This document shows positions 1-64,000 of a stretch of 64,000 bases of DNA, one piece after another (position 1 is the stretch's first letter; each line of letters begins with the position of its first letter). The DNA is from an uncultured bacterium (GTDB lineage: Bacteria; Bacteroidota; Bacteroidia; CAILMK01): the NCBI GenBank assembly GCA_903829945.1, contig CAIKRV010000044.1:21370-85369 (forward strand). The letters are read 5' to 3'. Below the pieces are notes generated by a model. That model did not search any database. It was not told where the DNA came from and saw only the letters and a program-made list of their open reading frames with translations. Both the position numbers and the translations under genes were made by a program.

Positions 1-1296
1 ATCTATAATTGTTTTTTATTGAGCAAAGATCATCCTAATAATAAATTTCTGGAGACGTGCATTTTAAAGGCATTGTATGGCTTAAATAAATACGCTTCAG
101 AATGCCCGTTTAAATTTAAACAAGTACTGGAAGATTATGAGGATATTCAAGGGAAACAACAAGGACTTTATTTCCTGATTCAAAATTTGGATGCTAAAGA
201 ATTAGCAATACTGGCGGCCAATTATTCTTGGAGAATTTTTAAAAAGTATCCAAACGATAGAGAAATTAAAGCTTTGGCTATTGAAAATATGCGTATCATG
301 GTGGATTATTCCGTAAGTACACGTAGTTATTTTAGTGCCATTCCTGATCATAATACCAACGCAGATACAATTCCTACAAGTATTTCTTTCAAGAAAACTA
401 ATAATTTAGCCTTAGCTTCACCAGGTATTAATTTATTAAAATTTAAGAAGCATAAAATAATTCCTAAAAGTATTGCACTTGATTTTGATGAAGCAACATT
501 AAAACCGCTGCCCCGATACTGCAAATTTGCCTTTGTAGATGATGTCAACGATAACTATTTTAAATATATTTTTGATAGCCTGGCCGATGGGAAAACAAAA
601 TACCTGAATGATCAAAAAACGGAGAAGCTGACTACAGATTTTTATGCAACTGACGATTGGACGGTGGGATATGAGAATACCCATAAAATACCAAAACCTT
701 TAGGCATGAATAAGGTAGTATTTGTCAATCCGTTTTATTATAAAGTAGATGTTAGAAAGGATATTTTTATTCGCTCACAAGCCTCGGAAGAAGCTGAAGC
801 TAATTTCAATACTACTATTCGTGCTATGGCCTTAGCCTGCGGTTTAACTTATGATATTATCGATAAAAAGCAATTTGAAGCGAATGAAGTGAGTTATTAT
901 AATGATATGGCCATTTTAAATGATTGGATGGAAGAATTTTATTTGCACGGCACTCAAATTAATTTTTTAAATTATAAAAACGAGGCTTTCGAAAAAATTA
1001 AAGAAAGATATCAAACCAAATATTTTTGTTGGACCGGCTTTATGACCGTTCGGACACAAAATATTGGCTTCTTAAAATTGGTGGCCTCTTGCTTTTTCCC
1101 TCCCTTAATTCCGTTAGCTGTTTATAAAACATTGGAACCAAATTATACTACGGTTCAGTACACCATGGTATTAAATATTGAAACAGGCACTTTAGAATAC
1201 TTAAGTACGAAAGAATATAGTATTAAGGATAGAAATGACGTCATAAAATCCAGTTTATTTGAAGTATTTACCCAAATTAAAACACCCGCTCATTGA
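1..1296 (+). CDS. C-terminal part of an M48-protease-like protein, truncated by the window start; paralog of the 2066..4366 product
   Basis: Frame is open from base 1 (IYNCFLLSKDHPNNKFLET...). It aligns by eye with the C-terminal half of the 766-aa protein (KVVFVNPFYYK, QxxSEEA, DIIDKK, KYFCWTGF shared). Confidence 0.8.
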   Translation: MYNCFLLSKDHPNNKFLETCILKALYGLNKYASECPFKFKQVLEDYEDIQGKQQGLYFLIQNLDAKELAILAANYSWRIFKKYPNDREIKALAIENMRIMVDYSVSTRSYFSAIPDHNTNADTIPTSISFKKTNNLALASPGINLLKFKKHKIIPKSIALDFDEATLKPLPRYCKFAFVDDVNDNYFKYIFDSLADGKTKYLNDQKTEKLTTDFYATDDWTVGYENTHKIPKPLGMNKVVFVNPFYYKVDVRKDIFIRSQASEEAEANFNTTIRAMALACGLTYDIIDKKQFEANEVSYYNDMAILNDWMEEFYLHGTQINFLNYKNEAFEKIKERYQTKYFCWTGFMTVRTQNIGFLKLVASCFFPPLIPLAVYKTLEPNYTTVQYTMVLNIETGTLEYLSTKEYSIKDRNDVIKSSLFEVFTQIKTPAH

Positions 1297-2006
1297 AATT
1301 ATCTATACTCAAAATATTTAGTAAAAAATTATCCATTACCATGATGGTGATATTAGGCACAGTTTGGCACGCTTCTGCACAAACACTTTATACGGGATAT
1401 TTGGGCCATAAAACGATTATAGGATATCATTTTATTACAGGAATTAATTTTGACCAAATTACTTCAGGCAATACTAAGGGCCCTGCATTTTTGGCGAGAC
1501 ATGAATTTATTATGGATTTCGTGCTGGACCGCGATTTAACTTTCGGTTTTGAAAGTAGCCTTTCAAATTTAAATTTCTCCCAAGTAGTCCCTACCTATAT
1601 CCCTGAAACCAATAATAATTTAAGCGTACATATGATTATGTATGGTGTCAATTATAAATACTTTATTACCGGTACTCCGGCTCCGGTAGGTTCCTATTTT
1701 AAAATTAAAGGAGGATTATTAAACTATTATTATACTTGCTTAAAGGATAATATATATGAAAATAAAAAATCTCAACTTACTTACCTCGGATTGGGGTACG
1801 GGAAAAAGCGAGTATTTTATGATAAAATAATACTAGATTTAGGGGTAGAATGCAATTTTATTTTTGGTTACGGTGGCCCAATGTTCCCTATATTTGATGG
1901 TCAAAAAAATATTGCTATTAATACTTTAACGGAATCCGCCCATCGTATTTCTCAGGATTGCTTTATTAACTATAGCGTTGGTATTGAAGGCCTTTTCTGG
2001 AAATAA
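1293..2006 (+). CDS. Secreted outer-membrane beta-barrel-like protein
   Basis: Signal peptide (..VWHASAQ), alternating barrel-like strands, C-terminal FINYSVGIEGLFWK. TTG start overlaps the upstream stop. Confidence 0.65.
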   Translation: MKLSILKIFSKKLSITMMVILGTVWHASAQTLYTGYLGHKTIIGYHFITGINFDQITSGNTKGPAFLARHEFIMDFVLDRDLTFGFESSLSNLNFSQVVPTYIPETNNNLSVHMIMYGVNYKYFITGTPAPVGSYFKIKGGLLNYYYTCLKDNIYENKKSQLTYLGLGYGKKRVFYDKIILDLGVECNFIFGYGGPMFPIFDGQKNIAINTLTESAHRISQDCFINYSVGIEGLFWK

Positions 2007-2015
2007 TCTTTTAAA

Positions 2016-2047
2016 TTTCTGAAAATAAAAGGATTTTGTTATTTTTG
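2016..2047 (+). promoter_or_regulatory. Bacteroidota-type promoter (TTTC-N20-TATTTTTG) before the second M48 gene
   Basis: -7 TAnnTTTG at 2040-2047, -33-like TTTC at 2016-2019, ATG at 2066. Confidence 0.5.
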
Positions 2048-2065
2048 TAAAAACAAATTCCTAAA

Positions 2066-4366
2066 ATGAAAAAACCATCCAAGGGGCTATTTACATGGCT
2101 TCTCCTCTTTTTTTGCATCCAATGTTTTGCTCAAGATTTTGATAAATATCCCTTCCTGAAATCCTCAGGCAAAGTACCTGAAAGTTTCATGAAATCATCC
2201 AAAGCCAAGGCTGATGAACAAATTAATCAAACCCTTGGTCAGGAAAAAAAGACCAGGTATAAAAAGCAAAAAAAATCCTTTATTACTGAGAGTAACTACT
2301 ATATAGATGAACTACTTTTAAGCGGCGATGTATTGTTTAATGACCCGGTAGGTACTTATGTCAACAAAGTGATGGATTCCTTATTAAAGGATGAACCTGA
2401 ATTAAGAAAACAATTGGAAGTGTACGTGGTAAAATCTTCAATTGTAAATGCCATCACTACTTCCAGAGGTACTATTTTGGTGTACCTGGGCCTCATTGCA
2501 AAATTGCATTCTGAAGCAGAATTGGCCTATGTTTTAAGTCATGAAATTATTCACTACAAGAATAAACATTCCATGACTGAATTTGATGTTGCTGAAGACA
2601 TCAGGCGCGGAAAAGGTGCCTTTAGAAATACTGCCATTAATGATAAAATGTTGGCGCAATCTATGTTTTCTAAAGAACTGGAAAAAGAAGCGGATGTAGA
2701 AGGGTTTCAAATTTTCTTAAAAAGCAAATATAATTTACAAGCCACCAACGGTGTTTTTGATATCTTGCAATTTTCCCATACGCCCTTTACTGAATTAGCT
2801 TTTAACAAATCTTATCTGGAAACCGCTTCCTTAAAGTTTCCCGGCTCCTACCAATTAGAAAAAACAAGGCCCGTGGTAGCGGATGATAAAGACGATACTT
2901 TTGGTACGCACCCGGGGGTTGCCATTCGTCGAGACACGATTAATGCCTTACTTAAAGGGCAATCCAATATAGGAAGAAAAAATTATTTAATCGATTCTAC
3001 CGAATTTATAAATTTAAGAGAAATTGCCAGGTTTGAAATTGTAGAATACTATATTGAAAACATGAGGTACGAAGCAGCATTATATTGTGCGTATGCCTTG
3101 CTAAAATCACATCCCGATAATTTGTACTTGGAAAAAGCAATTATGCGTTCCTTATACGGATTATCAAAATATGCTAAAGAAGATAGATATGATGAAGTAC
3201 ACTATGACTACATGAAAGTAGAAGGCGGCAGACAAGAAGTGTATTATTTGTTTAGCAAAATGAAGGCTAGGGAAATAAGCGTAACTGCACTCAGCTATAT
3301 CTGGAATTTGAAGAAAAAATATCCGGCCGACCAAGAGATAGCTAGCTTAGCGAATGATCAATTTATGGATTTGGTGGATAATTATTTTGCCAAGAGAAAT
3401 TTCTTTTCTACCATAGCGGATACGGCGGTACACAAGGATACTGCGGCTACAATGATTAATTTCACTCAATCCGATGATGAAGAAGTGAAAGAACCGAAAA
3501 TTCACAAAATTGCCAGACGGGTGAAACATGAAGAAACCTCAAGGAAATCTAATACTATTCCCGGGTACCTAAAGTATGCTTTCGTAGATGAATTAAAAGA
3601 TCCTGAATTTGTAAAAACATTTGATAAATTAGCGAAGGGCCGTAAAGGTAGATTGAATGATAAAAAAGAAAGCGAGTCAGCCAGAGCCGTTTCCATCAGG
3701 AAAAAAAACCATGATAAATTAGTCAGACAAGGGCAAGCGATGGGAATTTCAAAAGTAGTATTTGTCAATCCATTTTATTATAAAACCACCTCAGGTTATG
3801 AGGTCAATGTAAAACAAGTGGCCTCGGAAGAAGCTCAAATTGCCTTTAATACTAAAATCCATGATATCGCCCAAATGTCAGGTTTGGATTTTGATATTAT
3901 TGATAAAAAACATTTGGAAGAAGGTGGTGCCGGTGCCTTTAATGATATTTCTACACTGACCAATTGGATTGAAGAATATTATCATCACGGGTCCGCCATG
4001 CATTTGATAAATCATCAGCGCGATGACGTCAAAGCACTCATTGAAAAGTACCATACTAAATATTTTTGTTGGACCGGTTTTATCAGCGAAAAGTCTCCGA
4101 ATTATTTTGTATTTACAAAAATTGTGGCGAGTTTTTTTATATTTCCGGTTTTACCTTATGTTATTTATAAAGCAGTGCAGCCACAATATAAAACCATGCA
4201 ATACACTATAATAATGGACTTAAGTACCGGCGCACCGGTTTATGTACAATTACATGAATATAAAATGAAAGACCATAATGATATGGTGGAAGCGAATTTC
4301 TATGACCTCTGTATGCAAATTAAATCACCAATAGCCAAACAAGAAAATGAAACTACTAAAAAATAA
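2066..4366 (+). CDS. M48 family metalloprotease, secreted, with a long C-terminal extension
   Basis: Signal peptide; HEXXH (LSHEIIHYKNKHS) and downstream EKEAD metal-ligand motif. Confidence 0.85.
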   Translation: MKKPSKGLFTWLLLFFCIQCFAQDFDKYPFLKSSGKVPESFMKSSKAKADEQINQTLGQEKKTRYKKQKKSFITESNYYIDELLLSGDVLFNDPVGTYVNKVMDSLLKDEPELRKQLEVYVVKSSIVNAITTSRGTILVYLGLIAKLHSEAELAYVLSHEIIHYKNKHSMTEFDVAEDIRRGKGAFRNTAINDKMLAQSMFSKELEKEADVEGFQIFLKSKYNLQATNGVFDILQFSHTPFTELAFNKSYLETASLKFPGSYQLEKTRPVVADDKDDTFGTHPGVAIRRDTINALLKGQSNIGRKNYLIDSTEFINLREIARFEIVEYYIENMRYEAALYCAYALLKSHPDNLYLEKAIMRSLYGLSKYAKEDRYDEVHYDYMKVEGGRQEVYYLFSKMKAREISVTALSYIWNLKKKYPADQEIASLANDQFMDLVDNYFAKRNFFSTIADTAVHKDTAATMINFTQSDDEEVKEPKIHKIARRVKHEETSRKSNTIPGYLKYAFVDELKDPEFVKTFDKLAKGRKGRLNDKKESESARAVSIRKKNHDKLVRQGQAMGISKVVFVNPFYYKTTSGYEVNVKQVASEEAQIAFNTKIHDIAQMSGLDFDIIDKKHLEEGGAGAFNDISTLTNWIEEYYHHGSAMHLINHQRDDVKALIEKYHTKYFCWTGFISEKSPNYFVFTKIVASFFIFPVLPYVIYKAVQPQYKTMQYTIIMDLSTGAPVYVQLHEYKMKDHNDMVEANFYDLCMQIKSPIAKQENETTKK

Positions 4367-5099
4367 AACGCTAAGAATACTATTGCTGTTTATAAGTGCA
4401 TACTTACCAAGCCAGGCACAAGTTCCGGGGTTTTTAGGCAATCGGTTTTCTGCCGGGTATCATTTACAATTAGGAACTAATTGGCTTGGATTTGGCTCCG
4501 TTGGATTTTTAAATTTTAGACATGAACTACAATTTAATTATGTCGTTCGCAGACGTACGGTAGTAGGACTGGAGTTAGGTTATGGTCGTCTTTCAATTCC
4601 TAATTTAAGCGGGCAGGAAATTTCTGATCCAAATTACGGAACAGGTAGTACCATTACAAACGATAACGGTACAATTTCTAATACTTATGTTGGCATTAAT
4701 GCAAAGTTTTATGGCGGCATAAGTACTATTGCACCACTGGGATTTTACTTTAAATTAAAAACCGGAATGATGTTTTCGAATATAAGTTTGCCCGCCTATG
4801 GAGGTCTTTATCAAAATGTACAACCAAATTATTTAATCAATTATCCTTCAATAAGCAATTCATTTTCTAATCCTTATTTTGGCATTGGCTTTGGACAAAC
4901 CCGTGTAATAGCAAGGAAAGTATTATTGGATATTGGTTTAGATCTGACGTGGACGGATTTCAGTGATTATATTTTGCCCTTGCGTCCTATTGATAATTCA
5001 TACATTTATAAATTAATTAAACCTAGTGGATTAGCTTACAATGCCCAATCTTACTTCATTGCATATCATATTGGGATAGAAGGATTATTTGGGAGATAA
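4347..5099 (+). CDS. Secreted outer-membrane beta-barrel-like protein, paralog of 1293..2006
   Basis: Signal peptide, barrel pattern, C-terminal FIAYHIGIEGLFGR matching the neighbouring paralog. Overlaps the upstream CDS end. Confidence 0.65.
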   Translation: MKLLKNKTLRILLLFISAYLPSQAQVPGFLGNRFSAGYHLQLGTNWLGFGSVGFLNFRHELQFNYVVRRRTVVGLELGYGRLSIPNLSGQEISDPNYGTGSTITNDNGTISNTYVGINAKFYGGISTIAPLGFYFKLKTGMMFSNISLPAYGGLYQNVQPNYLINYPSISNSFSNPYFGIGFGQTRVIARKVLLDIGLDLTWTDFSDYILPLRPIDNSYIYKLIKPSGLAYNAQSYFIAYHIGIEGLFGR

Positions 5100-5107
5100 T
5101 TAATCGT

Positions 5108-5800
5108 TTACTCGTGGAGGGTGGAGACTTTCAGCAAGGCATCGGTATTTAATATACATATACGGCGCCCTTTGGTTTCCACTAAACCTTCTTCTTTAAA
5201 TTTTGCCAACTGACGTATTAATACTTCAGTTGCGGTGCCGACCATACCGGATAAATCCTCTCGGGATATATTGATATTTAATGTTTTACCATCTTCTAAG
5301 GTACCGTAAGTTTTATTGAGCAATAATAAAACTTCTGCCAAACGCTCTCTCACAGTTTTAGTAGCAATATCTACACGCTTAGTTTCACTCTGATCCAAAT
5401 CTTGTGATAATAATTTCATCATTCCCATACTCATTTCCGGATTGGAATGTAAAATATCATAAAATGTTTTCTTAGGTACAAAACCCACCACGGTATCTTC
5501 CAAAGCTACTGCCGAGGCACGGTAAGTTTCTCCGGCCAATAAGGCACGATAACCAATCACATCACGGGAACCCGCCAAGCGTACAATTTGCTCCTTACCG
5601 CCATCCCCACTTCTGCTGATTTTAACTTTACCCGAAAGTACACAATACAAGCCATTAGCATGTTTGCCTTCCATAAAGATATGGTCGCCTTTTTTGAATT
5701 CTTTGCGACCCTCTCCATTTGGAATGACCTGCCTTATTAATTCGTGAAAAAGAAATGCTGACCTATTTCCGTATGCTCCGTATTCCGAATTTTGATCCAT
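5108..5800 (-). CDS. Crp/Fnr family transcriptional regulator
   Basis: cNMP-binding domain (KGDHIFMEGKHANGLYCVLSGKVKI) and C-terminal HTH (ISREDLSGMVGTATEVLIRQLAKFKEEGLV). Confidence 0.9.
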   Translation of the reverse strand: MDQNSEYGAYGNRSAFLFHELIRQVIPNGEGRKEFKKGDHIFMEGKHANGLYCVLSGKVKISRSGDGGKEQIVRLAGSRDVIGYRALLAGETYRASAVALEDTVVGFVPKKTFYDILHSNPEMSMGMMKLLSQDLDQSETKRVDIATKTVRERLAEVLLLLNKTYGTLEDGKTLNINISREDLSGMVGTATEVLIRQLAKFKEEGLVETKGRRICILNTDALLKVSTLHE

Positions 5801-5967
5801 GTAGTGCGTTCAAGCAAATATTATGCTTGAACCTGCAAAATTACATTATTCTATAGGTTTTCCCTCCATTACTCGGCAAATAATAAATCCTTAACTTCAT
5901 TTTCCATGCTTCAAATAGCTCCATTTGCCCCGATTTTGGATATATTTTATGTACCTTTGTGGGTTCT

Positions 5968-7272
5968 ATGGGAAAAATTGTAGCCATTGTTGGTCGTCCG
6001 AATGTTGGTAAATCAACCTTATTCAATAGGCTTATTGAAGAACGCAAAGCTATTGTAGATGATACAAGTGGCGTTACGCGCGACCGCCATTACGGTGTAT
6101 CCGAATGGAATGGACGCGAATTTGTGGTGGTAGATACCGGAGGATATGTTGCCGACAGCAATGATTTTTTTGAAACAGCCATCAGGAAGCAAGTGGAAAT
6201 AGCCATGAGCGAAGCCGACCTGCTCCTATTTATGGTGGATGTAGCTATTGGCATAACTGATGAAGATCAAGCTTTTGCACGTGTACTGCGCAAATCCGGG
6301 AAGCCGGTGTTGGTGGTTGCTAATAAAGTAGATAATAATGAACGTATTGCTGATGCCAGCATTTTCTGGAAATTTGGCTTCGATGAACTTTTTACTTTAT
6401 CATCCTTAAGTGGCTTTGGTACAGGAGAGTTATTAGATAAAATCATAGAACTTCTTCAACCGGATGAAGAAAAGGAAGAGGAAAATTTACCTAAGATTGC
6501 CATCATTGGCAGACCGAATGTAGGTAAATCCACCCTAACCAATACATTGGTGGGCGAGGAAAGGAATATTGTTTCTGATATACCCGGAACTACAAGAGAT
6601 TCAATACATACTAAGTATAATAAGTTCGGTAAAGAGTTCTTATTAATCGATACGGCAGGGATTCGTAAAAAAGGTAAAGTAACCGAAGATATCGAATTTT
6701 ATTCCGTGATGCGTGCCGTTAGAGCATTAGAGGAATGCGATGTTTGTATGCTGGTTATTGATGCCAAGGATGGTATGGAATCCCAGGATGTAAATATTTT
6801 CAACTTGGCCGAAAAGCGTCACAAAGGCATTGTGATTCTTGTAAATAAGTGGGATTTGGTCGAAAAGGACGCCAAAACCGCTGAAGTCTTCAAAAAAGAG
6901 ATTGAAAATAAGATCGCACCCTTTACAGATATCCCGATTTTGTTCGTTTCGGCCTTGGAAAAAACCAGGATTCATAAAGCCCTGGAAATAGCCATGGAAG
7001 TGTATGACAACCGCAAAAAGCATGTCCCAACCTCCAAATTAAATGAGGTGATGTTGGGTGTGATTGAAGCCCATAACCCGCCTACGGTAAAGGGCAAATA
7101 CATTAAGATTAAGTACGTTACGCAATTACCGACCCATACTCCAACCTTTGCATTTTTTGCCAATCACCCACAATATATCAAGGAACCTTACCGCCGCTAT
7201 TTGGAAAACCAACTCAGGGAAAACTTCAACTTTACAGGCGTTCCTTTGGGCATCTTTTTCAGAAAAAAATAA
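5968..7272 (+). CDS. der: Ribosome biogenesis GTPase Der (EngA)
   Basis: Two G domains ([24 protein letters not shown]), [13 protein letters not shown]-like C-terminus. ATG at 5968 preferred over the listed upstream GTG. Confidence 0.97.
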
Positions 7273-7276
7273 AAAA

Positions 7277-7307
7277 TTTGCTTGGTAAGAAAAAAATCTT
7301 AATTTTG
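7277..7307 (+). promoter_or_regulatory. Bacteroidota-type promoter TTTG-N19-TAATTTTG
   Basis: TTTG 7277-7280, 19-nt spacer, TAATTTTG 7300-7307, 28 nt before the ATG at 7336. Confidence 0.6.
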
Positions 7308-7335
7308 TGGCGGAATTCAATTCTTTGAGAATCGA

Positions 7336-7530
7336 ATGACAGTTCGTTACCTAATTTTTCTAAGTATCATTGTTACAGGCCTTAGCTCCTGTACAGGAAA
7401 CGGAAATCCGGGTAATGAGAAAGAAGAAAAACAAGCCGATAGCCTAAAAACTAAAGTGCTTGATAAAGCGACGGATAAGTTTAAGGATAGTATAGTACCG
7501 GATAAGAAAACGAAACAACCTGAAAACTAA
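7336..7530 (+). CDS. Small lipoprotein
   Basis: Lipobox-like IVTGLSSC followed by a charged low-complexity tail. Confidence 0.6.
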   Translation: MTVRYLIFLSIIVTGLSSCTGNGNPGNEKEEKQADSLKTKVLDKATDKFKDSIVPDKKTKQPEN

Positions 7531-7582
7531 TTAACTTTGTTCACTAAATTTTTTAATATTTAATTTTTAAATCTTTTTTACG

Positions 7583-7828
7583 ATGAAAAAACTTCTGGCT
7601 TTAGTAATGGTTGCTGGTGCAGTTACTTTGTACTCTTGCAACAATGGAAAAACTGAAGGTGCTTCCGAGGGCTCTAAAGATTCAGCTAAAACTGAAACTC
7701 CTGCTGCTCCTACTGCTCCTGCTGACACTACAAAAGCGGCTGCTGCTGACACAACAAAGAAAGCTGACGCTGCTGGTGATATGAAAAAAGAGGAGAAGAA
7801 GGAAGACAAGAAAGCCGACAAGAAATAA
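7583..7828 (+). CDS. Small Ala/Thr/Lys-rich lipoprotein
   Basis: MKKLLALVMVAGAVTLYSC lipobox; APADTTKAAAADTTKKADAA low-complexity tail; followed by a terminator. Confidence 0.65.
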   Translation: MKKLLALVMVAGAVTLYSCNNGKTEGASEGSKDSAKTETPAAPTAPADTTKAAAADTTKKADAAGDMKKEEKKEDKKADKK

Positions 7829-7857
7829 TTTTCTTTTCGACAAATCTTCAAACGCAT

Positions 7858-7882
7858 AAGGAGTGAGCAATCACTCCTTTTC
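7858..7882 (+). terminator. Rho-independent terminator
   Basis: AAGGAGTGA-gcaa-TCACTCCTT followed by T residues. Confidence 0.7.
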
Positions 7883-8160
7883 GTGTTTTATCCTTATCCA
7901 AGTCTAAAGCACTAATTCTTAGGGCTTTGCGCGGGCTTTGCACCATGTTGATCTTCACGCTTCTTCTTGCCTTTCAATTTCTTAAATGAAGCGGAAATAC
8001 ATCCATTCCATGGGAACTTGATTCCTTAAATATTCCATTTTTTAAATATTTTGAAAACTGTGAACGCCTTTTCAGTTTCCTTATAAATCCCCCTCCTTTG
8101 ATGCATATCAATCAATTATGGATATTGAAGATTTTTGGTTTTTGCCCTAAGGTTTTTTTG

Positions 8161-8168
8161 TAACTTTG
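8161..8168 (+). promoter_or_regulatory. -7 element TAACTTTG upstream of pckA
   Basis: Matches TAnnTTTG, 23 nt before the ATG at 8192. The -33 element is not clear. Confidence 0.45.
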
Positions 8169-8191
8169 CGCCCTATCTTTTATCTACAGTT

Positions 8192-9799
8192 ATGACAATC
8201 GGAACATTGGAAGAAAAGAAGTCCGGTCTTTATGCTCTGGGCTTAAATGGATCTACAAAAGTACACTGGAATCTAAATCCAGCCGAATTGGTAGAACAGG
8301 CTATCCTTCGCGGAGAAGGCAGCTTATGCGATAACGGTGCCTTTGCGGCAGATACCGGAAAATTTACAGGTCGCTCTCCTAAAGACAAATTTGTGGTTTG
8401 TGACGCTCTCACTGAAAATTCAGTTTGGTGGGGTGAGGTCAACATTAAATTTGATCCTGAAAAATTCGACAAATTATACGATAAAGTAATTCATTACCTC
8501 AATGGCAAAGAATTATTCGTGAAAGATTCCTATGCTTGTGCCGCTCCGGAATATCGTTTAAATATTAGAGTAATTAGTGAGAGTGCTTTCCAAAGTCTCT
8601 TTGCCAATAATTTATTTTTACGTCCTACCCCGGAAGAATTGACCAATTTTGAGCCGGATTGGAAAATCATTGCCGCACCAAGTTTTGAAGCTGACCCGGC
8701 AATAGATGGTACCCGTCAGGGAAATTTTGCCATTGTTAATTTTACTAAGAAAATTATCCTCATCGGGGGTACTGCTTATACCGGTGAAATTAAAAAAGGT
8801 ATCTTTTCAGTATTAAATTTTGTCCTTCCGCACGAGCACAATGTATTATCTATGCATTGCTCCGCCAATGTGGGTAAAAATGGCGATACCGCTATTTTCT
8901 TCGGCTTATCCGGTACCGGAAAAACCACCCTATCCTCTGATCCGGAACGTAGACTCATCGGGGATGATGAACATGGTTGGGATGGCAAGCAAGTTTTTAA
9001 TTTTGAAGGCGGATGCTATGCTAAAGTCATCAATTTATCCAAGAAAAACGAACCTCAAATTTTTAATGCCATCAAGTTTGGTGCATTGGTGGAAAATATC
9101 AATTTTGTAAAAGGCACTCGTACCATTGATTATAAGGATGATTCCAAAACGGAAAACACCCGTACCGCCTACCCTATTGATTTTATTGATAATATTATGG
9201 AGCCATCCCTTGGAACGGCTCCTAAAAACATATTCTTTTTAGCAGCGGATGCCTTTGGGGTATTGCCTCCAATTGCAAAATTAAGTAAGGCACAAGCTAT
9301 GTTTTACTTTATTTCCGGCTATACCGCCAAGGTAGCCGGTACCGAAGCCGGCGTTAAAGAACCTTCACCTACCTTTTCAGCATGCTTTGGCCAAGTATTT
9401 TTGCCATTGCACCCTACCAAATATGCAGAAATGCTAGGGCATAAACTTCAAGAAAACCCTGACATCAATGTATGGTTGGTAAATACCGGCTGGATAGGTG
9501 GTGCCTATGGTGTAGGTGAGCGCATCAGCTTGCCGTATACGCGTAGCCTGATCACGGCAGCATTGGATGGCAAGCTTAATAATGTTGAGTTTGTTCAAGA
9601 TCCTATTTTCAACCTTTCTATGCCTAAATCTTGTCCAAATGTACCGGATGAAATTTTATATCCGCGCAATGCTTGGAAAGATAAAGACGCATATGATCAA
9701 AAAGCAAAAGAACTGGCCAATTCCTTCAATAAGAATTTTGAGAAATTCAGCGATTTTGCCGGTGCAGAAATAAAAAGCGCTGCGCCTAAAGCTCAGTAA
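8192..9799 (+). CDS. pckA: Phosphoenolpyruvate carboxykinase (ATP)
   Basis: GLSGTGKTTLSSDP P-loop, GDDEHGWD, RGEGSLCDNGAFAADTGKFTGRSPKDKF. ATG at 8192 preferred. Confidence 0.97.
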   Translation: MTIGTLEEKKSGLYALGLNGSTKVHWNLNPAELVEQAILRGEGSLCDNGAFAADTGKFTGRSPKDKFVVCDALTENSVWWGEVNIKFDPEKFDKLYDKVIHYLNGKELFVKDSYACAAPEYRLNIRVISESAFQSLFANNLFLRPTPEELTNFEPDWKIIAAPSFEADPAIDGTRQGNFAIVNFTKKIILIGGTAYTGEIKKGIFSVLNFVLPHEHNVLSMHCSANVGKNGDTAIFFGLSGTGKTTLSSDPERRLIGDDEHGWDGKQVFNFEGGCYAKVINLSKKNEPQIFNAIKFGALVENINFVKGTRTIDYKDDSKTENTRTAYPIDFIDNIMEPSLGTAPKNIFFLAADAFGVLPPIAKLSKAQAMFYFISGYTAKVAGTEAGVKEPSPTFSACFGQVFLPLHPTKYAEMLGHKLQENPDINVWLVNTGWIGGAYGVGERISLPYTRSLITAALDGKLNNVEFVQDPIFNLSMPKSCPNVPDEILYPRNAWKDKDAYDQKAKELANSFNKNFEKFSDFAGAEIKSAAPKAQ

Positions 9800-9821
9800 T
9801 ATTTATATATCTGTCTAGCAT

Positions 9822-9855
9822 AAAAATAAAGCCCCGAATTGGGGCTTTATTTTTT
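9822..9855 (+). terminator. Rho-independent terminator, symmetric
   Basis: AAAAATAAAGCCCC-gaatt-GGGGCTTTATTTTT perfect stem with T run. Confidence 0.85.
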
Positions 9856-10088
9856 GATATGCTATTGCATAATTTAATGGTGCCGAATTAGTTGTTTATA
9901 TACCAGGATAAGGTGAAACTGGGAAATTAAAGTATTAATGGCCTCGGCTCCACCTGCTCTGTCCATTTCCGAAGGAATACTTTGAAAGGAAAAAAATTCG
10001 ATAAACACTTATTTATTAAACACTTAGCCATTGGGATATTTAGGCCAATTAAATATTTTTCAATAAATTGCGAAAAACAACTTTCTGA

Positions 10089-10253
10089 ATGAGGTTGAAA
10101 AGCGTCTACAAATATGAATTCCGAAAATCCTTGGAATGCCCTAACCTAGATATGAAACTTTTGGAAAAAGTTGAAGAACTGACCCGGTATATGATTGAAT
10201 TGAAACAAGAAAATGAGCAATTAAAATCAGCATTGATAAAACTTAAAAATTAA
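10089..10253 (+). pseudogene. 54-codon ORF resembling the coiled-coil C-terminus of phage-tail-fiber-like/chaperone-domain proteins; possible gene remnant
   Basis: Translated by hand: MRLKSVYKYEFRKSLECPNLDMKLLEKVEELTRYMIELKQENEQLKSALIKLKN*. Shorter than the ORF-track cutoff. Confidence 0.4.
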
Positions 10254-10257
10254 AAGA

Positions 10258-11484
10258 ATGTTGAAGTATTTTGTTAGTATTCTAGTGTTATCATTATTTG
10301 CAAATTCTGCATATGCGCAGTACATTCGTTACAATGAAACATTATTTGGCAATTATGTGCCTTCGCCTCCTTACAGAGTAGGTCATATATACGATGTGGA
10401 CAGTTTTGGCAATAGAATTAAACATGATGATTCTCTTGAGATTTTTGAATGGGATTCTAATGGCAGTAATATTCAATGGGAAAATGCTGCTGGATATAAT
10501 CCTAAAATTTATGATTATTCATACTTTCAAATAAGGTACGAAACGAATAACCTTATAGTATTATCTAAATTTATTAGGGTTGCAAAATATGTTGCTGGCC
10601 TTTTTAATCCTGCAAATTTGTGGGATAGTGTGCATATTTACTATACCTACGATTCAAGCACGGGTAATTATTTACTTAAAAATAAATACACTCAATTACT
10701 CAATAAAAAAGGAAAGGTTTTTAATTCTGAGAATATAAATTATTATTTTGATGGGAATGGAAGTGATACGCTTATTATTTATCAAAGGTGGGATGCTGTC
10801 AATAGCGCTTGGAAGGACTCTGCTAAATCCATCGCTAAATTTATACCATCTATGGGAATTCCGCAATGGTATTACCATTGGATTTATGCTAATAATAAGT
10901 GGATGCTCCATACCGTAGATAGCATGTTATATGATAGCGCCTCCAATCCTAAGGCTATATTCACCCAAGTAAATCATAATGGTAATTTAGTAGATTCGAG
11001 CAGAAGATTTATGCATAGACTAGATGCACATACACTTGAAAATGTACACTGGATTTGGATTGATTCAGCGTGGATCAAGGATACGATTGCGATTTTTTAT
11101 ACTAATTATAATGGTATTGCAACTAAATTATTCAAATTTTATGATCCTAAAACACAAATTGCAGTTAAAGCAATCAAGTGTAATTATGCTAATCCGGATC
11201 TTACAGGCCTAAAGCAAGATATAAATAATTCTGCAAACTTTCAAATTTATCCCAATCCTACTCTGGGAACTATGAATATAGACTATACCCTTGATGCTGC
11301 TCAAGAAGTATTAATTAATATTTATAATTTGATGGGAAAAGAAGTTCGGCATATAGAATACAGTATACAAGATGGCGGAAAGCATCATGCGCAAATTGAT
11401 TTGACCGAGTTACCGGAAGGAATATATTTTATAAAATTTCAATGCAAAGAAACACAGAATATTCAAACCTTAATTAAGCAATGA
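10258..11484 (+). CDS. T9SS type A sorting domain-containing secreted protein
   Basis: Signal peptide; C-terminal FQIYPNPTLGTMNIDY...VLINIYNLMGKEVR...LPEGIYFIKF sorting domain. Confidence 0.85.
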   Translation: MLKYFVSILVLSLFANSAYAQYIRYNETLFGNYVPSPPYRVGHIYDVDSFGNRIKHDDSLEIFEWDSNGSNIQWENAAGYNPKIYDYSYFQIRYETNNLIVLSKFIRVAKYVAGLFNPANLWDSVHIYYTYDSSTGNYLLKNKYTQLLNKKGKVFNSENINYYFDGNGSDTLIIYQRWDAVNSAWKDSAKSIAKFIPSMGIPQWYYHWIYANNKWMLHTVDSMLYDSASNPKAIFTQVNHNGNLVDSSRRFMHRLDAHTLENVHWIWIDSAWIKDTIAIFYTNYNGIATKLFKFYDPKTQIAVKAIKCNYANPDLTGLKQDINNSANFQIYPNPTLGTMNIDYTLDAAQEVLINIYNLMGKEVRHIEYSIQDGGKHHAQIDLTELPEGIYFIKFQCKETQNIQTLIKQ

Positions 11485-11933
11485 AAATCATTTGTAAATT
11501 TATAATCTTCTTATTTGCGTTCAGTTATCTTATTTCTTGTAGTCCTAAAGAAAAACCACCCGTATACGGTTGTACCGATCCAAATAGTTATTATTATAAT
11601 CCTTATGCAAATGTAAATGACGGTAGTTGTAGATACGTAGGCGAAATATCCTTATATAGAAAATCTACGGGGGCTAATAATGATTCAATTGAATTTTGGT
11701 TAGATACCATCAATGGTAAAGGATTAAAATTACAAGGCGCCTTTCAATATAATGAACTCCCGACCAAGCCACAATCATGTACCGACATAAACACTTTGAA
11801 TATTGAAATACCTATTGGCACATGGATCTATCAACTTAGAAAAAAAAGTGTAGGAAGTCCAACTACAAATTTGACACCTGTAACCACCGTAAAAAGTTAT
11901 AACAAACTTTGTGATACCTTAGGCCTAAATTAA
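11481..11933 (+). CDS. Lipoprotein
   Basis: Lipobox FSYLISCSPKEK; overlaps the upstream stop. Confidence 0.6.
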   Translation: MKIICKFIIFLFAFSYLISCSPKEKPPVYGCTDPNSYYYNPYANVNDGSCRYVGEISLYRKSTGANNDSIEFWLDTINGKGLKLQGAFQYNELPTKPQSCTDINTLNIEIPIGTWIYQLRKKSVGSPTTNLTPVTTVKSYNKLCDTLGLN

Positions 11934-12291
11934 ATATCTAATATTAACTCGCTCGCGAGTATAAAATCAGAAGTCCATGACCACCCTCAGTTGCAAAGCA
12001 GCAAGAAATCATGGGGGCGATCCATTTCACAAATTATTATCAAGCGAATTTAGACCACCGCGCAGTGGATAATTTCTAACCTTCAAGGTAAGCATTATTT
12101 TTTTATTCACTTTATTCAAATTCGGTGCCGACCATTCAGCAGGAAGAATTTTTATATTATGTAATTTTGTCGACTGATTTTAAACATAATTGATTTCATC
12201 TAAAATTTAAAAATGGTCATCAGGGCAATAATAATCTCTAATTGAATTATTTTGAATTGATTCTCGTTATAATGCTGCAACATAAAAAATC

Positions 12292-13395
12292 ATGTCTAAG
12301 AAAGGAAGAGTTTTAGTAGCAATGAGTGGCGGCATTGATAGTACCGTGGCCGCAATAATGCTCAAGGATCAAGGTTATGAGGTAATTGGCATAACCATGA
12401 AAACCTGGGACTACCAAACTTCAGGGGGTAATTCCAAGGAAACCGGTTGCTGCTCCTTGGATTCCATCAACGATGCCCGTGCCATTGCCTTAGAGCATGG
12501 CATTCATCATTTTATTCTAGACATCCGCGATGAATTCGGAGATCTGGTGATTGACAATTTTGTGGATGAATACATCGCAGGTCGCACCCCTAATCCTTGT
12601 GTATTATGTAATACCCACATAAAATGGAAGGCTTTGCTCAAGCGCGCCGATAAATTGGATTGCGAATTTATCGCTACCGGCCATTATGCCCAATCTCGCT
12701 TCGAAGATGGACGACATATTATTTCTAAAGGCCTCGATAATACCAAAGATCAAAGCTATGTTTTATGGGGCTTGGATAAAGCCAGCCTGGCCCGAACGCT
12801 ATTGCCTTTAGGCGCCTTCCATAAAAAGGACATTAAACAAATGGCAATTTCCTGGGGATATAATGATTTGGCCGCTAAGAGCGAATCCTACGAGATTTGT
12901 TTTATTCCCGACAATGATTATCGCTCCTTCCTTAAACGCAAAGTAGCGGGCCTGGAAGAGCGCGTAGCGGGCGGTAATTTTGTAATGAGTGATGGCAGCG
13001 TGGTCGGAAAGCATAGAGGCTACCCTTTTTATACCGTTGGCCAACGCAAGGGTTTAGAAATAGCCTTAGGCCGTCCCGTTTTTGTAGTAGATATTGACCC
13101 GATAACGAATACGGTCTATTTAGGTGAAGAAGAAGAACTACAAAGACGCAGCATGTTGGTAAAGGCTTTAAACCTACAGAAATACGATATTATCCCGGAA
13201 GGTCTGGAAGTATTGACCAAGGTTAGATACAAGGACCCCGGTGCCATGAGTACCTTGCATAACCCGGAGGAAGGCACCATTAAAACTACTTTTTATCATG
13301 GGGTGAGCGCCATCGCTCCCGGACAGTCTGCCGTATTTTACGAAGGCGAAGATGTCGTTGGCGGTGGTCATATTTATAAAAGTTTTGTGGAGTAA
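12292..13395 (+). CDS. mnmA: tRNA-specific 2-thiouridylase MnmA
   Basis: AMSGGIDSTVAA PP-loop, TPNPCVLCN, SYEICFIPD, TVGQRKGL. Confidence 0.97.
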   Translation: MSKKGRVLVAMSGGIDSTVAAIMLKDQGYEVIGITMKTWDYQTSGGNSKETGCCSLDSINDARAIALEHGIHHFILDIRDEFGDLVIDNFVDEYIAGRTPNPCVLCNTHIKWKALLKRADKLDCEFIATGHYAQSRFEDGRHIISKGLDNTKDQSYVLWGLDKASLARTLLPLGAFHKKDIKQMAISWGYNDLAAKSESYEICFIPDNDYRSFLKRKVAGLEERVAGGNFVMSDGSVVGKHRGYPFYTVGQRKGLEIALGRPVFVVDIDPITNTVYLGEEEELQRRSMLVKALNLQKYDIIPEGLEVLTKVRYKDPGAMSTLHNPEEGTIKTTFYHGVSAIAPGQSAVFYEGEDVVGGGHIYKSFVE

Positions 13396-13414
13396 TACTA
13401 AAAACCTGCTGCTT

Positions 13415-13882
13415 ATGAATGATAAAATCGCAAAATATGAATTGCTGCTGAAGCAAATGGCGGAGTTTAATGATTTGGAAATTCCCAACAGCGGAAAAAT
13501 ATGCTCCATTTTATCCCTACTCAAAGATAGCTTGGATTTGTTTTGGATAGGTTTATACATGAAAACCAATGAAAACACCCTCGGCCTGGGCATTTATCAA
13601 GGACTCCCAGCCTGCACCCTCATCCCTTATGGGAAAGGCGTTTGCGGTACCGCTGCCGCCACTGCTCAGGTGCAAATCGTTGACGACGTAACTACCTTCC
13701 CCGGCTATATTGCCTGCCATGCCGAGGCTGCATCCGAAATTGTACTCCCCGGCTTTAAACAGGGTAATGTGTCTTTTGTATTGGACGTAGATAGCAAAGA
13801 AATTGCTGCATTTAATAATACGGATGCCCTTTATTTGGGCAAAGTGGTCAATATACTTGAAACCTTACTCCTAGAACCTTGA
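13415..13882 (+). CDS. GAF-domain protein, probable free methionine-(R)-sulfoxide reductase
   Basis: LGIYQGLPACTLIPYGKGVCGTAAAT...FPGYIACHAEAASEIVLPG retains the three fRMsr cysteines. ATG at 13415 preferred. Confidence 0.85.
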   Translation: MNDKIAKYELLLKQMAEFNDLEIPNSGKICSILSLLKDSLDLFWIGLYMKTNENTLGLGIYQGLPACTLIPYGKGVCGTAAATAQVQIVDDVTTFPGYIACHAEAASEIVLPGFKQGNVSFVLDVDSKEIAAFNNTDALYLGKVVNILETLLLEP

Positions 13883-13897
13883 TTATTAAAAAGTAGT

Positions 13898-14497
13898 ATG
13901 AGTAAGGAAAAAAATATTCTCGGTCTGCAATTGCCCACCGATCCTCGCTGGGCAGACTTGGCACAAATCAGCATTGAAGCCATTCTAACTGATCATGCTT
14001 ATTGCGAACAAAAAGCAGCATCTAACTGTATATCAATCATTACACAATTTCCCAATTTTCCAAACATTGTTGAAAAGTTAAGTCCTTTAGTTACAGAGGA
14101 ATGGGGGCATTTTAGAATGGTTGTCCGCGAATTAAAACGCCGAAAACTTAGTTTGGGATTACAGCGCAAGGATGCTTATGTCAATGAAATACGAAAGATT
14201 ATAAAATCAGGCATCGGTCGTAAAGAATTATTAGTAGAAAAATTATTATTCTCTGCCTTAATTGAAGCCAGAAGTTGCGAACGATTTAAATTGCTCTCTG
14301 AAAAGATTGCAGACAAAGATTTAAAACGATTTTACCATGATTTAATGGTTGCAGAAGCAGCTCATTATCGATTATTTATAGACTTAGCTAATGCTGTAAT
14401 GGACGAGGCAATCGTTCATCAGCGTTGGAAAGAATTTCTTGCCGCTGAAGCGGAAATCATGAAAACCTTGGAAATCCGCGGAGATCGGATCCATTAA
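13898..14497 (+). CDS. miaE: tRNA-(ms2io6A)-hydroxylase MiaE-like
   Basis: DPRWADLAQISIEAILTDHAYCEQKAAS...EEWGHFRMV...EARSCERF...AEAAHYRLF ferritin-like diiron ligands. Confidence 0.9.
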   Translation: MSKEKNILGLQLPTDPRWADLAQISIEAILTDHAYCEQKAASNCISIITQFPNFPNIVEKLSPLVTEEWGHFRMVVRELKRRKLSLGLQRKDAYVNEIRKIIKSGIGRKELLVEKLLFSALIEARSCERFKLLSEKIADKDLKRFYHDLMVAEAAHYRLFIDLANAVMDEAIVHQRWKEFLAAEAEIMKTLEIRGDRIH

Positions 14498-14889
14498 TTA
14501 AAACAGGCGATGATTTTGGCAGCGGTAGCTGCCAAACCTTGCTGCGTAGCAGCAAGCTTGGGACGCTCAAAGTTAATATCACCTACGTGTTGTAAAGGAA
14601 TCAGGTGAATATGTGCATGAGGCACTTCCAAACCAATAACCGCCATTCCAACCTTTTTGCACGGAATCGCTTTTTCTAGTGCTTTGGATACATTTTTTGC
14701 AAATAAAAATAGTCCTGAATACAGGTCATCCTCAAGATTAAAAATATAGTCAATTTCTTGCTTAGGAATCACTAAGACATGGCCCTCTGCCAATGGGGTA
14801 ATATCTAAAAAAGCTAAAAAATGATCGTTTTCAGCAATTTTATGACAAGGAATTTCACCGTTTACAATTTTACTAAATATGGATGCCAT
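14494..14889 (-). CDS. HIT family protein
   Basis: FSKIVNGEIPCHKIAEND...VPHAHIHLIP histidine triad. Confidence 0.93.
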   Translation of the reverse strand: MASIFSKIVNGEIPCHKIAENDHFLAFLDITPLAEGHVLVIPKQEIDYIFNLEDDLYSGLFLFAKNVSKALEKAIPCKKVGMAVIGLEVPHAHIHLIPLQHVGDINFERPKLAATQQGLAATAAKIIACFN

Positions 14890-14905
14890 AAAACTTAACT
14901 ATTAA

Positions 14906-15382
14906 TTACTCTCTGGTGATTTTTAAAACTTCAAGTTTCAAAACCCCGGCAGGAACATTAACTTCAATAGTATCACCAATTTTTTTCCCTAATAAGCCTT
15001 GGCCAATCGGACTCTTTACAGATATTTTGCCTTCCTTCAAACTGGCCTCAGTTTCAGATACGATTTTGTATTTCACGTCCTTTTTGGTATTGTGATTTTT
15101 TACATAAACCGTTGATAGTATCATTACTTTACTGGTATCTACATTGCTTTCATCAATAATACGAGAATTAGCAATGGTATTTTCTAATTTAGCAATTTTA
15201 GCTTCCAAATGACCTTGAGCATCTTTGGCTGCATCGTATTCAGCATTTTCACTCAAGTCACCCTTATCTCTGGCTTCTTGGATGGCTTTGGCAATATCAG
15301 CCCTTCCCTTAGTTTTTAGGTTTCTTAACTCATCATTAAGCTTATCTAATCCTTCTTTTGTAAAGTAAAATACTTCTGCCAT
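14906..15382 (-). CDS. greA: Transcription elongation factor GreA
   Basis: GDLSENAEYDAAKDAQ and SPIGQGLLGKKIGD motifs. Confidence 0.96.
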   Translation of the reverse strand: MAEVFYFTKEGLDKLNDELRNLKTKGRADIAKAIQEARDKGDLSENAEYDAAKDAQGHLEAKIAKLENTIANSRIIDESNVDTSKVMILSTVYVKNHNTKKDVKYKIVSETEASLKEGKISVKSPIGQGLLGKKIGDTIEVNVPAGVLKLEVLKITRE

Positions 15383-15394
15383 AGTTTATCAATT

Positions 15395-15431
15395 AAAAAA
15401 CTCAACGTCCCCACTAGGGAGACGTTGAGTA
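15395..15431 (-). terminator. Rho-independent terminator downstream of the PorV-like gene
   Basis: Minus strand: ACTCAACGTCTCCCTAGTGGGGACGTTGAGTTTTTT. Confidence 0.75.
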
Positions 15432-15463
15432 AATTTATATACAAATATAGGAATTGTTTTGGA

Positions 15464-16519
15464 TTATAGCGTCAGCTTTAATCCAAAACAATGCGTTCCT
15501 GTAAAGATTGTAGAACGGTATGAATAATCAATTCCGAAACGTTTTGCTTTATTTTTACCAAAAGGTAAATCTACACTGGCACCAGCCGATGGACCAAGAC
15601 CGGTTTTTGTACGCAAATCAGAACTAAATATATCCTGCTCGTAATTAAATCCGCCTCTTAGCATCAGGTATCCTTTATAACTGTATTGCAAGCCGATAAT
15701 TTCTTGGTCCTTATCAAATGCATTTGACATAAATGAACCCGCAATGGTTAATTTATGCGTAGAACCGGAATCAAAATATAAATCATAAGATACACCAATA
15801 TTTAACATGGAAGGCAATTCAAATTCATTACTTCTACTTTCTAAGGTCATAGAATAAGGAGAACCATCAATTACCCCACGCGTGGATAAGCCCCCACCGG
15901 AATAAGACATCGCAGGACCGATATTTCTAAGGGAAACACCAATTTTAATTTTATCTTTATCCCCGGCAAAATACTGAATACCGGCATCCATAGATACTCC
16001 TGTAGCGCTTACAGAAACTATTCCTTCGCTAACGGCACGGAACAATACCCCAGCACGTATAGCATTGGAAAATTTATGCGCATAGCCTACCCCAATATTT
16101 ACCATAGAAATATTATAGGTTCCTTGTACAGGTTCAGGACTATTAACGGTAGTAATTGGTATATCACCAAAATCCCAGGAGATAATGCTTACGCCAATGG
16201 CATCATCCTTATCTTCACCCAGGGTTTGTGCAAAACCAAAGGCATTAATATTAACACCAACCGTAGAATTACCCAACCAATTGGTACGTGCCGCCAGAAA
16301 TTCTGTTTGATGAATATCTGCTAAACCTGCCACATTGAATTGCATACACTCTACACCATTGATGCCGGCAATATCTACTCCACCCCATCCGGAGCTTCTG
16401 GCCCATGGATTAACTACTAGTTGTTCAGCACCGGCCTGACCTACACGATCAGGATTGCCCGCCATTACTGACTGTGAAAGTGCTAAACCTAATATTACGC
16501 CTACTATTTTTTTGATCAT
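15464..16519 (-). CDS. PorV/PorQ family outer-membrane protein
   Basis: Signal peptide; NPWARSSGWGG...FNVAGLAD...; repeated barrel strands; NIGVSY; C-terminal aromatic strand. Confidence 0.75.
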   Translation of the reverse strand: MIKKIVGVILGLALSQSVMAGNPDRVGQAGAEQLVVNPWARSSGWGGVDIAGINGVECMQFNVAGLADIHQTEFLAARTNWLGNSTVGVNINAFGFAQTLGEDKDDAIGVSIISWDFGDIPITTVNSPEPVQGTYNISMVNIGVGYAHKFSNAIRAGVLFRAVSEGIVSVSATGVSMDAGIQYFAGDKDKIKIGVSLRNIGPAMSYSGGGLSTRGVIDGSPYSMTLESRSNEFELPSMLNIGVSYDLYFDSGSTHKLTIAGSFMSNAFDKDQEIIGLQYSYKGYLMLRGGFNYEQDIFSSDLRTKTGLGPSAGASVDLPFGKNKAKRFGIDYSYRSTIFTGTHCFGLKLTL

Positions 16520-16554
16520 CTTACTTGTTTTTCTAAGTTGATAATTAGTTTTTT

Positions 16555-19500
16555 TTAGAATGTGTCAAGGTCAATTGGTCTCATTACACCAAACCATTTG
16601 ATGACTCTTTCTCCCAAATTGCCTGCTTTAATATGAATTAAATATACCCCACTGGCAATTGGTACACCTGCATTATTTTTCAAATCCCAATCCAAGAATG
16701 TGGAATGAATCTCACTAATCGGTTGGTCAACATTATATCTGCGAACCAAAGCGCCATTGACTGTATAAATATCAATGGTGCATTTGCTTGGCAAGTTGGT
16801 AATTCGAACCCTATTGTCCAACTGTGATGTTTCATACCCTGAGTATGCATAGTATGGATTAGGAACAATATTCACTTCTTTCAATGCCTTTTGTCCAAGC
16901 GCTACCGTCTCGGTAGGGGTCAAAGAACTTGTATTAAAGCTATATAGAGGTAAATTATTATTTTGTGGTGTTCCGCTGGCATTCGGATAAGTGGCATAAG
17001 GAGTAGTTACTCTTAAGCGTAATCTTGCATCAGATGGTATTATACCATCTTGAACACTATTTAACTTACCTGCCGCAGTTAATGCCGGTGGCATTACCCA
17101 CATTACATCGCCGAATACATGAGCCAACATGGTATTACGTGCAAATGAATTATCAGTTAGCATCGCTAAATAAGTTTTACAACTATCATAGGCAATGCCT
17201 CTTTCCTTGGCAAAACGTGGATATTTATCACGGAAAGCTTTGGTCATGGCTACTTTAGACCATGGGTTTCTGGAACTCATTACATAAATCCAATGCTTAC
17301 CGGCCCAAGTATAACCATTGACATAATCAAAATAACCTGCCGCCGGATTCAAATAGCCATACTGCCAATTGTTATTGGTAGGATTCCAAAGCATATCATT
17401 ACCGTTATCCTTTTGATTGTGAGAATCCTCACCAAACATAATATTTAAACGTTCGCCGGTTTCAATATTTACCGCATAGCCTGGGAACCAACTGGTACCC
17501 ACTTCAGGGTTAGCCCCCGGATTATAAATTGGACCATTGGCACCATCCACAAACGGATTAGTATGCTTACGAACATCAAATTTCTTAGCACCACCCTCAT
17601 TCTTATTGGTAAGGTTCGGATCTGTGCTGGTTTCTCCTTCTTCAATAACCACACATTTGGTCCATTTGCTCTTATCGGCAGTAAATACCAAATCAATGCT
17701 ATTGGTGATATTGATTCGCTGATTTTCAAAATCTACTTGATCCGGAATTGGACCCAAAGTATATTCATAAACCCCTGAAGGATCTTTAAAGTACTCTGAA
17801 CGTGCCGCCAAGGCACCAGGCGCTACTACACCGGCCAAAGATGCTTCAAATGCTTGGCGTGGATCTACCCAGTTATCATAAGCATATTTATGAACAATGG
17901 ATTGAGTATAAGTTTGATTATAGGTAGAGTCAATAAATAAAGTATCACCTGCACTTACCAAAATGGTTTGTACACCAGAAACATTATTATAAACTGTATC
18001 CCATTTATTAGCAAAGAGTCTAACTAAAAACTTAGGGGTATGATTGGTATCTGTCACTAAATCTAAAGTTCTTCCGGTGGATTTTCCATAATACATGGTA
18101 AGTTCTCCGTTAGCGGTATGCAATACATAAACATTAGTTTTAGCAACGAAAGTAAATAAATTCTTAGTTACTGTTTTAGTCGAAGTTACTTTTTCAGTAT
18201 AGGCGCCGGCATCCTGTGGAGAAGAATGTGAATTGGTCGGATCCGGTGAAATTTCTACATCATCATATTTAGGATCCATAACGCCGCCCCCTTGAGCATC
18301 TTTATGGGTACCGGAACGAATCCAGTTATACGGATTGATTGGAGCTGCAGTTCCGGATTGTTCGCCATCGTAAATACCGGTCAACCAATAATTTGACGGA
18401 TCATTGAAAGTAATTGTTGCTGAAATAAAACCATTGGTCAATCGAGTTGAACTATCCAACACCGCACCCGGTGCTTCTGTATAAAATTTACTTGGATCCA
18501 CATAATATGGTTTCTTAGGATTAACATCAAACTTACCACTTAATGGCTGTGCAATAGAAACAACTAATCCTAATTTCGATACCACTTGGTCATGGAAAAT
18601 ACTGATGCTATCCTGAGAATAGGCAATAGTATCATTTTTTGTGGTATTGGCATTGTATTGTGTAATGACCCAACGGGTACGCGCCGGATTAGGCTCGTAA
18701 AAGTTTTTAGTAATATAAGGTGTATCATTGGTGGTAGTACCAATTGAATCATATATTCTCAATTGGAAATCTCCTCCTTTTACCAAAAGCGGATCATATA
18801 CGCGAATATTTACCGGACCGGCACCTATGGCATATAATGGCTGATCAATAGAGTTCTTATTTTTAGAGAATAATTCAGCTTCAGAACTTGGATCCAAATC
18901 CAAGAAATTACCGCCATTACCTACTCCTTCTATTCTTCTGATCGGAACTTGGGTACCAAAATCAGCATTCAGAGAATTACCTCCGAATAATGGATCGGAG
19001 CTATGCGGCATCGCAATAATGGAAGGAGAGCCGTTTACTTGTGCCGGACGTCCTGCCAAGAAATAAGTATTCTTATCGTTTGGATTGGCATTATAACCAT
19101 AGGCCATCACCATGTAATAGTAATAATTATTATTTATTAACTTATCATCACCGGTGGCAAAAAGGTCTTTCACTATTTCATAAGTATGAGTTACCCCTTG
19201 ATTGGATCTGGTAACCATAATTTTTGGTACCGTTGATTTCAAGGTTGGGTCAAATACATTATTGATAATATTAATAGGAACATTATTTCCTTTAATATCA
19301 GATTGCGCAATTAATCTTGCTTTACTGATATCTCCTAAGTCACCTGCAGAAACAGATGAATTTGCTAATTGATAAATTAAATAACCTTCAAACCTGAAAG
19401 TATCCTTTTTACCAAAGGTTAAAATATTCTTTTCTGTAGTATTGATAGAACCGTTTTGGTCTATAAATGAAAGGACTACTTTATTTTTAAGTTCAGTAAC

Positions 19501-21063
19501 TTGAACTACAGGAGGTTCAGGACCGATACGTAATTGGAAACAATCATCATATAATGTTTGCGCCAAATCATCCGCAAATAAAAGCTCTGTAATGGCATCC
19601 GTATTATCACTTTGACGAGTGGACATGGCCCAAACTGCACCTACAGTAACATAGTTAACAGCACCCGGTTTCAAGGTAAAAGGACCTGCAGATTGTAAGA
19701 ACCTTCTATCTCCTGGAGGGTTACCCGCATTTTTTTCTGTCCATTGATTTGGATCACTTACACGAGGGTCACCAGGGAACATGAAGTGTGCTTTAGGACC
19801 GGCGCCTGTTCCGTTTTTACCATCATTATGAATATAAGTGCCTTGTTTCCAACGAGCGGTCATAAAATAATAATAATTATTGGCCTGTTCCGGGTTACCA
19901 TTTACAGGATTAAAGTCATTATTATAATATACAAATGCTGACATTGGCAAGTAATCATCATTGACGTCAAGAATGCCATCATGATTTCTATCAATTCTAG
20001 GGGTGCCTGCATCTACATGAGGACCTAAGAAGAAGTCGGTACCAACAGCAGGTAAAGTTGTTCCATATCCTAATGCACCCGGATCTATATTTTCACCATT
20101 ATAGCAAATACCTAAACTTCTATTGGTATCTACGGCTACATAGTCATCAAATGCATAACCAAGGTCCGGATCCACCCATTGACCGAAGAAGGTACTATCT
20201 AAAGTATAGGTACCGCGGTTTATAATTTTATAGGCATAAAAAGTTGCACTATTTAATTGGTCATTCGTCACAAATGCAAATGCATGCACTTGAACTTCTA
20301 AACCAATTGCTAAGGCATGGGTTTCATTGTGCGTATTACCATTATCGTTATATACCCACCATAAATTTTGGTCAGGCGTAAATTCGCATTGAGGTTTGGA
20401 AGGAGTATGTGCATAAAAGACTGGATAATCACTATTTTTAGGATCAAACTGATTTAATAAATAGTGCCCATCTCCATCTACGTCTTTAAAAGGAGCCAAT
20501 TTAGAAAACTTCCATCCACCGGTATTGCTTTGTGGAAAAGCAGGCCAATTAATCATATCAGCCGTAGCAGGAGCCGAACCATTTTTAAAATTGGTAATAT
20601 CGTCCTTATTGATTTTCCAAATTTTGTCATATTGAAGACAAGCAGCAGCATCGGTACCGGCATTGACGGTATCCAACGGACCAGGGAAAAAGTCACTACC
20701 ATTTTGACGATAAGTCATGGCTGCCTCTTTTAGGTTGCCATGGTCATAACCACCAATCCATAAAGAACCGGCAAATAATGAAGTTCTTCTTGGTTGACCC
20801 TCCTGAGTAACTTTAGGAACTTCGTACTTAGCCAGACCTACAAGGTCCCACCACATGTCCCCACCATTTAGAATGTGCGCTCTGACATTATTGATGTCAA
20901 GGTCAGCAGAGCCGGTGGCCGGGGAACAGCCATCCGCTAAACGTTTGTGCTTGCCCGGAGGATTGATCGGCTGTCCTACATTTGGAGCAGCATAAACCAA
21001 TGTGCCAATGCACATAAAGCCTACCAGAGAAAGAAGTGAAAGTTTAATTTTATTCATAACCAA
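16555..21063 (-). CDS. Very large secreted protein with C-terminal FlgD-like/T9SS-type sorting domain
   Basis: Signal peptide; C-terminal VNIVPNPYYAYSGYE...IDIYTVNGALVRRY...PIASGVYLIHI. Confidence 0.75.
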   Translation of the reverse strand: MVMNKIKLSLLSLVGFMCIGTLVYAAPNVGQPINPPGKHKRLADGCSPATGSADLDINNVRAHILNGGDMWWDLVGLAKYEVPKVTQEGQPRRTSLFAGSLWIGGYDHGNLKEAAMTYRQNGSDFFPGPLDTVNAGTDAAACLQYDKIWKINKDDITNFKNGSAPATADMINWPAFPQSNTGGWKFSKLAPFKDVDGDGHYLLNQFDPKNSDYPVFYAHTPSKPQCEFTPDQNLWWVYNDNGNTHNETHALAIGLEVQVHAFAFVTNDQLNSATFYAYKIINRGTYTLDSTFFGQWVDPDLGYAFDDYVAVDTNRSLGICYNGENIDPGALGYGTTLPAVGTDFFLGPHVDAGTPRIDRNHDGILDVNDDYLPMSAFVYYNNDFNPVNGNPEQANNYYYFMTARWKQGTYIHNDGKNGTGAGPKAHFMFPGDPRVSDPNQWTEKNAGNPPGDRRFLQSAGPFTLKPGAVNYVTVGAVWAMSTRQSDNTDAITELLFADDLAQTLYDDCFQLRIGPEPPVVQVTELKNKVVLSFIDQNGSINTTEKNILTFGKKDTFRFEGYLIYQLANSSVSAGDLGDISKARLIAQSDIKGNNVPINIINNVFDPTLKSTVPKIMVTRSNQGVTHTYEIVKDLFATGDDKLINNNYYYYMVMAYGYNANPNDKNTYFLAGRPAQVNGSPSIIAMPHSSDPLFGGNSLNADFGTQVPIRRIEGVGNGGNFLDLDPSSEAELFSKNKNSIDQPLYAIGAGPVNIRVYDPLLVKGGDFQLRIYDSIGTTTNDTPYITKNFYEPNPARTRWVITQYNANTTKNDTIAYSQDSISIFHDQVVSKLGLVVSIAQPLSGKFDVNPKKPYYVDPSKFYTEAPGAVLDSSTRLTNGFISATITFNDPSNYWLTGIYDGEQSGTAAPINPYNWIRSGTHKDAQGGGVMDPKYDDVEISPDPTNSHSSPQDAGAYTEKVTSTKTVTKNLFTFVAKTNVYVLHTANGELTMYYGKSTGRTLDLVTDTNHTPKFLVRLFANKWDTVYNNVSGVQTILVSAGDTLFIDSTYNQTYTQSIVHKYAYDNWVDPRQAFEASLAGVVAPGALAARSEYFKDPSGVYEYTLGPIPDQVDFENQRINITNSIDLVFTADKSKWTKCVVIEEGETSTDPNLTNKNEGGAKKFDVRKHTNPFVDGANGPIYNPGANPEVGTSWFPGYAVNIETGERLNIMFGEDSHNQKDNGNDMLWNPTNNNWQYGYLNPAAGYFDYVNGYTWAGKHWIYVMSSRNPWSKVAMTKAFRDKYPRFAKERGIAYDSCKTYLAMLTDNSFARNTMLAHVFGDVMWVMPPALTAAGKLNSVQDGIIPSDARLRLRVTTPYATYPNASGTPQNNNLPLYSFNTSSLTPTETVALGQKALKEVNIVPNPYYAYSGYETSQLDNRVRITNLPSKCTIDIYTVNGALVRRYNVDQPISEIHSTFLDWDLKNNAGVPIASGVYLIHIKAGNLGERVIKWFGVMRPIDLDTF

Positions 21064-21089
21064 ATCAGTTCTAAATTTTCAATACTTAA

Positions 21090-24000
21090 TTAAAATGCAT
21101 AACTTAATCCAAGACGAATAACACGCGGTGAACCATAGTTGCCCGGGCTCAATAAACGTGCATTGTATTGATCAACAAATGCTTGACGTGCTGCTAAATC
21201 AGCAATATTACTTAATGTTTTTTGACCTTCCGCAGATGCCAAATATCCATCATCATCCGGGCGACCTGTATAACGATATACGCCAAAGATGTTCTGTATG
21301 TTAAACAAATTTTGAATGGTAACACGCAAGTTGATGTAATGGTCGCTACCTTTTGAGCCGCTATTTTCTTGGTTTTTCTTTGATTTTACCAATATGTTTT
21401 TATCATAGGATAAATCCACGCGATAATTCCAAGGTAAACGGGCATCATTCGGTTGACCTAATAATGTAGTACGTTGAGCTACGCCAATTTCAACATCAGT
21501 TGTAACGTTGGATTGACGAGAATAAGGCATACCGGAACTTGCAGTAAATAAAGCAAAGAAACCGGCATTTTCAAATACTGCACGATATACTTTATCTACC
21601 ACAGTATTTATACCATTGCTTTTATCAGTAGATGGACCGGTATAATCCAAACCATCGCCAAAACGATAATCAACGGTAGCATTCAATTTATGACGAACAT
21701 CGTAATCCAATGGTAGTGGAGTACGTAAGTTAGGTTGACCGGCAGCAATTAAACCGCCTTGAGAACCTGAGGATGAACCGGTACCATTTGCAAATTGCAA
21801 TCCATAATTGGCTTTAAAGGCAATACCGGAAGCCGCAGCACGACGATATTCATAAATAACGTTTAGTCCTTTTACGGTACCAAAGTCAATATTATCATAA
21901 GTAGTATAAGTACTTACTGGGTAAGCGAAATTAATTTTTCTTATTTGAATCATATTACGCAATTCACCATAGTTAGCTTCCAAGGTGATAACACTAACTT
22001 TTCCGATAATTTGCTTGAAACCTACTTGATAATTAATACGCGTTTGTGGTTTCAAATTTGGATTATCTATAACACCGGTAGCTCTTTCTTTTAAGAAATA
22101 ATAATTATCAATGGAGAAAAAGTTATTACTGGTAGGACGTTGGCTTAAGATATCATAATTCGCATAGAAGTTAGCCACGTCTGATATTGGGAAAGAGAAA
22201 GACACACGAGGTGAATAACTAGTTTGAGGAGTATATTGTTGGAAAGAAGCAGCAATCGGCTTATTTAAATTATCTCTGGAAATACCTGCACCTTTAATAT
22301 AAGGAGTCAAGGTACCGCCATTTAAATTCGCCAAATAGGTTACGTCCGTTACTTCTTTACCGGTTGCATCATACCATTTATTGGTAGCAGGGTCACGATA
22401 TCCTATTGGTGCAACTGTTGGATTTAAAGGATCATTTACGTAAGGCACATAACTTGAACCGATATTTCCGGGTTTGGTATATTTGGTAGTTCCAAAATAT
22501 TTACCGTCAATATCTCCCGCAGTATAGGTAGGAAGCATGGAATATTGGTCAATTAATACCGGCTGATTTGCATCATAACGATCAATACGTAAACCTAAAC
22601 GGAAATTAATGCCGTAAAAATCAAACTGGTCTTGAACATATCCTGCAATATAAATAGGCTGGAAAGCAGCAATGTATCTGTGCAAACTATCATTCAAGAA
22701 ATCATTAACTGTCAATTTCTTAGAAGGTGAATTGCCTAAATAATCATAACCATAGTAACTCACTAAAGAGCTACCTTGGTTGAGCAATTCATCGGCGGAG
22801 AACATATTTAATTTTCCGGCCAAGCGACCGTGAGACGCTAAGTATTTAGATAAATTATTATAATCACCGGGATTGTAGCCATCTGTATTAATAAATGACT
22901 CACTGGAAATTGGTTTTCCATGAATATCAGTAGCCCCTTGGCTGATTAAATATTCTCTGAAGTTTTTATCAAAAGTTCTTTGGTTGGCAGATTGGAAACG
23001 GTAATTAATAGTATCCAAGAAGTTACCATATTTATCAAATACTGAATCCTTTCTTGTAGTATCAACAGATAGATGTGAGTTAGCTAACTGACGTGCTAAA
23101 GTCCATAAACCGGTAGTAGCTACAGTATAACCACTTGAAACACGTTGTTCATAATTGAAACCAAATTTGATAGCATGTTGCTTCAACTGGAAGGAACCGG
23201 AGAAATATAAATTAAATTGGTCCGTTTGAGATTTAGAAACTGAACCATATACGGTACCTACACCACTCCACAAAGAGTTAACATTAGTAGGCGATTGTCC
23301 GTTAACTAAGCCACCTTCATTTTGGATTTGTTGTAAGTTATATACTTTTGATTTATTAGCAAAATACTCACGGGTATAATTTTGTTCTGTGGTTAAAACA
23401 TTACCAGGTTTAAATTTCACAGAGTCAATTAAATAATTACCTTCACTATATACATGGGTGGTCGGATCCACAGTATAAGATCTACGGGTATATTGATCAA
23501 AAGTACCGATATAACCATATTTAAAGTAATCATCTTTCAGGTTCTTATCCCAAGTAGTATTTCGAACCGTTTGATAATCCCCTTGAATGGAATAAGAAGC
23601 GCCCTGGATAATAGATTTAGGATCAGTGGCAATATTTTGTTTAAAACGTATAAATCCTCTATAAGTCTCATTAATAACTTGAGGATTATTAGCGGTATTA
23701 AACATGCTGAAAGAAGGAATATAAGCCAAATATGAATTATAGTTTCCTGAAGCATAGGCAGTAATAGTGATATTATTCACCGGTTGGTATTCCAACTTTC
23801 CTGTAAAGGAATAGCTTTGAGAAGGAATATTAGGGTGATAAGCCACCGTAGTAATACCGGAATTGCCTACATAAGAAGCGGCCGGTAAGAATATATCTGT
23901 ATTAATGGTATTAATATCTGTTTTTGGAGCTCTAATTAATGGATTTGCATTTAAAGCATTCATTACATTAGAATTGGCAGTATAAATCGGAATTCCGGAT

Positions 24001-24953
24001 GGACTTGGGTCTTTAATTAAAGTAGCAGAACCGGAAATAAAGAAGTCAATTAAAGGGCGGGATGGAATGGAATCTCCATGTGCTTTGGTTTTCCAAATTG
24101 GACCGCTTAAATATCCGTCAAAATAATTATACCCATAAGCATCAAGCAATTGTGATGACAAAGCGCTAATACCTCCTGAAAATACACCTGTAGGACCACG
24201 ACTGGTTACGGTTACAATACCGCCTGTAGCATCACCATATTCTGCACCGATACCTGAGGTTAGAATGGTAGATTGTTCCAAGGCCGTTTGAGGAATAGAC
24301 ATGGACCCCAAAACTTTAATACCATCTAAGTAATAAACAGTTCCATCACCTCTACCCCCTGCAAGATTTAAACCTTGGCTACTGCTGATGACACCGGGTT
24401 GTACTACTAATAAGTAACCTGAACCTTGACCGGCAGCATGTTGGAAATCCTCACGGGTAATAACACTTACCCCGGGGTTTTTCTTATTAATTAATGGATC
24501 TTTAAAAACTACTACTTCAACATTTTTAAGTGTTTTACCCTTCACAGACATTTTGATATAAAGGTCCTGGGTTTTATCAGCGTATAAGTTTACACGAACA
24601 ATTTTAAATTTTTCGTAACCAATCTTAATCGCGATAACGCTATCCACAAGACCCGGTTGTAAACCGGTAATATTATACTTTCCTTCATCATCGGACATTT
24701 TAGCCGCCCTGAGAATACCGGAGGAATAAACCCTAATAATGGCACCATCAATAGGTTCCTTGGTCGTTTCATCTGTAACATTTCCACTTAATCCAGCGTC
24801 CTGTGTTTGTGAAAAAGCTACTAAAGATAGGGAGCTAAAGAGAAAAGATAGTAAAAAATGCCTGAGCCTCATCTTATTTAGTTTAGTTTTAGATCTACGT
24901 TTTGCTTGTGTTTCGTTTGCCTGTTCGTTTCGTTGAAGCGATTTTACAAACAC
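21090..24953 (-). CDS. TonB-dependent receptor with carboxypeptidase-regulatory-like N-terminal domain
   Basis: LSGNVTDETTKEPIDGAIIRVYSSG, plug domain YYLDGIKVLGSMSIPQTALEQSTILTSGIGAEYGDATGGIVTVTSRGP, C-terminal RVIRLGLSYAF. The true start may be MRLRHF, 27 codons in. Confidence 0.9.
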   Translation of the reverse strand: MFVKSLQRNEQANETQAKRRSKTKLNKMRLRHFLLSFLFSSLSLVAFSQTQDAGLSGNVTDETTKEPIDGAIIRVYSSGILRAAKMSDDEGKYNITGLQPGLVDSVIAIKIGYEKFKIVRVNLYADKTQDLYIKMSVKGKTLKNVEVVVFKDPLINKKNPGVSVITREDFQHAAGQGSGYLLVVQPGVISSSQGLNLAGGRGDGTVYYLDGIKVLGSMSIPQTALEQSTILTSGIGAEYGDATGGIVTVTSRGPTGVFSGGISALSSQLLDAYGYNYFDGYLSGPIWKTKAHGDSIPSRPLIDFFISGSATLIKDPSPSGIPIYTANSNVMNALNANPLIRAPKTDINTINTDIFLPAASYVGNSGITTVAYHPNIPSQSYSFTGKLEYQPVNNITITAYASGNYNSYLAYIPSFSMFNTANNPQVINETYRGFIRFKQNIATDPKSIIQGASYSIQGDYQTVRNTTWDKNLKDDYFKYGYIGTFDQYTRRSYTVDPTTHVYSEGNYLIDSVKFKPGNVLTTEQNYTREYFANKSKVYNLQQIQNEGGLVNGQSPTNVNSLWSGVGTVYGSVSKSQTDQFNLYFSGSFQLKQHAIKFGFNYEQRVSSGYTVATTGLWTLARQLANSHLSVDTTRKDSVFDKYGNFLDTINYRFQSANQRTFDKNFREYLISQGATDIHGKPISSESFINTDGYNPGDYNNLSKYLASHGRLAGKLNMFSADELLNQGSSLVSYYGYDYLGNSPSKKLTVNDFLNDSLHRYIAAFQPIYIAGYVQDQFDFYGINFRLGLRIDRYDANQPVLIDQYSMLPTYTAGDIDGKYFGTTKYTKPGNIGSSYVPYVNDPLNPTVAPIGYRDPATNKWYDATGKEVTDVTYLANLNGGTLTPYIKGAGISRDNLNKPIAASFQQYTPQTSYSPRVSFSFPISDVANFYANYDILSQRPTSNNFFSIDNYYFLKERATGVIDNPNLKPQTRINYQVGFKQIIGKVSVITLEANYGELRNMIQIRKINFAYPVSTYTTYDNIDFGTVKGLNVIYEYRRAAASGIAFKANYGLQFANGTGSSSGSQGGLIAAGQPNLRTPLPLDYDVRHKLNATVDYRFGDGLDYTGPSTDKSNGINTVVDKVYRAVFENAGFFALFTASSGMPYSRQSNVTTDVEIGVAQRTTLLGQPNDARLPWNYRVDLSYDKNILVKSKKNQENSGSKGSDHYINLRVTIQNLFNIQNIFGVYRYTGRPDDDGYLASAEGQKTLSNIADLAARQAFVDQYNARLLSPGNYGSPRVIRLGLSYAF

Positions 24954-25552
24954 AAATTTAATTAGTCAGGTCAGTCCTTCAAAAAACATATTTGGTCATT
25001 TATCAGGCAATTTTCAACCTTAGAGAAGTTTTATCTTTCTCAAATTATTGATTTACAAACCTTTAATTAATGAATTACCTATGTCCTTATCGCTCCTTAG
25101 CCCAAAAACTTGTGTTTTTACGCCCTCTTCACAATGCAGGAAAATGGCTTCAAAGCTATTAATCATTATTGACTTGACAAAAAAATTTTATCAACGTCTT
25201 TGAAACTAGGCTTCTAAGCATAAAATCGAATTTGGCCTTTTTTATGCTGTTAATAATTGATTCACTTATAGATAACGATTATTTAATATACTTTTTATTG
25301 AATACTAAACCTTGAAAATTGGGCCAAATAAAAAATTCTTCCATAAAAAGTATGCCCCCACTTTACATCACTACAATTAATTTAATGCCTTAAATATCAA
25401 TATATAAAGAAGTTACAATGCCCTTAATCCAATAATATTCCGATAAATGCTAAAAATTGTATTTTCCCAATGATTCAAATTTTTTCTAAATTTGTAGTCC
25501 GTTTAATTCCAAATTTCAAAACAACAAGAATTAAACTTAAAAACAGAGGGCT

Positions 25553-26830
25553 ATGAAAAAATTTACATTCATGAATAAATACGTTTGGCTTATTATACTA
25601 GGCCTTGCAAGTGCTTCCCTAGCAAAAGCACAATTTACTGTTTGCGGTACCGATCATTATTGGGACCAACAAGTAGCAAAAAATCCTCAATTGGAACAAG
25701 AGCGCATTAAAGCTGATGCGGGTGCGCGTGCGGCTATCTATAGTGCGGCTTACAAAACCATGCCTACTACTTCAGAACTTTTAATCCCTATTGTATTTCA
25801 CGTTATTTCCAATAGAAATTATCCGGTTCAAACGACCTTACAAGATTGTAAAGATCAAATTCAACGTTTAAACGAAGATTATAGCGAAAGAAATTCCGAT
25901 ACCGTAAATGTCCGTCCTTTGTTTCAAGGCAGAATTGGCAATGCTCATATCCGATTTATCTTAGCTACGAAAGATCCGAACGGTAACCCAACTACAGGGA
26001 TGACCAGAGATACTTCTATATTAACCTACAATGCGGGGGATACCGTTAAATCCGTAGTGGATTGGGACCATAATTTTTACCTAAATGTATGGGTCGTTTA
26101 TAATATCGACTCTCGTTCCTTGCCAAAAGGCAGTACTATTGCAGGCTATTCCGTATTTCCATGGGATGGCGTAGCCAGAGGCAAAGCTGATGGTATCGTG
26201 ATGGACCATACTTGGATAGGCTATGGAACTGATCGTACCCTTACCCATGAAATTGGTCACTTCCTTGGTTTATACCATACTTTCCAAGGTGGTTGCACCG
26301 GTGGTGATGAAATTGAAGATACTCCTCCTGTTACTGCTGCAAGCTTAGGCAAATGCGGTACCTGGCCACAAGATAGCTCTTCCAATACTTGTCATAATGA
26401 TGTTCCGGATCTTCCTGATATGTTGGAAAACATTATGGATTATTCCAGCTGTAAAGTAATGTTTACTAAGCAACAAGTTCAAAGAATGCGTTATTACCTT
26501 ACTTTGAACCGCGTATCATTATATTACTATAATACGGTAGCCGGCATAGAAACCCCTACTGAAAATTCAAGTGCTGCGCTAAGCCTTTTCCCTAATCCTA
26601 CCAATGAAAGCTTTACTTTAGATGCAGCAGGATTAGCTATTGGCAAATCTGTTCATATTCAATGTTTTGATATGATGGGCCGTATGCAATTCGAAGAACT
26701 TGTTCCGGTAGGAAACGATGGCATCATCAGCAAACAAATGAATGTGGCCAGCTTAAAATCAGGCGTCTACAAAGTGGTGCTTTATCAAGACAACGAAATG
26801 AAAGCGGTTAAAGCTTTAATCAAACAATAA
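25553..26830 (+). CDS. Secreted M43-family zinc metalloprotease with T9SS sorting domain
   Basis: LTHEIGHFLGLYHTF (HEXXHXXGXXH), MDYSSC Met-turn, C-terminal LFPNPTNESFTL...LKSGVYKVVL. Confidence 0.92.
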   Translation: MKKFTFMNKYVWLIILGLASASLAKAQFTVCGTDHYWDQQVAKNPQLEQERIKADAGARAAIYSAAYKTMPTTSELLIPIVFHVISNRNYPVQTTLQDCKDQIQRLNEDYSERNSDTVNVRPLFQGRIGNAHIRFILATKDPNGNPTTGMTRDTSILTYNAGDTVKSVVDWDHNFYLNVWVVYNIDSRSLPKGSTIAGYSVFPWDGVARGKADGIVMDHTWIGYGTDRTLTHEIGHFLGLYHTFQGGCTGGDEIEDTPPVTAASLGKCGTWPQDSSSNTCHNDVPDLPDMLENIMDYSSCKVMFTKQQVQRMRYYLTLNRVSLYYYNTVAGIETPTENSSAALSLFPNPTNESFTLDAAGLAIGKSVHIQCFDMMGRMQFEELVPVGNDGIISKQMNVASLKSGVYKVVLYQDNEMKAVKALIKQ

Positions 26831-26854
26831 GATCGTTCAAGCGAATAATTTACA

Positions 26855-26884
26855 AAGCCTCTGCAAATTTGCAGAGGCTTTTTT
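26855..26884 (+). terminator. Rho-independent terminator
   Basis: AAGCCTCTGCAAATTTGCAGAGGCTT followed by TTTT. Confidence 0.85.
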
Positions 26885-27286
26885 ATGGTCCCAACTTTTA
26901 AAATTGGTTTATAATCTTGGGAATAAATACTTAAATACTTCTCCCCTTCTGCATTAAGGCTTTGTTATCCATATTAAGGCTGAAGGTACTACAAAGGGTC
27001 TGAATATTATTCTAATTTATACGCTAAGTTTAAAGCTAAGGAGTTCTTGGCTGATGGGTACTAAGCTACATACTAAAGTCCAAAAACAATTGAGATATTA
27101 AAAAAATGCAAAACTCAATTATTTGTATTTCAATAATTTAAACTTTGCGAAGCTAATGATTGACCTGCTTAAAAAATTATGGATTCTAATTTTTGCGGGA
27201 ATTGCTCCAAAGAACGGAGCAAAAATAATATTAAGATATGCTTTGCGAGATTTATATTATTATAAATCAATTATATAAATGCTGCA

Positions 27287-28273
27287 TTACTTGGATTGTC
27301 CATGAATATCCACCCAGGATTTGAACTTATCAAAGACCGTAAAAAATATCTTTTCACGGGCTTCCTTGGTCCATCCTGCTATATGCGGGGTAATTAATAC
27401 CTTACCGGTATCTAATAACTCAGTAATGAGGGCCTTTTCTTCCACGCTATAAGTGCTAAGTTTTTCATTTTCAAGAACATCTAGTGCAGCACCCAAAATT
27501 TTACCACTTTTTACTCCCTTTAATAAGGCGGCAGTATTAACAATTTTGCCGCGGGACGTATTTAATAAGTAAAAAGGCTTCTTGCATTTATTTATAAATG
27601 AATCATTTATAAAATAATTCGTTTCCTCATTCAGGGGCAGGTGAACCGTTATAATATCTGCACGTCGCTGAATCTCCTCCATGCTTGATTCACGAACAAA
27701 GCTGGTACTAAAGCCGCTTTTGTACTTATCATATGCATACATATCTGCCTCAAAGCCTTGCATTTTAAGAGCAAAGGCCTGTCCGGTATTCCCATATCCA
27801 ATAATTCCGATGACCTTACCTTTAATTTCGGTTCCTTTGTTTTCTTCGCGCACCCATTGAAAATTACGGACTTGCTCCCAAGCACGAGGAATGAAGTTTA
27901 ACATATTAATTAACAGACCAATAGCATGTTCAGCCACAGCATCCTTATTGGCTTCCGGTGAATTGAGTACTAGGATATCCTTGGATTCTGCATAAGCTAC
28001 ATTTACATTATCCAATCCTGAACCCGGACGCAGAATGTATTTCAGACGGTCCGCCTTATCAATTAATTCCCGGGTCATAAAAATATTACTATTAATAACA
28101 ATACCATGGAATTGCTCAATAATTTCCAACAGGGATTCATTACTGATTTCAGGATAGTACACCACTTCAAAGTTCATGAGTTCGAAGGCCTCTAAAAACT
28201 TCTCCGGCACATTATCCGTCACCAGGAATTTATCCTTTCCGGGTTGCATGCTATGTTCAAATGCTTTTGCCAT
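27287..28273 (-). CDS. D-isomer 2-hydroxyacid dehydrogenase (phosphoglycerate dehydrogenase-like)
   Basis: GKVIGIIGYGNTGQAFA nucleotide-binding motif; LRPGSGLDNVNVAYA; LLNTSRGKIVNTAALL; ITPHIAGWT. Confidence 0.9.
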   Translation of the reverse strand: MAKAFEHSMQPGKDKFLVTDNVPEKFLEAFELMNFEVVYYPEISNESLLEIIEQFHGIVINSNIFMTRELIDKADRLKYILRPGSGLDNVNVAYAESKDILVLNSPEANKDAVAEHAIGLLINMLNFIPRAWEQVRNFQWVREENKGTEIKGKVIGIIGYGNTGQAFALKMQGFEADMYAYDKYKSGFSTSFVRESSMEEIQRRADIITVHLPLNEETNYFINDSFINKCKKPFYLLNTSRGKIVNTAALLKGVKSGKILGAALDVLENEKLSTYSVEEKALITELLDTGKVLITPHIAGWTKEAREKIFFTVFDKFKSWVDIHGQSK

Positions 28274-28308
28274 ATGCTTATCAATATTATAAGATTGTTG
28301 CTAAGGGT

Positions 28309-29085
28309 CTAATTGCTTTTCAGCATTTTCGCCAAATAAATAAACTGCTCAAAACCTAATTGCTCCGGTCTTTTATCCAAAATTCCGGAATCCAAGGCCG
28401 GAAAATTAACACTGAATATTTTTAAAGAATTCCTTAAGGTTTTCCTTCTTTGATTAAATGCTGTTTTTATAACGGTTAATAAAAAGCTTTCGTCACAATC
28501 CGGATGAAAACTTTCTTTTCTGCTTAATCGTATCACCCCTGATTTTACTTTGGGTGGGGGAAAAAAGGAGCCTTCATTGACGGTAAATAAATATTTAACT
28601 TCGTAAAAAGTCTGTACCCAAACACTAATTAAACCGTAAACTTTAGAACCCGGTGGAGAACAAACCCTTTGGGCAACCTCCTTTTGAAACATACCCACCA
28701 TTTCCGGTATTTGCTCGCGATGCTCCACAATTTTAAAAATAATCTGCGAGGAAATATTGTAGGGGAAATTTCCTATCACCCCAAAAGGCGCAGTACAATA
28801 CTTTTTAAAATCAATTTCCAATATATCATCTTGGATAATTTGATTTTTGATGAGCGGATAATTTCTTTGAAGCGCCGGAATCAAATCCTTGTCAATTTCT
28901 ACCAGATGCAGCTTTTCCTTATAACGTTCGTACAGAAATTGTGTTAATACCCCCTGCCCGGGTCCCACTTCAAATAATTCGAAGTAGGACTGATTTATTT
29001 TCTGCAAGGCATTACAAATATTTTCAGCGATGTGCGTATCCCGCAGAAAATGCTGACCGAAATGTTTCTTGGGCGCTATTGACAT
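28309..29085 (-). CDS. rsmA: 16S rRNA (adenine(1518)-N(6)/adenine(1519)-N(6))-dimethyltransferase RsmA
   Basis: KKHFGQHFLRD, EVGPGQGVLTQFL, VIGNFPYNISSQI, FNQRRKTLRNSL. Confidence 0.97.
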   Translation of the reverse strand: MSIAPKKHFGQHFLRDTHIAENICNALQKINQSYFELFEVGPGQGVLTQFLYERYKEKLHLVEIDKDLIPALQRNYPLIKNQIIQDDILEIDFKKYCTAPFGVIGNFPYNISSQIIFKIVEHREQIPEMVGMFQKEVAQRVCSPPGSKVYGLISVWVQTFYEVKYLFTVNEGSFFPPPKVKSGVIRLSRKESFHPDCDESFLLTVIKTAFNQRRKTLRNSLKIFSVNFPALDSGILDKRPEQLGFEQFIYLAKMLKSN

Positions 29086-29092
29086 TTACGTA

Positions 29093-29125
29093 CAAAGGTA
29101 GCGTGTGGGCCGACTAATCCCGAAA
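29093..29125 (-). promoter_or_regulatory. rsmA: Bacteroidota-type promoter (TTTC-N21-TACCTTTG) for rsmA
   Basis: Minus strand TTTCGGGATTAGTCGGCCCACACGCTACCTTTG, only 7 nt from the ATG. Confidence 0.55.
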
Positions 29126-29395
29126 ATTGTAGGCTATAAATTAGATTATGCAGCTTTGCTGAATAATTATGCATAGAACAATTTACCTTTGTGCATCAAT
29201 TATGCTTTCAGTGCCTTGCATTTAGGTACCATCAATACCCAAACTTGTGCTCCTGAAGCTTTTGAAACCATGCCAATGAAATATAAATTTCATACGATAG
29301 GATTCCGTTGCTTTCCCTGCGAATCTGTGCGACAACCCAAGCATAATTTAATTTTATTTACAGAATAATAAGATCCCAATAGTATTTAAATAAAG

Positions 29396-31378
29396 ATGTC
29401 ACACGAACTACATATGAAACGACTTTCCTCAGCGGGAGTCCTCATTACCCTCGGTATTATTTTCGGAGATATTGGCACCTCGCCGCTTTATACCTTCCAA
29501 ACCATTTTAAAGGAAGGCGGGACCATCAATGCAGATTTAGTTTACGGAGCCATCTCCTGCATTTTTTGGACCTTGACCCTGCAAACTACCTTTAAATACA
29601 TTTTCATCACCCTGCAAGCAGATAACCATGGGGAAGGTGGGATTTTCTCATTATATGCCCTCATAAAACGCTACGGAAAAAAATTATATCTTCCGGCCAT
29701 TATTGGTGCCGGCACCTTACTGGCCGATGGCATTATTACTCCGCCTATTTCGGTTTCTTCCGCCATAGAAGGATTGAATGGGGTGCAAAGTTTAAGTACT
29801 GTTATCGTTCCCGGAAATGCTTTGGTGGTTGAAATAGTTATTTCTATTTTATTAGGTTTATTTATATTTCAAAGATTTGGAACTAAGGTAGTAGGTGGCG
29901 CCTTTGGACCCATCATGACCGTTTGGTTTATTATGTTGGCGGTATTGGGCATCTTCCAGGTGATCCATTACCCGGCTATTTTCAAAGCACTGAATCCATA
30001 TTATGGCTTTAGCTTATTGGTACAGCACCCCAAAGGCTTTTGGTTATTGGGTGCCGTATTTCTCTGTACCACGGGGGCCGAAGCACTATATTCCGATTTA
30101 GGCCATTGCGGAAGAAAAAATATACAGGTCAGCTGGATATTTGTAAAAACATCTTTAGTACTCAATTACCTGGGGCAAGGGGCTTGGGTATTGATGCAAA
30201 ACCAAAAAACCTTAGGAGATATTAATCCGTTTTTTAAAATTGTTCCGGAATGGTTCCTGATTCCGGGCATCATTATCGCTACGGCGGCCACCATTATCGC
30301 CAGCCAGGCTTTAATTAGCGGCTCCTTTACCCTTATCAGTGAAGCCATCAGTTTAAATTTTTGGCCCAGAGTAACCGTTAAATACCCTACCAATATTAGA
30401 GGACAAGTTTATATTCCCAGCATCAATTGGATCCTCTGCCTGGGATGTATATTGGTAGTGCTTTATTTCCGTACTTCCGAAAGCATGACGGCAGCCTATG
30501 GCTTTTCCATTACTATTGCCATGCTCATGACCACCATTTTGATGTATTATTTTTTAAGATACAGAAAACATTTCCCAATATGGTTGGTGATTATCATCAT
30601 GTCCATTTTTGTTTGCGTGGAATTTTCCTTCTTTGTTGCCAATGCAGTAAAAATATTAAAACGATTGATGTTTTTGGTATTTGAATTCGGATTAATATTC
30701 ACCATGTATATTTGGTACAATGCCAGAAAAGTTAATAATCGCTTTTTGAATTTTATCAGTCTGAAAGAGAATATACCCTTGCTAAAGGATCTTAGTGCTG
30801 ATGAAACCGTACCAAAATTTGCCTCCAATTTAATATACCTAACCAAGGCAAATTTATCCAGTGATGTAGAACAAAAAATAATTTATTCTATTTTCAGTCG
30901 CCAGCCCAAGCGCGCCGATATTTATTGGTTTGTACACTTGGAACGTACCGATGAGCCGTACACTTTGGAATACAGTGTAGAGGAATTGGAAGATGATAAA
31001 GTAATCCGCGTGGAATTCAGGTTAGGATTCCGTGTACAACCGCGCATAAATATTATGTTCAGGAAAGTAGTGGAAGAGATGGTATCCAGCAAGGAATTAA
31101 ATATTATCAGCCGTTATCCTTCCCTCGCAAAATACAATTTAGCATCAGATTTTAAATTTGTAGTTTTAGAAAAATTCCTGAGCTACGAAAATGAATTAAT
31201 TTTCCGTGATAATTTTATTATGCAAAGTTATTTTACAATCAGAGGATTGGCGCAATCTGATGCCAAAGCATTTGGTTTAGATACCAGTGAAACACGCATA
31301 GAAAAAATCCCAATGATTGTATCACCTCCATCCAATTTAAATTTAATAAGAGTAAAACCGCATACCCATAAAAACTGA
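29396..31378 (+). CDS. kup: KUP family potassium uptake transporter
   Basis: GIIFGDIGTSPLYTFQTIL, ADNHGEGGIFSLYAL, TGAEALYSDLGHCG. Confidence 0.96.
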   Translation: MSHELHMKRLSSAGVLITLGIIFGDIGTSPLYTFQTILKEGGTINADLVYGAISCIFWTLTLQTTFKYIFITLQADNHGEGGIFSLYALIKRYGKKLYLPAIIGAGTLLADGIITPPISVSSAIEGLNGVQSLSTVIVPGNALVVEIVISILLGLFIFQRFGTKVVGGAFGPIMTVWFIMLAVLGIFQVIHYPAIFKALNPYYGFSLLVQHPKGFWLLGAVFLCTTGAEALYSDLGHCGRKNIQVSWIFVKTSLVLNYLGQGAWVLMQNQKTLGDINPFFKIVPEWFLIPGIIIATAATIIASQALISGSFTLISEAISLNFWPRVTVKYPTNIRGQVYIPSINWILCLGCILVVLYFRTSESMTAAYGFSITIAMLMTTILMYYFLRYRKHFPIWLVIIIMSIFVCVEFSFFVANAVKILKRLMFLVFEFGLIFTMYIWYNARKVNNRFLNFISLKENIPLLKDLSADETVPKFASNLIYLTKANLSSDVEQKIIYSIFSRQPKRADIYWFVHLERTDEPYTLEYSVEELEDDKVIRVEFRLGFRVQPRINIMFRKVVEEMVSSKELNIISRYPSLAKYNLASDFKFVVLEKFLSYENELIFRDNFIMQSYFTIRGLAQSDAKAFGLDTSETRIEKIPMIVSPPSNLNLIRVKPHTHKN

Positions 31379-31499
31379 TGAGCTAAAGGTTGGATTTTGG
31401 AGGAAGGGAGGAGGAATGTAATTAATTGTAGCAATTATTTTTACTGAAATTATCATTGATAGTTCTAAAAATTAGCTAGAAATATGATAAAGTAGCCCA

Positions 31500-32846
31500 A
31501 TGAAAAAATTATTAATATTAATAATTTTAATTTGCATTTTTAATGAGGTGAATGCCCAATGGAAAGGTATTGCCAGAAATGATTCAATAGAATGGTACAG
31601 TGATGTTCAATTTTTGAACAAGGATACAGGGTATCTAATTTCACCAATTGGTTATTTACCAACCAATAGTGCGCATTCTAGGTTATATCGTACAAAGGAT
31701 GGTGGAAATAACTGGGAATTCATAGATTCATTTTATGACGAAACATATTTTCATTTCTTTGATTATAATAATGTGATTATTCAAGGCCGATACAATTTCA
31801 ATGTTGGCACTCCAAAAGTATATGGACGTTGGGGTATGTGGCACTCTAAAGATGCAGGAAGAACATTAGACAGCATCCCAGGAACTATGTTTCTTGGCCC
31901 ACCACAGTTTATATCTCCCAATATTGGATTTGCCAACAATGGCGGATATACCACGTTTCCTTTGAAAATTTCCTCAAGTAGTAATTTGTACAAAACAAAA
32001 GACGGCGGATTTCATTGGTATAAAGTTTATGACGGAGCAATTCAAGCACGAACTATGCACTTCCCGAGCGATACTTTAACCGGATATATTCAGTATTTCA
32101 ATAATGATAATTTTGATAGCATCATTGTAATTAAAACAACTGATGGAGGAGAACATTGGAATAAAATTTATACAAGAGCTTACAATTGGTATCCATCAGG
32201 TACAGATGTTTCCGAGAAATTCATTTTTATTACTAAGGACATAATACTTCATTCCTGGGATTCTGCTTCATTTATGAGTCACGATGGAGGAAAATCTTGG
32301 AAACCAACATATTTCCCTCGTCCTTATGGTCTAAACAATTTTGTATTTACAGATACTTCAACTGTTTATGGAAGTACAAATGGGTATTTAGCGAAAGATT
32401 CAACAGGAACGGGATTTTATTGGGGCTTGAGTGCATTTTCAGATTCCATCATTACACCTGAAATACAATTTGTAGGGAAAAACTTTGCGTACGCCTTCAC
32501 ACCTGATAAAAATGCAAGTTTAATTTATACCCTTCAAAATCCACAAAAATGGAATGGTGTAATCACTGCCGTTAAAGAATCTATATTCCACAATGAGGCA
32601 TTAGAACTATTTCCTAATCCTGCACAAAATAGTATTACTTTCAAAGGTTATGGATTTAAACCCGGAAAGGTCATGCTGTACGGTCATGATATGCTGGGTA
32701 GAACGGTATTAAATTCCGTCATGCAAGCTGCCACTGATGGCACGATACAAAGCGAAATGAATATATCCAATTGGCATCAAGGTATTTATCAAATTGAAGT
32801 ATGGCAAGGAAATTTGAAACAGGAAATAAAGTTAATAAAAAGATAG
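31500..32846 (+). CDS. BNR/Ycf48-like repeat protein with T9SS sorting domain
   Basis: Repeated KTKDGGxHW / TTDGGEHW motifs; C-terminal LFPNPAQNSITFKGYG...GIYQIEV. Confidence 0.85.
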   Translation: MKKLLILIILICIFNEVNAQWKGIARNDSIEWYSDVQFLNKDTGYLISPIGYLPTNSAHSRLYRTKDGGNNWEFIDSFYDETYFHFFDYNNVIIQGRYNFNVGTPKVYGRWGMWHSKDAGRTLDSIPGTMFLGPPQFISPNIGFANNGGYTTFPLKISSSSNLYKTKDGGFHWYKVYDGAIQARTMHFPSDTLTGYIQYFNNDNFDSIIVIKTTDGGEHWNKIYTRAYNWYPSGTDVSEKFIFITKDIILHSWDSASFMSHDGGKSWKPTYFPRPYGLNNFVFTDTSTVYGSTNGYLAKDSTGTGFYWGLSAFSDSIITPEIQFVGKNFAYAFTPDKNASLIYTLQNPQKWNGVITAVKESIFHNEALELFPNPAQNSITFKGYGFKPGKVMLYGHDMLGRTVLNSVMQAATDGTIQSEMNISNWHQGIYQIEVWQGNLKQEIKLIKR

Positions 32847-33227
32847 GATGCTAGGTGCACCTATTATTACATCAGTTCACAATATAGAAACTTGATATTA
32901 TACCATATTGCATACCCTATGCAATGTTGTGTGCTACAGAGCGTAGTTTTAAAGACTAGTATAACTTTAAAATTGTGCTAATTACATTGACAAGGCATTC
33001 AGATCAAAGCAACAAAAAATTAAAACCTCTTAATACTATCCTGATAGTTAGTGATTTATTTTCTTTTTATTTATAAATGAATTAATTACAAAATTTAAAC
33101 TTGTTAAGATTTCAACAAATTTGCTCAATTTGAAAGTTTTAACTTTAATTTGTTTGCGGCATAAAATAATTATTTATAATTTGCCTTCGAAAATTAATAC
33201 CATTTAAACTTTATAAGTTCCCATCTC

Positions 33228-33878
33228 ATGAAAAAAGCATTAACATGTTTTATGTTAGTACTATGGGCTAATTTTATACATGCCCAAGTTTCAAAAAATG
33301 AAATTATTAATGTAGATAATATTAATATTAAAAATCCTCCTGTTTTTGGAATTGACGGAAAGCCTCCACTTTTTGGACCAACCAATTTTATTACTTTCTT
33401 TAGTATTGTGGATAATGAAACAAATTACCAAAGTAATTCTTTTCTAAATAATGGTCAAAATTATAGTATATCATCCTTACGTTTTGAATTTGGTGAATAT
33501 TTTCGAAGACTGCACTTATTAAATGGTTTATTGGGCGTAGGGCTTTGTCATACTTTGGATTACAATATTTCTGATATTAATTCCGAAATTACTTATACCT
33601 TGTCTGCCATGGCAGGATTTAAAATTTCAAATGCATTTACACTTGATGGTAGATGTGGGGTTACTTTGTTTAAGATTTTATTTAGTGATCAGGAATACTT
33701 AAATACTTTTAGACAAAGTATAGGTTTAGACTTAAGGTGGATGCCGGGCAAAAAAAGGCATTTTACACTTGTTGCTTACCTCGGCAAATTATATGGAGTT
33801 CAAAATGATCAAATCCTCCAGACCTCCAATCCTATTACTTTTACCAGCTATGGCTTTGGCTATTTACATTCATTTTAA
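33228..33878 (+). CDS. Secreted protein, probable outer-membrane barrel, unknown function
   Basis: Signal peptide (..ANFIHAQ), amphipathic strands, first gene of a tight cluster. Confidence 0.6.
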   Translation: MKKALTCFMLVLWANFIHAQVSKNEIINVDNINIKNPPVFGIDGKPPLFGPTNFITFFSIVDNETNYQSNSFLNNGQNYSISSLRFEFGEYFRRLHLLNGLLGVGLCHTLDYNISDINSEITYTLSAMAGFKISNAFTLDGRCGVTLFKILFSDQEYLNTFRQSIGLDLRWMPGKKRHFTLVAYLGKLYGVQNDQILQTSNPITFTSYGFGYLHSF

Positions 33879-33890
33879 TCACCACTAATT

Positions 33891-35429
33891 ATGATACAAA
33901 AATTTAAGTCAATAACATTATTATATATTTGTTTCTTAGCTGTTTTGAATGCAAAATCCCAAACAAATGTGAATAATAATCCTCATGTATTTATAGGGAC
34001 TATTTTTGATTCAACCACACTTATAAGCGAACAATATGGGTTAATGGAATATTTAAAATCAAATCCGGTTACGCCCAATACCACCTTTGAATATGCAATT
34101 ACTCCAAAAAATAAAGATTATTATTTAAAAGGGATCATCGCAGATTTGCGTACCAGAATATACTTTTATAAATACAACAAGCCAATAGACACCTTAACCT
34201 TAGTATATAAACAAAAAAATATACCTAAAATCTATCTCCTTATTCGAAGCAAATTAGCATCCGTCCTGAAACAAGAAAACACCCTGAATAATTTAAATTT
34301 TTCTCAAAAATACAGTTCTAAAATAATAAATAACAGAGCACTCAAGTATAGTAACAAGTATGCCTATAATTACCTGCCTGTTAATTATTATAACACTATA
34401 CCGGAAGTAGAAGGTGTAAAAAATTTGGCATGGCAAATGGGAATTAATACTTTCCCGGATCACGAAATAAAATACTTAAAAAATGATCTCGACTTAATTG
34501 CACAAATGGCCAAAGCCTATTATAATAAACCAAATGAGGATCTTTACTTTTTTAAAGGTTCTGATGTGCCATATCAAGCACAAGAAGCATCTAAAAACAA
34601 TATTTTTCCGGTATATCGACGTCCGGGCTTAGCATTGTGCTATATCGCTGCTGCAGATACTTTAAGACATACGAATAAAATACTTTCACTGATGTGTTAT
34701 AAAAGTGCCATTGCCTGCATAGATAAAGCACTTTGTAGCAACTATCAAAAATATAAAATGAAATATTATGTTTATAATCATTTACAAGGACTCATGTTAG
34801 AGATGAATTATAAACTAACCTCGGCTTTATGTGAACTTACAAAACTTGCCATCAAAGACTATCTTGAAGACATAAAAACAAAGGAGAATCAGGATGCTTA
34901 TGTAAAACTCATGGTGGCATCTTCAGATAATATGCAAAAAATAGAGTCGAGCGCGCGTGAGATGCGTACCAATCGTGCATTTATTTTTGTGGGTTCGGGT
35001 TTAGAAATGGCAGGAGGAATTGCAGGTGCAGCCACTGGAACTCCCGGCGCTGGAGCAAATAATATTAATGATGCTGGAAATGCCTTAAATATTTATTTCA
35101 ATAATGAAAACACCATGTCCGATGCCTTAAATGAATTTGCAAAAAGAAATGACATTGTAGATTTAAAAGATATTAATAAAATTGAATTTGAGGCAGTTCT
35201 TGAAAATTGTCCATATGGCAAGGAATTGTTTAGATTAATACAATTAAATTATCTAAGTGCTAAAGTAACTTCGCGATTACAGGAATTTTTAGCTGCTCAC
35301 CCTGATGTAAAATTTAGCAAATCATTATCGGAATATAATATGGACCCCGCTAATACAAATAAATTCGAAACCATGATGATACGGTTTACGCAATCTTTTT
35401 TGACAGATGCATTTAGAGAATTAAAATAG
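33891..35429 (+). CDS. Secreted protein of unknown function with a Gly/Ala-rich segment
   Basis: Signal peptide (..VLNAKSQ); internal FVGSGLEMAGGIAGAATGTPGAGANN. No family recognised. Confidence 0.6.
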   Translation: MIQKFKSITLLYICFLAVLNAKSQTNVNNNPHVFIGTIFDSTTLISEQYGLMEYLKSNPVTPNTTFEYAITPKNKDYYLKGIIADLRTRIYFYKYNKPIDTLTLVYKQKNIPKIYLLIRSKLASVLKQENTLNNLNFSQKYSSKIINNRALKYSNKYAYNYLPVNYYNTIPEVEGVKNLAWQMGINTFPDHEIKYLKNDLDLIAQMAKAYYNKPNEDLYFFKGSDVPYQAQEASKNNIFPVYRRPGLALCYIAAADTLRHTNKILSLMCYKSAIACIDKALCSNYQKYKMKYYVYNHLQGLMLEMNYKLTSALCELTKLAIKDYLEDIKTKENQDAYVKLMVASSDNMQKIESSAREMRTNRAFIFVGSGLEMAGGIAGAATGTPGAGANNINDAGNALNIYFNNENTMSDALNEFAKRNDIVDLKDINKIEFEAVLENCPYGKELFRLIQLNYLSAKVTSRLQEFLAAHPDVKFSKSLSEYNMDPANTNKFETMMIRFTQSFLTDAFRELK

Positions 35430-35433
35430 AAGT

Positions 35434-36894
35434 ATGAAATTTAGCATGAAATTATTTATAATTATAATTATTTCGATCATTATATATACGCACTCAGCCC
35501 TGGCACAAGTGCAGGATTGCTATCCGAATTGCAGTGTGTCCATTAGTGATATATATGACGATAGAATACCGACATTTTCCGGAACTTGTAAAGGTGCGGA
35601 TATTTTATTACAATCGTTTAAAGATGAAGATGCAAAACAATTCCAGCTATTAAAAAATCAATTGTGCTCAGCAAGAAGTGGTTGGATACAAGTAAGTGAT
35701 TGTGAGCATGGTGGACCACCTCCATGCTGTACCTACAAAGGGCCTAATCCCCCTTGGGAAAAAGCTTCGCCGGAAGCTGCCTTAGGGAAATTAATAAATG
35801 ACTGGACAAAGGTTCGCAACGACAGAGCCAAACAAATCAATTCAGAAATTAAAGATTGTAGAGATGCCATAGATGAAAAAAATAAGGAAAAGGCAGAAGA
35901 ATATGCTGAAAAACAAAAAGAAGCAAATGAAAAAAGATTAGAAGAAGAGAAAGAAAGAAATGAAAAATTAGCAGATGAGAATCGTAAGCGTATGGCTGAC
36001 GCTGCTCGAAGAAGACAAGAAGAGGACGCACAAAGAAAAGATAGAGAAAAAGTAATAAAAGATATGCAGGAGCAGAATCAGAAGAATTATGACGATGCCG
36101 TTAAAAAAGCAGCAGATGCATTAGCTGATTTACAATCAAAATTTAAAAATAACCCTGAAAATGCCACGGATCAATTTGTGAAAGACTTAGAAGATAAAAA
36201 TGGATCGGCAACTGTACTTAATGATGATCAAAAACAGAATCTAAATGAAAACAACTTCTCAGGAAGTACTGACCAAAGAATTGGCAATGCCACAGAAGTG
36301 GATGAAAACTCAATAATTCAGGCAGAAAGTGCTCAAAGTTCCGAACTTTTCAATTATAGTTATCAAGATGAGGAAAAGCAATATGCACTTACGGAAAACC
36401 AAGCTGAAATTTTAACAGAGGCCATGCCGGAGGATTTTAAAACATCCGTAAGTGTTGCATCCTATGGGTATAATAAATATAATGAAGTAAAAGAAAAGCT
36501 AAGCCTTGTAAACGAAACCATCAAGGGTAATATTACGGAACGACTTTACAATCAAATTTTCCAATCCTCTTCAAATGAAACTGTTGCATTTATAAACAAA
36601 AATGCAAATGCCGCCAACTTTGCTTCACAAGAAGGTGTCAATGGAGTCTTGGAGCAAATAAATTCAAGTGATGGCATAAATGAAGAAGAAATGTCTAAAA
36701 AATTTAAAGAATCCCAACCGGTAAATTATTATATAGCGAAAGCAAAAGCCTGGGTGGCCGATATGAACCACCATCGAGATTGGACAGCAAAAGAAGTTGT
36801 AGTGGCTGCAGGAGCCGGATTTGCATTATCTACCTACGGGGCTCCACTTTGGTTAGCAATGACCATCGCTGCAAGATATGGTTGGACACACTAG
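35434..36894 (+). CDS. Secreted Cys-rich/coiled-coil protein with C-terminal hydrophobic Gly-rich helix, unknown function
   Basis: Signal peptide (..SALAQ); CYPNCS..CEHGGPPPCC; long E/K/R heptads; C-terminal VVVAAGAGFALSTYGAPLWLAMTIAARYGW. Confidence 0.6.
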   Translation: MKFSMKLFIIIIISIIIYTHSALAQVQDCYPNCSVSISDIYDDRIPTFSGTCKGADILLQSFKDEDAKQFQLLKNQLCSARSGWIQVSDCEHGGPPPCCTYKGPNPPWEKASPEAALGKLINDWTKVRNDRAKQINSEIKDCRDAIDEKNKEKAEEYAEKQKEANEKRLEEEKERNEKLADENRKRMADAARRRQEEDAQRKDREKVIKDMQEQNQKNYDDAVKKAADALADLQSKFKNNPENATDQFVKDLEDKNGSATVLNDDQKQNLNENNFSGSTDQRIGNATEVDENSIIQAESAQSSELFNYSYQDEEKQYALTENQAEILTEAMPEDFKTSVSVASYGYNKYNEVKEKLSLVNETIKGNITERLYNQIFQSSSNETVAFINKNANAANFASQEGVNGVLEQINSSDGINEEEMSKKFKESQPVNYYIAKAKAWVADMNHHRDWTAKEVVVAAGAGFALSTYGAPLWLAMTIAARYGWTH

Positions 36895-36903
36895 TATAAT
36901 ATT

Positions 36904-37659
36904 ATGAAATGGATTTTATCGATATTTCTTTGCTTGCCATTCCTCAATTATGGTCAAAAGAATAATTTTAAAGTTATTCATCTGCCCTCTTTTGATAGCA
37001 GTGCAATAAGTAGCATGCAAGTCAATGATGCCGGGAAAATTTTTATTCCCCTATCCGGTGGTATTTATATGCCTGAGGATACAATGTGGTTTATTGAGCC
37101 CAATAATAAATTTTATTTTACTTCTTTCATTTTTTCTCCAAAAGATACCGGAGTATTTTTAATGGGTAATACCAAGGATTCCAGCCAGCTTATTTTTTCG
37201 CATGCTAATGCAGGAAAACATATTAGTAGAATTTATTATAAGAAAATTGAAAAAGGAATTTACCACGTTGAATATGAAAATGGCGTATGCTATGTATGGG
37301 GCTATTGTAAAGGAAGCAGTAAAATTGGCATCGTAACCGGAAGAAGTATTGAATGGTTAATAAACATAAAGGGAGTGATACAAGATGTAAAATTTTTAAA
37401 TCATCAATTGTACTTCGCACTTGAAAATGCAATTTTTTGCATAGAACAAAAGAAAACTTTTTTATCATTAAATGAAAGAATTTATGGTTTTGATTTTAAT
37501 GAAAAAGGCGTACTCATTCTTTCTACAGAATCAGGTTTAAGTTATTATTCAAATAAAAGTTTTGAAAAAATAGCAACAGGCGCTAAAGGAATGATCGCCT
37601 ATAAAAACAAAAAAATTTATGTGTTATCTCGTAAAATGAATTCGATTTTCATTTTATAA
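36904..37659 (+). CDS. Secreted protein of unknown function, possibly beta-propeller-like
   Basis: Signal peptide; repeated short strands (KIFIPLSGGIY, VCYVWGYC, KKIYVLSRK); last gene of the cluster. Confidence 0.5.
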   Translation: MKWILSIFLCLPFLNYGQKNNFKVIHLPSFDSSAISSMQVNDAGKIFIPLSGGIYMPEDTMWFIEPNNKFYFTSFIFSPKDTGVFLMGNTKDSSQLIFSHANAGKHISRIYYKKIEKGIYHVEYENGVCYVWGYCKGSSKIGIVTGRSIEWLINIKGVIQDVKFLNHQLYFALENAIFCIEQKKTFLSLNERIYGFDFNEKGVLILSTESGLSYYSNKSFEKIATGAKGMIAYKNKKIYVLSRKMNSIFIL

Positions 37660-37846
37660 ATCAGACCACATAAATCTTTGCCCCTTATTCCTTTACTAAT
37701 GAAATCTCTAAATTAAACTTCATGGTAGGACGATTTAATATTTAGAGATTTTAATGATGTAATGTAACTTTCACCAGTCCCCCATTCCACTTAATTATTG
37801 GAATGGGAAATACTACGCCTTGATTAAAACTTCTTCCCGCTTCCGA

Positions 37847-40348
37847 TTAGAATCCATTGCCCTGACCAATGTATAAGTGGAAGTTTCCACCCGCATGGCC
37901 GCCCGGCAAGGCATTATCAAATCCATAGCCCCAGTCAAAGCCTAATAATCCGAACATCGGCAGGAATAATCTGATACCTACCCCTGCGGAACGTTTAATA
38001 TTAAACGGATCGTACTCTTTAAATCTTAAAAAGGCATTACCGCCTTCCACGAAGGTCAATCCATAGATTGTGGCCGCCTGAGAGCTCGTAAACGGATAAC
38101 GAAGCTCGAAAGTATACTTATCATAGATGGTGGCACCAGGAGGATCTACAACCCCGTCTGCTACCGTAGGAGTAACTGCTTGGTAATTGCTGTATCCACG
38201 TAAACGGATAAGCTCACGACCATCAATACTATATCCTTGCAATCCATCACCGCCCACAAAGAAGCGTTCAAATGGACTCAATCCCAATTGTTGATTATAC
38301 AATCCAATAAAACCAAAATTTGCTGCAGCCATCACTACAAATTTGCTGGCGCCTAAGCCTAAGTAATAGGCTCCGTCAAATTTCCACTTGTGATATTCAA
38401 TAAGTTTATATTTCTGCTGTGGTGTTTCAGTACTTAAATTATTACCCGAGAACAAAGAATATGGAGGAGTCCATTGCAACGTAAAGCTTAGGGTCGTTCC
38501 ACCTGTTGGGAAGATCGGTGAACCTAAAGTAGCCGGTCTGGACAGTACATGCTTAAAGTAAAAGTTATTGGCATATCCATCACGGAAATTGGTTAATAAT
38601 TGGTAGTTCTGGAAGGTGAAATATTGATACGAAACACTATTGTGTAATACGAACCAATCATCCGGCCATTTTAACTTTTTACCTAATCCTACGGACATCC
38701 CGCGAATCATCAGTTTATAATAAGTAGAACCGGTAGCCCCATTGGATAAAACGGAAATAAAAGGACTTACACTAAATGCAATCGGTTTTTTACCGCCAAA
38801 CCAAGGGTCAGAGAAGGAAACATTATATGATTGATAATAGGCTCCGGTGGTTTGAAAACGAATACTGAATTTTTGTCCGTCACCACTAGGGTAGCCTTGC
38901 CATTCCTTAGGTTTGAATACATTTTTAGCACTAAAATTATTTAAGGATAAACCCAGTACCCCTACTATACTATTATTACCGTATCCACCGGAAAGCTCAA
39001 TTTGATCCGAAGGTTTTTCCTCCACAATATATTCCAATGCTACCGTACCATCTTTAGGATTCGGCGTTGGAATTACATTCATTTTTTCAGGATTAAAATA
39101 GCCCAATTGTGATAACTCACGTTGGGAGCGTATAACATCCGAGCGACTAAATTTTTGTCCGGGTTTGGTTCGCAATTCGCGCAGTACTACATGGTCATGT
39201 GTCTTGGTATTTCCCGTTACTTTTACGGTGCTGATGGTCGCTTGCGGACCTTCCGTAATACGGATTTCCATATCTATACTATCATTTTCTACACTTGTTT
39301 CTACCGGCGTAACCGAGAAAAACAAATATCCGTCATCCATATACAAAGAAGTAATATCCAAGCCGGCCTGATTGATGTATAATTTATTTTCCAAAATTTC
39401 AGGATTATAAATATCTCCTTTTTTAATATTTAAAATTGCATTCAGGATTTTATTATCATACTTGGTATTTCCTGTAAAATTGATGGCGCGATAATAATAT
39501 TTATGCCCTTCGCTTAAATTTATTTTAATGGAAATATAATTCTCGGAAACTTTATAAACTGAATCTGATAATACTTTGGCATCTTTAAATCCATGTACTT
39601 GATACCATGCCACTAATTTTTGCTTATCCTCCTCAAATTCGGAAGGCACAAATTTGGATTTTCTAAAAATATTCCACCATTTTCTTTCCTTGGTTTTTTT
39701 GAGAATATGACGCAATTTAGCATCATCAAATTCCTTGTTTCCCGTAAAAGTAATGGACTGAATTTTAACACGACTGCCTTGGTCCACATCAATTTTTAGT
39801 TTCACGCTATTATGTCCGAAAGAAGTATCGGGATATTGCGTAATAACCACCTTGGAATTGGGATATCCCTTATCAGTGAGGTATTGTTGAACATTATATT
39901 TAGCATTGGCCAATAATTGTTCCGTAACGATGGCACGAGAATTTAATCGCACTTCATCTTTTAATTTTTTGGCCATACCGGAGCTGATACCGGTAAAGGT
40001 ATAACTGGATAATTTAGGGCGACTTTTTATATAAATGCTCAAAAAGATTTTGGTTCCTTGTACCTCATCCTGAAATATTTTAACGTCAGAAAACAAATTC
40101 TGTTTCCATAAAGCCTGAATGGCTTGAGTAATATCATCCCCCGGAATAGTAATTTTTTGTCCTAAAGACAAACCGGAAAGTGAAGTAATAATATTTTTAT
40201 CGTAATGGTCCCCAATAACGCGGAGGCCGCCAATTTCATATTTTACGGGAATAGTATAGCTTATTTCTGAAGTATCACCGGAACTGCTTTGCGCAAAGGC
40301 ACCCAAGGCGCAGCATAGGCATATACTTAATATTATGATTCTTTGCAT
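37847..40348 (-). CDS. bamA: Outer membrane protein assembly factor BamA
   Basis: Several POTRA repeats plus C-terminal barrel (FFVGGDGLQGYSIDGRELIRLRGY, RSAGVGIRLFLPMFGLLGFDWGYGFD). Confidence 0.93.
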   Translation of the reverse strand: MQRIIILSICLCCALGAFAQSSSGDTSEISYTIPVKYEIGGLRVIGDHYDKNIITSLSGLSLGQKITIPGDDITQAIQALWKQNLFSDVKIFQDEVQGTKIFLSIYIKSRPKLSSYTFTGISSGMAKKLKDEVRLNSRAIVTEQLLANAKYNVQQYLTDKGYPNSKVVITQYPDTSFGHNSVKLKIDVDQGSRVKIQSITFTGNKEFDDAKLRHILKKTKERKWWNIFRKSKFVPSEFEEDKQKLVAWYQVHGFKDAKVLSDSVYKVSENYISIKINLSEGHKYYYRAINFTGNTKYDNKILNAILNIKKGDIYNPEILENKLYINQAGLDITSLYMDDGYLFFSVTPVETSVENDSIDMEIRITEGPQATISTVKVTGNTKTHDHVVLRELRTKPGQKFSRSDVIRSQRELSQLGYFNPEKMNVIPTPNPKDGTVALEYIVEEKPSDQIELSGGYGNNSIVGVLGLSLNNFSAKNVFKPKEWQGYPSGDGQKFSIRFQTTGAYYQSYNVSFSDPWFGGKKPIAFSVSPFISVLSNGATGSTYYKLMIRGMSVGLGKKLKWPDDWFVLHNSVSYQYFTFQNYQLLTNFRDGYANNFYFKHVLSRPATLGSPIFPTGGTTLSFTLQWTPPYSLFSGNNLSTETPQQKYKLIEYHKWKFDGAYYLGLGASKFVVMAAANFGFIGLYNQQLGLSPFERFFVGGDGLQGYSIDGRELIRLRGYSNYQAVTPTVADGVVDPPGATIYDKYTFELRYPFTSSQAATIYGLTFVEGGNAFLRFKEYDPFNIKRSAGVGIRLFLPMFGLLGFDWGYGFDNALPGGHAGGNFHLYIGQGNGF

Positions 40349-40349
40349 T

Positions 40350-41093
40350 TTATCGTAGTTGTTCGCTAGTGAGTCCGAATCTTCTTTCTCGTTTTTGATA
40401 GTCTAATATAGCAGTGTATAAATCGTCTTTTTCAAAATCCGGCCATAGCTTATCACAGAAATATAATTCGGTATAGGCGAGTTCCCATAGCAAAAAGTTA
40501 CTAATGCGATGTTCTCCACTGGTTCTAATCAGCAATTCCGGATCCGGAAATGCAGCCGTGGAAAGATAGGATTTAAAAATATTTTCGTTGATTTCCAATG
40601 GATTAATTATGCCTTGCAGCACATCATTGGACATTTTTTTCCCTGCGTTTAAAATGTCCCAACGAGCACTATAACTTAAGGCTAAAATTAAATTTAGCCC
40701 ATCATGCTTGGAGGTCTTTGACATTGCCAGGTTTAATTCCTCCCGGCAAGCCTCCGGAAGTTGGTCCAGGTTCCCAATGGCACGCAAACGGATATTATTA
40801 TCAATAAAAGTTTGCATTTCCCCGCTGATGGTACGAACCAAAAGCTCCATGAGTGCATCCACTTCATACTTGGGACGGTTCCAGTTTTCAGTAGAAAAAG
40901 CGTAGAGGGTAAGATTTTGAACACCTATTTCAGAACAAGCCTCAGCGACCCTGCGGACCGATTCCACACCGGTTTGATGCCCTGAAATACGTTCCATGCC
41001 CTTGCCCATCGCCCAACGACCATTGCCATCCATGATAATGGCAATATGCTGAGGGAGTTTATCTTTGATGAGCTTATCCTTAATAGCTGACAC
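40350..41093 (-). CDS. uppS: Isoprenyl transferase (undecaprenyl diphosphate synthase)
   Basis: HIAIIMDGNGRWAMGKGMERISGHQTGVESVR, TLYAFSTENWNRP, PDPELLIRTSGEHRISNFLLWELAYTELYF. Confidence 0.96.
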   Translation of the reverse strand: MSAIKDKLIKDKLPQHIAIIMDGNGRWAMGKGMERISGHQTGVESVRRVAEACSEIGVQNLTLYAFSTENWNRPKYEVDALMELLVRTISGEMQTFIDNNIRLRAIGNLDQLPEACREELNLAMSKTSKHDGLNLILALSYSARWDILNAGKKMSNDVLQGIINPLEINENIFKSYLSTAAFPDPELLIRTSGEHRISNFLLWELAYTELYFCDKLWPDFEKDDLYTAILDYQKRERRFGLTSEQLR

Positions 41094-41189
41094 GTTTTTC
41101 TATGATTTCCTTAGGAACGTGCAAAGGTAATCATTTATCAGCAAAGGGCAATTCTCAAATTTGAATTCCTGTAACGCTAATAAAGGGAA

Positions 41190-42425
41190 TTAGGCCACCT
41201 TGAGATGGCTTAATGCGAAATTATGTAACTTGGAGATGACCAAATCTTTATCCACCCTATATTCCTTGCTTTCTTCTTCGGAAGAGGGCAATTCATACAT
41301 GGCATCCAGCATAATGGATTCGATAATGGAACGCAAACCACGAGCGCCAAGTTTCAGTTCTATGGCCTGCTGTGCCAAATAATCTATCACATCATCATCA
41401 AAAATCAGGTTCACTCCTTCTAATTTCATCAACTTTTGATATTGTTTGATCAAGGCATTTTTCGGCTCCGTAAGGATAGAACGCAACATGTCTTGCTTTA
41501 ATGGATCCAAATGGGCCAATACCGGTAAACGACCAATAAGTTCAGGAATTAAACCGTATTTTTTTAAATCATGCGGAGTAATATATTGGAGAAAATTCTC
41601 TTTATCGTGTTTTATTTCATCATCAGCGGCCTTTTTAAAGCCTATCGGATGGGTATCCAAACGTTTTTCAATAATCCGGCTGATGCCTTCAAAAGCACCA
41701 CCGCAAATAAATAAAATATTGGAAGTATTTACACTCACCATATTTTGCTCCGGATGTTTTCTTCCCCCTTGTGGCGGCACCAATACATTGGAGCCTTCCA
41801 AGAGTTTCAACATGGCTTGCTGTACACCTTCACCACTTACATCACGGGTAATGGAAGGATTATCGCCCCCTTTGCGGGCAATTTTATCAATTTCATCAAT
41901 ATAAACAATACCGCGTTCGGCTGCTTCTACATCATAATTTGCAGCTTGTAATAGTCGGGTAAGAACCGTTTCTACATCCTCACCCACATAGCCGGCTTCG
42001 GTAATGACCGTAGCATCAGCTATACAAAAAGGCACATCCAAAATTCTGGCAATGGTTCTTGCCAATAAGGTTTTCCCGGTACCGGTTTCTCCTACCAATA
42101 AAATATTGGATTTCTCTATCTCTACATCATTAATATCGGTATCCTTGGAAAAAATTCTTTTGTAGTGATTATATACTGCTACGGATAAGACTTTTTTCGC
42201 CTTGTCCTGCCCAATCACATACTGATCCATATGTTTTTTTATATCCATCGGCTTCAGCAAATTTTTCCTGGGACGATTTTTAGTGCGTCTGGAAATTTCT
42301 GCTTGCAAAATTTTATCTGCCTCCTGAATACATTTATCACAAATGTATCCATCCTTGCCTTCTACTAATAAAAGAGCGTCTTTCTTGCTTCTCCAGCAAA
42401 AGGAACAATATTCATCTTTACGCAT
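41190..42425 (-). CDS. clpX: ATP-dependent Clp protease ATP-binding subunit ClpX
   Basis: N-terminal zinc-binding CSFCWR...[32 protein letters not shown]. Start at MRKDEYC preferred over the longer ORF. Confidence 0.96.
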
Positions 42426-42545
42426 AATTTTTTTCTCCCCTTCGTGAGTTAATAGTTTACAAAAATAAGTCCACTTCCACGAATTGATACTTAATAAAGT
42501 CAATATTCTAGGAAAATGTAAGGAATAATGACAAATAAGCAAATT

Positions 42546-42573
42546 AAAAAACCCTCGCTGAAGCAAGGGTTTT
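42546..42573 (-). terminator. Rho-independent terminator downstream of clpP
   Basis: Minus strand AAAACCCTTGCTTCAGCGAGGGTTTTTT. Confidence 0.65.
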
Positions 42574-42604
42574 AATTTGTTTTAAACATTGATGACGGAA
42601 GGTA

Positions 42605-43276
42605 TTATGATCTTCTTAAAACTTCATCTACCATTCCATAAGCTTTTGCTTCGTCCGAACGCATCCAATAATCACGATCACCATCATGCGTAATCTTTTC
42701 AATAGGTTGCCCGGTACAATCAGAAAGTATTTGATATAATTCCTCTTTCAATTTCAAAATTTCGCGTGCAGTAATTTCAATATCAGTAGCCTGCCCTTGT
42801 ACTCCCCCCAATGGTTGGTGAATCATTACACGAGAATGCGGTAAGCAGGAACGTTTGCCTTTGTGGCCCGCCGCCAATAATACCGCTGCCATAGAGGCGG
42901 CCATACCGGTACAGATCGTGGCTACATCCGGTAATACATATTGCATGGTATCAAAAATACCTAAGCCGGCATATACCGACCCCCCCGGGCTATTTACATA
43001 TATCTGGATATCTCTTTTAGCATCAGAGCTTTCCAAAAATAATAATTGTGCTTGAATAATATTCGCCACATCATCATAAATTGGAACACCCATAAAAATG
43101 ATTCTATCCATCATTAAACGGGAAAATACATCTATCGCAGTAGCATTCATCGGCCTTTCTTCAATGACATTTGGCGTAATGTAATCCATTGAAATATTAT
43201 AGTGCCTGTTTAAAGTTAATGAGCTAATCCCTTTGTGTTGGATTGCATATTTGTCAAATTCGTTTTGGTATCTCAT
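42605..43276 (-). CDS. clpP: ATP-dependent Clp protease proteolytic subunit ClpP
   Basis: [47 protein letters not shown]. Confidence 0.96.
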
Positions 43277-43385
43277 GTATTGTAGAAATTTATTTCGTGT
43301 CTTAAACTTAATGACGAAAGTACAACACTTTTATTGTTTCACAACTATTTCTTTAAAATCTTAAACCAATTAGCTTCTCTGAGTA

Positions 43386-44759
43386 TTAGTCAACTACCAC
43401 TTCTTCTTCCACTTTTCGAATCTCAGATAGCTTTTGTGTATTGATAGGTTCATCCTTGGTTTTTACCACCGTTAAGATATAATCAAATACTGCATTATCT
43501 TTCAAAACCATCACCGTACGACTATAATTACTATCCTTACTCAAGTATTCGTAAGCATATTGTTGAAGCATTTTTTCATCAGGCTCCGCCATGCCTGATT
43601 GCATAAATTGATAACGAATATTTCCCAAGGTATAACTGATAATATCCTCTTCAGTTACCTTAATATTATTATTTTCTGCAATGACATCGGAAATTAATAT
43701 CCAACGCAATTCTTCTTCAAATTTTGAAAATTGATCAGCAAAATTTTCAATATCACTTTCATTTTTAGCATCATAAGATACTAAATAATATTTCTTTAAA
43801 AATTCTTCAGGCAATTCCATCGGGGTATTTTTTGGAAGTACTTTACGGACTTCCGTAAAAAACAATGAATCCGCCTCACGTTGATAATATTTTTCAACCC
43901 TCTTTTTCCATTCTACACGGAATTCCTCTTCCGTGCTTACCGTGCCCGGCTCCATATAGCGATCAAAAAGTTCTTGATTTAATTCGGCAGGCTTTACGCT
44001 GAACGCTGCTTGCACTTCTATTTCAAATTGATGGTTAAAATCACGAACAGTCATTTTATCCACTTCAAATAATGCTACTAATTCATCTTCATTTAAAGCA
44101 CTAAATAAATCTGCCGAAAATTTTTCTCCGGGTTTTTTACCGATAATTAAATCCTTAATGCCTTTGGGTAAATCCGCTGCCTGATAAAATTTCTGTTTAC
44201 TTTGCCCGCCTTCAAATACATTATTTTCGGCATCCAATTCGGTAAACTTAATGCTTACACTCATGTTGGGGTCATCTGTAATTTCCTCCAGCATATCCAT
44301 TTTTCCGGCACTTTTTTGCATACCGTCCAAATCTTTGGCCATATCATCTTCGGAATGCACCACCACATATCTTTGCATGCCGTTCAAGGATTCTAAATTG
44401 GGTTTTATTTCCGGACGGAATCCGATATCATAAGTGAAAGTTAAATCTGCGGCCTTCCAATCAATATCAGCGGATACATAATTTGAAAGCGGACTCAAAA
44501 CCAAATTGATTTTATTTTCCTTAATATAATTCTGAATGCCGTCTTGCAGTAATTTATCTACTTGCTCGCGCTTAGCATCGGTGCCAATCATTTTTTGTAC
44601 CACACTGGCAGGCACTTGGCCCTTTCTGAACCCGGGGATATTTAATGTTTTTTGATACTTGGCCAATGCCTTTCTTAAGGTTTCATTGTAATCTGCAGCT
44701 TCAACTTTTACAAGTAGTTGTGCATTTAATCCTTTTTTATTCTCAATGGATATTTGCAT
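43386..44759 (-). CDS. tig: Trigger factor
   Basis: N-terminal ribosome-binding motif LNIPGFRKGQVPASVVQKMIG; synteny tig-clpP-clpX. Confidence 0.93.
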   Translation of the reverse strand: MQISIENKKGLNAQLLVKVEAADYNETLRKALAKYQKTLNIPGFRKGQVPASVVQKMIGTDAKREQVDKLLQDGIQNYIKENKINLVLSPLSNYVSADIDWKAADLTFTYDIGFRPEIKPNLESLNGMQRYVVVHSEDDMAKDLDGMQKSAGKMDMLEEITDDPNMSVSIKFTELDAENNVFEGGQSKQKFYQAADLPKGIKDLIIGKKPGEKFSADLFSALNEDELVALFEVDKMTVRDFNHQFEIEVQAAFSVKPAELNQELFDRYMEPGTVSTEEEFRVEWKKRVEKYYQREADSLFFTEVRKVLPKNTPMELPEEFLKKYYLVSYDAKNESDIENFADQFSKFEEELRWILISDVIAENNNIKVTEEDIISYTLGNIRYQFMQSGMAEPDEKMLQQYAYEYLSKDSNYSRTVMVLKDNAVFDYILTVVKTKDEPINTQKLSEIRKVEEEVVVD

Positions 44760-44900
44760 AATAATTAAAATTCAATTTAAAAGCCTTGCATTGCTTAAGG
44801 CTCATTTTAGGGGTGCAAAGGTACGAAGAGTTTAGGAAAAGAACCGAATATCCGCCAGAAACGGTAGTATATAAATGTCAAATCACTTATTAATCAACAC

Positions 44901-45869
44901 TTAATGCTTATAGCGACGTTTTTTTACCATACCGCCTTTGGTATCTTTTACAGAATTCATTACTACAAAAGCGTTGGGGTCTATTTTTTCTATTTCAGCA
45001 TTTAATTTACTGATTTCCAAACGTGTAATAACGGTATAGACAATATCAATATCGCTTCTGTGCCCATGGGTGCCAAAGCCTCTTTTCCCTTTATAAACCG
45101 TTACACCCCTGCCCAATTCATGGATAATCATATTGCGCATTTCTTCGCTCCGTGCAGATACAATAGTTACTCCGGTATATTCTTCTATACCTTCAATAAT
45201 AAAATCCAAAGTTTTGGAAGCCGCCAAATAAGTAATCATGGAATATAAAGCGGCCTCAATGGATAATAAATAAGCAGCAGCAGAAAATATAAGGACATTG
45301 ACCGACAAAATAATATCGCCTATCGTTAGTCCCAACTTTTTACTGATGGCTATGGCCATTAATTCCGTGCCATCCAATACCGCACCTGCACGCACAGATA
45401 AACCGATACCTGCCCCGATAAAAAATCCGCCAAATAAGGCCACGAGTAATTTATCATGCGTTATTTCCGGAAAATGAACCGTGGCCACGACCAAGGCCAA
45501 ACCTGCGATGGCTAAAGTAGCCTTCAGGGCAAAGTTTTTATTAATTAAATGATATCCTAAAACAATAAATGGCAGATTGAGCAGTACAATGCAAATGCCT
45601 AGTGGGAAATTAGTAATTTCACTTACTAAAAGTGAAATACCGGTCACACCCCCGTCTATAAAATTAGAGGGCAATAAAAATCCTTCCAGTCCGAAAGCAG
45701 CTGCAAAAATGCCCAATACCAAAAGCAACATATCTTTCAGTAGGGCAAAAGCGCCCAATTTATATAACCTAAATCCTTTAGCACGCTTATAGGGAGAAAG
45801 TGGGAGTGCATCCTTACCGTTAGCAGCATATTTAGGAAACAAAACTTTAAGTCCGGGCAATGGCATCAA
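44901..45869 (-). CDS. YitT family membrane protein (DUF161 + DUF2179)
   Basis: GFLLPSNFIDGGVTGISLLVSEITNFPLGICIVLLNLPF; C-terminal GRGVTVYKGKRGF...VVMNSVKDTKGG. Confidence 0.9.
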   Translation of the reverse strand: MMPLPGLKVLFPKYAANGKDALPLSPYKRAKGFRLYKLGAFALLKDMLLLVLGIFAAAFGLEGFLLPSNFIDGGVTGISLLVSEITNFPLGICIVLLNLPFIVLGYHLINKNFALKATLAIAGLALVVATVHFPEITHDKLLVALFGGFFIGAGIGLSVRAGAVLDGTELMAIAISKKLGLTIGDIILSVNVLIFSAAAYLLSIEAALYSMITYLAASKTLDFIIEGIEEYTGVTIVSARSEEMRNMIIHELGRGVTVYKGKRGFGTHGHRSDIDIVYTVITRLEISKLNAEIEKIDPNAFVVMNSVKDTKGGMVKKRRYKH

Positions 45870-45917
45870 TTTACTTTGAAAGGAACGAATTTAGGGAAAA
45901 AAGTTCATGGAGCAGGC

Positions 45918-45946
45918 AAAAAAAGAGGCAATAATGAACTGCCTCT
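45918..45946 (-). terminator. Minus-strand terminator-like hairpin with no obvious upstream minus-strand gene
   Basis: Minus strand AGAGGCAgttcattatTGCCTCTTTTTTT. Confidence 0.45.
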
Positions 45947-45953
45947 ATAAGTG

Positions 45954-45977
45954 TTTAATATTGAGTATTGCTTTTTT
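45954..45977. repeat. 24-bp exact direct repeat, copy 1
   Basis: TTTAATATTGAGTATTGCTTTTTT, identical to 46921-46944. Confidence 0.85.
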
Positions 45978-46138
45978 TGGCAACACAAATGAATATTTTT
46001 ATTTTTCAAATTTTTATGGGATACACTCTCCCATGCTCAATATGTCATTCTTAACAAATGAAAAACATGAAACAAATGAAATTTATGTATTATGTCTATT
46101 ATCTAGATATTTGCAAAAATTTAAATAAAATAAACTAA

Positions 46139-46885
46139 ATGAGAAAAAACATTCTAGTACTTTACGTACTATCATTTTGCTTTTTGACCCAAGCGGCTCA
46201 AGTTTTCGGTCAAGCACCTGAAAGTGACTATCCTAAGAAAGGATATATAGGAGTTTCTTTTGGTTCGTCAAGTGCCGTCGGTGCTTGGGCAACTAATAAT
46301 ACCGGAAATATTTATGCTACCGGAGGTTATAATTTTGACATTCTATATGGTACAAAATTTAGTAAATATTTTGGTTTTACCGCCGATTTACGCGTAGCTG
46401 GGAACGGCTCTGAACTAATTTATGACCCTAGTGGAGGATTAACCATAAGTAATTTAGGTACCTTTAGTTATGTTGGCATAATGGTTGGTGCTTATGGAGA
46501 ATATCCTTTAACTAAAAGGCTTTATTTAGATGGGAAAATAATGATTGGAGATTTAACTTTTACACAACCGGGTTTTAACATAAACTATACAGATCCAAGT
46601 ACTAATACGACATATAACAATGTTGCAACAGTTAACTCTGCTAGTTCAAATGCTTTTTCTTACCTCCTATCTATAGGCCTAAATTATGATTTAAGTAGAA
46701 GATTTAATATATTTTGGAATATAAATTATTTAGGATCAACTTCCATTAATTTTACTTCTGATGTAACAATTACAAATCCTTCCAACAACAGTACAATTGA
46801 TCAAAAAATCAACAACAACTATTCTGTTCAAACAATCAATACTAGCATTGGTTTAGCTTGGAGATTTCTTGCTAAACAATCGTAA
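46139..46885 (+). CDS. Outer-membrane beta-barrel protein, unknown function
   Basis: Signal peptide (..AAQVFGQ), strand-rich porin-like sequence, C-terminal TSIGLAWRF. Confidence 0.65.
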   Translation: MRKNILVLYVLSFCFLTQAAQVFGQAPESDYPKKGYIGVSFGSSSAVGAWATNNTGNIYATGGYNFDILYGTKFSKYFGFTADLRVAGNGSELIYDPSGGLTISNLGTFSYVGIMVGAYGEYPLTKRLYLDGKIMIGDLTFTQPGFNINYTDPSTNTTYNNVATVNSASSNAFSYLLSIGLNYDLSRRFNIFWNINYLGSTSINFTSDVTITNPSNNSTIDQKINNNYSVQTINTSIGLAWRFLAKQS

Positions 46886-46904
46886 AACATAGTTTTAGTT
46901 AGTC

Positions 46905-46944
46905 AAAAGCAATACTTGATTTTAATATTGAGTATTGCTTTTTT
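46905..46944 (+). terminator. Terminator; its 3' part is the second copy of the 24-bp repeat (46921-46944)
   Basis: AAAAGCAATACT...AGTATTGCTTTT 12-bp stem plus T run, between convergent genes. Confidence 0.75.
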
Positions 46945-47938
46945 ATTTCCCTTCCACTACTAAAATCTTAAAGCTACCTGCTTTTATTTTCGCTTTCTTT
47001 TCTCCGGGATTTTTCTTTTCATATTCTGCTACCGGCAAATAAATTCGATGTGTTTGCAAATCCAAGGCCATCGTTTTGGCACCTGCTTGCGTAGGAACAT
47101 TTTCCAAAACCTTATACTTTTTGCCCTGCATAACAGATACCACCGTAAGGCTTCCCTCGCCATTGGAACTGAATACCAAATGTCGCTCCTGATCATAGGC
47201 GCAGGCATCAACATCATCGCCGATGGGTAGCGTACTGATAATTTTACCGCTATTGGCATCCAATACCATCATCACTTTGCCATCGCAAACTGAAAATAAC
47301 ACCTGATTTAAGGTATCCATCGCCAAACCTGAAGGCGCTTCCCCCGGTGCTACCGGCCATGAGGCCAGGATTTTTCTATGAACCGCATCAATTTTCAAAA
47401 CCTTATTTTGATCTTCTAAATTGAGAAATATATGACCATGTCCGTCCGCCACGGCAAATTCAGGTCGCGCATTTAAATCCAGGGTCCCCACCAATTTGTT
47501 TTCCTTGGCATCAATAATACTTGCATTTTTTCCTTTGCCGTTAAAGGTCCATATTTGATGCATCAACGGCTCATATAAAATTGCATCGGGATTGGCCCCG
47601 CTGACTTTAATTTTTGTTATTACCTGCAAGGTTTGCAAATCAAAAACCGTAACGGAGGTATCCTTCCCATTGCTGATATAGCCTTTCCCCTCCGCCGGAG
47701 CAAAGGCAATACCATGGACCCCCATGGCCGGAATACTGCCCAGCAAAGTTTCCTTATCCAAATCCAATACTTGTACTTGCGTTCCATGAGAGATAAATAA
47801 TTTGCGCTGATAAATGCCGGTATAATCATAGCCCCCATCGCCGGATAAAGGAATACTACGCACTACGGCATATTTCGTTTGTCCGTAAAAGGGCAGGGCA
47901 AGCAGGCAGCAATAAAGAATGGAACTCAGAATTTTCAT
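46943..47938 (-). CDS. YncE-like beta-propeller protein
   Basis: Signal peptide; repeats such as VTVFDLQTLQVITKIKVSGANPDAILYEP and LVVSVMQGKKYKV-like strands. Confidence 0.75.
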   Translation of the reverse strand: MKILSSILYCCLLALPFYGQTKYAVVRSIPLSGDGGYDYTGIYQRKLFISHGTQVQVLDLDKETLLGSIPAMGVHGIAFAPAEGKGYISNGKDTSVTVFDLQTLQVITKIKVSGANPDAILYEPLMHQIWTFNGKGKNASIIDAKENKLVGTLDLNARPEFAVADGHGHIFLNLEDQNKVLKIDAVHRKILASWPVAPGEAPSGLAMDTLNQVLFSVCDGKVMMVLDANSGKIISTLPIGDDVDACAYDQERHLVFSSNGEGSLTVVSVMQGKKYKVLENVPTQAGAKTMALDLQTHRIYLPVAEYEKKNPGEKKAKIKAGSFKILVVEGK

Positions 47939-48109
47939 ATAAATATTTTATGCAAAGCTAATGCGCCATGCTATTAGTTGACCTTTAATAAGCAAAAACT
48001 TAATATTACCATAAACTTAGTCCTGTCCAAAAAATTAATTAAAGAAAAGCAATAAGAAGATGGAAATAAAGAAAAGTCTGCTAAATTTGTTTTAGATAAT
48101 AATAAACAA

Positions 48110-48490
48110 ATGAAAAAAGTAACCGGCATAGGGGGCGTATTTTTTAAATGCAATGACCCGCAAAAAATGAAAGAATGGTATAAAACCCACCTAGGACTAA
48201 ACACCAATGATTATGGTGCCAGTTTTGAATGGATTGATGCCCATGACCCCAATACCAAGGCCAGTACCCAATGGACGCCCTTCGATGCCAAGACTAAATA
48301 TTTTGAGCCATCTTCCAGGGAATTTATGATTAATTATACCGTAGATAATTTGGAAAGCTTACTGGAAGAATTAAAAAATCAAGGCGTAAGTATTCTCGGA
48401 CCGATGCAAACCTATGATTTCGGAAAATTTGCCCACATCATCGACTTAGAAGGCAATAAAGTCGAACTCTGGGAACCGGCTAAGGAATAA
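48110..48490 (+). CDS. VOC/glyoxalase family protein
   Basis: GVFFKCNDPQKMKEWYKTHLGL ... DLEGNKVELWEP. Confidence 0.88.
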   Translation: MKKVTGIGGVFFKCNDPQKMKEWYKTHLGLNTNDYGASFEWIDAHDPNTKASTQWTPFDAKTKYFEPSSREFMINYTVDNLESLLEELKNQGVSILGPMQTYDFGKFAHIIDLEGNKVELWEPAKE

Positions 48491-48689
48491 GTGGAAGGGT
48501 AAGTAACTGAAAGTATTTTTTGTGATGTGATTAAGAGTTTGAAATAAATGTAACTCTTACATAGGATTTTATTTTTATATTTTCTCCCGAATTTTGGCTA
48601 TTTAAAATTTTAATAATAAATTGCGACTCTTCTCAGTCTATATAAGTAAACATATTAAAACCATCTAATATTAAGGCTGGAAAAATAAA

Positions 48690-49751
48690 ATGAAAAGTAT
48701 TAAATCATCAGGCAAGAAGTCCTTATTGATGGCAATCACGGCCATATTATTTTGCAATGTTATCCTTGCCCAACGAAGTTTTGACCCCGGGAAGAAAGAA
48801 GCTACCAAGGCATTTAATCGGAAAATGATTTTTGTCATCAAGGACATCAATTCTAAAAAAAGTAAAAACAACAAAAACATTGCACTATGGGAATTGTATA
48901 ACAATACCCTGAAAAATGCAGTTAAAACATATTGGAAATTTAATAAAGAATATGAATTTAAAACTGTTGCTGAAGTAAATGAATTAAAAAAAACCAATAA
49001 GAAAGATTACGCCGTATTATTTTTTAAAGATTATGGCGGGGAAGATATCACAGTATCACAAAAATTTCAGTCGCCGGTTTCAGGCACTCGTTATACAGGT
49101 GGATTGGGAGCCAGAGCAGTGCTTTATTTTAGTTTACTTGAAGACTTTAAAGCCCTTAACTCGAGCGAAAATGAACACGGCACTACAAGTTTACCGATGA
49201 TCATTTTACCTCATTCTAGAATAACGGAGGAAGATGTTTATTCCACTTTGCTTTTAGCCCAAGGAATTCTATTTTTCCAAATGCAGGACTTATCAAAAAA
49301 TGAATTGGCGCAAAATAAAAAAAGTAATCTTGAAATTTTAAAAAACAAAACCTTATTAATCCCGAATGATTTATTAACCTCCTCAGCAAAGCCTGAAAAG
49401 AATTATCCCTATAAATCTATGGTAATTCCGGAAAAAGATATTTATTCATATTTTGAGAATCCTGACTCTCAAAATGTGATTTTGGAGATTTTCCCATTAT
49501 CTCTTTATGTTTCCCCACATAACAATAATAATCAAACGCAATCGAATATTCAGACAGCTTATTCAACTCCGGAGGGTGAAAATGATTGTTTTTTTTACTT
49601 TGTATTTGATTTAGCTAGCGGTAAAATCCTTGTTAATTCCAATAACCTTGAAGGAACGTATTATGGTTATTCTATAATTAAAGGTTCATACAAATTTGCT
49701 ACTTCTAAAAGCAAACTCGATGCTTATTTGATGGAGGATTTGACTAAATAA
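48690..49751 (+). CDS. Secreted hypothetical protein
   Basis: Signal peptide (..FCNVILAQ); no family recognised. Confidence 0.55.
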   Translation: MKSIKSSGKKSLLMAITAILFCNVILAQRSFDPGKKEATKAFNRKMIFVIKDINSKKSKNNKNIALWELYNNTLKNAVKTYWKFNKEYEFKTVAEVNELKKTNKKDYAVLFFKDYGGEDITVSQKFQSPVSGTRYTGGLGARAVLYFSLLEDFKALNSSENEHGTTSLPMIILPHSRITEEDVYSTLLLAQGILFFQMQDLSKNELAQNKKSNLEILKNKTLLIPNDLLTSSAKPEKNYPYKSMVIPEKDIYSYFENPDSQNVILEIFPLSLYVSPHNNNNQTQSNIQTAYSTPEGENDCFFYFVFDLASGKILVNSNNLEGTYYGYSIIKGSYKFATSKSKLDAYLMEDLTK

Positions 49752-49883
49752 AGGGATTGGGTTTAAAAATAAGTTTAGATTACTAATAATTGACTGATTT
49801 AAAAGAATAAATTACATATTATAATATGATCTCATTTTATCAAAAAGCTTGTAGCACTTATTTAAAAACAAACTGTTAAAATT

Positions 49884-50471
49884 ATGGACTTTATAGCAAT
49901 AGATTTTGAAACTGCAAATAATTATAGAAGCAGTATATGTTCTATGGGAGTTGCAATTGTTGAAAAAGGCAAATTAGTAGGGACAGAACATTTTTACATT
50001 AAACCTGCCCCAAATTATTATGAAAGTTTCAATACAGAATTGCATGGCATTTGTGATGTAGACACAAAGAACAAGAAAACATTTAAACAACAATGGAAGG
50101 AATTTAAACAATATTTTGACAAACAAATTTTAATTGCGCATAATGCCTCTTTTGACTTTAGTGCGTTACGATATGCTCTTGACGAAGGAAAATTACCTTA
50201 CCCGGATTTGGATTATCACTGTACCTATCGCTTGTCTCAGGTTTCATTAGACTTACCAAGTTATCGATTAAATGATGTTTCATCATATTTCAAAATTAAA
50301 TTAAAACATCATAATGCTGAAAGTGATGCTAAAGCTTCTGCATTAATTGCTTTAAAATTATGCGAAAAATTTAAAGCAGATTCATTAGAAGAATTATCAA
50401 GCAGTTTCGGCTTCAGAACTGGAAAGATTTTTGGCAGGTTTAAAACTTATAATCCATATTCAAAAATATAA
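49884..50471 (+). CDS. DEDDh 3'-5' exonuclease (DnaQ/RNase T superfamily)
   Basis: FIAIDFETAN, LIAHNASFDFSAL, HHNAESDAKAS motifs. Confidence 0.92.
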   Translation: MDFIAIDFETANNYRSSICSMGVAIVEKGKLVGTEHFYIKPAPNYYESFNTELHGICDVDTKNKKTFKQQWKEFKQYFDKQILIAHNASFDFSALRYALDEGKLPYPDLDYHCTYRLSQVSLDLPSYRLNDVSSYFKIKLKHHNAESDAKASALIALKLCEKFKADSLEELSSSFGFRTGKIFGRFKTYNPYSKI

Positions 50472-50474
50472 TTT

Positions 50475-51833
50475 ATGGAACTTCACCCAACTGATCATAT
50501 AAAACTATCTGACCTTCTAGAAGAAATTGATTATACAATTAAGAAGCATTTTGATAAGGAGTATTATTGGGTTTCTGCACGAACAATAAACGTAAAAAAA
50601 TATGAAACTGTTAGACGCTGTTACTTGACACTTGAAGAAATAGAGAATCAAAATAAAAAAGCAGAAATTAGAGCGGTTTTTTGGGCGAACTATTATCATG
50701 AAATAGAAAGTTTTGAGAAACTAACAAAGCAAGAATTTAAAGATGGAACAGAAATCATTTGTAAAGTCAAAGTAAGATATCATAAGATTTATGGACTTAA
50801 CCTCGATATAATTAAACTTGATTTTGCACATACACTTGGGCTAATTGAAATTGAAAGGATCAATACACTTGAACGTCTAGTAAAGGAGAATCCTAAAATA
50901 ATTAATCTTTTTGAGGGTAATTATAAGACTTTGAATAATTGTTTACGTATTCCACGAATTTTTACAAAAATAGCATTAATTACTGCCCCAAATTCAGATG
51001 GGCAAAGAGATTTTCTACAAGAATTGAAAAAAAACAAACATGGTTATACGTTTTCTGTAACTGAATATTTAACAACAATGCAAGGTGAAACAGCAAGTAA
51101 ACTAATTCTAGAACAACTTGAAAATATAAAAAAAAATAAAGATAAATTTGATGCTGTTGCTATAGTTCGAGGTGGAGGTTCGCTTGGAGACTTAAAGCCT
51201 TTTGACAATTACGACCTTGCGAAATATGTCGCAAGTTTTCCAATTCCAATTTATACAGGCATTGGGCATGATCGAAATCAAAGCATAGTTGATTTAATGG
51301 TAAGAGAACAAAAAACACCAACTAAAGTTGCCTCAACTTTTGTTGAACAAAATTTTACATTTGAAAACAACCTAATTGAAGTTAAAAATAAATTTTTCGT
51401 ATTGGTTGATGAGATAATTAAACAGGCAATTGAGGATATAAAAGATGCGAAAAGTATTATTAAACTTTCAAGTCCTCAAGCAATTCTTAACAGAGGTTTT
51501 GCAATTATAATGTGCGGAAATAAAATTATTATTGACCCAAAATCAATAAATATAAATACAGAATTAAAGACTCTATTAAAGGGCGATTATATACATAGTA
51601 TTGTAACTAAAAAAACTAAAAATGGAAAAAAATTAAATTATAATACCGCATATCTCAAGCTTGAGGAAATTATTGATCAATTGGAGAATGGAGAAATTCC
51701 GATTGACAAACTTGGAGAAAAAGTAAGGCAGGCAAATGAACTAATTGAAATTTGCGAAAATAGTCTGCGTAATATTCAAGAAGAAATCAAAGCAACTACT
51801 AAAAATAAAACGACAAGACAGCGAAAAAAATAA
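50475..51833 (+). CDS. Exodeoxyribonuclease VII large subunit-like protein with C-terminal XseB-like domain
   Basis: IALITAPNSDGQRDFL, AIVRGGGSLGDLKPFDNYDLAKYVASFPIPIYTGIGHD, SPQAILNRGFAII; then LNYNTAYLKLEEIIDQLENGEIPIDKLGEKVRQANELIEICENSLRNIQEEI resembling XseB. Confidence 0.85.
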   Translation: MELHPTDHIKLSDLLEEIDYTIKKHFDKEYYWVSARTINVKKYETVRRCYLTLEEIENQNKKAEIRAVFWANYYHEIESFEKLTKQEFKDGTEIICKVKVRYHKIYGLNLDIIKLDFAHTLGLIEIERINTLERLVKENPKIINLFEGNYKTLNNCLRIPRIFTKIALITAPNSDGQRDFLQELKKNKHGYTFSVTEYLTTMQGETASKLILEQLENIKKNKDKFDAVAIVRGGGSLGDLKPFDNYDLAKYVASFPIPIYTGIGHDRNQSIVDLMVREQKTPTKVASTFVEQNFTFENNLIEVKNKFFVLVDEIIKQAIEDIKDAKSIIKLSSPQAILNRGFAIIMCGNKIIIDPKSININTELKTLLKGDYIHSIVTKKTKNGKKLNYNTAYLKLEEIIDQLENGEIPIDKLGEKVRQANELIEICENSLRNIQEEIKATTKNKTTRQRKK

Positions 51834-52006
51834 TAACCACAATCGTGATTGGACATTGACATTAAAGTAATAAATATAACGCGCTCAACCTACTTCTCTA
51901 AAAATAAGAGTACATTTCGAGTCTATACAATCAGGTACCGCTTCCACAGATAACCCTAAGCTAAAAAGATCAAAATACTACAATAATAAAGGGGTCATAA
52001 ATATCT

Positions 52007-52474
52007 ATGTATTACAACAATAAATTCTTCTGTAGCATTAAAACCTATTTTCTACTTTTCATGGTTTTAACTTTATTGTCATGCACAAGTACTAAGCAAA
52101 TAGCCAATTATCAGACGATAAAAGACTGTCGATCTAAATGGATTTTCAAGGACCTTGAAATGAAAGATAGTATTAAAATATTATTAATTGAATACCAAAT
52201 GAGGAGAGACCTTGTCTATTTTCCAAATTTTATAATAGGAGTAACGAATGATGGTGATACAATAGGAGTACTTGACAGAATAAATCATGACATTCATGAT
52301 TTTGGTCAAAAAGGAAAACGGATAAATATAATTCCGTCCAGATGGTCTGAAGAAGAAAAGAACAATAAAAAACCAGTCTTTAGAATATATAAAGATCCCA
52401 ATGATTTTAATTTAATTTGTAGAGCATTGACAATATATTATGGTGCCATAGAAATTAAACCATTAAATAATTGA
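52007..52474 (+). CDS. Hypothetical lipoprotein
   Basis: Lipobox-like MVLTLLSC. Confidence 0.5.
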   Translation: MYYNNKFFCSIKTYFLLFMVLTLLSCTSTKQIANYQTIKDCRSKWIFKDLEMKDSIKILLIEYQMRRDLVYFPNFIIGVTNDGDTIGVLDRINHDIHDFGQKGKRINIIPSRWSEEEKNNKKPVFRIYKDPNDFNLICRALTIYYGAIEIKPLNN

Positions 52475-52645
52475 TTAGCTTTCAAACCAACCTATCTAAG
52501 CTCGAGAGTTAAGCAAAGTACTATCTTGCGTATATAATCTGACGTCACCAATGGGTGTCAATCTTTGAAAATTTTTCGTACGCGTCTATATTGCAAATCC
52601 ACTTGATGCCTATGATACAAAGGTCATCAAATTAATTAATGCAAA

Positions 52646-53368
52646 TTACTGTGTATAATAAAATGCATTAGTTTGCATATATGGAGAAACCCATTTATTA
52701 TTTTGGTCCATATACTGAAATTCCTTTTGTGGCATTAAAAGGACCTTAAATATAAAAAATGATTGATCAATCCGTAATTCCTTTTCCATTTTTTCAGTTA
52801 ATGAATAAGTGATAAAATTTCGAAGCACTAAAGGAGTATTTGAATTAGTATAGGTCCAAGTAGTAATATTTTTCTTTTGATCTTTTATACCATTTTTCTC
52901 ATTGAATCCCCAATAGGTAAAATTACTCAAATCAAAACCATTCACATCAAAGTTTGATAATGGAGCAATAAATGTAATTCTATCCAAATGAATTATTACT
53001 CCATTAGATTGAGTATTGCTCATACTTAATTTTCGCTCTTTATTAATGTTTATACCGGAAGAATTTGAATTAATTTTATCCTCATCCTGCCAATACGGAA
53101 TACTGGTATTTCCAACAATCAATGAACTTTTTTTCCAATCTATATATATTGGAACATTAAGCTTATTGGTAATAGTGAATGAAAATTTCCCTCCATTGGC
53201 CCACATATTATAATTTATTTTGAGGGTATCATTTTCGTAGGTCAGTTTTGTAGTGTCACTTGTTATGGAATTAGAGCGCACGTAACATACATATTGAGAA
53301 GAACAGCTACTTAATAAAATTAAAAAACCAAACAAATATTTCATCAGTAGATTTATTTTTAAAAACAT
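52646..53368 (-). CDS. Hypothetical lipoprotein
   Basis: Lipobox-like FGFLILLSSC. Confidence 0.5.
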   Translation of the reverse strand: MFLKINLLMKYLFGFLILLSSCSSQYVCYVRSNSITSDTTKLTYENDTLKINYNMWANGGKFSFTITNKLNVPIYIDWKKSSLIVGNTSIPYWQDEDKINSNSSGININKERKLSMSNTQSNGVIIHLDRITFIAPLSNFDVNGFDLSNFTYWGFNEKNGIKDQKKNITTWTYTNSNTPLVLRNFITYSLTEKMEKELRIDQSFFIFKVLLMPQKEFQYMDQNNKWVSPYMQTNAFYYTQ

Positions 53369-53410
53369 TTTTCATTTCAGCAAAGAGACATATTTCAAAT
53401 AAATAATATT

Positions 53411-54289
53411 TTACTCTAAATATTTCATGTCCTCTTCGCTCAGTTTTATCTCGGTAGATTTTAGATTTTCTTCAAAATGTTTTAATGATGATGTTCCCGG
53501 AATGGGCAATAACCAAGGAGAGCGATGCAGTAACCAAGCAAGGTTTATTTGCGCAACAGAGGCATTATATTTTTTGGCAATGATCGAAATTCTTTCATCC
53601 TTTTTCGGCATGGATTGAAACAAGGAAAAATATGGCACCAAAGGGATTTGATTTTTCTCACAGATCGCAAGCACTTCCTCTCCCCCTCGTGTTTTTTGTC
53701 CCCATTGCTCCATGGATACACGCTGCGCATGACCATACATATTTTCCACCGTGGCAATATTTCCCATTTTCATGGCAATATTCAATTCCTCCGGACTTAC
53801 ATTACTGACTCCTACATGTAATATTTTCCCTTCTTTTTGCATGTCAAACATGGTGGCCATGGATTCCTCAAAAGGTACACCACTGCCATGAATAACCCTG
53901 AAATGCACCAATGAAATCTGCTCTAATTTTAGAGTGCGCAGGTTATTATCAATGCTGCTGCGCAAATTCTCCGGTCGATTGAAAGGTATCCAGCTTTTAT
54001 CCGGTTTGCGAGCACCACCAACCTTAGTACAAATAACCAAGTCATCCTGATAAGGATAAATGGCTTCTGCAATCAAACGATTGGTCACGTCTTCACCGTA
54101 ATAATCGGCGGTATCAATAAAGTTAATACCGCTTTCAATACATTTCTTTAATATTTGAATAGCTTCCGGTCTATTGGGCGGCTCACCATAAATTCCCTCC
54201 CCGGTTAGACGCATGGTACCGTATCCGAATCGATTCACTTTAAGAGGATTTTTACTGCCTCCGGCAATGATAATTTCTTGTCTGTTCAT
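53411..54289 (-). CDS. Aldo/keto reductase
   Basis: FGYGTMRLTGEGIYG, NFIDTADYYGEDVTNRLIAEA, LHRSPWLLPIPGTSSLKHFEENL. Confidence 0.93.
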   Translation of the reverse strand: MNRQEIIIAGGSKNPLKVNRFGYGTMRLTGEGIYGEPPNRPEAIQILKKCIESGINFIDTADYYGEDVTNRLIAEAIYPYQDDLVICTKVGGARKPDKSWIPFNRPENLRSSIDNNLRTLKLEQISLVHFRVIHGSGVPFEESMATMFDMQKEGKILHVGVSNVSPEELNIAMKMGNIATVENMYGHAQRVSMEQWGQKTRGGEEVLAICEKNQIPLVPYFSLFQSMPKKDERISIIAKKYNASVAQINLAWLLHRSPWLLPIPGTSSLKHFEENLKSTEIKLSEEDMKYLE

Positions 54290-54301
54290 ATTTATTTAAA
54301 A

Positions 54302-54829
54302 TTAAAATAATGCGCTATTGCTCGCTCTATTGTCAACAATGTTCGTCCGTAAGAAAGTAGAGCCGCTAAGGAATGACCTCATCGAATGATTAAAATCATT
54401 AAATAAGGGATAGTATTCTTTTATAATTTTTATATAAATTTTTTCAGCAATTTCTTCATTATAAGTATGCAAGGTATCGTTTCGGCTTTTTATCATATCC
54501 ATCCAAATATCCGCATTAGAAATTAGTCCCACGGCAAAAGCTTCACGAATAGCATCTCTAGTACCCTTAATGGTATTATTTCCTTGATATTCGGCATAAT
54601 CCTTCATTACATTCCAAGCAAGTTCATGGGTATATTCAAATCTATGAATCAAACCTACCTTATTAAGACGCAAAATAGCGTTTGTTATTTCCTCATTATC
54701 GCCGGCAATTTCTTTGTCCTCTTCGTCAAATTCATCCAGAATGTCAATTGCGGTTTTCAATTGATTTAATGCTTTACGAAAATTTGAAAACCGCTGTTCC
54801 CAGCGAATATCTTTATTCTTGTCTTCCAT
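54302..54829 (-). CDS. HI0074-family nucleotidyltransferase substrate-binding (HEPN-like) protein
   Basis: WEQRFSNFRKALNQLKTAI, RFEYTHELAWNVMKDYAEYQG, RDAIREAFAVGLI, SRNDTLHTYNEEIAEKI. Confidence 0.88.
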   Translation of the reverse strand: MEDKNKDIRWEQRFSNFRKALNQLKTAIDILDEFDEEDKEIAGDNEEITNAILRLNKVGLIHRFEYTHELAWNVMKDYAEYQGNNTIKGTRDAIREAFAVGLISNADIWMDMIKSRNDTLHTYNEEIAEKIYIKIIKEYYPLFNDFNHSMRSFLSGSTFLRTNIVDNRASNSALF

Positions 54830-55084
54830 TTATTTATACCTTCAGTTTTAATTTAGTGGTGCCGTGTTTTCCGGTCAATTGCGTTCATTTATATTGTTGC
54901 CTCAAACCTGCCACGTCTTCTGTGGGAGACTCCCGAATCATCGGGACAGGTGGGATGTATTAAATCATGCTCCGCCGCTATGATCTCCGACCGCAAGCTA
55001 AGAAAAATACTTGAAAAGATAAAAAATTCAACCATAATTCATCAACAAACCTCAGCGAACATCATATGTTTTGACGAAGTCAAA

Positions 55085-55222
55085 ACTCCTCACCTTAGCA
55101 AGGGGAGGTGGACGCGAAGCGGACGGAGGGGATGATATCAGACCGCGAAACTCAGTGGAGAGCGGATAGAGAACACAATCCCCTCCGCCCTCCGGGCACC
55201 TCCCCTTGCTAAGTGGAGGAGT
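55085..55222. repeat. Long imperfect inverted repeat (REP/MITE-like palindromic element)
   Basis: ACTCCTCACCTTAGCAAGGGGAGGTG...GGACGGAGGGGAT versus ATCCCCTCCGCCCTCCGGGCACCTCCCCTTGCTAAGTGGAGGAGT, about 44 nt apart. Confidence 0.8.
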
Positions 55223-55238
55223 TCCGCTGAAGCGGAAC
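55221..55238. repeat. Short perfect palindrome adjoining the inverted repeat
   Basis: GTTCCGC-tgaa-GCGGAAC. Confidence 0.7.
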
Positions 55239-55488
55239 ATTATTCCCAGTGATTAATAATTTTATTCAGACTTTGGAACTAATTGCCTTTGTCTTTGGTT
55301 TATGCCCCTGTACGCTAATAGAATTTCTTAAGGCTATAGCAGGTAAACTTCTCCTTACCCCCTGCCCCACGCAATTCGGTAGCCTCATAACATAGGATAG
55401 TATTTTTACACTTTTTGTGCCTGCTATAGGTGCATTTGCTTATTGGATTTTACTGTCCTGTATTTTTTGAACTTTACAATTTATTTTA

Positions 55489-57009
55489 ATGACATTTGAC
55501 CAATTACAATTGGCGGAACCAATTTTGCGCTCTTTAAGCACAGAAGGTTATACCCGTCCTACACCCATTCAAGCACAATCAATTACACCAATTATGGAAG
55601 AACGCGACTTATTAGGTTGCGCTCAAACGGGCACCGGCAAAACGGCCGCTTTTGCCCTTCCGGTCTTACATCTTTTATATCATAGAAAAACGGAAGAAAA
55701 AACTCCACGTATTAAAGTTTTGGTACTTACGCCAACCCGCGAACTGGCCATCCAAGTGGATGAAAGTTTCCGTACGTATGGCAGGCATACCGGCATTAAA
55801 ACTGCCGTTATCTTCGGTGGCGTATCCCAATCCAGTCAGGAACAGGCCGTACGCCGTGGCGCTGATATAGTAGTCGCTACACCGGGCCGTTTATTAGACC
55901 TGATTAAACAAAATATTGTCAGCCTAAAACAGATAGAAATCTTTATCCTCGATGAGGCAGACCGTATGTTGGATATGGGCTTTATTCATGATATTAAGCG
56001 TATTATCCCAATGTTGCCGGAAAAGAAGCAAACACTTTTCTTTTCGGCCACCATGCCTGCGGAAATTCGCCAATTGGCGGATAAATTATTACATGATCCC
56101 GTAAAAGTAGAAGTTGCTCCGGTAGCTTCCACCGCGGATACCATTCAGCAAGAAGTTCTATTTGTAGAAAAGAACGATAAAAAGGCTTTATTAAATTATA
56201 TTTTGGAAGATCCTGAAATTCGCAGGGCCTTGGTATTTACCCGTACCAAACATGGCGCTGATAAAGTAGTGAAGGAGCTTAATAAAATAGGTATTAAAGC
56301 CGAGGCCATCCATGGCAATAAAGCCCAAAATGCGCGTCAAAGGGCATTGGATGGTTTTAAAAGCGGACGCCTGCGTATATTAGTAGCTACGGATATAGCA
56401 GCACGCGGTATTGATGTGGATGAAATTACCCACGTTATTAATTATGAAATTCCGAATGAACCGGAAACCTATGTGCATCGTATCGGCAGAACGGGGCGTG
56501 CCGGGGCCAGTGGCAAATCTATTTCATTTTGCGATGAAGAAGAACGCGCATACTTAAAGGACATTCAAAAATTAATTCGCAAACCGGTTCCGATGAATGA
56601 TGCTCATCCCTATGTATCACGTATTCCGGTGCCGGCATCTTTACTCTTAAATGAAACACCGATGCGCAGAGGCAGGGAACCTCGTCCGGTAGTAGTGGGC
56701 AATCCGCAAAAACATACGAATAATAATGCCGGTAAGGAGCCGCGCACCCAAGAGCCATTGAGGGCCCAAGCACCAAAAAGCACGATTCCTTGGGGCAATA
56801 GCACCATCCATCAAAAAAATAACGGAGGTAATAGAGGAGCAGGCAGTTCAAATAATAATCAAGGGAATGCGCATCGCCCGGCAGGAACTAATGCTTCGGC
56901 AAAACCGGAAGCCACCGGCAGGAGCGGATTTTGGAGAAATAAAAAGTTTCAAGATAAAAAAAATTCGAATTCCTCAGGCCAATCGGCCTCTTGGAAGGAA
57001 ATGGAATAA
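55489..57009 (+). CDS. DEAD-box RNA helicase (RhlE-like)
   Basis: GCAQTGTGKTAAFALPVL, LDEADRMLDMGF, FSATMP, HRIGRTGRAG; Asn/Gly/basic-rich tail. Confidence 0.95.
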   Translation: MTFDQLQLAEPILRSLSTEGYTRPTPIQAQSITPIMEERDLLGCAQTGTGKTAAFALPVLHLLYHRKTEEKTPRIKVLVLTPTRELAIQVDESFRTYGRHTGIKTAVIFGGVSQSSQEQAVRRGADIVVATPGRLLDLIKQNIVSLKQIEIFILDEADRMLDMGFIHDIKRIIPMLPEKKQTLFFSATMPAEIRQLADKLLHDPVKVEVAPVASTADTIQQEVLFVEKNDKKALLNYILEDPEIRRALVFTRTKHGADKVVKELNKIGIKAEAIHGNKAQNARQRALDGFKSGRLRILVATDIAARGIDVDEITHVINYEIPNEPETYVHRIGRTGRAGASGKSISFCDEEERAYLKDIQKLIRKPVPMNDAHPYVSRIPVPASLLLNETPMRRGREPRPVVVGNPQKHTNNNAGKEPRTQEPLRAQAPKSTIPWGNSTIHQKNNGGNRGAGSSNNNQGNAHRPAGTNASAKPEATGRSGFWRNKKFQDKKNSNSSGQSASWKEME

Positions 57010-57045
57010 AGTAATTGCAACGGGCAATTATAGATAAATACTTGT

Positions 57046-57084
57046 ATGCCGGACGGATGTATTAAAAAATACGAAGTCCGGCAT
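57046..57084. repeat. Inverted repeat after the helicase gene
   Basis: ATGCCGGAC...GTCCGGCAT 9-bp arms; possible terminator without a strong T tract. Confidence 0.5.
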
Positions 57085-57208
57085 TCCTGTAAAAAAAATT
57101 GTGAAGGGTCGGCGCCTCGGAACAATATTTGCAGCTCAGATTAACTTTATAGCAAAAAAAACATCTAAAACTGTAACTTTTAAAATTCACCCACGTTAAA
57201 CCACTATT

Positions 57209-57703
57209 ATGAATGCTAAGGAATATAATGCCATTGTAGACCGACACGCAGACGGGCTGTACCGCTTTATCCTGAAAAATTGCAGAGATGCAGCTGTAGC
57301 CCAGGATGTTGTACAAGATGCATTTGAAAAAATGTGGCTGGTACATGGCAAAGTAGACTTTGAAAAAGCAAAGTCCTACTTATTCACTACCGCCTATCAT
57401 ACTTTAATTGACCATATTAGGAAAAATAAGCGCATCACGATGTTGGAAGAACATCATGAAGCTGCTTTCTTTTATACTACAGAATACAATGGTACACAGG
57501 AATTAATTGATTCCGCCATCCAGCATTTGCCTGAATCTCAGAAATCAGTATTGTTATTACGTGATTATGAGGGGTATTCCTATCATGAAATTGCAGAAAT
57601 CACGGGATTAAATGAATCCCAGGTGAAAGTTTATATTCATCGTGCACGTATGTTTATGCGCGCATTTATTCAAAAAATGGAGGGCTTTTATCATGAGTCA
57701 TGA
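57209..57703 (+). CDS. ECF-type RNA polymerase sigma factor
   Basis: AVAQDVVQDAFEKMWL region 2; LPESQKSVLLLRDYEGYSYHEIAEITGLNESQVKVYIHRAR region 4. Confidence 0.92.
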   Translation: MNAKEYNAIVDRHADGLYRFILKNCRDAAVAQDVVQDAFEKMWLVHGKVDFEKAKSYLFTTAYHTLIDHIRKNKRITMLEEHHEAAFFYTTEYNGTQELIDSAIQHLPESQKSVLLLRDYEGYSYHEIAEITGLNESQVKVYIHRARMFMRAFIQKMEGFYHES

Positions 57704-58454
57704 GCTGAATGATAAATACAAAGCTTTTTTATCTTCCCTTTATGATACCTTAAAGGAAGAAGAACTTTTGGAAGCCGAACAAGCGGAAGAAGTAGAAAAC
57801 CGAGTATTTACCAAAGCTTTTGCAAAACCTGATTTAAGCATTCAATTTCCGGATAAAAATAAGCTCAAAAAAATAGAGCAACACAAAATATACGCGCTTA
57901 GAAAGTATGCCCCTCAAGCCATGAGCTTGGCCGCTACCTTAGTATTGGGTCTAATTATGCATACCCAAGCACCTCAGGGTGGAACGGCTTCCAAGTACAA
58001 TAATACAGACGATAAACTTTTACCTAGTTTCCCGGTAATGCAGCAGCCACTTAGCCCGATCGTCAGTTCCGGCTTTGAGGCCTCCCCTGCATTTACCCAT
58101 ATTAAAAACCTCACCTTATCCGATAAAACGCAAAGCAATCAATCCAGTTTGACGGCGGGAGAAATAGCTGCCGGCAGAAAAGAATTGGATAATGTAATGA
58201 AGCTATTGCGTAATCGTACCCAGGAATATTCCACGGCATCCATTGCGGCTCCTGCTACGGATGAATATATCAGTGCATTGGTATTCAGAAACCGACAAGG
58301 TTTCGGTCAAGCAGAAACTAAAATATTTTTAGACAATCCCTTGGCTAAACCACTGGCACAAATTGGAGATAGGGAAATTCCTTCCCGTCATACTTTAACG
58401 AATTTAAATAAAGATAACATGTATAGCCTGCGTGTTTCTCTAGCTCGATGGTGA
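57693..58454 (+). CDS. Single-pass membrane protein, putative anti-sigma/regulatory partner
   Basis: Start MSHELNDKYK at 57693 overlaps the sigma stop; one hydrophobic segment (QAMSLAATLVLGLIM). Confidence 0.55.
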   Translation: MSHELNDKYKAFLSSLYDTLKEEELLEAEQAEEVENRVFTKAFAKPDLSIQFPDKNKLKKIEQHKIYALRKYAPQAMSLAATLVLGLIMHTQAPQGGTASKYNNTDDKLLPSFPVMQQPLSPIVSSGFEASPAFTHIKNLTLSDKTQSNQSSLTAGEIAAGRKELDNVMKLLRNRTQEYSTASIAAPATDEYISALVFRNRQGFGQAETKIFLDNPLAKPLAQIGDREIPSRHTLTNLNKDNMYSLRVSLARW

Positions 58455-58475
58455 TTTGATGAATTTATTATTTTG

Positions 58476-58512
58476 AAAAACCTTGTTGCCGTGTAGGCAA
58501 CAAGGTTTTTTT
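58476..58512 (+). terminator. Rho-independent terminator
   Basis: AAAAACCTTGTTGCC-gtgta-GGCAACAAGGTTTTTTT. Confidence 0.85.
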
Positions 58513-58532
58513 TACAAAATAGTACCTCACAA

Positions 58533-58563
58533 AAAAAAGAGCAGGCCAAAGCCCGCTCTTTTT
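58533..58563 (-). terminator. Terminator for the minus-strand M6 protease gene
   Basis: AAAAAGAGCaGGCcaaaGCCcGCTCTTTTT. Confidence 0.7.
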
Positions 58564-58580
58564 ATATTACTAATTGATTA

Positions 58581-60974
58581 TTAGTTCTTTATAATTTTCA
58601 TCATGGATGGCATTTGACCTTCGGCAGATACGCCGATAAAATAAACACCGGCTGCTAAAGAGCTAATCGACTCTAATTTAAAGGCATTTAATCCACTACT
58701 GAAGGAGCCGTTTTTAAGGGTCATTAATTTTTGACCGCTTAAATTATAAATCGCTACTTCCAAGATGGCAGGTTTATCCAATGTCAAGCTAAAGTTCAAT
58801 ACATTAGCAAAAGGATTAGGATAGGCCTCCAACATATATTTGTTTTGATACATTCCGGCAATTCCGGTCAGTGAAGCCACATGAATAGCAGATTTAAAAG
58901 TATCACTACATTGCGTAATATTATTGATGGTATTAAGCTCCACTACATATAGACCGGTATCCTTAAAGGTATGGGTAACGGTTCTGGTAGATTTAAAATT
59001 AGTATTACCGTCACCCCAATTCCAGGTGTAAAAATTACCGCCTGAACTGCTTGGTGTAGTATTTTGCACAGTAGCGGTTGGGCCATTAACACCGGTGAGT
59101 GTAAATGCAGAACCGGGCAAAGCATATACCGTAAGCGGCATAGTAGTAGAGTCTGTTCCGGTACTGCTTTTAGCCAATAATTTAATGGTATAATTTCCTG
59201 CCTTTTTGAAGGTATGGGTAGGAGAAAAATTAGTATCAATAGCCGTACTATCTCCAAAGTTCCAAGCATAGGAAGTGGTATATACAGAGGTATTCGTTAA
59301 GGTAAGAGAAGTATTGGAGCATATTGCGGAATACATAGCACTAAAGGAAGCACTAGGATAAGGACCAAAATTAAAACTGATCGTACTATCGGTATTTTGA
59401 GTGATTTTCTGAATGCTCACCCCGGATTTTTTGCCGGACCAAGTTAAGGCATTGGGAGTGGTTTTATCATTGAACGTGGTATTGGAAGTATTCCCGGGGA
59501 ATAAATCACCGCCGTCCCCACGATTACCGCCACTGCTGGCAGCTTTGTCTAAATCATAACGACCATCTGCTTGCTCCAGATAAACCCCTACATCCGTCAA
59601 GTCGGATTCTACAGCGTTATAGTAGTACCAAACCATATTGGTAATGTCCATAATTTTGCTATCAATATGCCATATAGCTAAACCATGACAAGGAAGGGAG
59701 GAATCAAAACCATTGGCGTATCTATTTTCCAATAAATAATACTCATTGGCTACAGAGGTTTTAATTTTATAAATGTTTTTATGATTGGCGGAAGGCGCTA
59801 TAGTATAAGCCCCAGCAGTATTGATCGTAACAGGAGTTACCCACTTAAACCAAGATTTACTCCACGCACTGAAAGAGGAAGGTGTAGCGGTATTATTTAA
59901 CCAAGAACCACCGCCCATTACATCATAATCACCTACGCCGGCAGAGGCATAATCACCATTAACGTAATTGGTATTATATAAATCAGGCATCCCCATTAAA
60001 TGACCAAATTCATGACATAATACACCAATACCGATTAAGGAACTATACAGCAATTCCGGTTGTATGGTATAGTGACTAATGGTAACATTATTGTAATATC
60101 TGGATAAGCCTACATTGGCCAAATCATAATAATGAGACCAGATATATTTACCATTTAAATTTTGTTCGGCACCGGGACCGGCATGCATAACCACTACGCC
60201 ATCCACATTGCCATCTCCGTCATTATCATATTTTGAAAAATCGACGCCGGCGGCATGTGCAGCATCTACGGCCTCCGCCACTAATTTAGTAGCTGCCGTA
60301 TTGCCATTGGCATAGCCATAAGTTGCAATGCTATCCTTGGAGGTGTACCAGCCAAATACATCTACCTTTAGGTTCAAAGTGCCAAATGAATTTTTATTCA
60401 TGTAATCAACAAAAGAACCTGTGCCATTGTAATTCTTTTGGGAAAGCATATTTATAAAACTACCCTTGGAATAAGTGGAATCATAGTCCTTAAACTTGAT
60501 TAAAATGACCAATACACGTTTGGTACCTGAACTAGGGAAACGCTTAGCAATATCATAGGTAGGACCGCTGCTTGTACCGGGCTTATTCGGCATTTGTTTA
60601 TTCATGCTATTAGCGGATTGAATCTTAGAATCACCATAGGTAAGGTGCTTAGTAATTCCGCTAAGGAAACTTAGTTCTTTAATATTTCTAGTGGCATCAT
60701 TATGCGCCAATACCCCTGAAGGGATTAAATTATCGCCCTGCTGAACGGCATATTCAATACCGCCTTTTGCATTGTAAAGCAAGGTATATCCATCTTCGCT
60801 CAGCATATAGTGGAGGTTCATATTTCCGACCAAATGTACATTGAGGTTGGTACCATCTTCCTGAGCAAAAATGAGCGGATTAGGATTCGCCATACAATTG
60901 GACATTCCAATTTGTGCATGGCTATTGAAGCTTAGGCAAAGTGCAAAAGCAATTAGGCAGATAAATTGTTTCAT
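58581..60974 (-). CDS. Secreted M6-family metalloprotease with PKD domains and T9SS sorting domain
   Basis: VLCHEFGHLMGMPDLYN; SYAWNFGDSTAIDTNFSPTHTFKKAGNYTIKL PKD; LEAYPNPFANVLNFSL...LAAGVYFIGV. Confidence 0.93.
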   Translation of the reverse strand: MKQFICLIAFALCLSFNSHAQIGMSNCMANPNPLIFAQEDGTNLNVHLVGNMNLHYMLSEDGYTLLYNAKGGIEYAVQQGDNLIPSGVLAHNDATRNIKELSFLSGITKHLTYGDSKIQSANSMNKQMPNKPGTSSGPTYDIAKRFPSSGTKRVLVILIKFKDYDSTYSKGSFINMLSQKNYNGTGSFVDYMNKNSFGTLNLKVDVFGWYTSKDSIATYGYANGNTAATKLVAEAVDAAHAAGVDFSKYDNDGDGNVDGVVVMHAGPGAEQNLNGKYIWSHYYDLANVGLSRYYNNVTISHYTIQPELLYSSLIGIGVLCHEFGHLMGMPDLYNTNYVNGDYASAGVGDYDVMGGGSWLNNTATPSSFSAWSKSWFKWVTPVTINTAGAYTIAPSANHKNIYKIKTSVANEYYLLENRYANGFDSSLPCHGLAIWHIDSKIMDITNMVWYYYNAVESDLTDVGVYLEQADGRYDLDKAASSGGNRGDGGDLFPGNTSNTTFNDKTTPNALTWSGKKSGVSIQKITQNTDSTISFNFGPYPSASFSAMYSAICSNTSLTLTNTSVYTTSYAWNFGDSTAIDTNFSPTHTFKKAGNYTIKLLAKSSTGTDSTTMPLTVYALPGSAFTLTGVNGPTATVQNTTPSSSGGNFYTWNWGDGNTNFKSTRTVTHTFKDTGLYVVELNTINNITQCSDTFKSAIHVASLTGIAGMYQNKYMLEAYPNPFANVLNFSLTLDKPAILEVAIYNLSGQKLMTLKNGSFSSGLNAFKLESISSLAAGVYFIGVSAEGQMPSMMKIIKN

Positions 60975-61402
60975 TTCTTTTCTTTCTTGGGAGTTGTGTT
61001 TAATTTATTGTGTTTGGCCTGAATTTCTTCAAGCTTGGCGCCTTGATATCTTAGATGTTTCGTTAGCTTATTGATGTATTTAAGTTCTTTGGCATCGCGT
61101 TTAGCAGGATTATTAGCTTTAATGCCTGAGGGTTCCAAATCACCCTTTTTGCTAAGTTCAGCATATTCGTATATCCCGATTTTATTGAGGACTAAAGTAT
61201 AACCGTCTATACTTTCGGTATAAGCCAAGGGAACCGAACCGATACCCAGGATGGTAATCGTACTACCATCCAACTGCGGCAAAGAAATGGTATCCACATT
61301 GCTATTTTCGGTGGTCGGTTTTACTCCTCCCGCAGCGTTTTGAGCGGCTAAGGACAAGGAACTAAAAATAAATAAACAGAAAATAAACGAAATATGCCTC
61401 AT
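60971..61402 (-). CDS. Small secreted protein resembling the N-terminal pro-region of the adjacent M6 protease
   Basis: ESIDGYTLVLNKIGIYEYAELSKKGDLEPSGIKANNPAKRDAKELKYINKLTKHLRYQGAKLEE versus SEDGYTLLYNAKGGIEYAVQQGDNLIPSGVLAHNDATRNIKELSFLSGITKHLTYGDSKIQ. ATG at 61402 preferred. Confidence 0.8.
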   Translation of the reverse strand: MRHISFIFCLFIFSSLSLAAQNAAGGVKPTTENSNVDTISLPQLDGSTITILGIGSVPLAYTESIDGYTLVLNKIGIYEYAELSKKGDLEPSGIKANNPAKRDAKELKYINKLTKHLRYQGAKLEEIQAKHNKLNTTPKKEKK

Positions 61403-61500
61403 CTTCCGCAAAGTTAAGAAATTTAATGTTTTCTTGATGGCAAAAGAACGTATTATTACAAAATGATAGCTATTGTGATACTTGTGGTAAACACCGGGGC

Positions 61501-61531
61501 CTTGCAGAGCGCTCATCAAATTGTATCTTTG
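61501..61531 (+). promoter_or_regulatory. trmD: Bacteroidota-type promoter (CTTG-N19-TATCTTTG) for trmD
   Basis: -7 element ends 4 nt before the ATG at 61536. Confidence 0.5.
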
Positions 61532-61535
61532 CTGC

Positions 61536-62207
61536 ATGAGAGTTGATATTCTTACTTTATTCCCGGGTATGTTTGAGGGATTTCTGAATCAAAGCATCCT
61601 GAAGCGTGCGCAAACCAAGGGTATTGTTGAATTACATATTCATGACCTAAGAAATTATTCTCAGGATAAGCACAAGAATGTGGACGATTATGCTTTTGGC
61701 GGTGGTGCCGGAATGGTCATGATGGCTGAGCCGATTGTGCTTTGTATTGAAGAATTATGCGCGGAACGCAGTTATGATGAAATTATTTTTATGAGTCCGG
61801 ACGGGGAGCTTTTAAACCAAGCCATGGCCAATCAACTGTCCTTAAAAAATAATCTCATCATGATTTGTGGCAGATACAAAGGCATCGATCAGCGGGTACG
61901 GGACCATTGGGTAAGCATGGAAATTTCCATTGGAGAATATGTTCTTACCGGTGGCGAATTGGCCGCAGCAGTAGTCAGTGATGCCATAATTCGCTTAATC
62001 CCGGGGGTATTATCGGATGAAAGTTCCGCCTTATCGGATTCCTTTCAAGGGGAACTTTTGGATGCCCCGGTATATACCAGACCTGAAAATTTCAGAGGTC
62101 ATATAGTGCCGGAAGTACTACTTTCCGGCGACCATAAAAAAATAGATGAGTGGCGCTATGAACAATCTTTAAAAAAGTCGGAACGACATAAGCAAGCTGA
62201 GGAATAA
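61536..62207 (+). CDS. trmD: tRNA (guanine(37)-N1)-methyltransferase TrmD
   Basis: [68 protein letters not shown]. Confidence 0.97.
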
Positions 62208-62288
62208 TTTTGTTATCCTTCTATAATAAGTTTTTAATAAGCCTCTAAAATGGTATCGCTTAAATGTCATAATCATACAATAAAATTG

Positions 62289-62296
62289 TACTTTTG
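62289..62296 (+). promoter_or_regulatory. -7 element TACTTTTG of the rnpB promoter
   Basis: TAnnTTTG match, 4 nt before the predicted RNA 5' end at about 62301. Confidence 0.5.
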
Positions 62297-62300
62297 TAAG

Positions 62301-62690
62301 GCAAACGAATCTATCGCCGTTTTAAATATAACGGAGGAAAGTCCGGGCAACAAAGGGTACCGCACTTCCTAACAGGAAGGTGTTTTATTTGAAAAGATAA
62401 AACAACGGAAAGTGCCACAGAAAAGGAAACCGCCATGCATTGCATTGCAGTATATGGTAAGGGTGAAAAAGTGAGGTAAGAGCTCACTGGTAGGCAAGGT
62501 AACTTACTACTTGGTAAACCCTGCGGGTTGTAAGGCCAAATAAACCGACGCTTCTGTTGCAAAACAGAATAAAACCGACCCGGTTGAGTTCGGAGGGTAG
62601 GCTGCTCGAGGCATCAGGCAACTGCTGTCCCAGATAAATGATAGATATTCCGCATTGATGCGGAACACAGAACCCGGCTTACAGGTTTGC
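62301..62690 (+). ncRNA. rnpB: RNase P RNA (bacterial class A)
   Basis: GGAGGAAAGTCCGGGC, GGTAAGGGTGAAAAAGTGAGGTAAGAGCTCAC, AGATAAATGAT, ACAGAACCCGGCTTAC; terminal GCAAAC/GTTTGC pairing. Confidence 0.95.
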
Positions 62691-62696
62691 AAAATA

Positions 62697-62735
62697 TCAC
62701 CTTCTCCCCTCTCCTTTGAGAGGGGAAGCGGGTGA
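62697..62735. repeat. Hairpin/REP-like palindrome just downstream of rnpB
   Basis: TCACCttctCCCCTCTC-cttt-GAGAGGGGaagcGGGTGA. Confidence 0.65.
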
Positions 62736-62759
62736 CCAAAAACTTAAACAATTTTAACG

Positions 62760-64000
62760 TTGAAAAAATCACTGCTGCTTCTTTTTTTCTTATCGGCCAC
62801 CGGCCTATTTGGAAATATTAATGCCATTCATTTAGAAAAATGGTCAAAAAATAAAATTTATAAGTCTAAAATTGATTTTATTATCTTTAATAAACAATAT
62901 TATGAAAACTGGACTTCGGAATGGAATTTTGACATCAGCAGGGATTCACTCGTTAAGAATTTAAAGGATTGTGAAAAAACCTTTAAAAACATTAAAGATA
63001 ATAGCGTAGAACTTCGATTGCTTTTGGGAGATATTTCCCATTACTTGTATAATTTAAATGAACAGGAATATTTTGCCATTGCTGAAAATTATTACAAGGA
63101 TGCCATTAAATCGGCACCTAAAGATTACCGCGGGTATTGGTTTATTGGTACCCATTACGGACTTTCGGCAAAACCTGAATTATCCATGCAGAATTTCTTT
63201 GCCGCTGAAAAAATATTACCTAGTAATTGCCCCGCTGATTTTTGGGAAGAATATGCCTATGCAGCCATGATTGCTAATATGAATGCTCATGCCATTTATG
63301 CCATGGATCATTCCAGGGCAATCAAAGGTAGTCCGGGTAGCTTTGAACAACAAGTTGGCCTGATAATGAAAAGTAAAATGCTTCCTGTTTATAAGGACAG
63401 TGCTTATACTTTTTTGCAATTATGGGATGGGGAGAAAAAAGATTTTGCAACCCTTATTAGTAAGCCGCTTGGTATAAAAATGCTTTTGGATACTGTTTGG
63501 GATGTTAACTTAAATGATTTTAACAATGGGATAACGGCAGTTACCTTATCCCCACAAAAAATTAAAGGTAAAAACAATCAAGAGATATCATACAGTATAG
63601 CTATGATTATCAAGGTAGCAGAACCGGGACAATCCGTGGAAGATTTTGTATCACAAGTTTCCTCAGCGTACAAGCAGAAGAAGAAAATTGACTTTAAAAT
63701 AAATCGCACCCCTACTTCTGCCTATGAAATAATGATTGATACGCTTTACAAAGAAAATGGCGGAGCGCACCTGCATGTAGTAGGTATTGAAAAAAATAAA
63801 CCAAGTTACCCCGGTTTAATTTTAGAAAATCCTGTTAATTTTACCAGTATAAACTTAAATCCTGAAGAAGTGAGTTATTTTACGCCTGTAAATACACATA
63901 CACGCTTTAATGAAAAATTGATGTATATTTTTATTTTAGATACCAGCGAAGATATTCACGATAAGTCATTTGCAGTATTTAAATATTTTATTTTAAATAA
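62760..64000 (+). CDS. Secreted protein of unknown function, truncated by the window end
   Basis: Hand translation from TTG 62760: (M)KKSLLLLFFLSATGLFGNINAIHLEKWSKNKIYKSKIDF...; open to the window end, hence absent from the ORF track. Confidence 0.7.
   Translation, partial: MKKSLLLLFFLSATGLFGNINAIHLEKWSKNKIYKSKIDFIIFNKQYYENWTSEWNFDISRDSLVKNLKDCEKTFKNIKDNSVELRLLLGDISHYLYNLNEQEYFAIAENYYKDAIKSAPKDYRGYWFIGTHYGLSAKPELSMQNFFAAEKILPSNCPADFWEEYAYAAMIANMNAHAIYAMDHSRAIKGSPGSFEQQVGLIMKSKMLPVYKDSAYTFLQLWDGEKKDFATLISKPLGIKMLLDTVWDVNLNDFNNGITAVTLSPQKIKGKNNQEISYSIAMIIKVAEPGQSVEDFVSQVSSAYKQKKKIDFKINRTPTSAYEIMIDTLYKENGGAHLHVVGIEKNKPSYPGLILENPVNFTSINLNPEEVSYFTPVNTHTRFNEKLMYIFILDTSEDIHDKSFAVFKYFILN

Follow-up and report, generated by a model that had tools for sequence, protein, structure and literature searches.

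A fused xseA–xseB reading frame one base away from a two-gene exonuclease VII operon in an uncultured Bacteroidota bacterium

Introduction

Exonuclease VII (ExoVII) of E. coli is assembled as XseA4:XseB24, with six copies of the small subunit XseB for each large subunit XseA. ExoVII genes are also found on phages and plasmids. In Acinetobacter, Pseudomonas and Vibrio, plasmids (L186, L187, L191, L192 and L194) have an xseA of their own, mostly beside an annotated small-subunit or short gene; two Pseudomonas plasmids have xseB ahead of xseA. The large and small subunits are encoded by adjacent genes in Gordonia phages (phage hits H43–H50).

Here we describe an ExoVII locus within a 64,000-nt stretch of one contig (the window) from the genome of an uncultured Bacteroidota bacterium. 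The source assembly comprises 2.9 Mb in 97 contigs, with a completeness of 99.99. At this locus a DEDDh exonuclease gene is followed by a single reading frame that joins XseA to XseB, and we compare this arrangement with its relatives and with the E. coli complex.

Results

Domain content of the gene pair

Two forward-strand ORFs separated by a gap of 3 nt were read in the first-pass annotation as a DnaQ-type exonuclease and an XseA-like protein, and domain searches bear this out. The first (49884..50471) encodes a stand-alone DEDDh (DnaQ-like) 3'-5' exonuclease domain of 195 aa that matches RNase_T (PF00929, E = 1.3e-21); the DEDDh motifs DFETAN, HNASFD and HHNAESD, as read from the sequence, are kept. 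The second (50475..51833) is a fused xseA–xseB ORF of 452 aa. Its XseA part (aa 1–381, 50475..51617), as supported by Pfam, AlphaFold and Foldseek, contains an OB fold (aa 10–113), the nuclease core, a short helical arm and a C-terminal beta element. The fused ORF passes the curated cut-offs for tRNA_anti_2 (OB fold, PF13742; 43.6 bits, cut-off 27), Exonuc_VII_L (PF02601; E = 6.8e-44, 151 bits, cut-off 35.9) and TIGR00237 xseA (188.9 bits, cut-off 180). The catalytic histidine is present in the motif GIGHD, where H265 aligns to position 238 of 8TXR (E. coli H238), and it is invariant in an alignment of 27 relatives. The annotation had pointed out GHD in place of the usual GHE; the reading is correct but not particular to this protein, and GHD was rejected as a functional oddity because it is fixed in 57 of 57 clade members.

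The XseB part occupies aa 388–452 (51636..51830). Residues 389–439 match Exonuc_VII_S (PF02609; E = 1e-10, 41.9 bits, cut-off 24), the ORF matches TIGR01280 xseB (39.4 bits, cut-off 35), and the C-terminal segment also matches the solved XseB structure 1VP7 (E = 0.0023). Since both the Pfam and the NCBIfam curated cut-offs are passed and the 1VP7 match agrees, the segment of about aa 388–440, which the annotation had already likened to XseB, can be firmly assigned from its sequence as a bona fide XseB.

An AlphaFold model of the fused protein, computed with the alignment of 27 relatives as input (XseA only), has a mean pLDDT of 84.8 and a pTM of 0.54. It places in order the OB fold, the nuclease core, one arm helix of 36 residues (aa 296–331, 51360..51467) and the C-terminal beta element, followed by a poorly determined linker (aa 384–387) and a two-helix hairpin (aa 388–451). 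The best solved match found by Foldseek is E. coli XseA in ExoVII 8TXR (E = 1.4e-21). Over the whole chain, the TM-score against this structure is only 0.32, which is unsurprising for an elongated protein whose arm differs in length and whose domains are placed differently relative to each other. The unusually short inter-domain helix noted at first pass is thus present in the model as a single helix, but compactness is a property of the whole clade and not of this protein.

The junction of xseA and xseB

The relatives fetched were 57 loci related to the window XseA, plus a further locus in genome G023. Full-length XseA proteins among them are 376–403 aa long, so the compact XseA is the norm of the clade, and in the XseA tree the window sits inside the ordinary clade. 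At every locus with downstream sequence in which an xseB could be located, this gene is distinct from xseA, most often overlapping it by 23 nt and otherwise by 4, 11, 17 or 20 nt; no XseA–XseB fusion occurs in any fetched relative for which the two genes were both identified. Among the matches listed from 161 Bacteroidia genomes with XseB, the window alone has XseB in an ORF of more than 210 aa, and no fusion was found in any of the others.

The fused frame retains what appears to be a remnant of the xseA/xseB overlap (51622..51643), as judged from the 23-nt overlaps of relatives and from frame computation. This segment reads ATGGAAAAAAATTAAATTATAA and holds an xseB ATG at 51622 and an xseA TAA at 51641–51643, both out of the fused frame. 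Between them, a run of seven A (51626..51632) is one base under the two-gene requirement. When one A is added to this run in silico, xseA becomes 389 aa long and ends KNGKKIKL, xseB becomes an ATG-started gene of 70 aa beginning MEKKLNYNTAYLKLEE, and the two overlap by exactly 23 nt. For comparison, in G023 xseA ends ...KNEKGIDL and xseB starts MKKELTFDKAF, again with a 23-nt overlap. As deposited, XseB has no in-frame start of its own near the junction; with one more A it is a separate gene. Because one added A restores the family layout exactly, the fused frame is one base from an ordinary two-gene operon. The fusion is thus most likely a one-base contraction of such an operon, whether by real mutation or by assembly error, and the idea of a distinct 1:1 fusion architecture is not upheld: one missing A explains the fusion, and no second long-ORF XseB occurs among the matches listed from the 161 Bacteroidia genomes.

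In comparisons with relatives, pN is much lower than pS for each of XseA, XseB and DEDDh; for the window DEDDh against full-length trio orthologues, pN is 0.17–0.23 and pS 0.72–0.79. These ratios reflect long-term history and are blind to a recent lesion.

A second ExoVII in the genome

The first-pass annotation had proposed a search for separate xseA and xseB elsewhere in the genome, and a complete pair is present on another contig, C18 (xseA of 403 aa and xseB of 62 aa, overlapping by 23 nt). The window locus is therefore a second ExoVII copy and not the only xseA of its genome. Two copies per genome are unusual. Of the 161 Bacteroidia genomes with XseB, only the window genome and G328 have two XseB matches among the matches listed, and both of those in G328 lie near contig ends. 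ExoVII itself is patchy: of 389 sampled genomes, 228 lack any XseB match among those listed. These 228 include all three members of the window's own family that were sampled, two of them incomplete genomes.

The cassette has a GC content of 29.6% and a GC3 of 0.18–0.21, against 36.7% GC for the window and a GC3 of 0.33 for the C18 xseA. It lies in a low-GC stretch (48690–53368) with 28–32% GC per kb over most of its length, in which three ORFs (353, 155 and 240 aa) have no Pfam match over cut-off. The window contains no tRNA gene. In a comparison with genome G002 for an empty site, only an aldo/keto reductase was clearly shared; G002 is not syntenic and no empty site was shown. The cassette was possibly acquired horizontally, and its AT-richness is compatible with recent acquisition, low GC being weak evidence of transfer.

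Arm length in ExoVII large subunits

Arm length was measured as the spacing between GxGH and the C-terminal P..IL..G motif. The XseA sequences scored were L009–L028, L030, L033, L037–L093, L127 and L144–L194, together with the window (51258–51476). The window spacing of 72 is the shortest class seen and is shared by every scored member of its clade except the C18 copy (94). Across 102 Bacteroidia XseA in which both motifs were present, the spacing takes only the values 72/73, 94/95, 117, 139/140, 161/162 and 183/184; other records gave 163 (E. coli), 139, 117, 139, 140, 205, 117, 161, 118, 161 and 159. This stepped spacing, from 72 to 205, spans Bacteroidota, Pseudomonadota, Bacillota and Mycoplasmatota.

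The best-fitting period of 22.1–22.2 residues was reached by none of 2000 uniform simulations, a descriptive result given that related sequences are not independent. Bacteroidia arms with a spacing of at least 117 are self-similar at lag 22 (z = 22.9) and lag 44 (z = 20.5) relative to shuffled arms, and hydrophobic positions recur at fixed places within the 22-residue unit. In the E. coli arm alone the lag-22 similarity is weak (z = 1.7), so the repeat rests on the length steps and on the Bacteroidia arms. If the six XseB per XseA of E. coli correspond to one per 22 residues, a spacing of 72 would seat two. We tentatively suggest, as a model that may well prove wrong, that ExoVII enzymes are variable-length complexes built on 22-residue arm modules each seating one XseB, with six modules in E. 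coli and two in the window clade; the window protein would then combine the shortest arm with one covalently tethered XseB.

The DEDDh–xseA–xseB trio

A DEDDh gene lies directly upstream of xseA at six loci (the window, G023, L037, L040, L042 and L044), which are scattered in the XseA tree. The annotation had suggested a search for the pair across Bacteroidota; among the loci compared it recurs sporadically, in six genomes, and without common neighbours: the genes beyond the trio differ at every locus. In five of the six carrier genomes, all but that of the window, the trio is the only ExoVII detected. DEDDh orthologues 59–71% identical to the window protein are found in G023, G103, G119 and G066 and at L037, L040, L042 and L044; in G119, G103 and G066 the gene has no adjacent xseA. 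In G066, a single-contig genome, the orthologue (L126:9865-10460) is split into two overlapping frames, by a frameshift or an indel error.

For the 195-aa ORF, PADLOC returned no more than generic DEDDh and PDC-S48 exonuclease-domain hits, for the fused ORF nothing meaningful, and no conserved defence neighbours are shared among the trio loci. In our reading, the trio is an operon in which two DNA exonucleases are repeatedly paired, and not a defence module.

Discussion

Most probably the locus is an additional, otherwise ordinary short-arm Bacteroidota ExoVII operon (DEDDh, xseA, xseB) whose xseA and xseB frames were joined when one A was lost from the A-run in their short overlap. The artefact form of this explanation, in which the organism itself carries A8 with xseA and xseB as an ordinary pair and an error in assembly or base calling replaces the real lesion, deserves serious consideration, even if we do not favour it. 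The one-base difference sits in a homopolymer, undoing it gives back precisely the layout of the family, and the split G066 orthologue shows that indel errors or lesions occur in such data. Against this, the fragmentation and high completeness of the assembly point to accurate short reads, seven A make a short run for an Illumina-type error, and an unsystematic look at the large ORFs of the window revealed no other broken gene. The run could alternatively be in use, slippage yielding fused XseA–XseB plus free subunits from one gene, which we consider improbable. It reads A_AAA_AAA in the fused frame, so that a -1 ribosomal slip would end XseA at ...GKKIKL (the -1 tail, IKL-stop, is the two-gene XseA end), and RNA polymerase adding an A would restore both genes. 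A precedent exists in Citrobacter tssM1, where slippage of about 20% on an A11 run gives two required TssM forms (PMC4256274). However, A7 is shorter than that run, A_AAA_AAA is reported to shift far less readily in E. coli than A_AAA_AAG (PMC5009743), and relatives have not preserved an A-run at the junction, so that no conserved signal exists.

The first-pass annotation had raised the possibility of an accessory defence or mobile-element module, and we regard this as very unlikely. The second ExoVII copy, the patchy trio, the low GC, the unrecognised neighbours and the presence of ExoVII genes on plasmids and phages would fit such a module. On the other hand, the trio is the sole ExoVII in five genomes, its neighbours are neither common nor defence-related, PADLOC recovers generic DEDDh only, and the DEDDh gene is also found without xseA.

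The extra operon copy would be expected to process single-stranded DNA ends as ExoVII does, with the 3'-5' DEDDh exonuclease presumably co-expressed. Given a real lesion, translation in frame 0 would yield XseA with one XseB tethered at the arm tip. This product may be active in cis or be helped by the separate C18 XseB; alternatively, the lesion may simply be tolerated, the gene being redundant. Most likely a one-base accident, the fusion would serve mainly to caution that an indel in a homopolymer where genes overlap can mimic a new domain architecture, and the arm-length steps matter more. If XseA arms do grow in modules of 22 residues, the ratio of the ExoVII subunits could be deduced from sequence, and enzymes of the short-arm clade would be small complexes suited to structural work.

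Among the systems most similar to this locus, the G023 operon (L033/L008) has the same three genes in the same order and the same arm class of 72, with 70% identity in DEDDh and 51% in XseA; it differs in that its xseA and xseB are separate and form the sole ExoVII of its genome. The C18 pair (L030) belongs to the same family and has the 23-nt overlap, but it consists of separate genes without a DEDDh gene and with an arm spacing of 94, and its XseA is only 46–49% identical to that of the window. For the first ORF, the best NCBIfam model is that of PRK06195-type DEDDh exonucleases (E = 7e-54), although the 195-aa protein lacks the C-terminal region of the model and scores under its curated cut-off. 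With E. coli ExoVII (8TXR) the window protein shares the OB fold, the nuclease core, the catalytic GxGH histidine, the helical arm, the C-terminal beta element and the two-helix hairpin of XseB. It differs from it in an arm spacing of 72 as opposed to 163, in an XseB joined in frame to XseA, and in the DEDDh gene directly upstream.

Follow-up and report, generated by a model that had tools for sequence, protein, structure and literature searches.

A handful of serine and cysteine proteases have known inhibitors that derive from propeptides, and a trans-acting pro-domain of an M6 metalloprotease, if the interpretation offered here is true, would constitute a new instance. SUB1-ProM of Plasmodium is a stand-alone subtilisin propeptide-like protein that is encoded next to its subtilase and acts as a potent inhibitor (PMC6993865). 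Spi of Streptococcus is a propeptide analogue juxtaposed to the C10 protease SpeB (PMC2873492), and the potempins of Tannerella are small lipoproteins that are encoded directly before the KLIKK proteases and inhibit them (PMC7296668).

Here we describe a locus in a 64,000-nucleotide stretch of DNA from an uncultured member of the Bacteroidota (the whole stretch analysed is referred to as the window), in which a gene for a small protein overlaps that of an M6 metalloprotease. Judging from sequence comparison, we regard it as moderately probable that the small protein is a free-standing M6 pro-domain which arose by duplication and would act in trans on the adjacent protease as a cell-retained, propeptide-type inhibitor, providing self-protection and possibly having a second role as a chaperone. 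The features of the locus, in positions of the window, are as follows:

58581..60974, minus strand: M6 metalloprotease, 797 aa (TIGR03296, E=1.1e-56, above cut-off; PF05547, E=1.1e-20)
58584..58823, minus strand: T9SS type A sorting domain of the protease, residues 718-797 (TIGR04183, E=7.4e-11, above cut-off)
59667..60509, minus strand: M6 catalytic domain, residues 156-436 (TIGR03296 match)
60000..60014, minus strand: zinc-binding HEFGH, residues 321-325 (from sequence)
60615..60878, minus strand: core of the attached pro-region, approximately residues 33-120 (alignment and model)
60894..60902, minus strand: Ser-Asn-Cys motif opening the attached pro-region, residues 25-27 (found in the five paired proteases, as SRC in G028; absent at this place from the five stand-alone partners)
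60971..61402, minus strand: stand-alone pro-region protein, 143 aa, secreted, without a catalytic domain (open frame, homology to the neighbour's pro-region, and orthologues in genomes G001, G003, G006, and G028)
60974..61027, minus strand: C-terminal tail of the small protein, charged and rich in lysine, replacing the linker to the catalytic domain (sequence and alignment of five paired stand-alone proteins)
61028..61291, minus strand: pro-domain core of the small protein, approximately residues 38-125 (alignment with the attached pro-region and high-confidence part of the AlphaFold model)
61340..61402, minus strand: signal peptide of the small protein, approximately residues 1-21 (hydrophobic N-terminus, by eye; low-confidence helix 3-23 in the AlphaFold model)

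With 192.9 bits against TIGR03296 (cut-off 110.8) and an HExxH motif, the neighbouring enzyme is a member of the M6 family, and PKD domains are present in addition to its T9SS type A tail. The T9SS translocon gene sprA, which was the sole T9SS gene searched for, was detected in the genome with 2360.8 bits; a C-terminal sorting domain together with sprA identifies the protease as T9SS cargo. The ORFs at 57209-58454 converge on the protease gene; the first (57209-57703) reads like an ECF sigma factor, and the ORF that follows it, with one likely membrane segment, could encode an anti-sigma factor. Translations at 54950-55240 resemble a palindromic PPLSKGR...GGG intergenic repeat and are unlikely to represent a gene.

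The small protein lies within a longer in-frame ORF beginning at 61537, and its hydrophobic signal peptide starts at 61402. A sequence-only reading of the window had placed both ORFs correctly and had proposed that the upstream protein matches the pro-region of the protease; the motifs it quoted are present, and the two are homologous (BLASTP, 44/136 residues identical, 32%; 68.9 bits), the pairwise alignment being significant (E=1e-18) rather than the chance resemblance that would have spoken against the proposal. When the whole genome was searched with the small protein, the pro-region of the protease was the only other match (E=6.5e-16). The same reading held that the small protein lacks a catalytic domain, and indeed no Pfam or NCBIfam family was matched above cut-off (the protein is thus not a member of TIGR03296) and no catalytic motif was found; neither TIGR04183 nor PF18962 was matched, leaving it without a T9SS sorting domain. 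Weak VirB2 and ribosomal-protein matches were taken as chance, and a scan for promoters and terminators did not exceed shuffled expectation.

The two genes share an ATGA stop/start overlap (60974-60971, minus strand), as had been stated, and a conserved gene overlap generally implies translational coupling. The search for the pair covered 100 relatives, the order, and, more widely, 395 class and 396 phylum genomes. It recovered further stand-alone copies beside M6 proteases, which the sequence-only reading had proposed to look for, from four Bacteroidota genomes besides this one: G001 of the same genus, G003 of the same family, G006 of another family in the order, and G028 of yet another family, from an order represented by five genomes. 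The genes overlap in all five, by 4 nt in this genome (G000), 4 nt in G001, 11 nt in G003, 8 nt in G006 (taking the nearest fitting protease start), and 1 nt in G028. Since the divergent neighbour trmD is common only to G000 and G001 among the five, the pair itself is what is kept. The pair is rare, a small partner being present in 5 of the 25 class genomes with a pro-region match; at L025, a protease close to that of G006 is preceded by the end of another gene and has no partner. No relative was found in the viral contigs searched.

It has to be considered whether the small ORF is a relic, i.e. what remains of a second protease that arose by tandem duplication and was then truncated or frameshifted, given that it equals the N-terminal part of a protease and that some other Bacteroidales matches contain in-frame stops. 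The 2.9-Mb, 99.99%-complete assembly encodes, however, a single M6 catalytic domain, the genes overlap with no catalytic remnant between them, the ORF is intact in five genomes that have diverged to about 40-67% identity, and orphan copies elsewhere show dN/dS values of 0.03-0.17. Between the congeners G000 and G001, identity is 67% for the stand-alone core, 60% for the shared part of the catalytic domain, and 40% for the attached pro-region; of the three modules, the free copy has thus changed least, a pattern not easily squared with decay. A second, broken protease was accordingly rejected on the single M6 domain, the recurrence of the pair, and its conservation between congeners, and we consider a relic extremely improbable. 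A pro-region supplied in trans, the core of the sequence-only reading, is well supported by homology, by overlap conserved in five genomes, by strong constraint, and by a matching predicted fold; an inhibitor, chaperone, or immunity role for it, as that reading had also suggested, we infer.

The same divergence values bear on a different proposal, namely that the small protein serves chiefly as a folding chaperone (foldase) in trans, inhibition being minor, and that the attached pro-region has partly lost its folding role to the free copy. Much faster divergence of the attached pro-region than of the free copy (40% vs 67%) would agree with this, as would synthesis just upstream of the protease and a weak tendency for the pro-regions of paired proteases to be less conserved once catalytic identity is taken into account. 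Compared across all the proteases, the attached pro-region seems to change more quickly in paired enzymes than in unpaired ones, a hint of relaxed constraint from numbers that are small and not independent. We nevertheless hold a primarily foldase role to be unlikely, given that no protease is linked to the orphan copies, M6 proteases that are unpaired manage to fold on their own, the attached pro-region still aligns well, and lipoprotein forms fit less well.

A Ser-x-Cys motif lies near the signal peptide in 5/5 paired proteases (SNC in four, SRC in G028) and in most unpaired proteases outside family f73, and is missing from 5/5 stand-alone partners; it might act in the manner of a cysteine switch or form a disulfide. 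The tails of the five paired stand-alone proteins are charged, and mostly lysine-rich, where the proteases have the linker to the catalytic domain. Because the motif is missing and a charged tail has been added, the free copy is not a plain duplicate. These changes, together with the existence of orphans, could also fit an adaptor that uses the pro-domain fold to bind the protease, away from the active site, or another envelope partner, and so assists in sorting, in pro-peptide processing, or in delivering substrate. The positions that are kept are, however, those of the pro-domain core (D-G-Y-T, Y-A, R..E), and the linkage is to the protease only; an adaptor thus appears to be a rather improbable explanation.

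The small protein was modelled with AlphaFold2 on a ten-sequence alignment (mean pLDDT 80; block means of 80-97 over approximately residues 41-130). The model contains strands at residues 38-42, 48-54, 61-64, 69-72, 78-83, and 89-95, and helices at 104-110 and 121-135. Six strands and two helices occur in the same order in the pro-region of the protease model, which is of lower confidence (mean pLDDT 63) and was therefore not used for placing the pro-region on the catalytic domain. Foldseek comparison of the small-protein model with the PDB gave no match with E under 0.001, and this pro-domain is therefore structurally undescribed. The protease model matched the zymogen of immune inhibitor A2 (E=4.9e-14), which was also found by sequence search. 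From its position and this related M6 zymogen structure, the N-terminal region of TIGR03296 proteases is taken to be itself inhibitory; the small protein points to that domain, which had no Pfam or PDB match here, as a functional unit in its own right.

Two other Bacteroidales groups also contain stand-alone pro-domains, in their case with no protease gene next to them. In the Bacteroidales family f73, many genomes encode predicted secreted pro-domain proteins of approximately 120-180 aa with no M6 gene in the neighbourhood fetched. Representative copies, by locus, are:

L056 and L082-L098 (e.g. L082:4421-4816, L085:5171-5626, and L084:2489-2860): orphan pro-domain proteins of family f73
L101:5289-5699 and L102:5018-5425: stand-alone pro-domain proteins whose lipoboxes (LGAC, ITAC) are clear; both lie among the same kind of redox-type genes, and no M6 gene is close by

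Judging by gene names read from translations, the f73 orphans occupy three neighbourhoods: near uppP and truB, adjoining the gene of a topoisomerase/gyrase subunit, and behind a series of genes of the glycosyltransferase, gmhA-like, and gmhB-like kinds. Pairwise dN/dS within the f73 orphan groups is 0.03-0.17 where dS is unsaturated, indicating purifying selection, and many of the genomes bearing them also hold several long open frames with the pro-region. Lipoprotein-type stand-alone copies of G953 and G1053 lie in a common neighbourhood. One in-frame stop was observed inside each of several small pro-domain matches (G777:C2:204168-204587, G734:C3:61726-61995, G1113:C3:33430-33780, G1053:C187:35014-35280, and G733:C3:13830-14195); for several matches it is just where the ORF normally ends, and other matches may be decaying copies.

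In the phylogenetic tree, the paired stand-alone proteins fall together, four of the five in the starred branch (96/81), and the orphans are placed elsewhere. A single clade of all stand-alone copies was rejected by the AU test on an alignment of 95 columns (p-AU 0.015), and because the tree also separates paired copies from orphans, pro-domains were freed at least twice in the Bacteroidota. Lineage-specific duplication of the paired stand-alone proteins was not rejected over the 95 columns (AU p values of 0.10-0.51), although the tree prefers one group, and the data do not settle the placement of the lipoprotein group. In the catalytic-domain tree, the G028 protease groups with unpaired ones (98/95), so that partner losses, several gains, or exchange are possible.

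Inhibition in trans is favoured because of the pro-region homology, the overlap in five genomes, the superior conservation of the free copy, the pro-domain-like model, the T9SS tail found on the protease and not on the small protein, and the purifying selection on orphans in genomes with several M6 proteases. The small protein would be translated immediately ahead of the protease from one transcript, and Sec would carry it into the periplasm; there, having no T9SS tail, it would stay behind, or it would remain on a membrane in its lipoprotein form. The protease would cross the periplasm on its way out via the T9SS, and the small protein would bind its M6 catalytic domain as the attached pro-region does, keeping the enzyme inactive until export and possibly helping it to fold; a periplasmic pro-domain could likewise bind the catalytic domain of any protease activated prematurely. 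A cell-retained inhibitor is preferred over a co-secreted one, as the small protein has no T9SS tail and lipoprotein signals occur in one paired copy (a probable lipobox, SGC, in G006) and in two orphans (clear lipoboxes). Against inhibition, the protease keeps its own pro-region and could in principle do without another lock, the small partner is absent from most Bacteroidota that have such proteases, and the orphan copies are linked to no protease.

More tentatively, and with somewhat less confidence than for this locus, we suggest that stand-alone M6 pro-domains could form a new class of endogenous metalloprotease inhibitors that evolved more than once in the Bacteroidota, one branch being locked to its protease by overlapping frames and others being unlinked, under purifying selection, and in some cases lipid-anchored, which would guard the cell from its own T9SS proteases prior to export. 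A genetically fixed pro-domain acting in trans on an M6 protease, if real, could reveal how T9SS proteases of Bacteroidota are held inactive while in the periplasm, and the pair offers a small system that is directly testable. No description of a stand-alone M6 pro-domain was found in the open-access literature, subscription papers being mostly outside the scope of that search.

Relative to the described systems, the adjacent enzyme belongs to the M6 metalloproteases (TIGR03296, PF05547; immune inhibitor A). The small protein shares homology with the pro-region that Bacteroidota members of that family carry, differing from them in having no catalytic domain and a model without a PDB match. As in the Spi and SUB1-ProM type of system, pro-region homology (E=1e-18, same order of elements) is combined here with linkage conserved in five genomes. 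SUB1-ProM is likewise a stand-alone propeptide homologue that adjoins its protease genes in a conserved neighbourhood, but it is from a eukaryote, belongs with a serine protease and has another propeptide fold, and its inhibition was measured, whereas inhibition by the small protein is predicted. Spi is also a small propeptide-like protein beside its secreted protease, with which it is co-transcribed; SpeB, however, is a cysteine protease and not T9SS cargo, the fold differs, and gene overlap is not described in the cited text. The potempins share with this locus the Bacteroidota host, a small inhibitor gene directly preceding that of a secreted protease, and lipoproteins as in some copies here, but they act on other protease families, and the cited text reports no relation to a pro-region. 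The principle is thus known from Spi/SpeB and SUB1-ProM; this locus differs in its protease family (M6), in a fold that has no PDB match, in the overlap of the genes, and in its connection with the T9SS.
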